The position numbers and the translations under genes are program-made. A DNA stretch of 35,865 bases from Tidjanibacter sp. (GTDB lineage Bacteria > Bacteroidota > Bacteroidia > Bacteroidales > Rikenellaceae): assembly GCA_017390585.1 (NCBI GenBank), contig JAFPBB010000014.1:1-35865 (forward strand). Direction: 5' to 3'. This document shows positions 1 through 35,865 of the stretch, one piece after another. The first letter of the stretch is position 1; the number at the start of each line of letters is the position of its first letter. Under the pieces are notes generated by a model, which was given only the letters and a program-made list of their open reading frames with translations, had not been told where the DNA came from and searched no databases.

Positions 1-168
1 ATTGGTCCTTATGAACGCTTCCACGAGTCATTCACCGAAGCTTTTGCTTATATGGAAGAGCAAGGCTACAAACTTGCTGGGCCTCTTCGTACCTCCTACA
101 TTGACGGAGTATGGAATCAGGAAGACCCCGAAAAATGGTTGTCTGTTATTCAGATTCCCATTGAGTAG
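1..168 (+). CDS. GyrI-like/AraC effector-binding domain protein, C-terminal fragment
   Basis: The first 55 codons of the window are open and end at TAG 166-168; the start lies outside. The residues IGPYERFHESF, a central EEQGYKLAGPLRTSYIDG and a final VIQIPIE match the last part of GyrI-like small-molecule-binding domains, where a GPYE motif is followed by a helix, a GP-R--Y strand and a terminal T-IQ-P- strand. In this superfamily the domain binds hydrophobic or cationic ligands, either alone or at the end of an AraC- or MerR-type regulator. Which form this is cannot be told because the N-terminus is missing. A hairpin terminator begins 20 bases after the stop, so this is the last gene of its transcript. 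Confidence 0.7.
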   Translation: MGPYERFHESFTEAFAYMEEQGYKLAGPLRTSYIDGVWNQEDPEKWLSVIQIPIE

Positions 169-187
169 CGATTGACCTAAATTGAGA

Positions 188-224
188 GGCGTATGTAGTG
201 AACCTTATAGTTCGCTCATACGCC
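188..224 (+). terminator. Hairpin terminator after the GyrI-like gene
   Basis: The arms GGCGTATG (188-195) and CATACGCC (217-224) are perfect complements. Pairing continues inward through AGTGAAC (197-203) with GTTCGCT (210-216), with one G-U pair and a bulged T196, closing a loop of about six bases. No clean T run follows, so it may act as a weak terminator or as 3'-end protection. The rest of 169-447 shows no convincing gene; a 65-codon frame starting at 182 overlaps this hairpin and I do not accept it. Confidence 0.55.
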
Positions 225-447
225 ACCTTAGTTTATTCACAATGCATCTCTGGAAGATGCCATGTTTCAGCGGTTTACTTTCAAAAGTTTTATATGCCTT
301 TGCATTTGTAGTTTTTTGGCTTAATTACGACCCTTATGTAGTCTTCTATGTAGGATTCCGCAATTTTCGTAAAAACTAACCCTGAAAATCAATCAGTTAA
401 AAATTAAAAGACCTCTCCACACGGGCTTCCTCCTTGTTCAACACCAT

Positions 448-897
448 CTACTCTTCGACTTCCATCGGTATCAACGACTTGAAATCCAATTCTTTCCCTG
501 AGAATAGTGTCACATTTTTCATCTCAGCATTCGTCATATAGAACGCCACGGCAGTGAGTCCCTTATCAATCCTGACGCACACTTGGTCGCCATCCATCAA
601 AGTGTCCACAACCGGCTCATACGCCTCCGTAAGCCTATCGAAATCGGCCTTGAGAGTTCCGTCCTCGTCGGGTGAGCAATTGACACTCACCACAATATCC
701 AACTGTTTCATCAACTCTCGGCTCTGCTTATCGCCCAAGAGCCCAGCCATCTTGATACCCGCGCGTCCTAACACCGCAACGCCATAGTTCTCACGATTCT
801 GGTAGCGCTCACCGAAGGCCTTGAAAGCCTCCTCATTCTGGGCCTGCAATGACGCTGCACACAGCAGCAATATTGCCAATATCGCAATCCTCTTCAT
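448..897 (-). CDS. Small exported protein, possibly DUF4252-like
   Basis: This 149-residue protein begins MKRIAILAILLLCAASLQAQ, a clear signal peptide with cleavage likely after A-Q-A. The mature part is small, mixed alpha/beta, and has no catalytic motif I recognise. The layout (exported, about 150 residues, central strand with VVSVN, ending in LIPMEVEE) resembles DUF4252 proteins of Bacteroidetes, but I am unsure. I start at ATG 895-897; a TTG two codons upstream is less likely. It lies 23 bases behind glgB on the same strand and is probably co-transcribed, although no functional link to glycogen is evident. No convincing terminator was seen downstream. Confidence 0.7.
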   Translation of the reverse strand: MKRIAILAILLLCAASLQAQNEEAFKAFGERYQNRENYGVAVLGRAGIKMAGLLGDKQSRELMKQLDIVVSVNCSPDEDGTLKADFDRLTEAYEPVVDTLMDGDQVCVRIDKGLTAVAFYMTNAEMKNVTLFSGKELDFKSLIPMEVEE

Positions 898-920
898 ACT
901 CAATAATATACAACAAGGAG

Positions 921-2948
921 TTAATTTCTGATTTTCTTAAAAATCGTAGCCGTGCGCGCAACCGAGTAGATCTTCATATAGTGGCGCACCACCCCATCGT
1001 CGTCCTTGCGCGAGAAGGTGTGGAACTCGCCATCCAACTCATTACGTTCGAAACCTCCAAAGCGCTCCTCATCGGTGGAGAGCACAATGCCATAGACACC
1101 AGGCTCTGGCACCGGAATGATGTAGTCGGGCACACTCCTCGAGGGGTTCCAATTGAAGAAGTAGACCAGAGGGCCGTGGTTGTAGACCATAACGCCGTCA
1201 CCATCGTACATCGCAAGCTGATTGGCATACCCCATAGAGAGTTGATTGTAGCGCGAGAGCAACTTGATCATAGCCTTATCAAACTCACCGAGAGCGTGGT
1301 AGCGCAAGTCGGGATTATCCACCAGCGACCACTGTCGGCGCGCGTGGCTGTAGCTCCAATTGTTGCCAACCCTCGGGAAGTCAATCCACTCGGGATGACC
1401 GAACTCGTTGCCCATAAAGTTGAGGTAGCCCTGACCACCCAACGAGGCCGTCACAAGGCGTATCATCTTATGCAGAGCCACACCCCTATCCACCACAAGA
1501 TTGTGGCTGGAGGTGTGCATAGAGTCATACATAGCTGTTTGCAAGAGTCGGAAAGCGATGGTTTGATCGCCCTGCATAGCCTGGTCGTGCGACTCACAGT
1601 AGGAGATGGTCTGCGTGTTGTTGCCACGGTTGTTGAGCACATTCCAGATGTCCCAAACATTCCAATTATCGTCGGGCACCTCCTTGAGCATCTTAATCCA
1701 GAAGTCGGGCACGCCCATCGCCAAGCGGAAGTCGAAACCCAAACCTCCATCTGCCACGGGCTCGGCAATGCCCGGCATACCGCTCACATCCTCCGCAATA
1801 GTCACTGCATCGGGGCGCAGGGTGTGAACCAAGTGGTTGGCAAGTTTCAGATAGGTAATGGCATCGCGATTGACACCCGCGTCGAAATACTTTTCGCGGC
1901 AGTCAAACTCGGTGTAGCCGTGGTGGTAGTAGAGCATCGAGGTGACACCATCGAAGCGGTAGCCATCAAAATGGAACTCTTCGAGCCAATACTTTACATT
2001 CGAAAGCAGGAAATGGGCAACCTCGCGCTTGCCAAAGTCGAAAATCTTCGAGTCCCAATACTGCTGATAGCCCGCATCCCCCTCCAGCGAATAGAGATTT
2101 GGCGAGCCATCGAGCTCATTGATACCTTCGGCAAAGTTTTTGACATAGTGGGCGTGGACGAGGTCCATAATCACAGCGATATTCATATCGTGGGCCTTGC
2201 GGACCAACGCTTTGAGTTCCTCGGGAGTACCAAACCTCGAGGAAGGGGCAAAGAAATTGGAGACGTGGTAGCCATAGCTACCATAGTAGGGATGCTCGGC
2301 AATGCCCATCACTTGGATGGCATTGTAGCCCGCCTCCTTAATGCGGGGCAGCACCTTCTCGGCAAACTCCGTGTAGCTACCCACACCCTCTTTCTCCTGC
2401 GCCATACCCACGTGGCACTCATAGATAAAGAGTCCCTCGCGGCTCTCCACGCGGAAATTGTCGCCACGCCAATCAAACGGCTCGGCGGGATTCCAAAATT
2501 GTGCGGTGAAGTTCTTGGTCTCGTCGTCCTGCACAGCGCGCGTAACCCAAGCAGGGATGCGCTCGTGAGTGCCGTTGGCTCCCTTTACGAGAATTTTGTA
2601 GAGCATACCGTGGGCCAAGTGATACTCGCGGTCGGAGAGGAAAATGCTCCACACACCCGTTTGCGCGTTCTTGAAAAGGGGCAACGAAGTGCGATCCCAC
2701 CCGTTGAAGTCGCCGAAAATGTGGACGCTCTCGGCGGCAGGCAACCATTCGCGGAACCACCAACCCCGATTGCGTTCATCCCTTTGGAAGCCGAAATAGC
2801 GGTAGCCATTTGCAAAGTCGATAATCGACCCACTCGCGGCCTCGATGTCGGCAAGTTTGTCGGTGAACAACTTGTGACGATAGTTGAGCTCGCCTTCCAC
2901 AGGCTCGAGCCAACCATCTTTTTCTATGATTGACAGACGTTTAGACAT
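921..2948 (-). CDS. glgB: 1,4-alpha-glucan branching enzyme
   Basis: The 675-residue product forms alpha-1,6 branches in glycogen. After a short N-terminal region comes a CBM48-type domain (GWWFREWLPAAESVHIFGDF), then the GH13 barrel with YRFDGVTSM holding the nucleophile D333, IAEDVSG holding the acid/base E386, and YCESHDQAMQGDQTIAF with the transition-state H-D pair. The C-terminal beta domain ends in IFKKIRN. YRFDGVTSML and ESHDQA-QGD-TIAF are typical of the eukaryote-like branching enzymes common in Bacteroidetes rather than the E. coli type. I start at ATG 2946-2948 (MSKRLSII) because upstream codons run through AT-rich promoter-like DNA. No other glycogen gene is in the window. Confidence 0.95.
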   Translation of the reverse strand: MSKRLSIIEKDGWLEPVEGELNYRHKLFTDKLADIEAASGSIIDFANGYRYFGFQRDERNRGWWFREWLPAAESVHIFGDFNGWDRTSLPLFKNAQTGVWSIFLSDREYHLAHGMLYKILVKGANGTHERIPAWVTRAVQDDETKNFTAQFWNPAEPFDWRGDNFRVESREGLFIYECHVGMAQEKEGVGSYTEFAEKVLPRIKEAGYNAIQVMGIAEHPYYGSYGYHVSNFFAPSSRFGTPEELKALVRKAHDMNIAVIMDLVHAHYVKNFAEGINELDGSPNLYSLEGDAGYQQYWDSKIFDFGKREVAHFLLSNVKYWLEEFHFDGYRFDGVTSMLYYHHGYTEFDCREKYFDAGVNRDAITYLKLANHLVHTLRPDAVTIAEDVSGMPGIAEPVADGGLGFDFRLAMGVPDFWIKMLKEVPDDNWNVWDIWNVLNNRGNNTQTISYCESHDQAMQGDQTIAFRLLQTAMYDSMHTSSHNLVVDRGVALHKMIRLVTASLGGQGYLNFMGNEFGHPEWIDFPRVGNNWSYSHARRQWSLVDNPDLRYHALGEFDKAMIKLLSRYNQLSMGYANQLAMYDGDGVMVYNHGPLVYFFNWNPSRSVPDYIIPVPEPGVYGIVLSTDEERFGGFERNELDGEFHTFSRKDDDGVVRHYMKIYSVARTATIFKKIRN

Positions 2949-2997
2949 AGTTAACACGATTTTCCGACAATAAAAATACGCTTTTCTTGATAGAAAG

Positions 2998-3028
2998 ACA
3001 AATTTATTCGCAAAAATTACTATTTTTG
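2998..3028. promoter_or_regulatory. Divergent promoter region between glgB and the POT transporter
   Basis: TAAATTTG reads on the minus strand at 2998-3005, about 50 bases before the glgB start. TATTTTTG reads on the plus strand at 3021-3028, about 90 bases before the transporter start. Both fit the Bacteroidetes -7 consensus TAnnTTTG, but neither has a clear TTTG box 19-21 bases upstream, so the assignment is tentative. A small hairpin TGGGC/GCCCA lies in the transporter leader around 3038-3054. Confidence 0.35.
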
Positions 3029-3116
3029 CCACTTTAATGGGCTACTTTGGCCCAAACTTGTGCAACAAACACAACAAACATACACTTTTATTTACAAACT
3101 TTAATTACTAATTTTT

Positions 3117-4802
3117 ATGTTCAAAGGACAACCCAAAGGATTGTACGCCTTGGCACTCGCCAACACCGGTGAGCGTTTTGGCTACTACACGATGCTGGCG
3201 ATTTTCCTCCTGTTCATTCAGGCGAAATTCGGCTTCACCGCAGCTCAGGCAACCCAAATCTATTCGATTTTCCTTGCCGGCGTTTACTTTATGCCCTTCT
3301 TCGGCGGCATCTTGGCCGACAAGATTGGCTACGGTAAATGTGTAACTCTCGGTATCGGCGTAATGTTTGCCGGCTACCTCTGCCTCTCCATCCCCACCGA
3401 CGCCAACGCAATTGGCAAGGCTCTTATGTTTGGTGCTTTGGCCCTCGTAGCTATCGGTACCGGTTTGTTCAAAGGTAACCTCCAGGTTATGGTTGGTAAC
3501 CTCTACGACGATCCCAAGTACTCGGCAAAACGTGACTCGGCATTCAGCCTCTTCTATATGGCCATCAACATCGGCGCGATGTTCGCTCCCTCTATGGCTA
3601 AGGCTGTGACCAATATGTCGCTCTCGAAAGTTGCCCTCAGCTACAACGCAAACATCCCCGCACTTGCTCACCAGTATCTCAATGGTACCATCACTCCCGA
3701 GAAGACCGCAGAGCTCGAGTATCTCGCTTCGACTATGGAGGGTGGCGCAGGTATGGACCTCGCACAGTTCAGCAACTTCTACATCGAGCAGCTCTCGTCG
3801 GCCTACAACGGTGGCTTTGCAGTCGCTTGCGTATCGCTGATTCTCTCGGTTTGCATCTACTTCGGTTGCCGCAAGTGGTTCAAACACGCCGATGTTAATG
3901 CTAAACAGGCTAAGGCTGCTGCCGCTGCAGGTAAGACTACCGTTCCCGCAGAGCCCGAGTTGACCCCCGCTCAGACCAAGAGCCGCGTTACCGCTCTCTT
4001 GCTCGTGTTTGCAGTGGTTATCTTCTTCTGGATGGCATTCCACCAGAACGGTGCTACTATGACTCTGTTTGCTCGTGACTACACCGCCAACACCGCTACC
4101 GGTTGGGTTCGTATCGGCTTCAACATCTGGAGCCTTGCTCTCATCGCAATCTCGGTTTACACCCTCTTCAGCGTATTCCAGAGCGAGACCAAGAAGGCAA
4201 AAGTCACCGCTGGCATCGCAACTCTCGTCCTCTGGGCAGGCGCTGCAGCTCTCTACTTCGGTATGCCCGATGTAGTAAACGTTCAGCCTTCCGACTTCCA
4301 GCAGTTCAACCCCTTCTATGTAGTTGCACTTACTCCCGTATCGCTTGCAATCTTTGCTGCTCTTGCTAAGAAGGGCAAAGAGCCCAGCGCTCCCAAGAAG
4401 ATTGGTCTCGGTATGTTCGTAGCTGCTCTCGGCTTCGTGATTCTCACCGTTGGTTCGTTGAGCCTTCTCTCGCCCAAGGAGCTTGGTGGCACCGTTAGCC
4501 CCGACCTCGTAAGCCCCACTTGGTTGATCTCGACCTACCTCGTACTCACCTTCGCAGAGCTTCTCCTCTCGCCTATGGGTATCTCGTTCGTATCGAAGGT
4601 AGCTCCTCCCAAGTACAAAGGTATGATGATGGGTGGTTGGTTTGCTGCCACCGCTATCGGCAACTACCTCGTTTCGATCCCCGGTCTGCTCTGGAACAAA
4701 CTTCCTTTGTGGGGTGTATGGAGCGTGCTCATCGCACTCTGCCTCATCTCGGGTATCGTAATGTTCAGTATGATGAAGAAACTCGAGAAGGCCACCGAGT
4801 AA
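3117..4802 (+). CDS. POT/PTR-family proton-dependent oligopeptide transporter
   Basis: This 561-residue inner-membrane protein has many hydrophobic segments. The N-terminal NTGERFGYYTMLAIFLLF, then GVYFMPFFGGILADKIGYGK (the MFS loop 2-3 signature) and a late GMMMGGWFAATAIGNYL identify the POT (PTR2) family of di/tripeptide-proton symporters. A long polar loop with AKAAAAAGKT joins the two halves near residue 260. In most family members helix 1 has ExxER; here it reads N16-T-G-E19-R20, so the first acidic residue is Asn. It has its own terminator and is probably a single-gene unit. The substrate (peptides or another small solute) cannot be read from the sequence. Confidence 0.9.
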   Translation: MFKGQPKGLYALALANTGERFGYYTMLAIFLLFIQAKFGFTAAQATQIYSIFLAGVYFMPFFGGILADKIGYGKCVTLGIGVMFAGYLCLSIPTDANAIGKALMFGALALVAIGTGLFKGNLQVMVGNLYDDPKYSAKRDSAFSLFYMAINIGAMFAPSMAKAVTNMSLSKVALSYNANIPALAHQYLNGTITPEKTAELEYLASTMEGGAGMDLAQFSNFYIEQLSSAYNGGFAVACVSLILSVCIYFGCRKWFKHADVNAKQAKAAAAAGKTTVPAEPELTPAQTKSRVTALLLVFAVVIFFWMAFHQNGATMTLFARDYTANTATGWVRIGFNIWSLALIAISVYTLFSVFQSETKKAKVTAGIATLVLWAGAAALYFGMPDVVNVQPSDFQQFNPFYVVALTPVSLAIFAALAKKGKEPSAPKKIGLGMFVAALGFVILTVGSLSLLSPKELGGTVSPDLVSPTWLISTYLVLTFAELLLSPMGISFVSKVAPPKYKGMMMGGWFAATAIGNYLVSIPGLLWNKLPLWGVWSVLIALCLISGIVMFSMMKKLEKATE

Positions 4803-4836
4803 TCGCCCTTCGGAAGTCTCAAATCATAGATTCAAC

Positions 4837-4867
4837 GGTCCATCCTTTGCGGATGGGCCGTTTTTTT
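4837..4867 (+). terminator. Intrinsic terminator of the POT transporter
   Basis: GGTCCATCC (4837-4845) pairs with GGATGGGCC (4851-4859), including one G-U pair, around the loop TTTGC. A G and a run of seven T follow to 4867. It starts 35 bases after the transporter stop. The loop also carries the likely -33 box of the next promoter. Confidence 0.9.
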
Positions 4868-4876
4868 GTACATTTG
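4846..4876 (+). promoter_or_regulatory. Bacteroidetes-type promoter for the MBL hydrolase / radical SAM pair
   Basis: TTTG at 4846-4849 is followed after exactly 19 bases by TACATTTG at 4869-4876, matching the TTTG / TAnnTTTG housekeeping consensus. The start codon at 4902 would leave a leader of roughly 20 bases. The -33 box coincides with the loop of the preceding terminator. Confidence 0.6.
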
Positions 4877-4901
4877 CAGAGAGAAAGCCCTATACCTATA
4901 T

Positions 4902-5669
4902 ATGATTAAGCTGACATTCTTGGGAACGGGCACCTCACAGGGGGTGCCGATGATTGGTTGCGACTGCCCCGTGTGCCACTCGAAGGACACACGAGATAGA
5001 CGATTGCGCTCGTCGGCGATGGTCGAGAGCGAAACAACAAGGATTGTCATCGATGCTGGTCCCGACTTCCGCTACCAGATGTTGCGCGAGGGGGTGAAAG
5101 ATATCGACGCCATCCTCCTCACCCACCAGCACACCGACCACATTATGGGACTCGACGATGTGAGAGCCTTCAACTACTTCTGCCAAAAGAGCATTAAGGT
5201 GTGGGCCACCGAGGGTGTACAGCAAGTGGTACGCAAGAATTTCGACTACGCCTTTACCGAGCATCCCTATCCCGGAGCTCCCCGCATCACATTGCACACC
5301 ATCGGCAACCACTCGTTCCGAGTTGGGGATATGGAAATAATGCCGATTTTCGGCAAGCATTTCACCCTTCCCGTCACGGGATTCCGCATCGGCCCCATTG
5401 CCTACCTCACCGACTTCAACCACATCGAGGAGGGCGAGTTGGCAAAGTTGAGTGGCATTGAGCTACTCGTTATCAACGCCTTGCGCCACAAGAGGCACCT
5501 CTCCCACTTCTCGCTTCCCGAGGCCATTGAGGTGGCACGCAAGGTGGGCGCCACCCGCACCCTCTTCACCCACATATCCCACCAGCTCGGCTTCCACGCC
5601 GAGGAAGAGCCTCGACTTCCCGAGGGAATGGCTCTGGCATACGACACGCTAACAATAGAAATACCATAG
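4902..5669 (+). CDS. PhnP-like MBL-fold metallo-hydrolase
   Basis: The 255-residue product starts MIKLTFLGTGTSQGVP, a typical first strand and loop of metallo-beta-lactamase-fold phosphodiesterases. C20, C22 and C25 (GCDCPVC) match the structural zinc site of PhnP-like proteins. The catalytic metal motif is LLTHQHTDH with H75, H77, D79 and H80; a later His in GKHFTLP and the conserved LRHKRHLSH complete the site. PhnP hydrolyses phosphoribosyl cyclic phosphate in phosphonate use, but no phn genes are nearby, so the substrate here is unknown. I chose ATG 4902 because the track upstream is promoter sequence. The radical SAM gene begins four bases after its stop, indicating co-transcription. Confidence 0.88.
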   Translation: MIKLTFLGTGTSQGVPMIGCDCPVCHSKDTRDRRLRSSAMVESETTRIVIDAGPDFRYQMLREGVKDIDAILLTHQHTDHIMGLDDVRAFNYFCQKSIKVWATEGVQQVVRKNFDYAFTEHPYPGAPRITLHTIGNHSFRVGDMEIMPIFGKHFTLPVTGFRIGPIAYLTDFNHIEEGELAKLSGIELLVINALRHKRHLSHFSLPEAIEVARKVGATRTLFTHISHQLGFHAEEEPRLPEGMALAYDTLTIEIP

Positions 5670-5673
5670 TTCT

Positions 5674-7785
5674 ATGACCGACATACTACTTCTCACGCCA
5701 CCATTCGTACAACCCAATTGCCCCTACCCTGCAACAGCCTACCTGAGTGGCTACCTACGCCGCAAAGGCTACAATGTGGTGCAGGCCGACCTCTCGATTG
5801 AGACGCTATGCAAAATATTCTCGCGCGAGTTCGTCTCCGACCTCTTCGACAACTACGACGGCGAAGGCGACGACAACTGCAACCGAATGTGGGCACTACG
5901 CAAGGACTACATCGAAACAATCGACACTGTCATCACATTCCTCCAAAGCAAGGACCCCACCATTGCCTCGCTTATCTGTTCGCCCGAGTTTCTGCCCCAA
6001 GCATCGCGCTTTGAGCAGATGGTCGATGCAGAGGAGTACTTCGGCACGCTCGGCTCCAAGGATTGCGCAGAGTATCTCGCAACGCTCTACCTTCAGGATT
6101 TGAGCGACTTCATCAGGGCCACTGTGTGTCCCGAGTTTGAGGTGGTGAAGTATGCAGAGAGCATCTCGCTTGCCATTGCGGAGTTCTCTACCATCGAGCA
6201 GGAGTTGCAGCGACCACGCAACGCCATTGAGAATATTATGTGCGACCTACTCAGGGGCTACATCGAAACCACCCATCCACGCGCGGTGGGCATAACCGTT
6301 CCCTTCCCCGGCAATCTGCTTGGCGCGCTACGCATAGGTCAGTATCTCAAGGCCAACTACCCCGAGGTGAAGGTGATTATGGGTGGCGGCTACCCCTCCA
6401 CCGAGTTGCGCTCGATGACCGACGTGGAGATATTCCGCTATGTCGACTATGTGGTTCTCGACGATGGCGAGCTCGCATTGGAGCGCATCCTCGAGGGTGG
6501 CTCACTCCTGCACACCTACACTGCAGAGGGATACACCGAGGGTGAGGGCACCATCTCACATCGCGAGCGTGGTTGCCCCGACTTCGACGGACTCCCCCAC
6601 TCGCTCTACTTTTCCCTAACGGAGGTAACCAACCCTATGCACCGACTTTGGAGCGACGGCAGGTGGAACAAGATGATGCTCGCCCACGGTTGCTACTGGG
6701 CAAAATGCGCCTTCTGCGACACCACACTCAACTACATCGGTTGCTACGACACAATTTCTGCCTCCGAGTTGGTGGACTATATGGAGCAAGTGGCCGCACA
6801 GACAGGCTCACGTGGTTTCCATTTCGTCGACGAAGCTGCGCCCCCAAAGTTGCTCAAGGAACTATCGCTGGAGCTGCTCCGCAGGGGAGTGCGCTTTAGC
6901 TGGTGGACCAACATCCGCTTCGAAAAGAGCTACACGGGTGACCTCTGTGCACTTATGGCAAGGGCAGGTTGCGTGGCCGTGAGTGGCGGACTCGAGGTGG
7001 CAAGCGACCGACTCCTCGGCCTGATAGGCAAGGGAGTAACCATCGAACAGGCTACTATAGCTATGCGAAATTTCTACTACGCAGGCATTATGGTCCACAC
7101 CTATCTGATGTATGGCTTCCCCACCGAGACTCTCCAAGAGAGTATCGATGCCGCCGAGGTGGTGCGACAGATGTTCCGAGCAGAACTTATCGGTTCGGCA
7201 TTCTGGCACCGCTACGCAATGACCGTGCATTCGCGTTCGGGCCAACACCCCGAGGAGTTTGGCGTGCGCCGCAAGGACCGTCTGCCCAATCCTTTTGCCA
7301 ACAATGAGGTCCCCTTTGCGGAAAATAGGGGCTACTCGCTCGATATGGTGGGCGAGGGTCTGAATCTCTCGCTGGCAAATTGGCTTGTTGGTAGCGGTCT
7401 CGACAAACCTGTCCACAAGTGGTTTGCCCAGAAAGTGCCCGCAACGACCGTCATCCCCTCGCTCATCACAGACCACCTCATCAAACCCGACGGATGTCGC
7501 ATCTACAACGACAAAGCTCGAATCGTTTGGATTGGTGGCACACCCGAACTTTCCGACGAGGGAGTGGTTATCCACACCCCATCGGGAACCAAAGAGATTA
7601 AGTTGGCCGAGGAAGAGGCCGAATTTATGTACGCCATCATTGAGCAATGCGCCGACCTCGGAGAGACTTTCACCTTCGAGGATATACGCCTCCTCTGGGA
7701 AGAGAATTTCGAGCGTCCCTTCATTGAGTTCTACTCCTCGAAAAAGTGGGATATAGCAAGGAAATTCGGCCTGCTGCAGATTTAG
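5674..7785 (+). CDS. B12-binding-domain radical SAM enzyme with CX4CX2C cluster motif
   Basis: The 703-residue protein has an N-terminal cobalamin-binding-like Rossmann domain: an opening ILLLTPPFVQP with YLSGYLRRKGYNVVQAD, and a second half GITVPFPGNLLGALRIGQYL then VIMGGGYPS around residues 210-250. The radical SAM barrel follows, with cluster cysteines C340, C345 and C348 in GCYWAKCAFCD. This spacing is CX4CX2C, not the usual CX3CX2C. VSGGLEVASDRLL and TYLMYGFPTET are further barrel strands. The last 110 residues form a small separate domain that could be winged-helix or PqqD-like; that is a guess. B12-radical SAM enzymes methylate unactivated carbons or rearrange substrates; no substrate is suggested by the neighbours beyond the upstream MBL hydrolase. 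Confidence 0.85.
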   Translation: MTDILLLTPPFVQPNCPYPATAYLSGYLRRKGYNVVQADLSIETLCKIFSREFVSDLFDNYDGEGDDNCNRMWALRKDYIETIDTVITFLQSKDPTIASLICSPEFLPQASRFEQMVDAEEYFGTLGSKDCAEYLATLYLQDLSDFIRATVCPEFEVVKYAESISLAIAEFSTIEQELQRPRNAIENIMCDLLRGYIETTHPRAVGITVPFPGNLLGALRIGQYLKANYPEVKVIMGGGYPSTELRSMTDVEIFRYVDYVVLDDGELALERILEGGSLLHTYTAEGYTEGEGTISHRERGCPDFDGLPHSLYFSLTEVTNPMHRLWSDGRWNKMMLAHGCYWAKCAFCDTTLNYIGCYDTISASELVDYMEQVAAQTGSRGFHFVDEAAPPKLLKELSLELLRRGVRFSWWTNIRFEKSYTGDLCALMARAGCVAVSGGLEVASDRLLGLIGKGVTIEQATIAMRNFYYAGIMVHTYLMYGFPTETLQESIDAAEVVRQMFRAELIGSAFWHRYAMTVHSRSGQHPEEFGVRRKDRLPNPFANNEVPFAENRGYSLDMVGEGLNLSLANWLVGSGLDKPVHKWFAQKVPATTVIPSLITDHLIKPDGCRIYNDKARIVWIGGTPELSDEGVVIHTPSGTKEIKLAEEEAEFMYAIIEQCADLGETFTFEDIRLLWEENFERPFIEFYSSKKWDIARKFGLLQI

Positions 7786-7786
7786 A

Positions 7787-8009
7787 CCACACGATGTGGC
7801 ATCAAAAGCCGAGAATCGGAGGACTTTTGTGAGTAGACTCCAAATCAATAGGTAGAGGTAAAAACAGATTGGACGAAGAGATTACCTCGCTATGAGTTGC
7901 ACAAGGCCACTCTCCGCTCGGTGATCTGCGGAGAGGAGGTGATTGCAGCAATGAAACAGAGGCCACACGATGTGGCATCAAAAACAGAGAGTCGGAGGGC
8001 ATTTGTGAG
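7787..8009. repeat. Imperfect direct repeat, two copies of about 47 bp
   Basis: Copy A (7787-7833) and copy B (7963-8009) begin with an identical 21-base block that itself contains the hairpin CCACA-CGA-TGTGG, then remain similar through a GTCGGAGG-like stretch to TTTGTGAG. The offset is 176 bases. Between them lies another hairpin, CTCTCCGC (7910-7917) with GCGGAGAG (7928-7935). I see no coding capacity in 7786-8077; the short frames there cross these palindromes. Confidence 0.75.
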
Positions 8010-8041
8010 CGAACTCACAACTCCTTCGACTCTCTGTTTTT
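7980..8041. terminator. Long nested hairpin, probable bidirectional terminator
   Basis: AAAAACAGAGAGTCG (7980-7994) pairs perfectly with CGACTCTCTGTTTTT (8027-8041). Inside it, TTGTGAG (8003-8009) pairs with CTCACAA (8014-8020) around a CGAA tetraloop. The A run on one side and T run on the other suit termination in both directions, between the plus-strand radical SAM gene and the minus-strand tRNA. A further inverted repeat, GCAATGAAACA (7948-7958) with TGTTTCATTGC (8062-8072), encloses the whole structure. Confidence 0.7.
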
Positions 8042-8077
8042 ACCCCGCTACGCGGAGTCTTTGTTTCATTGCTTCGT

Positions 8078-8151
8078 CGGGATGAAGAGATTCGAACTCT
8101 CGGCCTCCAACTCCCGAAGCTGGCGCGCTAACCGGACTGCGCTACATCCCG
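8078..8151 (-). tRNA. tRNA-Pro (anticodon CGG)
   Basis: On the minus strand the 74 bases fold as a cloverleaf. The acceptor is CGGGATG paired with CATCCCG, giving the C1-G72 pair typical of bacterial tRNA-Pro. The D arm carries GCGC/GCGC with AGTCCGGTTA, the anticodon stem is CCAGC/GTTGG around TTCGGGA, giving anticodon CGG for codon CCG, and the T arm is GAGAG-TTCGAAT-CTCTT. CCA is not encoded. It stands alone, with no other tRNA in the window. Confidence 0.95.
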
Positions 8152-8240
8152 AAACCCAATCAACAAGAGCAATTACCACTTCTCGCTCCCAATTGGGCAC
8201 GCAAAGATAATAAGTTTATCGCGAAAAAATGCAAAAATAA

Positions 8241-8271
8241 TTTGGCGATTACCGAAAAGTTTGTATCTTTG
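8241..8271 (+). promoter_or_regulatory. Promoter of the PerR-like gene
   Basis: TTTG at 8241-8244 is followed after 19 bases by TATCTTTG at 8264-8271, an excellent match to the Bacteroidetes housekeeping consensus. The start codon is at 8319. The leader contains ATAATTGTAATTGT just downstream of the box, an AT-rich imperfect palindrome that could serve as a PerR/Fur operator for autoregulation, though the match is weak. Confidence 0.75.
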
Positions 8272-8318
8272 CAATGAAATCATAATTGTAATTGTTTCAA
8301 ATCAACCAATAGACAGCA

Positions 8319-8741
8319 ATGAGAACGGCGAAAGAGCATCTTGAAAAATTTGGCATCAGGCCCTCCATACAGCGAGTTGCGGTGATGAGCTACTTGCTCA
8401 ATAATCGTACCCACCCCACTGTTGACGAGATTTACTCGGCACTGCTCTCCACCATTCCCACGCTCTCACGCACAACGGTATACAACACTCTCAAACTCCT
8501 CCACGACCACGGAGCAGTGTTGGTGTTGAGCATCGACAACTCCACCACCCACTACGATGGCTACACCCATCCACACGCCCATTTCTTCTGCTCGGAGTGT
8601 GGAAGAGTCTTCGACGTGGAGATGGACGACACAGAGTTTGTGGTGCGTAACCGCCCCAAAAATGCGGCTCTCATCACAGACGAAGCACTCTACTACAAAG
8701 GTGTCTGCACAGAGTGCCTGCACAAACAGAAACAATCATAA
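8319..8741 (+). CDS. perR: Fur-family regulator, probably PerR
   Basis: The 140-residue protein has an N-terminal winged helix ([27 protein letters not shown] with [13 protein letters not shown] as recognition helix) and a C-terminal metal domain. THPHAHFFC gives the His-rich regulatory site and C-x2-C pairs (CSEC, CTEC) the structural zinc. An Asp after the first zinc pair (CGRVFD) fits PerR, which usually has Asp where many Fur proteins have another ligand; this point is inference. The gene directly precedes a rubrerythrin, the classical PerR target in anaerobes, with a 44-base gap, so a peroxide-sensing role is more likely than iron control. Confidence 0.85.
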
Positions 8742-8785
8742 AACACAATAAATTAACCAATCAAACACAAAACAGAATTACAGCT

Positions 8786-9334
8786 ATGAAGAAATTTCGT
8801 TGCACAGTATGTGGTTACATCCACGAGGGTGAGGCCGCTCCCGAGCAGTGCCCCCTTTGCAAAGTAGGTCCCGAGAAATTCGAGGAGATCGTTGAGAATG
8901 GCGATGCACTCGCATTTGCAGATGAGCACCGCCTGGGCGTGGCACAGGGTTGCCCCGAGGAGATTTGGAAGGGTTTGCAGGACCACTTTATGGGTGAGTG
9001 CACCGAGGTGGGTATGTACCTTGCAATGTCGCGTCAGGCCGACCGCGAGGGCTATCCCGAGATTGCCGAGGCTTTCAAGCGCTACGCTTGGGAGGAGGCA
9101 GAGCACGCTGCCAAGTTTGCCGAGCTCATCGGTGAGGTTGTTTGGGACACCAAGACCAACGTCTACAAACGTATGATGGCAGAGCACGGTGCCTGCGACG
9201 GCAAGAAACACATCGCCACCCTCGCAAAACAGCACAACCTCGACGCTATCCACGACACCGTACACGAGATGGCCAAGGATGAGGCTCGCCACGGCAAAGG
9301 CTTCGAGGGTCTCTACAACCGCTATTTCAAATAG
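8786..9334 (+). CDS. rbr: Reverse rubrerythrin (NADH peroxidase family)
   Basis: The 182-residue protein has an N-terminal rubredoxin-like domain with two cysteine pairs (CTVCGY and CPLC), followed by a ferritin-like di-iron four-helix domain with [23 protein letters not shown] and [10 protein letters not shown] supplying Glu and His ligands. Rubredoxin in front of the di-iron domain is the order of reverse rubrerythrins, which reduce hydrogen peroxide in the cytoplasm of anaerobes. I start at ATG 8786 ([11 protein letters not shown]), since the longer frame adds an unrelated tail overlapping perR. It is likely in one transcript with perR and under its control. A strong terminator lies 136 bases downstream. 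Confidence 0.93.
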
Positions 9335-9469
9335 CCACCACTCTCCTACCGTCTAAGGGCCACCTCACTCTGCCCTACGACCAATGGAAGAGACTATTGC
9401 GAGCGCTGACCTCGCCTCCGTAAAGAGAATGTCAGCACCCCTGGACATTGGGTTTAGGTTTAACAACGA

Positions 9470-9512
9470 CTCGGCAGGATTCTCCCCAACGGAATCCTGC
9501 CGAGCATTTTTT
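9470..9512 (+). terminator. Perfect intrinsic terminator downstream of rbr
   Basis: CTCGGCAGGATTC (9470-9482) pairs perfectly with GAATCCTGCCGAG (9492-9504), followed by CA and six T. The 135 bases between the rbr stop and this hairpin hold no gene; they contain GCTGAC/GTCAGC complementary stretches and could be a structured 3' UTR or a small RNA. Confidence 0.9.
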
Positions 9513-9574
9513 GTGACAATGGGCAATGCGGCACAACCCGAAGTAGACATACGGAGACATTAGGAGCACACAAC

Positions 9575-9620
9575 AAGTCGGGCCCCTCAGTTTACACAAG
9601 GCAAACGAGGGACCCGACTT
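9575..9620 (-). terminator. Hairpin at the end of the minus-strand six-gene operon
   Basis: AAGTCGGGCCCCTC (9575-9588) pairs with GAGGGACCCGACTT (9607-9620) with a single C-A mismatch and an 18-base loop. It lies about 40 bases beyond the stop of the S46 peptidase gene, the expected place for termination of that operon. No clear T run follows, so its efficiency is uncertain. Confidence 0.55.
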
Positions 9621-9661
9621 AAAGTATAGCAACTCAATAGTTGCCCAGAAAGTACTTTCTC

Positions 9662-11677
9662 CTAATTGAGTGTCATCTCATCAAGAAGATAGCCCGCGCC
9701 ACCAATCTTGTCGATAACGAAGAGGACATAGCGGATATCCACCGAAATATTGCGGCAGATGTCGGAATCGTAGTCGAGGTCGCTCATAGTGCTGAGCCAG
9801 GTGCGGTCGAAGTTGATACCAAGCAATTCGCCACGACCATTAAGGATAGGACTACCGCTATTGCCTCCGGTGGTGTGGTTCTTGGCAAGGAACGCCACGG
9901 GGATAGTGTAGCGGCCATTGAGTTCCACACCCCAGCGACCATACTCCTTCGATGCATAGATATCTCGGAGGCTCTGGGGGATATCATAGTCGTAGATTTC
10001 TGGGTTATCCTTCTCGATAATACCGTCGAGAGTCGTGTAGGGTTTATGGTAGACACCATCGGCAGCCTCGTAGCCCGCAACCGAACCATAGGCCACGCGG
10101 AGAGTGAGGTTGGCATCGGGATAGAAGCTACGCTCGGGCTCGAACACCATCTGACCACGCATATAGGTCTTGTAGAGAGCCGTAATTTCGTTATTGAGAG
10201 ACTTGTAGGGCTTGCCCACCTTCTCGCTTGCAACCTCATCAAAGGCAGCCCTCATCTTCACTGCGGGGTCCTCGGCAAAGTCATAGCCTGCCGCCTTAGC
10301 CTCCACATAGGCAGCCTTCGAGGCAAGGCAGGAGTTGGCAAAGAGCCACTCTACGAAAGCATCCACACTACCCGCCTCGGCCAAACGGTCGGCATACCAC
10401 TGGGGCACAAACTCGGGAGCAACATTCTCGCCAAATTCGCGCAACATCTCCTTGGCAATTGCCTTGTCGATTGCGGGCGAATAGTCCTTGTAGCTCACAT
10501 CGGTCATACGTTTGGGACGATTTGCAAATCCCATAAGTTCAATGGCATAGATAGCCTCGTTGTAGTAGTCGCGAGTCACAGCATAGGGAAGCAACTCGGC
10601 ATATTTGGCGTGGAGTGAGCCGAGCACACCCTCATACTCTGTGCCGGCAGCCCACTGCTCAAATCGAGCCTCATAGACCTGCTTCTTCTCCACAGTATTG
10701 CGACGTGCAAGTCCAAGGCTCTCACCCTGCCACTTCTTCCACGCATTGGCAATGTTGGCGTGCTTCGAGGCATACATAATGCGAGTGGCCACATCAGCCT
10801 CCTGAGCTGCACTGATAATGTCGAGTCGCAGAGTGCGGAGGTGAATCTTCGCGGGATTGGAGTGATTCAGTGTGTAGTCCACGAAATCGCTGGTCACATA
10901 CTCGCGAGTGCTGCCAGGGAAACCATATACGAAGGTAAAGTCGCCCTCTTTGGCACCCTTGGTACTGATGGTGAAGTGACGCTTGGGAGTGTAGGGCACA
11001 TTATCTTTCGAATAGTCGGCAGGCTGGTTATCCTTGTCGGCATAGATGCGGAATACGGAGAAGTCGCCCGTGTGGCGGGGCCACATCCAGTTGTCGGTGT
11101 CGCCGCCAAACTTACCAATACTCGAAGGAGGCGCACCTACGAGTCGAATGTCGCGATACACCTGATAGACAAACAGATAATACTTATTATTATAATAGAG
11201 ACTCTCAACCGAGGCAGAGAATTTGCCGTCCTCCTCGGCCTCGGCTTTGATGGCCTCAGGCGTCTCACCTGCCTCCACGCGGGCAGTCACATCCTCCATA
11301 CGCTGGAGGAAAGATACGGTCAGGCCCGGATTGGGCAACTCTTCGCCACGATTCATAGCCCAAAAACCATTGGTGAGGTAGTCGTGCTCCACGGAGCTGT
11401 GGTACTGAATCTGGCCATAGCCACAGTGGTGGTTGGTGAGCAAGAGGCCCTCGGCAGAGACAAGTTCACCCGTACATCCGCGACCAAAGAGCACAATAGC
11501 ATCCTTCAGCGCCGCCTGATTAACACTGTAGATATCCTCCGCAGTGAGTTCGAATCCCTTAGCCTTCATATCGGCAATTCGCTCACCAATGAGGCTCGGC
11601 AACCACATACCTTCGTCTGCAATTGCTCCACTCGCAGCAGCCACAAGGGCCGCAATGGTAACAAGAAATTTCTTCAT
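9662..11677 (-). CDS. S46-family dipeptidyl-peptidase, DPP11-like (Asp/Glu-specific)
   Basis: The 671-residue protein starts with a signal peptide (MKKFLVTIAALVAAASGAIA) and has the chymotrypsin-like S46 motifs: LLLTNHHCGYGQI with the catalytic His at 83/84, and GGNSGSP with Ser607. These periplasmic enzymes release dipeptides from oligopeptides. Eighteen residues after the Ser comes Arg625 (INFDR). In P. gingivalis DPP11 the Arg at this spacing gives acidic P1 preference, while DPP7 has Gly, so I infer Asp/Glu specificity. ICRNISVDIRYVLFVIDKIGGA ends the domain as usual. It is somewhat shorter than the roughly 700-720 residues I expect. It is last in a six-gene run, 21 bases after maf. Confidence 0.9.
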   Translation of the reverse strand: MKKFLVTIAALVAAASGAIADEGMWLPSLIGERIADMKAKGFELTAEDIYSVNQAALKDAIVLFGRGCTGELVSAEGLLLTNHHCGYGQIQYHSSVEHDYLTNGFWAMNRGEELPNPGLTVSFLQRMEDVTARVEAGETPEAIKAEAEEDGKFSASVESLYYNNKYYLFVYQVYRDIRLVGAPPSSIGKFGGDTDNWMWPRHTGDFSVFRIYADKDNQPADYSKDNVPYTPKRHFTISTKGAKEGDFTFVYGFPGSTREYVTSDFVDYTLNHSNPAKIHLRTLRLDIISAAQEADVATRIMYASKHANIANAWKKWQGESLGLARRNTVEKKQVYEARFEQWAAGTEYEGVLGSLHAKYAELLPYAVTRDYYNEAIYAIELMGFANRPKRMTDVSYKDYSPAIDKAIAKEMLREFGENVAPEFVPQWYADRLAEAGSVDAFVEWLFANSCLASKAAYVEAKAAGYDFAEDPAVKMRAAFDEVASEKVGKPYKSLNNEITALYKTYMRGQMVFEPERSFYPDANLTLRVAYGSVAGYEAADGVYHKPYTTLDGIIEKDNPEIYDYDIPQSLRDIYASKEYGRWGVELNGRYTIPVAFLAKNHTTGGNSGSPILNGRGELLGINFDRTWLSTMSDLDYDSDICRNISVDIRYVLFVIDKIGGAGYLLDEMTLN

Positions 11678-11698
11678 AGATGTTTGATATAGTTTTAG

Positions 11699-12289
11699 TT
11701 AGACAAATTTATCCAATTCCACCCACAACCTCTGCACCGGCAGGCCCATCACATTATAGAACGAGCCCTCAATGCCAGAGATTGCAACATAGCCAATCCA
11801 CTCCTGAATGCCATAGGCACCCGCCTTGTCGTAGGGACGGAAGTTGTCGACATAGTACTCGATTTCCTCGTCACTAATGACCCTAAAGACCACCTTACTG
11901 CTGCACGAGAAGCTCCTCCTTCTATCTCGAGTGCGAAGCGAAACTCCCGTAACAACCTCGTGCTCAGCTCCCGACAAGAGTCGAAGCATCCTCACAGCCT
12001 CTTCCCTTGTGGCAGGTTTCCCAAGGATCTGGCCTCCTGCAATCACCACCGTATCGGCCGTAATCAGCAGTTCGCGCTCACCCAGAACATCTGCCCACGC
12101 CTCACCCTTGAGTTCGGCAAGGTATTGGGGCACCTCCGCAGCAGCCAATTCGGGTGGATAGTTCTCTTCCGCCTCGCGACCCTCTGCTACCTCAAATTCG
12201 ATGCCGCATCCCTCCAACAATTGGCGACGTCGGGGCGACTTGCTCGCAAGCAGCACCTTATATTCTTTCAGCCTATCAGTCAACAACAT
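11699..12289 (-). CDS. maf: Maf-family nucleoside triphosphate pyrophosphatase
   Basis: The 196-residue protein shows the Maf signatures: LASKSPRRRQLL near residue 14, ITADTVVIAGGQILGKP in the middle, EAVRMLRLLSG, and DKAGAYGIQ-WIG towards the end. Maf proteins hydrolyse dTTP, UTP or modified nucleotides to monophosphates, acting as house-cleaning enzymes in the cytoplasm. The motif set fits the YhdE-like dTTP/UTP group, but specificity was not established. It lies 8 bases behind the FAH-family gene and 21 bases before the S46 peptidase on the same strand. Confidence 0.92.
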   Translation of the reverse strand: MLLTDRLKEYKVLLASKSPRRRQLLEGCGIEFEVAEGREAEENYPPELAAAEVPQYLAELKGEAWADVLGERELLITADTVVIAGGQILGKPATREEAVRMLRLLSGAEHEVVTGVSLRTRDRRRSFSCSSKVVFRVISDEEIEYYVDNFRPYDKAGAYGIQEWIGYVAISGIEGSFYNVMGLPVQRLWVELDKFV

Positions 12290-12297
12290 AACAGCCT

Positions 12298-12918
12298 CTA
12301 CTTAATGTCGAAGTTGAACAACTCTTCACCCTCCAGCGACGCCCTCAGAACATCGCCTTTCTTGACAGGGCCCACCCCCGAGGGAGTACCCGTGAAAATC
12401 AAATCGCCCATCCGGAGAGTCATAAAGCGCGAGAGGTAGCAGATGAGCTGGTCCACCGAAAATATCATATTCTTCGGCTCACCCACCTGGCGAACTTCGC
12501 CATTGAGACTCATCTCAAACCTCAAATCCTCCACCTTTTTACCCAATTCCGACAAGGATAAAAATCTGGGCGACACAGCTGCCGAGCGATCGAAACCCTT
12601 TGCTTTCTCCCAAGGATGTCCCGCAGCCATAGCCTTGCGTTGGATGTCGCGGGCGGTAAAATCGATGCCCAAACCCACTTCGTCGTAGTATTTGTGAGCA
12701 AATCGCTCCTCGATACACTTACCCACGCGGTTGATTTTCACAACCAATTCGGTCTCATAATCAACCTGTTCGGAGAAATTTGGGATGAAAAACGGGTCAT
12801 TGTTGCGGAGCAGCGAAGTGTCGGGCTTGAGGAAGTAGATTGGCTCCTCCGTGGGGGCACCATTGTCAAACTCCTTGATGTGGTCGATATAGTTGCGACC
12901 AATACATATAATTTTCAT
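12298..12918 (-). CDS. Fumarylacetoacetate hydrolase (FAH) family protein
   Basis: The 206-residue single-domain protein resembles the YcgM/FAHD1 group. MKIICIGRNYIDHIKE, IYFLKPDTSLL, VDYETELVVKI with metal-binding Glu55 and Glu57, GIDFTARDIQ and the final TLRMGDLIFTGTPSGVG are all FAH-fold landmarks. FAHD1-like enzymes act on acylpyruvates or decarboxylate oxaloacetate with a divalent metal in the cytosol; the substrate here is not determinable. One base separates its start from the lpxB stop, so the two are translationally close, although a shared pathway is not obvious. Confidence 0.88.
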   Translation of the reverse strand: MKIICIGRNYIDHIKEFDNGAPTEEPIYFLKPDTSLLRNNDPFFIPNFSEQVDYETELVVKINRVGKCIEERFAHKYYDEVGLGIDFTARDIQRKAMAAGHPWEKAKGFDRSAAVSPRFLSLSELGKKVEDLRFEMSLNGEVRQVGEPKNMIFSVDQLICYLSRFMTLRMGDLIFTGTPSGVGPVKKGDVLRASLEGEELFNFDIK

Positions 12919-12919
12919 A

Positions 12920-14053
12920 CTATTTCTCCTTTCTCAGCAGTTCAACCATTCGTTGAGCAAACCTATCCGAAGCGCCTACACCTCCGATAATTGCCGCCAA
13001 CTCATCATAATCCTTTTTCATCTGCTCATAGCGCACTCCTCCAGGGAGAATTGCCCTCAGTTCCGAAGAGGCTTTCTCCACCGTCATATCGTGCTGAATC
13101 AACTCTTTGACAACCTCGCGGCCCATAATAATGTTCACCAGCGAGATGAAGCCTATTTTCACAAAGGCTCGAGCCACTCGATAGGAGAACTCGTCCATAC
13201 AATAGCACACCACCTCGGGAGTTCCGATGAGAGCCGTCTCAAGCGTCGCCGTACCGGAACAAACCACTGCTGCATCCGAATATTTCAGCAATGCATATGT
13301 CTTGTCGGTCAGAAACTTAACACTGCTACCTTCAAGGTATTGTTCATACAACGAGGCTTCGAGCCACGACACCCCCGCAACCACAAATTGAAACTCGGGA
13401 TGTGCCGCCGCAAGCTGCACCATAAAGGCCAAATTCTTCTTTATCTCATTCTTCCTCGAGCCGGCCAACAGAGCCACAAGTCGCTTGTCGCCAAGTCCAT
13501 TTTCTGCCCTAAACTGCTCCTCGGATGGGAGCACAGCAAGCGTCTGGTCGATGGAATCCACGATGGGGTTTCCTTCATAGACAGCATCGATACCTCGCTG
13601 TCTAAAATACTCTATCTCAAAGGGAAATATAATGAAAAGTTTGTCCACATATTTCCTAATGAGATTCACCCTGTGCTCCTTCCAGGCCCACACTTTGGGG
13701 GAGATATAGTAGAAAGTGCGAATCCCCTTTTTGTGGGCAAATTTGGCCATCTTGAAGTTGAACCCCGGGTAGTCGATAAGAATGAGAACATCGGGAGCAA
13801 ATTCCACCACATCGCGCTCACACTCACCGAGTTGGCCAAAGATTGTGGGCAAATGCTTCAACACATCTGCAACACCGAAAAACGAGGTCTGGCGATAGTG
13901 TTTGGCAAGCCCCTCGGCACCTCCCACTTCGGCCATTTTATCGCCACCCCAAAAGCGAAATTCCGCCTGCGGGTCGGACTTCAACAATCCCTTCATCAAG
14001 TTGGAACCGTGCAGGTCGCCACTTGCCTCACCCGCAATAAGATAGTACTTCAT
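12920..14053 (-). CDS. lpxB: Lipid-A-disaccharide synthase
   Basis: The 377-residue GT19 enzyme joins UDP-2,3-diacylglucosamine and lipid X to form the tetraacyl disaccharide of lipid A at the inner membrane. Landmarks are MKYYLIAGEASGDLHGSNL at the N-terminus, IDYPGFNFKMAKFAHKKGI, YYISPKVWAWKE, LLAGSRKNEI and CSGTATLETALIGTPEVVCY. Length and motif order fit complete LpxB. It lies in a tight run between trmD (10 bases) and the FAH gene (1 base). The other envelope lipid enzymes in the window are the LpxL-like acyltransferase and GT2 at 22701-24652. Confidence 0.96.
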   Translation of the reverse strand: MKYYLIAGEASGDLHGSNLMKGLLKSDPQAEFRFWGGDKMAEVGGAEGLAKHYRQTSFFGVADVLKHLPTIFGQLGECERDVVEFAPDVLILIDYPGFNFKMAKFAHKKGIRTFYYISPKVWAWKEHRVNLIRKYVDKLFIIFPFEIEYFRQRGIDAVYEGNPIVDSIDQTLAVLPSEEQFRAENGLGDKRLVALLAGSRKNEIKKNLAFMVQLAAAHPEFQFVVAGVSWLEASLYEQYLEGSSVKFLTDKTYALLKYSDAAVVCSGTATLETALIGTPEVVCYCMDEFSYRVARAFVKIGFISLVNIIMGREVVKELIQHDMTVEKASSELRAILPGGVRYEQMKKDYDELAAIIGGVGASDRFAQRMVELLRKEK

Positions 14054-14063
14054 ATCTCAATAA

Positions 14064-14738
14064 TTACTCCAGTAAATCGGGCCTCAACAACTTGGTCCTC
14101 TCATAGGCCTGTTCCTCCTTCCAAGCCTCTATTTTGGCAAAGTTACCACTCGTCAGCACCTCGGGAACTTTCCAACCATTGAACTCGGCAGGACGAGTGT
14201 AGATGGGTGGAGCCAACAGATTGTCCTGAAACGAATCGGTCAATGCCGACTCCTCGTCGCCAATGGCACCAGGGAGCAACCTCACCACACTGTCGGCAAT
14301 GATTGCTGCTGCCAACTCACCGCCCGTAAGCACATAGTCACCAACGGATATCTCCTTGGTAATCAGGTGCTCACGAATGCGATAGTCGATGCCCTTATAG
14401 TGGCCGCAAAGGATGATTATGTTATTGAGCGTGGAGAGGTGGTTGGCCTCCTGCTGATTGTATGTCTTTCCGTCGGGCGAGGTAAAGATAATCTCATCGT
14501 AGTCGCGCTCGCTCTTGAGCTTCTCAATAAGGCGATAGACCGGCTCAATCATCATAACCATACCAGCCTCACCTCCAAAGGGATAGTCGTCCACCTGCCC
14601 GTGTTTATAGGGGGTGTAGTCGCGAATATTGTGCACCACAATTTCGGCCAAGCCCTTCTCCTGGGCACGGCGCAAAATCGACTCATTCAGAGGCGATGTC
14701 AACAAGTCGGGCACAACCGTAAGTATATCAATTCTCAT
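14064..14738 (-). CDS. trmD: tRNA (guanine37-N1)-methyltransferase
   Basis: The 224-residue SPOUT methyltransferase modifies G37 next to the anticodon and so prevents +1 frameshifting. [38 protein letters not shown] and [13 protein letters not shown] are the conserved trefoil-knot and SAM-binding stretches, followed by the linker and C-terminal domain starting at [13 protein letters not shown]. The usual rpsP-rimM-trmD-rplS context is absent; here it sits between an MBL hydrolase (12 bases upstream) and lpxB (10 bases downstream). Confidence 0.97.
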
Positions 14739-14750
14739 AGGTCCTGCTTT

Positions 14751-15425
14751 TTAATCCTCATAGGGTTTATTAAATCCTCCATCGAGCACTTCGCCAATAA
14801 AGGGGTTGGTGCCCATCTCTTGTCCGAGCGTGGTCTCACCACCGTGGCCGGGGAAGACCTTCACTCCGCCACCCAATGGGAGAATGCGCTCCATAATGCT
14901 CTTCATCAACTCGTCGTAGTCGCCACCAGGAAGGTCTGTGCGGCCAATACTACCCGCAAAAAGGGTATCGCCCGAAATGAGCAACCCGTCGGCAGCAACA
15001 TAGAAGCAGACGCCACCTTTAGAGTGGCCTGGCGTGGGAATCACCTCCACAACCGACTCACCAAACTCAATCCTCTGCAGTTCGGCAAGATCCACCTCCG
15101 CCACAAGCGGAGCAATATTGAATCCCATAGATGCACCATAGGCGGGAGCCACTTCCAGCAGGGCAGCGTCTGCCGAATGCATTGCAAGGGGGATATTGTA
15201 GGTGTTCTTCACAAACTCCACACCGCCGAGGTGGTCGGGATGCGCGTGGGTGAGCAACACCATTTGTGGTTTGAGATTATGTTGTGAAACGAAGGAAGCC
15301 AATCGTTCGCGCTCGGCATCGCTCCCACAGGCGGGGTCGATGATGAGTGCCGAGCCATCTTCGGCCCACAAAACATAGCAGTTGGTGCCGAAGTGATTGA
15401 ATGAAAAACGCGCTATTTTAGCCAT
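14751..15425 (-). CDS. Glyoxalase II-like MBL-fold hydrolase
   Basis: The 224-residue protein has a metallo-beta-lactamase fold with LLTHAHPDHLGG as metal motif, GHSKGGVCFY and ISGDTLFAGSIGRTDLPGG downstream, and a final FPGHGGETTLGQEM. This pattern is that of the small hydroxyacylglutathione-hydrolase-like family common in anaerobes. These lack the C-terminal glutathione domain of true glyoxalase II, so the substrate is unknown. I start at ATG 15423-15425 (MAKIARFSFNHFG), which fits the family N-terminus. It appears to lead the six-gene minus-strand operon. Confidence 0.88.
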   Translation of the reverse strand: MAKIARFSFNHFGTNCYVLWAEDGSALIIDPACGSDAERERLASFVSQHNLKPQMVLLTHAHPDHLGGVEFVKNTYNIPLAMHSADAALLEVAPAYGASMGFNIAPLVAEVDLAELQRIEFGESVVEVIPTPGHSKGGVCFYVAADGLLISGDTLFAGSIGRTDLPGGDYDELMKSIMERILPLGGGVKVFPGHGGETTLGQEMGTNPFIGEVLDGGFNKPYED

Positions 15426-15486
15426 AAGGTTGCCTATAATTTGCAAATTATCACCCCCACGAGGTGGGTAAATCGTTATTTTCCTA

Positions 15487-15494
15487 CAAATATA
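15487..15494 (-). promoter_or_regulatory. Probable -7 box for the minus-strand operon led by the MBL hydrolase
   Basis: TATATTTG reads on the minus strand about 60 bases before the start at 15425 and fits TAnnTTTG. I see no matching TTTG 19-21 bases upstream. The leader contains the short hairpin CCCAC/GTGGG. Confidence 0.4.
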
Positions 15495-15517
15495 CGGATT
15501 ATTTTTGAGAAATTCCT

Positions 15518-15525
15518 TATCTTTG
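15518..15525 (+). promoter_or_regulatory. Probable -7 box for rlmD
   Basis: TATCTTTG, the commonest form of the Bacteroidetes -7 element, lies 24 bases before the rlmD start at 15550. The -33 box is not clear. It is back to back with the minus-strand box at 15487-15494, so the two operons share a compact divergent promoter region. Confidence 0.5.
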
Positions 15526-15549
15526 ACCTATAAACTATACAAAGAGACT

Positions 15550-16953
15550 ATGGCAAGAAACAGACATCCCCATCTTGAGGGACTCAGAATAACCTCCTTG
15601 GCTGCCGAAGGCAATGCTATGGGTAAGTGGAACGACATTGTGGTATTCGTACCCCTGACCGTACCCGGCGATGTGGTGGACGTGCAGATCCGCACCAAGC
15701 GCCGCCGCTATATGGAGGGCTATGTGACCAAATATGTGGAGCGTTCGCCACTGCGCGTGGAGCCTTTTTGCTCCCACTTCGGCGTATGCGGCGGCTGCAA
15801 ATGGCAGAACATCCCCTACAGCGAGCAGATTGCTTTCAAGCACCAGCAGGTCATCGACCAGCTCACCCGCATCGGCCACCTCGAACTTCCCGAGGTAAGC
15901 CCCATTCTCGGCTCGGCCAAGACCGACCACTATCGCAACAAACTCGAATTCACCTTTGCACCCAAACGTTGGAAAACCTACGAGGAGGTGGCACGAGGTG
16001 AGGAGATTGCCGACACACCCGCACTCGGATTTCACATCCCCGGAATGTTCGACAAGATTCTCGACATCGACTACTGCCATCTGCAACCCTCTCCCTCCAA
16101 TGAGATTCGCAACGAGCTCCGCCGCTATTGCATTGAGCAGGAGATCCCCTTCTACGACATCCGCAGTCACTCGGGAGTGATGCGAAACGTTGTAATTCGC
16201 ACTGCGTCCACGGGCGAAATTATGGTAATAGTGGTCTTTGCAGTCGATGATAAGGAGGTGATTGAGAGCGTTATGGGACACATTGAGAAGACTTTCCCCG
16301 AAATCACTTCGCTGGTATATATGATCAACGACAAGCTCAACGATTCGCTCGGCGACCGCGAGGCTATCCTCTATGCCGGACGCGACCACATCTTTGAGCA
16401 GATGGAGAATCTGAGGTTCAAAATCGGCCCCAAATCTTTCTACCAGACCAACTCCGAGCAGGCCTATGAGCTCTATAAGGTTGTGCGCGACTTTGCCGAC
16501 CTGAAGGGCGACGAGGTGGTCTACGACCTCTACACCGGCACGGGCACTATTGCCAACTTCGTGGCAGCAGGAGCCAAGAGTGTTGTGGGCGTAGAGTATG
16601 TTGAGGAAGCCATTGAGGATGCAAAGGTCAACTCTGCCATCAATGCCATCACCAACACCACCTTCTATGCGGGCGATATGAAAGACGTGATGAACGACGA
16701 ATTTGTGGAGCGCAACGGCAGGCCCGACGTGGTAATTCTCGACCCGCCTCGCGCAGGTGTCCACGAGGATGTCATTGCCACCATCCTGCGCGCTGCACCC
16801 GAGCGTATGGTCTACGTCAGCTGCAACCCCGCAACTCAAGCACGCGACTTGGCGCTGATGAACGACCACTACAAGATTGTGGCCGTACAGCCCGTTGATA
16901 TGTTCCCCCACACACACCACGTTGAGAATGTAGTAAAACTTATAAAACGATGA
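15550..16953 (+). CDS. rlmD: 23S rRNA (uracil-C5)-methyltransferase, RlmD/RumA family
   Basis: The 467-residue protein has an N-terminal TRAM domain for RNA binding, then C74, C80 and C83 (CSHFGVCGGC) for a 4Fe-4S cluster, and a C-terminal Rossmann methyltransferase with VVYDLYTGTGTIANF and VGVEYVEEAIEDA for SAM and VVILDPPRAG. YVSCNPATQARDL holds the catalytic Cys. The family makes m5U in 23S rRNA or tRNA; which position is modified here was not resolved, so the name is a family call. I start at ATG 15550 because the upstream part overlaps the promoter. Its stop overlaps the next start (ATGA). Confidence 0.9.
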   Translation: MARNRHPHLEGLRITSLAAEGNAMGKWNDIVVFVPLTVPGDVVDVQIRTKRRRYMEGYVTKYVERSPLRVEPFCSHFGVCGGCKWQNIPYSEQIAFKHQQVIDQLTRIGHLELPEVSPILGSAKTDHYRNKLEFTFAPKRWKTYEEVARGEEIADTPALGFHIPGMFDKILDIDYCHLQPSPSNEIRNELRRYCIEQEIPFYDIRSHSGVMRNVVIRTASTGEIMVIVVFAVDDKEVIESVMGHIEKTFPEITSLVYMINDKLNDSLGDREAILYAGRDHIFEQMENLRFKIGPKSFYQTNSEQAYELYKVVRDFADLKGDEVVYDLYTGTGTIANFVAAGAKSVVGVEYVEEAIEDAKVNSAINAITNTTFYAGDMKDVMNDEFVERNGRPDVVILDPPRAGVHEDVIATILRAAPERMVYVSCNPATQARDLALMNDHYKIVAVQPVDMFPHTHHVENVVKLIKR

Positions 16954-17552
16954 AAAAGAACCTCCTAACACTCGCTACACTCCTCTGTAGCCTCGCCCTT
17001 GCGGCCCAAACCAAAGTTGTAGAATTCCCCGCAACCGACGCCCTCTATAGGCTGCCCTTCGAGAAGGGCACCAAGGTTGTTGCCCACTCTCTTTCGGCTG
17101 TCGAAGCAGGCAAAGGACGTGCACTGAACACAGTGGACTTCTGCGCGTGGAGTCTGCAAACCAAGAGCAATAGCGACATCTTCGCACCTCGTGGCGGCGT
17201 TGTCGAGGAGGCCACCGAAGGCACCCTGCTCATCCTCCACGAAGATGGTCTCTACACCCAGCTCAGCCGCCTCGAGAGCGTGTGTGTGGCAGCAGGAGAT
17301 AGGGTGGAGAAAGGCACGCTCGTGGGCAAAGCCTCGCAGTTCGACGAGCAGAGTCCTCGAGAGGTTGTTATGGCCACATTCTATGTGAGCCCCAACCCCA
17401 ACCACGGAGGTGAGGCTCTCAACTCCAACTATGAGACCCTCATGCACTACTTCAACCCCATTGTAGCCACCCGTAGCAAATGTAAGACTCAGTTCACCGA
17501 TGGCGGTAGCTACACCGTAAAGACCCGCACTTGGTGCTGGCCTTGGGAGTAG
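16950..17552 (+). CDS. Exported M23/LytM-like protein lacking zinc ligands
   Basis: The 200-residue protein has a signal peptide (MKKNLLTLATLLCSLALAAQ) and a LytM-like beta domain: the segments NTVDFCAWS, IFAPRGGVVEEA, LLILHEDGLYTQLSRLESV, AGDRVEKGTLVGKAS and VVMATFYVSP align in order with the M23 peptidase core. The His of H-x-G-x-D, the His of Y-x-H-L (here LSRL) and the final H-x-H (here MATF) are all missing, so a zinc endopeptidase activity is unlikely. Degenerate LytM domains often regulate amidases or act as periplasmic scaffolds. It overlaps rlmD by 4 bases, suggesting translational coupling. Confidence 0.78.
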   Translation: MKKNLLTLATLLCSLALAAQTKVVEFPATDALYRLPFEKGTKVVAHSLSAVEAGKGRALNTVDFCAWSLQTKSNSDIFAPRGGVVEEATEGTLLILHEDGLYTQLSRLESVCVAAGDRVEKGTLVGKASQFDEQSPREVVMATFYVSPNPNHGGEALNSNYETLMHYFNPIVATRSKCKTQFTDGGSYTVKTRTWCWPWE

Positions 17553-17650
17553 AATCTTCGTCTCAGTCGCCACGGCACAGATATTGCCGGGGGAAAGCAC
17601 AATGTACACAACCACAAATTCGAAACAACAACACACCGAGTATATAAATT

Positions 17651-18106
17651 ATGGAAAAGAGTCTGACACTTGAGTTTCGCCACTACGACTCCATAGAGAC
17701 TTTGCCAGCCGACGAGCGAGAGCTCGTGATTGCGGCACAGTTGGCTTGCAACAAGGCCATTGCCCCCTACTCCAACTTCCACGTCGGAGCAGCAGCAAGG
17801 CTCGAGAGCGGCCGCATAATCACGGGTAGCAATGTGGAGAGTGAGGTCTATCCTGCAGGACTATGTGCCGAGCGCACCCTGCTCTACCACCATCAGGCCT
17901 CCACACCCGAGGACCGCATTGTAGCCCTCGCCATTGCCTCTGTTCCGAGTCTGCGCGAGTGCTATCCGTGTGGTCAGTGCCGCCAGGTGCTCCACGACGT
18001 GGAGAAGCGCCAAGGGCTTGATTTCCGCGTAATTATGAGCGGCGGAGGCTCGGCAACGGTGGTGGAGAAAGCAAGCGACCTGCTTCCATTCACATTCTCG
18101 CTCTAA
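17651..18106 (+). CDS. cdd: Cytidine deaminase
   Basis: The 151-residue enzyme deaminates cytidine and deoxycytidine to uridines in pyrimidine salvage. The zinc site is complete: C72-A-E74 in AGLCAERT and C107 and C110 in PCGQC, with Glu74 as proton shuttle. SNFHVGAAARLESG and NVESEVYP are the usual substrate-side motifs. The length fits the homotetrameric class. About 100 bases separate it from the M23-like gene and 31 from the pseudouridine synthase; no separate promoter is evident. Confidence 0.94.
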   Translation: MEKSLTLEFRHYDSIETLPADERELVIAAQLACNKAIAPYSNFHVGAAARLESGRIITGSNVESEVYPAGLCAERTLLYHHQASTPEDRIVALAIASVPSLRECYPCGQCRQVLHDVEKRQGLDFRVIMSGGGSATVVEKASDLLPFTFSL

Positions 18107-18137
18107 CAACAATCCCACAAACCCAAACACCACAGAA

Positions 18138-18830
18138 ATGTTCAAGAAACAAGACATACTCTACGAAGACAACCACATCTTGGCAGTAAACAAACACGCA
18201 GGCGATCTCGTGCAGTCCGACACCGAGGGCACACCAGGCCTCGAGGATGAAATCAAGGAGTTCATCAAACGCCGCGACGAAAAACCCGGCGAGGTATTCC
18301 TCGGTGTGGTTCACCGCATAGACCGCCCCGTGAGCGGCGTGGTCATCTTCGCCAAAACCAGCAAAGCACTCGTGCGTCTCAACGAGATGGTGCGCGACCG
18401 CAAAATCGACAAGCGCTATTGGGCCATCTGCGAAGAGGCTCCCGAGGAGCTGGAGGGCACACTCGTCCACTTCCTCACCCGCGATGGTAAGACCAATAAG
18501 GCCGTGGCCTACAACTCCCAGAAGGGCGACGCCAAGAGGGCCGAATTGCGCTACAAGATGCTCGGCGGCAGCAAGAACTACAAACTCCTTGAGGTGATGC
18601 TCATTACGGGTCGCCACCACCAGATTCGCTGTCAGCTCGCCAAGGTGGGATGCCCCATCAAGGGCGACCTCAAGTATGGCGCCAAACGCTCCAATCAGGG
18701 CGGTGGCATCTCGCTCCATTCGCGCAGCGTGGAGTTCATCCACCCCGTGAGGAAAGAGCCCATTCGCATTGAGGCTCCCGTACCCGAGGGCGACGCATTG
18801 TGGAGCTTCTTTGAGGAGTCGCAAGCATAG
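18138..18830 (+). CDS. RluA-family pseudouridine synthase
   Basis: The 230-residue protein carries the catalytic motif HRIDRPVSGVVIFAKT with Asp62, plus ITGRHHQIRCQLA and GDLKYGAK near the C-terminus, all diagnostic for the RluA/RluC/RluD superfamily. There is no N-terminal S4 domain, so it is a minimal single-domain member; the RNA target (rRNA or tRNA uridine) cannot be deduced. It is the last gene before a structured spacer at 18831-18967 that leads into the rSAM/lipoprotein operon. Confidence 0.92.
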   Translation: MFKKQDILYEDNHILAVNKHAGDLVQSDTEGTPGLEDEIKEFIKRRDEKPGEVFLGVVHRIDRPVSGVVIFAKTSKALVRLNEMVRDRKIDKRYWAICEEAPEELEGTLVHFLTRDGKTNKAVAYNSQKGDAKRAELRYKMLGGSKNYKLLEVMLITGRHHQIRCQLAKVGCPIKGDLKYGAKRSNQGGGISLHSRSVEFIHPVRKEPIRIEAPVPEGDALWSFFEESQA

Positions 18831-18847
18831 AAATTGAGCCAATACGG

Positions 18848-18915
18848 GGTGGCCAAAACGTTGTTGTGATTTTATTTTGAAAAAAATCACTTCGCGATGC
18901 AACGTTTTGGCCACC
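18848..18915. repeat. Perfect 16-bp inverted repeat around an inner hairpin
   Basis: GGTGGCCAAAACGTTG (18848-18863) is the exact complement of CAACGTTTTGGCCACC (18900-18915). Between them, GTGATTTT pairs with AAAATCAC within 18866-18890. The right arm contains most of the -35-like element of the downstream promoter, so folding or protein binding here could influence transcription, or it may terminate the pseudouridine synthase transcript. Confidence 0.85.
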
Positions 18916-18928
18916 TTGTGCATCTATA
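18899..18928 (+). promoter_or_regulatory. ECF-like promoter of the rSAM/lipoprotein operon
   Basis: GCAACGTTTT (18899-18908), 11 bases, then GCATCTATA (18920-18928), 39 bases before the lipoprotein ATG. The same two blocks with the same 11-base spacing precede the other lipoprotein at 30771-30800. A block with an AAC core and a second block ending in CTATA, instead of TTTG/TAnnTTTG, suggests an alternative (ECF-type) sigma factor. An A-rich stretch upstream could act as an UP element. Confidence 0.55.
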
Positions 18929-18967
18929 CATTGTAAAGCAACTTCAACCCCTAATTATTATTGACCT

Positions 18968-19339
18968 ATGAAACGCAGCATCAAAAACATTTTCCTCAGC
19001 CTGCTTGGTTTCTCGGCAGCCCCACTTCTCACGGCCTGCTATGGTACTCCCTATGACGACTATCCCTACCCTACACCTACCATCGACAACGTCAAGGGCT
19101 ATGTTGTCGACGAGGAGTTGAATCCCATCGAAGGCATACTCGTGACTATCCACGGCTCGGGCTCCGACTACACCGACCAAGAGGGCCTTTTCGAAATCGC
19201 TAATTGCACTATTGAAGCCAACACCATTATGGCCAGCGATGTCGATGGCGCGAAAAATGGTGGCGAATTTAGCTCTCAGGCTGTAGTTGTCGACGTCAAC
19301 AACTACAACAATGTGAGCATCGTAATGAAGAAGAAATAG
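18968..19339 (+). CDS. Putative lipoprotein of the rSAM/lipoprotein system
   Basis: The 123-residue protein has a lipobox (PLLTAC, lipidated Cys24) and a mature start rich in Tyr, Asp and Pro (YGTPYDDYPYPTPT). The body looks like a carboxypeptidase-regulatory/transthyretin-like beta domain: VKGYVVDEELNPIEGILVTI, then DQEGLFEIAN, then DVDGAKNGGEFSSQAVVVDV. I recall this as the TIGR04134-type lipoprotein that co-occurs with a TIGR04133-type radical SAM enzyme, and that enzyme is encoded 25 bases downstream. It is therefore the likely substrate or partner of the enzyme; the modified residue is unknown. A paralogue lies at 30831-31328. Confidence 0.82.
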   Translation: MKRSIKNIFLSLLGFSAAPLLTACYGTPYDDYPYPTPTIDNVKGYVVDEELNPIEGILVTIHGSGSDYTDQEGLFEIANCTIEANTIMASDVDGAKNGGEFSSQAVVVDVNNYNNVSIVMKKK

Positions 19340-19364
19340 CAAGTCACCAGACCCAATCCGCAAT

Positions 19365-20441
19365 ATGGCAAACATCAAACTTGGATTGCGTAAGAGGTTG
19401 GCACTCAACCTCTATGCAAACATTCGTCACGACTTGGCAGACAAACACGAGCTCCGCGAGATATTCTGGGAGTCGACCCTGCGCTGCAATCTCAACTGCC
19501 GCCACTGCGGTAGCGACTGCCGCTCCTCGTCGGCCACACCCGATATGCCCGCAGCTGACTTTCTCGCAGCCATCGACAAAATCACACCACACGTCAATCC
19601 CAACAAGGTGATGGTTGTCATCACAGGCGGCGAGGCTCTCTGTCGCAAGGATCTCGAGCAGGTGGGCCGCGAGCTCTACAAGAGGGGCTACCCGTGGGGT
19701 GTTGTGACCAACGGAATGTTGCTCACTCGCGAGCGTATGCGTTCGCTTGTGGCCGCAGGTCTGCGATCCATAACCATCTCCATCGATGGCTTCGAGGAGT
19801 GCCACAACTATATTCGCCGCAATCCCCACAGCTGGCAAAATGCCGTCCGCGCACTCGAAGCGGTTGTTGCAACAGAGGGTATTGCCTACGACGTAGTCAC
19901 CTGTGTCAATCGCGACAACTTCCATAAGCTTGGTGAGTTCAAGGAGTTCCTCATTGCAAAGGGTTGCAAGGCGTGGCGCTTGTTCACCATCTTTCCCGTG
20001 GGCCGAGCAGCCGAAGACGAGGCACTCCAACTCCCACCCGAGCAGTACCGCCAGCTGATGCAGTTCATTGCCGACACACGCAAGGAGGGACGCATAAAGT
20101 GCAACTACGCTTGCGAGGGCTTCCTCGGCGGTTATGAGGCCGAGGTGAGAGACAATTTCTTCGGATGTATGGCCGGCGTTGGCATTGTAGGCATCAAGGT
20201 AGATGGTGCCATTTCGGGCTGCACAAGCATCCGCGCAGGCTTTGATCAAGGCAACATCTACACCGACGACATCTGGGAGGTGTGGCAAAACCGATTTGAG
20301 CCTTTCCGCAACCGCGAGTGGGCCCGCAAGGGTGAGTGCAAGGAGTGTAAGATGTGGAAATTCTGCGAGGGGAATGGTATGCACCTCTACGACGACAACC
20401 ACAACCTCCTCCACTGCAACTACCAAAGACTCTGCAAGTAA
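19365..20441 (+). CDS. Radical SAM/SPASM enzyme of the rSAM/lipoprotein system
   Basis: The 358-residue protein has the radical SAM cluster motif C41-NLN-C45-RH-C48, VVITGGEALCR as the GGE SAM contact, and TISIDGFEECHNYIR. The C-terminal third holds a Cys-rich SPASM region for auxiliary clusters: GCMAGVG, ISGCTSIRAG, GECKECKMWKFCEGN and a last C-x6-C at the terminus. SPASM enzymes commonly modify peptides or proteins. The overall sequence fits the TIGR04133 family, which pairs with a lipoprotein gene in Bacteroidales. No small RiPP precursor is seen nearby, so the adjacent lipoprotein is the best substrate candidate. It is cytoplasmic, so modification would precede export. Confidence 0.88.
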   Translation: MANIKLGLRKRLALNLYANIRHDLADKHELREIFWESTLRCNLNCRHCGSDCRSSSATPDMPAADFLAAIDKITPHVNPNKVMVVITGGEALCRKDLEQVGRELYKRGYPWGVVTNGMLLTRERMRSLVAAGLRSITISIDGFEECHNYIRRNPHSWQNAVRALEAVVATEGIAYDVVTCVNRDNFHKLGEFKEFLIAKGCKAWRLFTIFPVGRAAEDEALQLPPEQYRQLMQFIADTRKEGRIKCNYACEGFLGGYEAEVRDNFFGCMAGVGIVGIKVDGAISGCTSIRAGFDQGNIYTDDIWEVWQNRFEPFRNREWARKGECKECKMWKFCEGNGMHLYDDNHNLLHCNYQRLCK

Positions 20442-20461
20442 CACACAAAACCATTAGCACT

Positions 20462-21103
20462 ATGAAAAAAGTCATTCTACTTTTAGCCATCATTTTGGCA
20501 CTGCCAACTTTGGCGTTGGCACAGGACCGACTCACCATCTCTGCGGAGGTTTCAACGGGTGTGGGAATTGTTGCTACGAACTTCAAAACAGGCATTGGCG
20601 TTGTCAATAGGGAGGCCATCATATCGCTCACACCTAAGTTTGTGGCCCAGTATAACATTGATAGCCACTGGAGAGTGGGAGGGGGTTTAGGAATTCGCCT
20701 CTCTTCGTCGTACAAACTAAAGGATTTCCCACGACAAAACGAGCACAATGAGTTGGATATGCCTATATTCCTGCGAGTTGGTTATAACTTGGATAGGCTC
20801 TACGCCAGCATTGACGCGGGCTACACATTGGGCCTTGTGGCAAGATACGGCTTCGGAATAATTCCAGGAGGTTTGGATGATTGCGACTACGACGGCCTGT
20901 TTGTTGAGCCGCAGATTGGTTGGAGGATAGACGCTCGCAACTCGGTGGCCTTGAGCCTCCTACTGCAACAGAGCACCATACGTAAACGCACAACCACCGA
21001 GAATGGCACAAAGGGCTCTCCCGACTACTCCATCGCCTTCAAATCAGAGCAAGTAACTACCCTTGTTCCAAGCGTTTCACTGCGCTACGCCTATAATTTC
21101 TAA
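20462..21103 (+). CDS. Outer-membrane beta-barrel-like protein
   Basis: The 213-residue protein starts MKKVILLLAIILALPTLALAQ, a clear signal peptide. The mature part alternates polar and hydrophobic residues in short strands (LTISAEVSTGVGIV, WRVGGGLGIRLSS, IFLRVGYNLDRLYASIDAGYTLG, FVEPQIGWRIDARNSVALSLLLQQ) and ends with LRYAYNF, whose C-terminal Phe is typical of outer-membrane barrels. The size suits an 8-strand barrel. I start at ATG 20462; the longer frame runs into the radical SAM gene. It follows that gene by 20 bases, so it probably belongs to the same operon. Function unknown. Confidence 0.75.
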   Translation: MKKVILLLAIILALPTLALAQDRLTISAEVSTGVGIVATNFKTGIGVVNREAIISLTPKFVAQYNIDSHWRVGGGLGIRLSSSYKLKDFPRQNEHNELDMPIFLRVGYNLDRLYASIDAGYTLGLVARYGFGIIPGGLDDCDYDGLFVEPQIGWRIDARNSVALSLLLQQSTIRKRTTTENGTKGSPDYSIAFKSEQVTTLVPSVSLRYAYNF

Positions 21104-21135
21104 CCACAATCATCACCACTTAAAATCCCCCAACT

Positions 21136-21777
21136 ATGAAACGCATTCTACTTATTGGAATCAGTATGCTGCTGATGACCTCGTGCGACCTGATCGACGG
21201 ACTCTACGAGGCTATCTACGACACGGTGTCCAACCCCTCGGAGTTTACGCTCGTGAGCCCCGAAGGCGAGGAGCACTACAAAGCCGGCGTGGAGGAGGTG
21301 CACGAAAACCAAGGCAACTGGTTTTTCCACTACATCTGGGACTACGACTGGGAAAACGAAGAGAACAACCAGAGGGTTGGCTTCTACCTCAGCTACTATC
21401 GCACTCACCTCTCGGGCGAGAAGGAGCTGAAACTCGAGCTCAACTCCTGCAACCTCTCACTACCCGAGGTTGGCGTACCCTACCCCATCTCCACCCAAGA
21501 GTTTTGCAACTCTCTGGAGGGCGACTACCACGGCATTGACCCAACGCTCATCGAGTGGGACAACCAAACGATGTACGCCACCGAGGGCGCTGTAACATTC
21601 ACAAAGTTGGACCTCGACAACGAGGGCGTGGGCACCATCTCTGCCACTTTCTCGCTTACGGTTGTGGATAACGAGGGCAACACCTACCTCCTTAAGGATG
21701 GCTCATTCACCGACGCAGAGTGCAAATTCTCAAACAAGATCCCTATCAAATCGCTCTTCGAAAACGAAAACTATTAG
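21136..21777 (+). CDS. Lipoprotein of unknown function
   Basis: The 213-residue protein has a lipobox (LLMTSC, Cys17). The mature protein is acidic and rich in aromatics (HYIWDYDWENEEN) with predicted beta strands near the C-terminus (AVTFTKLDLDNEGVGTISATFSLTVVDNEGN), a pattern seen in many small Bacteroidales surface lipoproteins. I do not recognise a family. It lies 32 bases behind the barrel protein and in the same run as the rSAM/lipoprotein pair, so an envelope role linked to that system is possible but unproven. Confidence 0.75.
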   Translation: MKRILLIGISMLLMTSCDLIDGLYEAIYDTVSNPSEFTLVSPEGEEHYKAGVEEVHENQGNWFFHYIWDYDWENEENNQRVGFYLSYYRTHLSGEKELKLELNSCNLSLPEVGVPYPISTQEFCNSLEGDYHGIDPTLIEWDNQTMYATEGAVTFTKLDLDNEGVGTISATFSLTVVDNEGNTYLLKDGSFTDAECKFSNKIPIKSLFENENY

Positions 21778-21842
21778 CTATCAGCAGCTCTGCAAATAAC
21801 TAAACATATCTATATTAACAATCCCCTAAAAACTTTTATGAA

Positions 21843-22631
21843 ATGAAACAACTCTTCACCATTCTTTCACTCTGCTGCCTGCTCTTCATTCCACAAGCGG
21901 CAGCTGCTCAAGAGGCTGACTCGGTGCAAAGCGGACTCTCCTACTCGTGGTATCTCACCGATTTTGAGGCCGACCACGCCCAAAGTATCTACAACAATGC
22001 CAAATGGGCAACCATTGCAAGTGGCGCAGTGACCGCAACAGGCGCACTCTTCTGGTACATCGGCGAACTGCAAATACGCGAACAACTCAAAGAGACCGAC
22101 AGCGTCTACAGCCCATTCGCCGCCATCGGCCTCCTGCAGACGGTCATTGGTGGCACCTGCCTTGTAGCCTCACTTCCCTTTTATCTGTGGGGCTGGGACC
22201 TCACCCATCAACCGAGCGCCGAGGGCCTTTCGCTGGGCAATGAGCTCAAGGGATTTGGCTTCAGAGTAGACCTCGGTTTGGGTGGCCAGACACCCGTAAC
22301 CATTGGAGGTTCGGTGGGTTACAACTTCTCCAGCCGATTCTATGCCGGCGTAGGTGCCGGCTACGAGATGCGCCCACTCGATGCCGAGGGTCCCTATGAC
22401 AACGCGATAATCCCCATATATGCCGACCTCCGCTGGCGCTTTGGTGAGAGCCGCATAACCCCCTATCTGGGTGTGAAGGCCGGTTTCGACACCGACACCC
22501 TTCCCTATGGCGCAATAGATTGGGGCGTGAGCTACCGTTGCCGCAAGTCGCAGGGTGCGTGGTGGTATGCACTTTCGCTCTCCAACAACAACTCCAACAT
22601 TTTCTCGCTCCGCGTAAGTCGCTCGTTCTAA
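21843..22631 (+). CDS. Exported protein with hydrophobic segments and barrel-like C-terminus
   Basis: The 262-residue protein has a signal peptide (ending PQAAAAQ), then two hydrophobic stretches around residues 55-75 and 95-120 (WATIASGAVTATGALFWYIG and AIGLLQTVIGGTCLVASLPFYLWGW). A C-terminal half of amphipathic strands follows (FGFRVDLGLGG, VTIGGSVGYNFSSRFYAGVGAGYEM, IYADLRWRFG, ITPYLGVKAGFD) ending in SRSF with a terminal Phe. This mix suggests an outer-membrane barrel with an N-terminal helical part. No family was recognised. It follows the lipoprotein by 65 bases and is the last gene before the terminator at 22653. Confidence 0.75.
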   Translation: MKQLFTILSLCCLLFIPQAAAAQEADSVQSGLSYSWYLTDFEADHAQSIYNNAKWATIASGAVTATGALFWYIGELQIREQLKETDSVYSPFAAIGLLQTVIGGTCLVASLPFYLWGWDLTHQPSAEGLSLGNELKGFGFRVDLGLGGQTPVTIGGSVGYNFSSRFYAGVGAGYEMRPLDAEGPYDNAIIPIYADLRWRFGESRITPYLGVKAGFDTDTLPYGAIDWGVSYRCRKSQGAWWYALSLSNNNSNIFSLRVSRSF

Positions 22632-22652
22632 GTCCTATTCACCAAAATTATA

Positions 22653-22690
22653 AATAGTTGCGGGCCCCACGCTTGGGGCCCGCAACTATT
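22653..22690. terminator. Perfect bidirectional terminator between convergent operons
   Basis: Seventeen bases from 22653, containing AATAGTTGCGGGCCCCA, pair perfectly with TGGGGCCCGCAACTATT (22674-22690) around CGCT. It lies 21 bases after the rSAM operon and 10 bases after the stop of the minus-strand glycosyltransferase gene, so it can serve both. Confidence 0.92.
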
Positions 22691-22700
22691 ATTATCGCAT

Positions 22701-23711
22701 CTACAGTTCGGAATATCTTCGGCGGCGACCAACAAGATAGTGCCACACCATCCAACGCCCGAAAATTGTGTCGGGCTCCTTTGTAGGTTCCACGCCGTTC
22801 CAAATACGCTCTCGCTTTCCATCGAGCACACTCCGATGGGCCCTATAGTCGCGGTGGGCACGCCCCACGGCAAGCGCAAAGTTCCACTTACCCGTAAGCA
22901 GATAGACAATCTGCGACAAGCGGTCCATCCACAAACGACGTCTCAGGCGCCACATTGCCGACTCTGGCAAACACTTGTGCATCATATAGAGCGAGTTGCG
23001 GAAGTTGAGATATATTTTGCGGGGCGAGTTGTTGGGCAAAGTGCCGCCACCAATATGATAGACGACGCTATCACTCACAGCCTCAACACTATAACCCATC
23101 AGCTGCAGTCTCCAGCAGAGGTCTATCTCCTCCATATGGGCAAAGAAATCCTCATCCAATCCGTCCGCCTTGTGCCACGCCTCGGCCCTCACAGCCAAGC
23201 AGGCTCCACTGGCCCAAAAGACTTTTGCAACCTCGTCATACTGCCCCTCGTCGCGCTCAACGGTGCCCATAATCCTGCCTCGGCAAAATGGGTAGCCATA
23301 GAGGTCGATGTATCCACCCGCGGCACCTGCATACTCAAACATTTCGGGAGCGTTGTAGGCTCTGATTTTAGGCTGCACGGCGGCCACTTGGGAATCTTGC
23401 TCCAACCGCTCCACGAGGGGTTCCAACCACCCCTCCGCAGGCTCCACATCGCTATTGAGCAACACAAAGCAATCGCCCTCCATATCTCGCAGTGCCCTAT
23501 TGTAACCGCCTGCAAAACCGTAGTTCTCGCCGAGAGGCAACCACCCCACACCCTCCACTCGGGCCACCACCTCGCAGGAGTTGTCGGTGGAGCCATTGTC
23601 GGCCACCACCACCCTCGCCCACGCGGGCATAGTGGCAACAACTCGCGGCAGGAATCGCTCGAGCAGGGAAGCTCCGTTCCAATTAAGTATGACGACCTTG
23701 GTCGATAGCAT
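22701..23711 (-). CDS. Glycosyltransferase family 2, rhamnosyltransferase-like
   Basis: The 336-residue GT-A enzyme shows VVILNWNGASLL, VVVADNGSTDNS for nucleotide-sugar binding, ENYGFAGGYNRAL, FVLLNSDVEP as the DxD-like metal motif, and FFAHMEEIDLCWRLQLMGY, a pattern typical of WbbL/RfbN-type transferases that add sugars to lipid-linked glycans. The donor and acceptor are not known. I start at ATG 23709-23711, which overlaps the TGA of the acyltransferase gene (TGATG); a GTG one codon upstream is possible. Its pairing with a lipid A acyltransferase suggests surface glycolipid synthesis. Confidence 0.92.
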   Translation of the reverse strand: MLSTKVVILNWNGASLLERFLPRVVATMPAWARVVVADNGSTDNSCEVVARVEGVGWLPLGENYGFAGGYNRALRDMEGDCFVLLNSDVEPAEGWLEPLVERLEQDSQVAAVQPKIRAYNAPEMFEYAGAAGGYIDLYGYPFCRGRIMGTVERDEGQYDEVAKVFWASGACLAVRAEAWHKADGLDEDFFAHMEEIDLCWRLQLMGYSVEAVSDSVVYHIGGGTLPNNSPRKIYLNFRNSLYMMHKCLPESAMWRLRRRLWMDRLSQIVYLLTGKWNFALAVGRAHRDYRAHRSVLDGKRERIWNGVEPTKEPDTIFGRWMVWHYLVGRRRRYSEL

Positions 23712-24652
23712 CACTCTGTAGGGGTTGAAGGGGTTGTGGTTGTGGCCTCTGCCTGCGGTTTATGTTTCCAGCGGTCGTGTGACCACAGCCACAACTCAGG
23801 TCGCTGGCGAATCATCTTCTCCACTTGGGCCACATAGCGGTCCAGGATTTCCTTCTCCGAGATGTCCTCGCGGCCATCATAGATCTGGATGAAGTTACAC
23901 CTGAAGTGGGATGGTTTAACCTTCTGTATATCGAGCGTGTAGACCATCATTCCAAACTTCTTTGCATAGCCACCGATGCCATCGAAAAAGAGGGTCGGTT
24001 GGTTGAGGAAGGTGCGCCACACTCGGTCACTTTCGCGGAATCGCGGCCTCTGGTCGGCAATGAGTCCGAGCGCCATCTGCTCCCCCTTTTTGAGGTTCTT
24101 CATCACAGGCCTCGCAAGGCCATTCATCGGGGCAACCTCCATACCAAAGCGGCGACGGATGTAGAGCATATAGCGGTCCATAATCCTGCCGCTCAGTGGG
24201 TGGTAGACGCCAATATTGTGATAGTGATGGTCGATGGAATAGACCGAGAAATACTCCCACTCGCCAATGTGGGCAAGGGCTGCAATCCAGTTATTGGAGC
24301 CAATCGCCCTATCGGTATGCTCCATATTCTCCACCACCATACGCCTCTTGAGTTCCGCAGGCGACATACTCGACATATCGAGCACATCGACGAAATTCTC
24401 GGAGAGCTGATGATAGAACTTGCGTTCGATGGTGCGGAGCTCCGCTTCACTCTTCTCCGGGAATGCAGCCGAGAGGTTCTTCCTCACCACCTTCAAACGA
24501 TAGCCCACAATCCTATAGAGCACAAAATAGATGAAGGGGGCCAATCCATAGTAGAGGACACAGTAGGGAAGGTAGCCAATGAGTTTGGCCACGCCCAACA
24601 GCATGTAGTAGCCCACCCTCTGCGCCACATTCATATCGCTTTTGCTTGCCAT
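23711..24652 (-). CDS. LpxL/HtrB-like lipid A acyltransferase
   Basis: The 313-residue membrane-bound protein has one hydrophobic N-terminal anchor (ending VLYRIVGYRLKVVRKNLSAAFP) and the acyltransferase H-x4-E motif in AHIGEWEYF with H128 and E133. GLIADQRPR and FFDGIGGYAKKFGMMVYTL are further family blocks. LpxL-type enzymes add secondary acyl chains to lipid A precursors using acyl-ACP at the inner membrane. It lies 12 bases behind the DUF389 gene and overlaps the GT2 gene by one base. Confidence 0.92.
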   Translation of the reverse strand: MASKSDMNVAQRVGYYMLLGVAKLIGYLPYCVLYYGLAPFIYFVLYRIVGYRLKVVRKNLSAAFPEKSEAELRTIERKFYHQLSENFVDVLDMSSMSPAELKRRMVVENMEHTDRAIGSNNWIAALAHIGEWEYFSVYSIDHHYHNIGVYHPLSGRIMDRYMLYIRRRFGMEVAPMNGLARPVMKNLKKGEQMALGLIADQRPRFRESDRVWRTFLNQPTLFFDGIGGYAKKFGMMVYTLDIQKVKPSHFRCNFIQIYDGREDISEKEILDRYVAQVEKMIRQRPELWLWSHDRWKHKPQAEATTTTPSTPTE

Positions 24653-24664
24653 AAACGCCTTGAA

Positions 24665-26113
24665 TTACTCTTCGCAAACAACCTTCACATTGCCATTCTT
24701 GGTCCTCACCGATAGCCACATACGCACCTTCTCCACATCGATGGGTTTGGTATTATCTGCCGGTCTCACAACGGCCACCACCGAGGTACCCTCTGCCGTA
24801 CCATTGGCATAGGCAGTATGCTTCGACAGCGACACCGATGCGATATTGTCAACCACCAATGCAAGCTCTCGCGAGATGTCCGCACCCGAGAGGGTGTCGA
24901 TAGTTGTCACCGCAGCGAGTCGGCCACGCAATTCCCTGATCTGGCTATTCTTCTCGTCGATAATATCTGCGTAGCTCTTCTGGAGTTTGCTGATGTCGAG
25001 CTTATCATCGTTCTCTGCTTGTCTGACCACAAGTTCGGTCTTAACCAATCCATAGTCGGCCATCTGCGCCTTTGCATTATCGATAACATCCGCCGAAAGA
25101 GGGTCGCCAACCAGACGAATCTCCACACGTGAGGTTTTGCCATCATAGTGATAATCCTTGGTGTAGTCCACAATCATCGTGCGATTGAATTGGAACACCT
25201 TATTCACATAGCGGTCCACATTCTCCTCAAACGTAGTGCGGCGCACAATATTCACACCAAACAGCAGGCTGGGCACACCCACAAGCACAATCACAAGGGC
25301 TACATAGCGATTGTTTTTCTTCTGCTGCACAGGGTCGAGAATGGTCTTTTTCTCATAGCGGAGCAGGAGCACCACAAGGTAGGTGGCAACAGCAATGAAC
25401 ACCGCATTGATTGTGAACAAATAGAGCGCTCCGAGAAGGAACTGGATGTTTCCCGTAGCAATACCGAAGCCCGCCGTACAGAGAGGAGGCATCAGCGCCG
25501 TTGCAATGGCCACACCCGACACCACAGTCACAGCCTTATCCCTGCGAGTTTGGGCCACCATACCTGCCAGACCACCAAAGAAGGCAATCAACACATCGTA
25601 GGTCGTGGGGCTTGTGCGTGCCAGAAGCTCGCTTTGGGCAGTGGATATGGGCGAAATGAAGAAGTAGAGTGTGCTGGTCACAAGGCTCACCACCACCATC
25701 AGCAGGAAGTTGCGCCAGGCAGTCTTGAGCATATCGAAATCGTTGACACCCAATGAGAGACCAATACCCGTAATGGGGCCCATAAGGGGCGACACCAACA
25801 TTGCACCGATAATCACCGCCGTAGAGTTGACATTCAGACCCAACGACGCAATAAACACCGCAAACATCAACACCCACAGGTTGGTGCCGCGGAAGTCGAT
25901 ACCCTTGCGAATCTCCTCCACCACAACCGACTGCGAAGCACTATCGGAGTGTAGGTCGAAACGACCCTTCATAAAGTCGAGAAGATTGTGCCACACCCTC
26001 ACAAAGATATTGCCTATCTCAGCCCCCGACATAGGTCTATTCTCCTGCATCTGCTCGGGCTCGTGGGGCGTTGTCTGATTATTATCGTTCAAATTATTTT
26101 CCATATTTGCCAT
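24665..26113 (-). CDS. DUF389-family membrane protein
   Basis: The 482-residue protein has a polar N-terminus, then a DUF389 membrane core of several helices: GTNLWVLMFAVFIASLGLNVNSTAVIIGAMLVSPLMGPI, an AFFGGLAGMVAQTRRDKAVTVVSGVAIATALMPPLCTAGFGI block, and helices to residue about 270. A soluble C-terminal region with coiled-coil-like KLQKSYADIIDEKNSQIRELRGRLA follows. The family is widespread and without established function. Two Met codons (MAN, MEN) could start it; I kept the first. It stands 9 bases behind rsmI. Confidence 0.9.
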   Translation of the reverse strand: MANMENNLNDNNQTTPHEPEQMQENRPMSGAEIGNIFVRVWHNLLDFMKGRFDLHSDSASQSVVVEEIRKGIDFRGTNLWVLMFAVFIASLGLNVNSTAVIIGAMLVSPLMGPITGIGLSLGVNDFDMLKTAWRNFLLMVVVSLVTSTLYFFISPISTAQSELLARTSPTTYDVLIAFFGGLAGMVAQTRRDKAVTVVSGVAIATALMPPLCTAGFGIATGNIQFLLGALYLFTINAVFIAVATYLVVLLLRYEKKTILDPVQQKKNNRYVALVIVLVGVPSLLFGVNIVRRTTFEENVDRYVNKVFQFNRTMIVDYTKDYHYDGKTSRVEIRLVGDPLSADVIDNAKAQMADYGLVKTELVVRQAENDDKLDISKLQKSYADIIDEKNSQIRELRGRLAAVTTIDTLSGADISRELALVVDNIASVSLSKHTAYANGTAEGTSVVAVVRPADNTKPIDVEKVRMWLSVRTKNGNVKVVCEE

Positions 26114-26122
26114 CTGATATTT

Positions 26123-26827
26123 TTATTCTTCGTCGTTGTCGTCGGTTCCACGGTGGACAGAGGCACCCTCCACCACCATCACAAACTCGCCCTTGGGAGG
26201 ATTGGCCTCGAAGTGGGCCTTCACCTCAGCCACAGTGCCCCTGACGGTCTGCTCAAACTTCTTGGAGAGCTCTCTCGACACACTCACACGCCTCTCGGGA
26301 CCAAAAGCCTCAGCAAACTCACCCAACGCCTTCACCACCCTGAACGGTGATTCGTAGAAAATCATTGTACGGCTCTCACCCGCAAGGGCTGCCAAACGTT
26401 TCTTGCGTCCCTTCTTTTGTGGCAGAAAGCCCTCGAAGCAGAACCTATCACAAGGGAATCCGCTCTGCACCAATGCGGGAACAAAAGCCGTAGCACCCGG
26501 CAGGGTCTCCACCTCCAGGCCTCTCTCGAGGCAGGTGCGTACAAGCAGAAAACCGGGGTCGGAAATACCGGGTGTGCCAGCATCCGATATGAGGGCCACA
26601 TTTTGTCCCTCCTCAATCTTCGAGGCAACAAACTCCACGGTGGCGTGCTCGTTGAATTTATGGTGGGAGTAGAGCTTACGCTCGATGCCATAGTGCTTGA
26701 GCAGCACCTGCGACGTGCGGGTATCCTCGGCCAACACAATGTCGACCTCCGACAGCAGTCGCACTGCACGGTAGGTCATATCCTCAAGATTACCTATGGG
26801 AGTGGGAATGATATAGAGTTTGGGCAT
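26123..26827 (-). CDS. rsmI: 16S rRNA (cytidine1402-2'-O)-methyltransferase
   Basis: The 234-residue tetrapyrrole-methylase-fold enzyme is recognised by MPKLYIIPTPIGNLEDMTYRAV, LAEDTRTSQVLLKHYGI, ALISDAGTPGISDPG and LPGATAFVPALVQSGFP, FEGFLPQKKGRKKRL, and FYESPFRV. It 2'-O-methylates C1402 of 16S rRNA for decoding fidelity. The C-terminal tail is short and acidic (DDNDEE). It lies 17 bases behind the acidic conserved gene and upstream of DUF389. Confidence 0.96.
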   Translation of the reverse strand: MPKLYIIPTPIGNLEDMTYRAVRLLSEVDIVLAEDTRTSQVLLKHYGIERKLYSHHKFNEHATVEFVASKIEEGQNVALISDAGTPGISDPGFLLVRTCLERGLEVETLPGATAFVPALVQSGFPCDRFCFEGFLPQKKGRKKRLAALAGESRTMIFYESPFRVVKALGEFAEAFGPERRVSVSRELSKKFEQTVRGTVAEVKAHFEANPPKGEFVMVVEGASVHRGTDDNDEE

Positions 26828-26844
26828 TGTCTTATCTTCGCAAT

Positions 26845-27888
26845 TTAGAACAACTTACGAGCCAAAAGTTCCATCAACAAACGAGCGCCCTCGCTATTGG
26901 GGCTCCAATGGAAATTGTCGTAGATATAGAGCATAGCCTCGTCGAGACTCTCAAACTCGTCGAGGGCCTCGATGGCGCTCTCATAGTAGGCGTTATCACC
27001 GGCAAAGAGGTCGCGCATAAGGATATACTTATCGTTGACACCAATGGTCTGGCGCAGCGACATCGTTGCCGACGCTGCCGTTGCAACGTCCACCGACGAC
27101 TGCTCGGCAAAATTGTCGGCCAGAGTCGGAGTATCCTCACGCAACAGGTCGCCCAACACCACGGTGGGAGCATCGGTTGCACTCTCCGTTGCAAAATCAT
27201 CATCAGCCACCTCCACATCGAGGACCTCCTCCACTACGGGTTCCTCGACAGGCATATCTTCGTCGGCAACAAGGGTCTCTTCCGACTCCTCTGCCACCAT
27301 CTCTTCCGAGCCGGCCTCCTCAAGCGTCTCCTCTTCGAAGACTATCTCCAGGGCCTCCTCCTCGACTTCGTCGTCATCGTAGAGCGACATTGCAGCCTTA
27401 TGGTCGATTTCTGGAGTTGCAGCGGGCTCTGCTTCAACCTCGGCTACTTCTTCCACTTCGGGCTCATCCTCGGCAACCTCATCTTGCTCAAGCCAATCAT
27501 CCACAGGTTTATACTCCGCAGGAGGGCAACCATACATCACCCACATTAAGCTCTCAGGCTGCAAATAGTCCTCCACGCTCCTTTCGTCCTCCACATTCTC
27601 TGCAAGTTCCTCGTCAGATTCCTCATTGGATTCCTCGTCGGCAAAAAATCGCTCAATTTCGATTTCGGGCTCCGAAGCATCCTCTGTGGCAGCACCTGCT
27701 ACACCGAGTCCCATAAGTGCATCGAGCACTCTATCTTCTTCTGCCACAGCCTCAATCATCAGTGCCGAAGCATAGAGACCGCGCAGACGCTCCAACAGCA
27801 GGTCGCGCTCAATTTCATAGATGCCATCCGTGGCCAAACGGTCGATGTGCTCCTCCAGCACCTCAATAAGTGTCAATGTATCTTTCAT
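26845..27888 (-). CDS. Conserved Bacteroidales protein with acidic central linker
   Basis: The 347-residue protein has three parts. Residues 1-60 form a helical domain (TLTLIEVLEEHIDRLATDGIYEIERDLLLERL). Residues about 75-250 are extremely rich in Glu, Asp, Ala and Val and probably disordered. Residues about 270-347 form a helical domain (SLRQTIGVNDKYILMRDLFAGD, then EAMLYIYDNFHW and LLMELLARKLF) that I recall as a conserved Bacteroidales C-terminal block without known function. No signal peptide, so it is likely cytoplasmic. I start at ATG 27886-27888. It heads the five-gene minus-strand operon. Confidence 0.8.
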   Translation of the reverse strand: MKDTLTLIEVLEEHIDRLATDGIYEIERDLLLERLRGLYASALMIEAVAEEDRVLDALMGLGVAGAATEDASEPEIEIERFFADEESNEESDEELAENVEDERSVEDYLQPESLMWVMYGCPPAEYKPVDDWLEQDEVAEDEPEVEEVAEVEAEPAATPEIDHKAAMSLYDDDEVEEEALEIVFEEETLEEAGSEEMVAEESEETLVADEDMPVEEPVVEEVLDVEVADDDFATESATDAPTVVLGDLLREDTPTLADNFAEQSSVDVATAASATMSLRQTIGVNDKYILMRDLFAGDNAYYESAIEALDEFESLDEAMLYIYDNFHWSPNSEGARLLMELLARKLF

Positions 27889-27920
27889 AGTTGTTGTATT
27901 AAATTCTCGATTATATCCCT

Positions 27921-27952
27921 CAAAAATACAAATTTTGATTTTAGAAAGCAAA
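27921..27952 (-). promoter_or_regulatory. Promoter of the acidic protein / rsmI operon
   Basis: On the minus strand TTTG (27949-27952) is followed after 20 bases by TATTTTTG (27921-27928), a full match to the Bacteroidetes consensus, 32 bases before the start codon. Confidence 0.7.
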
Positions 27953-27960
27953 TTTATCGC

Positions 27961-27968
27961 TATCTTTG
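27961..27968 (+). promoter_or_regulatory. -7 box of the ychF-gltX transcript
   Basis: TATCTTTG lies 30 bases before the ychF ATG at 27999. The nearest TTTG upstream (27934-27937) is 23 bases away, slightly long. Together with the minus-strand promoter at 27921-27952 it forms a compact divergent promoter. Confidence 0.55.
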
Positions 27969-27998
27969 CAGACAACTTACGAAAACAGAGATATTTTT

Positions 27999-29099
27999 AT
28001 GGCATTACAATGCGGCATAGTGGGTCTGCCCAACGTTGGCAAAAGCACCCTTTTCAACTGCCTCTCCAACGCAAAGGCACAGGCAGCAAACTTCCCCTTC
28101 TGCACCATCGACCCCAATGTGGGCGTAATCACCGTACCCGACGAGCGACTCATTAAACTCGCCGAGATCGACAACCCCAAGCGCGTGGTACCCACCACCA
28201 TCGAGATTGTGGATATCGCCGGTCTGGTGAAAGGCGCCTCCAAGGGTGAGGGTCTGGGCAATAAGTTCCTGGCAAACATTCGCAACACCGACGCAATTAT
28301 CCACGTTCTCAGGTGTTTCGAAAACGCCAATATCACCCACGTCGACGGCTCCGTTAATCCCGTGAGAGACAAGGAGATCATCGACACAGAGCTCATCCTC
28401 AAAGACCTCGAAACCGTGGAGGGTCGCATCGGCAAAACCCAGAAGCAGGCTGCCGCGGGTGACAAGGCTGCCAAGCGCCAGTATGAGATTTTGTGTCGCT
28501 ACAAGGAGGCTATGGAGCAGGGTAAGGCTGCCCGCTCGGTGGAGATCGACAACAAGGAGGACGCCAAGTGGGTTGCAGAGCTCTGCCTGCTCACCAACAA
28601 ACCCGTGCTCTATGTGTGCAATGTCGACGAGGCAAGCATCTCGAGTGGCAACGCACACGTCGAGGCCGTGAGGGAGGCAATCCGCGAGGAGAATGCCGAG
28701 TTGCTGATTGTGGCCGCAGCTGCCGAGGCCGACATCGCCGAGCTGGAGAGCTATGAGGAGCGCCAAGTATTCCTCGAGGAGTTGGGCATTGCAGAGTCGG
28801 GCGTCAACCGCCTCATCAAGGCTGCCTATAGGCTCCTCGGTCTGGAGACCTTCTTCACCACCGGTGCCGACGAGTCGAGGGCGTGGACCTACACCAAGGG
28901 CTACAAGGCTCCTCAGGCTGCGGGCGTTATCCACACCGACTTTGAGCGCGGCTTCATCCGCGCAGAGGTCATCAAGTACGACGACTATGTTGCTCTGGGC
29001 AGCGAGAAGGCTTGTCGTGAGGCAGGCAAGATTGGCGTCGAGGGCAAGGAGTATGTGGTGCAGGATGGTGATATTATGCACTTCCTTTTCAACGTGTAA
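27999..29099 (+). CDS. ychF: YchF-type redox-responsive ATPase
   Basis: The 366-residue Obg-like P-loop protein starts MALQCGIVGLPNVGKSTLFNCLSNAKAQAANFPFCTIDPNVG, then VDIAGLVKGASKGEGLGNKFL as switch region. It has NKPVLYVCNVDE where canonical GTPases have NKxD, in line with ATP preference of YchF/OLA1. A coiled-coil insertion and a C-terminal TGS domain (FFTTGADESRAWTYTKGYKAPQAAGVIHTDFERGFI) complete the family architecture. It associates with ribosomes and is linked to oxidative stress control. The start at ATG 27999 matches the family; gltX follows after 26 bases. Confidence 0.96.
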   Translation: MALQCGIVGLPNVGKSTLFNCLSNAKAQAANFPFCTIDPNVGVITVPDERLIKLAEIDNPKRVVPTTIEIVDIAGLVKGASKGEGLGNKFLANIRNTDAIIHVLRCFENANITHVDGSVNPVRDKEIIDTELILKDLETVEGRIGKTQKQAAAGDKAAKRQYEILCRYKEAMEQGKAARSVEIDNKEDAKWVAELCLLTNKPVLYVCNVDEASISSGNAHVEAVREAIREENAELLIVAAAAEADIAELESYEERQVFLEELGIAESGVNRLIKAAYRLLGLETFFTTGADESRAWTYTKGYKAPQAAGVIHTDFERGFIRAEVIKYDDYVALGSEKACREAGKIGVEGKEYVVQDGDIMHFLFNV

Positions 29100-29125
29100 A
29101 TCAATAAATTAGACAGATACCAAAT

Positions 29126-30658
29126 ATGGACAGAAAAGTAAGAGTTCGTTTTGCGCCCTCCCCCACCGGCGCACTCCACATTGGCGGTGTTCGTACCGCC
29201 CTCTACAACTACCTCTTTGCCCGCCAGAGGGGTGGTGACTTCATCCTCCGCATTGAGGATACCGACTCGACCCGCTACGTACCCGGAGCCGAGGAGTATA
29301 TTATGGAGTCGCTCGAGTGGTGCGGCATCAAGATTGACGAGGGTGTACGCGAGGGAGGCCCCCACGCACCCTACCGCCAGAGCGAAAGGAAAGAGATCTA
29401 CCTCAAATATGCACTCCAACTCGTGGAGAGCGGCCACGCCTACTACGCCTTCGACACCCCCGAGGAGCTCAATGCTCTTCGCGCCGAGATGGAGGCCAAG
29501 GGCGACGCCTTCTGCTACAACTACTCCGTGAGGGAGAAACTCTCCACCTCGTTGCGTCTCTCCGCCGAGGAGGTTGAGGAGCGCAAGGCCCGTGGCGACC
29601 AATGGGTTATCCGCTTCAAAATGCCCGAGAATGAGGTGGTTGAGATGGACGACCTCATCCGTGGCCACGTGGAGATGAACACATCCACCCTCGACGACAA
29701 AGTTCTCTATAAGTCGGCCGACGCACTCCCCACCTACCACTTGGCAAACATCGTCGACGACCACCTGATGGAGATTTCCCACGTCATTCGTGGCGAGGAG
29801 TGGTTGCCTTCATTGCCTCTCCACTACCTGCTCTACAGAGCATTCGGTTGGGAGGAGAGCCGTCCCGAGTTTGCCCACCTGCCTCTGCTGTTGAAACCCA
29901 CCGGTCAGGGCAAGCTCAGCAAACGCGACGGCGACAAACTCGGTTTCCCCGTATTTCCTCTCAAGTTCGTGGCTCCTTCGGGCGAGGTTTCGAGGGGCTA
30001 CCGTGAGGATGGCTACTTCCCCGAGGCATTCATCAATATGTTGGCCCTTCTGGGTTGGAACCCCGGCACCGAACAAGAGATTTTCTCGATGGAGGAGCTC
30101 ATCGCGGCTTTCTCGCTGGAGAGGGTTGGCAAGTCGGGTGCACGCTTCAGCCCCGACAAGGCTCATTGGTTCAATGCACAGTATATGCACACTCGTGACA
30201 ATGAGGAGGTTGCCGACATCTATGAGGCTCAGCTCAAGGAGCGCGGCATTGAGATTTCGAGGGAGAAAGCCGTGAAGATTGCTTCGCAGATCAAGATGAG
30301 GGCCACCTTCCCCGAGGAGTTCTGGGGCCTTTCGTCGTTCCTCTTCGAGACACCTGCAGCCTACGATGAGAAGGCCACTAAGAAGTATTGGAAAGCCGAC
30401 GCTCCCCGCATCATTGGCGAGTTGAGGAGTGTTCTTGCGGGTATCGAGGAGTTCACCTCCGCCGAGATGGAGAGAGTTGTGGGCGGCTGGATTGCCGACA
30501 ATCAGATTGGTATGGGCCTCATAATGAACGCTTGGAGGCTCTGCATCGTTGGCGAGCCCAAAGGCTTCGGAATGTATGATATGTGTGAGGTGTTGGGCAA
30601 GGAGGAGAGCCTCCGCCGCATCGACGCAGCACTCGCAGCACTTCCCAAGGCCGAGTAG
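29126..30658 (+). CDS. gltX: Glutamate--tRNA ligase
   Basis: The 510-residue class I synthetase charges tRNA-Glu. [20 protein letters not shown] holds the HIGH-type signature at residues 18-21 and KLSKRDGD the KMSKS-type loop at 263-267. [29 protein letters not shown] is the conserved substrate-binding stretch. Motif content and length fit a discriminating bacterial-type GluRS; whether it also misacylates tRNA-Gln is unknown. It lies 26 bases after ychF and ends in a strong terminator. Confidence 0.97.
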
Positions 30659-30664
30659 GAGGGA

Positions 30665-30761
30665 TTGCGAAAAATCAAAAAAAATGCTAACTTGCGCTCA
30701 ACTTATTATAGTTGGGCGCATTTTTTTCGGTTTTTTTTTGCGAAAAATCAAAAAAAATGCT
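30665..30761 (+). repeat. Perfect 24-bp direct repeat flanking the gltX terminator
   Basis: Identical 24-base A-rich blocks (each starting TTGCGAAAAATC and ending AATGCT) lie at 30665-30688 and 30738-30761, one on each side of the gltX terminator. The second copy lies just upstream of the ECF-like -35 block and may act as an UP element there. Confidence 0.85.
30693..30727 (+). terminator. Intrinsic terminator of gltX
   Basis: TGCGCTCAAC (30693-30702) pairs with GTTGGGCGCA (30711-30720), including one G-U pair, followed by seven T (30721-30727). Confidence 0.92.
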
Positions 30762-30770
30762 GAGCCTCGT

Positions 30771-30800
30771 GCAACGTTTTGCCCTCCTTGTGTATCTATA
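30771..30800 (+). promoter_or_regulatory. ECF-like promoter of the second rSAM-system lipoprotein
   Basis: GCAACGTTTT (30771-30780), 11 bases, then GTATCTATA (30792-30800), 31 bases before the ATG at 30831. Sequence and spacing repeat those at 18899-18928, and the intervening bases are also similar (CCTTGTG in both). Confidence 0.55.
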
Positions 30801-30830
30801 GAGAAAGTACACCTAAAAATACAACGACTT

Positions 30831-31328
30831 ATGAAAAACAATCTACTTGCAAAACTAATTGGCATTTTGGGCTTCACGACAGTAGCCACTTCGTGTGAAC
30901 TAATCGAAGAGATTGGTGGCGGCGGACAGGTCTGTATGTATGGAGTCCCAAGTGCAAACTATGTGTTCATCGCGGATGTGGTAGACAAGGATACCGACCA
31001 ACCCATTGAGGGCATCAGAGTGAGTGCCATCATTGAGCGCCAATATTGGGACAGCTCCACAAATATGGCAGATTATCAGATCGACACACTTGCCAAAGGC
31101 CTCACGGGTGCAGATGGTAAGGTGGTCCTCAAGTTCAGCGCATTTCCCGAAAAAAAGCACACCATCGCTTTCGACGACATCGACGGCAGCGAGAATGGAG
31201 GCAAGTATGCTTCTGTGGCAGTGGACGTTAACTCAGAGGGCGACGACTACGAAGATAGCGTTGATATTTGGAACCAAGGCACCGCCACCCACGACATATC
31301 GGTGAAACTCACCAAAATAGAGGAGTAA
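30831..31328 (+). CDS. Second putative lipoprotein of the rSAM/lipoprotein system
   Basis: The 165-residue protein has a lipobox (TVATSC, Cys22) and shares several blocks with the 18968 lipoprotein: LGF before the lipobox, YGVPSANY (the other has YGTPYDDY), QPIEGIRV (NPIEGILV), and DIDGSENGGKYASVAVDV (DVDGAKNGGEFSSQAVVVDV). The beta-rich body again resembles a carboxypeptidase-regulatory-like domain. No radical SAM gene is next to it, so it may be a second substrate of the enzyme at 19365. I start at ATG 30831; the longer frame begins inside gltX. It ends at a strong terminator. Confidence 0.8.
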   Translation: MKNNLLAKLIGILGFTTVATSCELIEEIGGGGQVCMYGVPSANYVFIADVVDKDTDQPIEGIRVSAIIERQYWDSSTNMADYQIDTLAKGLTGADGKVVLKFSAFPEKKHTIAFDDIDGSENGGKYASVAVDVNSEGDDYEDSVDIWNQGTATHDISVKLTKIEE

Positions 31329-31352
31329 GGCTTGATATACAAAATCCAAAGG

Positions 31353-31384
31353 GCCGCCGCAGAATTGTCTGCGGCGGCTCTTTT
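31353..31384 (+). terminator. Intrinsic terminator between the lipoprotein and clpB
   Basis: GCCGCCGCAGA (31353-31363) pairs perfectly with TCTGCGGCGGC (31368-31378) around ATTG, followed by TC and four T. It lies 24 bases after the lipoprotein stop and 26 bases past the clpB stop; on the minus strand the T run is weaker. Confidence 0.88.
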
Positions 31385-31409
31385 ATGCTACGGACGAGGG
31401 AGAATGCAG

Positions 31410-34013
31410 CTAATTTGCGAATGTAAGTTTATCCCCCTCGGCGTCAATCCTAATGGGCCTTTCGCGGTTGATTTGCCCTGCGAGAATAAGTTTGGAGAGC
31501 TGATTGACCACCTCGCGTTGGATTACCCTCTTCACAGGACGGGCACCATAGAGCGGATCGTAGCCCATCTTGGCAATCAGCTTTGTTGCCTCGGGAGATA
31601 CTTTGAGCTCCACCCCATTGCGGGCCAAAAGTCGGCTTAGACCGGCTATTTGCATCGACACGATTTGCTCAATATCACCCATCGTAAGTGGCTCGAACAT
31701 AACTATTTCATCCACACGATTGAGAAACTCGGGCTTAAATTGTCGCTTGAGCAATTCCACCACCTCGGCGCGAGTCTTACTGATCACCTCGGCAGAAATT
31801 TCACCCTCAGCAATCGCCTCTCCGAAACGCTCCGAGATAATAGGCGAGCCAATATTGGAGGTCATAATGACAATCGTATTGCGGAAATCCACTGTACGGC
31901 CTTTGTTGTCCGTAAGGCGGCCATCGTCGAGAAGTTGAAGGAGGATGTTGAACACATCGGGATGGGCCTTTTCAATCTCGTCGAGCAGCACCACCGAGTA
32001 GGGTTTGGTTCTCACCGCTTCGGTGAGTTGTCCACCCTCTTCGTAGCCCACATATCCCGGAGGCGCACCCACCAGGCGAGATACGCTATGTCGCTCCTGA
32101 TACTCACTCATATCAATTCGGGTCATCATCGACTCGTCGTTGAACAGAAACTCTGCCAAAGCCCTCGCCAACTCGGTCTTACCCACGCCCGTAGTACCCA
32201 AGAAGATGAAGGAGCCGATGGGTCGGCGGGGGTCGTTGAGACCTGCACGCGAACGACGCACAGCGTCGGCAACCACCTCTATAGCACGATGTTGGCCCAC
32301 TACACGTTTGTGCAGCTCGGTCTCCAGATGGAGCAGTTTTTCGCGCTCCGAGGAGAGCATTCGTTGCAGAGGAATGCCCGTCCAACGCGATACAACCTCT
32401 GCCACGTCCTCCGAGTCCACTTCCTCCTTAATCATAGCCTCACCCCCGGCCGTTGTGAGTCGGAACTGCTCCTGCAACGCCTCGATGGTGCGCTCGGCCT
32501 CCACAATCTTACCATAGCGAATCTCTGCAACACGACCATAGTCGCCATTGCGCTCGGCCTGCTGGGCCTCCACCTTGAGTTCCTCGATAGCCTCCTTGTT
32601 CTGCTGAATCTGTCGCAGCAACTCCCTCTCCGACTGCCACTTGGCGCGAAGTGCCGATTCGCGAGCCTTGAGCTCTTCGATATCGCGCGTGAGACTCTCG
32701 ATGCGTTTGTTGTCGTTCTCTCGACGGATGGCCTCTCGCTCAATTTCGAGCTGGCGAATGCGCCTGTCGAGGTTGTCGATATCCTCGGGCACGGAGTTCA
32801 TCTCGAGACGGAGGTGGGAGGCTGCCTCATCGATGAGGTCGATGGCCTTATCGGGCAGGAAACGGGAGGTGATATAACGATGGGAGAGTTCCACAGCCGA
32901 GATGATGGCTTCATCCTTAATACGCACCTTGTGGTGGCTCTCATATCGTTCCTTGAGTCCGCGGAGGATGGAGATTGCATCCTCCGTAGTTGGCTCATCC
33001 ACAAGCACTTTCTGGAATCGACGTTCGAGGGCCTTATCCTGCTCGAAATACTTCTGATACTCATCGAGAGTGGTGGCACCAATAGTGCGGAGCTCACCTC
33101 GCGCAAGTGCAGGCTTGAGGATGTTTGCAGCATCCATTGCTCCGCTCGACTTGCCTGCGCCCACAAGGGTGTGGATTTCGTCGATGAACAACAGAATCTC
33201 GCCATCTCCGGCCACCACCTCCCCCACTACAGCCTTGAGTCGCTCCTCAAATTCACCCTGATATTTGGCTCCTGCAATGAGAGCACCCATATCGAGCGAG
33301 AAGATAACCTTACTCTTGAGGTTTTCGGGGACATCGCCGTCGACAATTCGGTGGGCAATGCCCTCAGCAATGGCGGTCTTACCCACACCGGCCTCACCCA
33401 CAAGGATGGGGTTGTTCTTGGTGCGACGCGAGAGGATTTGCAACACACGTCGAATCTCCTCATCGCGGCCGATTACGGGATCGAGACGACCACTTCGCGC
33501 GAGTTCATTGAGATTGATGGCATACTTACCCAAGGCATCAAACTCCTGCGAGGCGGTCTGGGAATCGACCGTAGCCCCCTTGCGAAACTCACGAATGGCA
33601 GCCTCGAGATCCTTTTCGGAGACTCCCGACTGTTTCAGGAGGTCGGCCACCTCGCCTCGTTCTGCAACCATTCCGAGCAGGAGGTGCTCCACCGAGGCGT
33701 AGCGGTCGTTGAACTTGCGGGTCAAATCCACGGCTTTCTGCACCACTTTGGAGGTGGAGGTGGCGAAATAGTTACTCTCGGCAGCTCCGGAGACTCGGGG
33801 TAGTCGTGCTATCTGTTGCTCCACCTCATCACGTAGTCGTGCCGTGTTGACTCCCACGCGAGAGAGCAGATAGGAGGCGAGAGTGTCGTCTTGTGCAATG
33901 ATGGCGGCGAGGAGATGCTGTGGTTCCACCGCCTGCTGTGAGTGCTCCGCGGCAACAGCTATGGCTGCTTGCAGAGCCTCTTGTGCTTTGATGGTCAATG
34001 TATTGATGTTCAT
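31410..34013 (-). CDS. clpB: ATP-dependent disaggregase ClpB
   Basis: The 867-residue AAA+ chaperone dissolves aggregates with DnaK. It has the double Clp-N repeat ([14 protein letters not shown], and VEHLLLGMV), AAA-1 with Walker [14 protein letters not shown] and the arginine-finger region, a long coiled-coil middle domain ([28 protein letters not shown]), and AAA-2 with Walker [15 protein letters not shown] and [31 protein letters not shown] start at ATG 34011-34013 (MNINTL), the family N-terminus; the longer frame reads through the promoter region. Upstream lies a sigma-54-type element with a repeat array, so heat-shock control may be by an activator rather than by a sigma-32-type factor. 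Confidence 0.97.
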
Positions 34014-34045
34014 AGCAGTATTTGGTTGATTACTGACCATAGGGA

Positions 34046-34062
34046 TGCAAAACTGCTGCCAA
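34046..34062 (-). promoter_or_regulatory. Sigma-54-type (-24/-12) promoter of clpB
   Basis: On the minus strand TTGGCAGCAGTTTTGCA has GG and GC exactly 12 bases apart, the diagnostic spacing of sigma-54 promoters (consensus TGGCAC-N5-TTGC). The GC lies about 33 bases before the start codon, giving a short leader. No TAnnTTTG box was seen nearby. Confidence 0.6.
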
Positions 34063-34086
34063 GCATAGCTGTGGGCGAGGAGTTGT

Positions 34087-34183
34087 GGCACAATGACACT
34101 CCTATCTGCCACACTGACCGAGGTGGGGACACACTGACACCCCACCCCCCGACACATTGTCGCCCGCAACACGACACAATGTC
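34087..34183 (-). promoter_or_regulatory. Five helically phased 11-bp repeats upstream of clpB
   Basis: Plus-strand copies are GGCACAATGAC (34087), GCCACACTGAC (34108), GACACACTGAC (34128), GACACATTGTC (34151) and GACACAATGTC (34173). Their starts are 21, 20, 23 and 22 bases apart, about two helical turns. The nearest copy is 24 bases upstream of the -24 element. Two copies are near-perfect palindromes. This is the layout of an activator binding array. A partial sixth copy (GACACAAAAC) starts at 34191. Confidence 0.65.
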
Positions 34184-34194
34184 CGCCGCCGACA

Positions 34195-34232
34195 CAAAAC
34201 AAGGCTCCTCCCCAAATCTTGGGGAGGAGCCT
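34195..34232 (-). terminator. Terminator of the GLUG-repeat protein gene
   Basis: AGGCTCCTCCCCAA (34202-34215) pairs perfectly with TTGGGGAGGAGCCT (34219-34232) around three bases. On the minus strand TTGTTTTG follows the stem. It lies 45 bases past the stop of the surface protein gene and just upstream of the clpB control region. Confidence 0.88.
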
Positions 34233-34277
34233 GCCTATTTTCTCACGCCCGCCTCCTGTGGAGGCCGAGCAGAGGAA

Positions 34278-35865
34278 TTACTGAAGAACGGGACCGTTTG
34301 CGGTCAGTACCCAGCGTTTGAGCATCTGTGCACCAACGTGACCATCGATAGAGATGTTATCGGGCGAAACGTTGAAGGCCTCGATAGCAGCGTTCATAGC
34401 GTCTACATCTGCCTGAGTTGCATCAGCTGCATTGGCGTAGATGTAAGTAGCCTCGAGCAAAGGCATTGGACCGGTACCCAAAATAGCTGCCTCATTGGTC
34501 ACTGCATAGCTTGCAGCAATACAACCGGCATAGGTACCGTGGTTCTTAATGCTCTCGCCAATCATCGAACCTGCCTTATCGGCAACAACCTCCGACTCGC
34601 TGACACAGCCTACAATCCAAGTACGAGTGCGCAGGTGGTTAGCATCGGTGTGGATGTAACCAACAAGACCACCAGCTGCGCCATTGAGAGCGGTAACGGT
34701 AGCTTCCTTGGTGCTTACACAAGCGATCAAATAACCATCGGTATCGGTAGTGTAGGAACGGTGGTAACCTACAACACCGCCTGCGCGGGTATTAGCAATA
34801 ACATCAGCTTTGTTAACACACTGACCAACGACACAACCGTAGTTCATACCTGCGATACCACCAACATAAGTGTTACCCTCTACGGTGGTGTTCTCATCGG
34901 TGGTGCAGTATACTACATAAGACAAATCCTCACGCAAAACAGTACCGTCCGATTTGATGGTGCGGTGATATACGCGACCTACGATACCACCAACCTCGTT
35001 CTTACCATAGACAGCGGAGTTCTTAACGTGAACATTGTTTACATAGCTACCATCCCAGCAACGACCGATAACTACGCCGGTGTAAGTCTCATCAAAGTTA
35101 CCACCCTTGTTGTAAACAACTGCATTGTCGAAAGTGAGGTTCTCAACGCTTGCACCCTTGGTCCAGCAAAGGAAGCCTGAAGCGAGGAGGTCGTGGTTGA
35201 GGCGGAGACCGGAGAGGGTCATACCATTACCGTCTACCTTACCACCAAAGTACTCCTTGTTTGCGGTCTCATAGTCGCTGAATACGGGCCAGTTGCTTGC
35301 CGAGGGGATACCTGCGGTCACGGTGATGGCCTCATTGGTGAATACATAGGTGCTGTTGGCAGCATCCTCAGCAATTGCGCGCTGGGGAAGAACGATGTTG
35401 GCCATCAGTTTCACGCCATAGGTGTGCTCGGTCTGAGCCCTATATGCCCATTTCAAAAGACCCTCGGCGGTGTAAACCTCTGCATAGGTACCACAGTCAA
35501 CAAAGTCCTGAACATATTTAACCTCCCAAACGTTGTCCTCTACCTCCACGCTGGAGAGACCCTGCTTAACGAAGTTGGTGCCAGCACCCTCAGCAGCATT
35601 GTCGGCGGGGTTGAAGTTGTAGAAACGACCACCAGCTACCTCGATAGTGGTAGTAGCGCGGTCTGCATCCCTCTTGTTGAGCACGAATACACTGTTGTGA
35701 TCGTTGAGGAAGATACCACCATTTACATAAATCTTACCGATGCCACGAGCATAAACAACAGCGTTTGCCTCGCCGTTGGCATCTACGCCAGCAGCGAAGG
35801 TACCACCGTTGATAACAACAGTACCTTTAGCAATAACAGCGTAGCCATCGTTGCCGCTAACAGCC
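34278..35865 (-). CDS. Large repeat-containing surface protein with GLUG motifs, C-terminal part
   Basis: The frame is open to the window end (frame from 35864), so 528 codons of the C-terminal part are visible and the N-terminus is missing; a GTG at 35684 is not a real start. The first part repeats short V-I-x-GG-x-F units (VVINGGTFAAG, IYVNGGIFLND, IEVAGGRFYNFNPADN), typical of right-handed beta-helix surface proteins. After a linker come GLUG-like units (VGGIVGRVY, VGGIAGMNYG, AGGVVGYHRS, AGGLVGYIH). The last 60 residues end in RWVLTANGPVLQ. No sorting domain was recognised. Likely a secreted or surface adhesin-like protein; its role is unknown. Confidence 0.8.
   Translation of the reverse strand, partial: AVSGNDGYAVIAKGTVVINGGTFAAGVDANGEANAVVYARGIGKIYVNGGIFLNDHNSVFVLNKRDADRATTTIEVAGGRFYNFNPADNAAEGAGTNFVKQGLSSVEVEDNVWEVKYVQDFVDCGTYAEVYTAEGLLKWAYRAQTEHTYGVKLMANIVLPQRAIAEDAANSTYVFTNEAITVTAGIPSASNWPVFSDYETANKEYFGGKVDGNGMTLSGLRLNHDLLASGFLCWTKGASVENLTFDNAVVYNKGGNFDETYTGVVIGRCWDGSYVNNVHVKNSAVYGKNEVGGIVGRVYHRTIKSDGTVLREDLSYVVYCTTDENTTVEGNTYVGGIAGMNYGCVVGQCVNKADVIANTRAGGVVGYHRSYTTDTDGYLIACVSTKEATVTALNGAAGGLVGYIHTDANHLRTRTWIVGCVSESEVVADKAGSMIGESIKNHGTYAGCIAASYAVTNEAAILGTGPMPLLEATYIYANAADATQADVDAMNAAIEAFNVSPDNISIDGHVGAQMLKRWVLTANGPVLQ

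Follow-up and report, generated by a model that had tools for sequence, protein, structure and literature searches.

A probable sigma-54 promoter and a helically phased array of palindromic sites upstream of clpB in a Tidjanibacter genome recur at chaperone genes of its relatives

Results

A -24/-12 element and five repeated sites precede clpB

The window, by which we mean the whole stretch of 35,865 nucleotides that was analysed, comes from contig JAFPBB010000014.1 of a Tidjanibacter sp. assembly (GCA_017390585.1; 1.75 Mb in 84 contigs). It carries clpB on the minus strand, and the best matches of this gene were to records named Alistipes and Rikenellaceae, with an identity of up to 81%, which agrees with a member of the Bacteroidales of Rikenellaceae type. 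The gene and its control region contain the following features:

31410..34013, minus strand: clpB, encoding an 867-residue disaggregase (Pfam Clp_N, AAA, AAA_lid_9, AAA_2 and ClpB_D2-small)
34046..34061, minus strand: -24/-12 sigma-54 promoter TGGCAGCAGTTTTGCA, read directly, with GG-N10-GC, 33 bases from the clpB ATG at 34013
34086..34098, minus strand: putative activator site 1, TGTCATTGTGCCA, gap to the -24 box 24 bases, 9.7 bits
34107..34119, minus strand: putative activator site 2, GGTCAGTGTGGCA, gap 45, weak at 3.7 bits
34127..34139, minus strand: putative activator site 3, TGTCAGTGTGTCC, gap 65, 7.2 bits
34150..34162, minus strand: putative activator site 4, CGACAATGTGTCG, gap 88, 8.4 bits
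34172..34184, minus strand: putative activator site 5, GGACATTGTGTCG, gap 110, 7.4 bits
34203..34231, minus strand: inverted repeat, seen by eye in the sequence, which resembles a terminator for the gene upstream

The promoter element fits TGGCA-N6-TTGCW with the GG-N10-GC spacing of sigma-54 promoters. A preliminary description of this locus had reported a -24/-12 element with exact spacing about 33 bases before the clpB start, and both its position (34061 to 34046 on the minus strand) and its spacing proved exact. A -24/-12 element also lies upstream of clpB in most of the relatives that were read. The inverted repeat at 34203..34231 reads as separating the upstream gene from the clpB control region.

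The same description had counted five 11-bp repeats. Their positions and steps were exact: on the plus strand the consensus GNCACANTGNC starts at 34087, 34108, 34128, 34151 and 34173, in steps of 21, 20, 23 and 22. We take the repeat unit, more aptly, as a 13-bp palindrome, TGACA-N3-TGTCA, of which the clpB copies in the window, the second of them weak, are degenerate versions. A perfect site scores about 21.6 bits, compared with 3.7 to 9.7 bits for the copies in the window. In relatives, the clpB upstream regions contain near-perfect 13-bp palindromes (for example TGACATTTTGTCA, TGACAAAATGTCA and TGACAAATTGTCA), often placed exactly 11 bases before TGGCA.

The number of sites at clpB exceeds that in shuffled sequence

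Elsewhere in the window GNCACANTGNC occurs only at 22949 and 26229 (seven matches in total, five of them at clpB), and a genome-wide search gave 96 matches in 1.75 Mb versus 21 for the backward pattern. Because this consensus came from the sites themselves, we used a separate matrix that had been trained on 21 sites from non-clpB genes of other genomes. With this matrix four of the five clpB sites scored at least 7 bits and all five at least 3.5 bits, whereas none of 3000 dinucleotide-shuffled versions of these 150 bp contained more than two sites at 5 bits or more than three at 3.5 bits. In the rest of the window the background density was 0.50 sites per kb with a threshold of 5 bits and 0.34 with one of 7 bits, and in 19 other loci of the same genome it was 0.31 per kb at 7 bits. 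The region upstream of the -24 box has thus the layout of an enhancer array: five repeated palindromic sites, a count reached in none of the 3000 shuffles.

Both elements are found at other chaperone genes of the same genome

Control of clpB by a sigma-54 activator, as proposed in the preliminary description, requires rpoN, and the genome encodes it (Sigma54_DBD, E 3.5e-52, contig C40). Our search of other chaperone promoters in this genome covered htpG, groES and dnaK, and both elements were present at all three genes. Upstream of htpG the palindrome TGACAATTTGTCA, a perfect site, is followed after 12 bases by the promoter TGGCACACCGTTTGCT; at groES the palindrome TGCCAATTTGTCA is likewise followed after 12 bases by TGGCACGGAGGTTG; and at dnaK the palindrome TGACATTTTGTCA precedes the promoter TGGCACAGAGATTG by 54 bases.

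A genome-wide search with the -24/-12 pattern returned 22 matches, with palindromes close upstream at clpB and htpG and a single partial palindrome match 144 bases upstream at one further locus (L046). The other 19 had no palindrome under the pattern used. The plain -24/-12 pattern by itself is a poor guide; ending in TTGCW, it also misses the groES and dnaK promoters of this genome, which end in TTGCG and TTGA. An identical 16-base -24/-12-like sequence, TGGCAAAACGCTTGCA, with similar preceding bases, was seen near contig ends at two loci (L041, C8:361-376; L054, C46:930-945), and its presence on two contigs suggests a repeated element.

The arrangement recurs at heat-shock genes of relatives

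We searched 60 genomes with a strict pattern in which the palindrome, with one base left free, is followed after 6 to 36 bases by TGGCA-N6-TTG. This gave 29 matches in 24 genomes, and the backward control gave none. The matches precede htpG (nine), clpB (seven), groES (six), grpE (two) and one each of dnaK, lon, hsp20, a clpC-like gene and secA, so that 28 of the 29 lie before chaperone or protease genes and one before secA; gene identity was assigned by Pfam for 10 and by reading N-termini for 19. A class-wide draw of 295 genomes gave 24 strict matches in 24 genomes, again with none for the backward control: grpE eight, htpG five, dnaK three, hsp20 three, groES one, thioredoxin two, rhomboid one and a beta-flower protein one. 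Twenty of these 24 precede grpE, htpG, dnaK, hsp20 or groES. The htpG count includes that of the window's own genome, which is also in the 60-genome set; of the 23 new matches, 20 were named by Pfam and three by reading N-termini. The strict form is thus specific but not universal, with no match in 271 of the 295 genomes.

Upstream regions were read for 28 of 34 groES matches and 24 of 28 dnaK matches, many of them from one genus. By pattern, the promoter was present in 23 of the 24 dnaK upstream regions and in only 10 of the 28 groES upstream regions. Both elements are thus found at chaperone genes of related species, as the preliminary description had anticipated. Judged from these sequences, the arrangement of promoter and sites is not special to clpB, and its recurrence at heat-shock genes of relatives points to one shared heat-shock activator.

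Two side observations were made in these genomes. At two dnaK loci (L261 and L270, from G000 and G005) a second TGGCAC-like element with a spacing one base shorter (TGGCACTCTTTTGC and TGGCACGGTTTTGC) lies just before the -24/-12 element. In addition, 12 of the 60 genomes (G005, G010, G013 and others; G005 and G035 are 99% complete) gave no match to the ClpB N-terminus (200 residues) yet carried the candidate enhancer-binding protein (EBP) described below; loss or alteration of clpB is possible in these 12.

Sites keep a fixed helical phase relative to the -24 box

For the analysis of phase we collected 105 clpB upstream regions, comprising 75 of 80 named loci and 30 loci from a ClpB search in the 60 genomes. 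Five named loci were dropped, either because almost no upstream DNA was present or because the match began after residue 1; the ClpB search had matches in 48 of the 60 genomes, some of them to other Clp ATPases. With a loose pattern, 88 of the 105 had a -24/-12 element within 25-200 bases. The 17 with no such element in this range, among them that of G054, whose promoter lies farther out, were excluded from the phase test. Six of the 88 promoters had no site, leaving 82 with sites, and removal of four near-duplicates from the 88 at a 60% identity cut gave the set of 84 used in the phase test.

The gaps between sites and the -24 box cluster at 11-13, 21-24, 32-34, 40-45, 52-55, 63-66, 73-77, 84-88, 97-99 and 105-110 bases, with a few outliers beyond. 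Phase coherence R was 0.806 at 10.5 bp (160 sites, 84 promoters), and the best period among 6 to 20 was 10.6 bp. When proximal sites were left out coherence was 0.76 (111 sites), and at 11 bits it was 0.87. In 100 shuffles there were 14 sites on average and at most 28, compared with the 160 observed, and coherence had a mean of 0.25 and a maximum of 0.66 on at most 28 sites. Without proximal sites one shuffle reached 0.77, on at most 23 sites, which exceeds the 0.76 observed on 111, and column-permuted matrices gave coherence of up to 1.0 on few sites. Because shuffles and permuted matrices can give a high R on few sites, the argument is carried by the number of sites and by a rotation test, not by R alone.

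When each promoter was rotated as a block, none of 20000 rotations reached the observed coherence (82 promoters with sites, near-duplicates kept); with one promoter from each of eight families, our own left out, two of 20000 did (17 sites). With a period of 10.6 bp across 84 promoters, the sites lie on one face of the helix. The earlier reading that the repeats share one helix face is borne out across relatives, in which the sites keep whole helical turns between themselves and the -24 box. Upstream regions of dnaK had a coherence similar to that of clpB (0.72), and those of groES were less clear (0.63).

A site at a gap of 11-13 was present in 52 of the 88 clpB promoters, and a further 16 had none there but did have one at 21-24, as in the window (24, 45, 65, 88 and 110). 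Classic enhancers lie farther out than these proximal sites, whose centres are about 18 bp from the -24 box, and the fitting of an EBP ring there is a point against the reading as an EBP-bound array.

An EBP encoded next to lptE is the best candidate activator

The genome that contains the window has two strong EBP genes, P0002 and P0003. P0002 has the composition of an EBP: an AAA+ domain (PF00158) with the GAFTGA motif and a C-terminal Fis-type helix-turn-helix (HTH_8), with no sensor domain. By Pfam, its gene lies in this genome between an HU-CCDC81-type gene and lptE. The EBP gene is directly followed by lptE (contig C58; L003:306-815 on the minus strand and L003:814-2037), which places the proposed heat-shock activator beside an LPS-assembly gene in this genome. 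P0003 (L002:1252-2397, minus strand, contig C62) has a receiver-like N-terminus, and little sequence follows its AAA+ lid; it has no HTH_8 match and no recognised DNA-binding domain, and may either act without contacting an enhancer or be a shortened protein.

All 60 genomes had an EBP match, and 59 had one similar to P0002 (at least 54% identity; some are cut by contig ends, and three of the 59 have one internal stop). The exception, G002, is 76% complete and has only a paralogue-like EBP of 43% identity. At least two EBP matches were found in 50 of the 60 genomes, and some have up to 11 EBPs, in which another EBP could bind. Ten genomes had one EBP match, and each of the nine that were checked had a single strong PF00158 match. 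Four of these nine (G015, G036, G037 and G054) are 99% complete; G015 also carries a 129-residue frame with a partial PF00158 match. Palindrome and promoter are kept at clpB in G015 and G036. In G054 the clpB upstream region reads, by eye, TGTCATTTTGGCA, 12 bases, then TGGCAAATATTTTGA, and in G037 there was no palindrome-plus-promoter evidence at clpB.

In five of 29 genomes groES is encoded on the same strand as the EBP gene, 1.65-2.8 kb downstream. The Flavobacterium psychrophilum locus tags in PMC9723704 (EBP 0733, lptE 0732 and groES 0729) suggest the same neighbourhood. Across 30 orthologues of P0002 the conservation of the HTH was 0.81, versus 0.86 for the AAA+ domain. The linker between the two is long and includes a conserved helix at residues 280-307, in which residues are invariant in 17 sequences. 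A structure model, mediocre in confidence (mean pLDDT 69.8, pTM 0.55), contained the AAA+ domain, helix 280-307 (block pLDDT about 57-66) and the HTH, with disordered linkers. Among the 25 NCBIfam matches listed, no family scored above its cut-off for P0002.

P0002 is the best candidate for binding TGACA-N3-TGTCA, and its likely binder. We arrived at this proposal by eliminating other EBPs and from its distribution and genomic surroundings: it is near-universal in relatives, is the sole strong EBP in some genomes, and in five of 29 genomes is encoded near groES.

Discussion

We consider it quite probable that the clpB control region consists of a sigma-54 promoter and a five-site array for one EBP, likely P0002, on the helix face of the -24 box. 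The presence of rpoN and the recurrence of the arrangement at chaperone genes of this genome and of its relatives support the earlier proposal that a sigma-54 activator controls clpB.

Chance repeats in the G+C-rich spacer behind the terminator, next to a fortuitous -24/-12 element, would agree with the degeneracy of the window sites and with the lack of such sites upstream of most of the 22 -24/-12 matches in this genome. This is highly improbable, however: the shuffles did not reach the site count, orthologous promoters carry the same elements, and upstream of htpG in this genome the site is perfect and its distance the usual one. We rejected it on the shuffles and the low background density of sites. 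It is also rather improbable that the palindromes are operators of a chaperone repressor, with sigma-54 activation coming from elsewhere. The commonest site, at a gap of 11-13, is near enough to the promoter for a repressor to block RNA polymerase, but sites that keep phase with the -24 box continue out to a gap of about 110, as in an activator array, sigma-54 promoters need an activator, and the repressor HrcA is absent from the 60 genomes. HrcA/CIRCE, CtsR and sigma-32 control act on the same kind of target genes. Unlike an HrcA/CIRCE regulon, the present system had no HrcA in any of the 60 genomes and no exact CIRCE element in any of 310 loci, only some of which are chaperone upstream regions; HrcA/CIRCE control was rejected on this evidence, in keeping with the initial suggestion of control other than by HrcA.

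That the sites bind a different EBP, for instance one of the receiver-domain type of P0003 under two-component control, is unlikely. A receiver domain would provide the signal that P0002 lacks, and 50 of the 60 genomes do have at least two EBP matches. Against this, P0003, the receiver-type EBP of this genome, gave no HTH_8 match, and none of the four 99%-complete single-EBP genomes has a second strong EBP, two of them keeping the clpB site. On these grounds a receiver-type EBP was rejected as the binder, and P0002 remains our preferred candidate.

Sigma-54 control of chaperone genes is already known in kind from two papers (PMC9723704; PMC12316311). In F. psychrophilum, sigma-54 (SM4) -24/-12 promoters with mapped 5' ends have been described at groES-groEL, lon, dnaK, grpE-dnaJ, htpG and clpB, and the published sigma-54 promoters include rhomboid and thioredoxin-family genes (PMC9723704), a list that our strict matches at rhomboid and thioredoxin genes also fit. 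That paper states three PF00158 proteins, and its section 15 mentions neither an activator nor sites for one, nor any phasing; in its Table 2 the lptE-linked EBP has an SM5 promoter (PMC9723704). The -24/-12 promoters at chaperone genes are shared, and operator, phasing and candidate activator are what is added here. An in-silico sigma-54 regulon across phyla found chaperone genes of Bacteroidota enriched for sigma-54 promoters, and cites a Blattabacterium paper (its reference 80) for the sigma-54 dependence of grpE and groES (PMC12316311). In the portion consulted, that regulon relies on the promoter motif only and assigns no upstream site or cognate EBP. The passages of PMC3162934 consulted contain no word beginning with "bacteroid". 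In the open literature, with subscription papers outside our scope, we found no published source for the palindrome, the phasing or the identity of the activator.

Among known EBPs, PspF of enterobacteria has an AAA+ domain similar to that of P0002 and likewise has no N-terminal sensor domain. P0002 nevertheless scored 259.9 bits against the curated PspF model, far below its cut-off of 443.55, and differs from PspF in the long linker that includes the conserved helix and in its predicted targets, which are chaperone genes and not psp genes.

Under the preferred reading, in which P0002 binds the array, several EBP dimers would sit side by side on successive turns of one helix face, and the AAA+ ring would touch sigma-54 from a fixed direction. 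Where each site is weak by itself, as at clpB in the window, the array would raise occupancy, several weak sites replacing one strong proximal site. P0002 lacks a sensor domain, and a natural guess is therefore that a partner protein controls it, much as PspA restrains PspF; helix 280-307 would be the place to look for such control. More tentatively, and as a proposal that we regard as possible but doubtful, one sensor-less EBP encoded next to lptE could be the master heat-shock activator of the Bacteroidales, and probably of most Bacteroidota. It would follow a grammar of whole helical turns starting 11-13 bases from the -24 box, and would be held by a chaperone, perhaps through helix 280-307, and released when misfolded proteins titrate that chaperone.

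Most work on the distance and angle at which EBPs can act has used looping enhancers at longer range, and sites as close as 11 bases to the -24 box would offer a natural data set on both. To our knowledge, the control of heat-shock genes in the Bacteroidota, a dominant gut phylum, is poorly worked out. The arrangement described here would give a testable answer for heat shock in this phylum: one operator, one candidate activator and one spacing rule.
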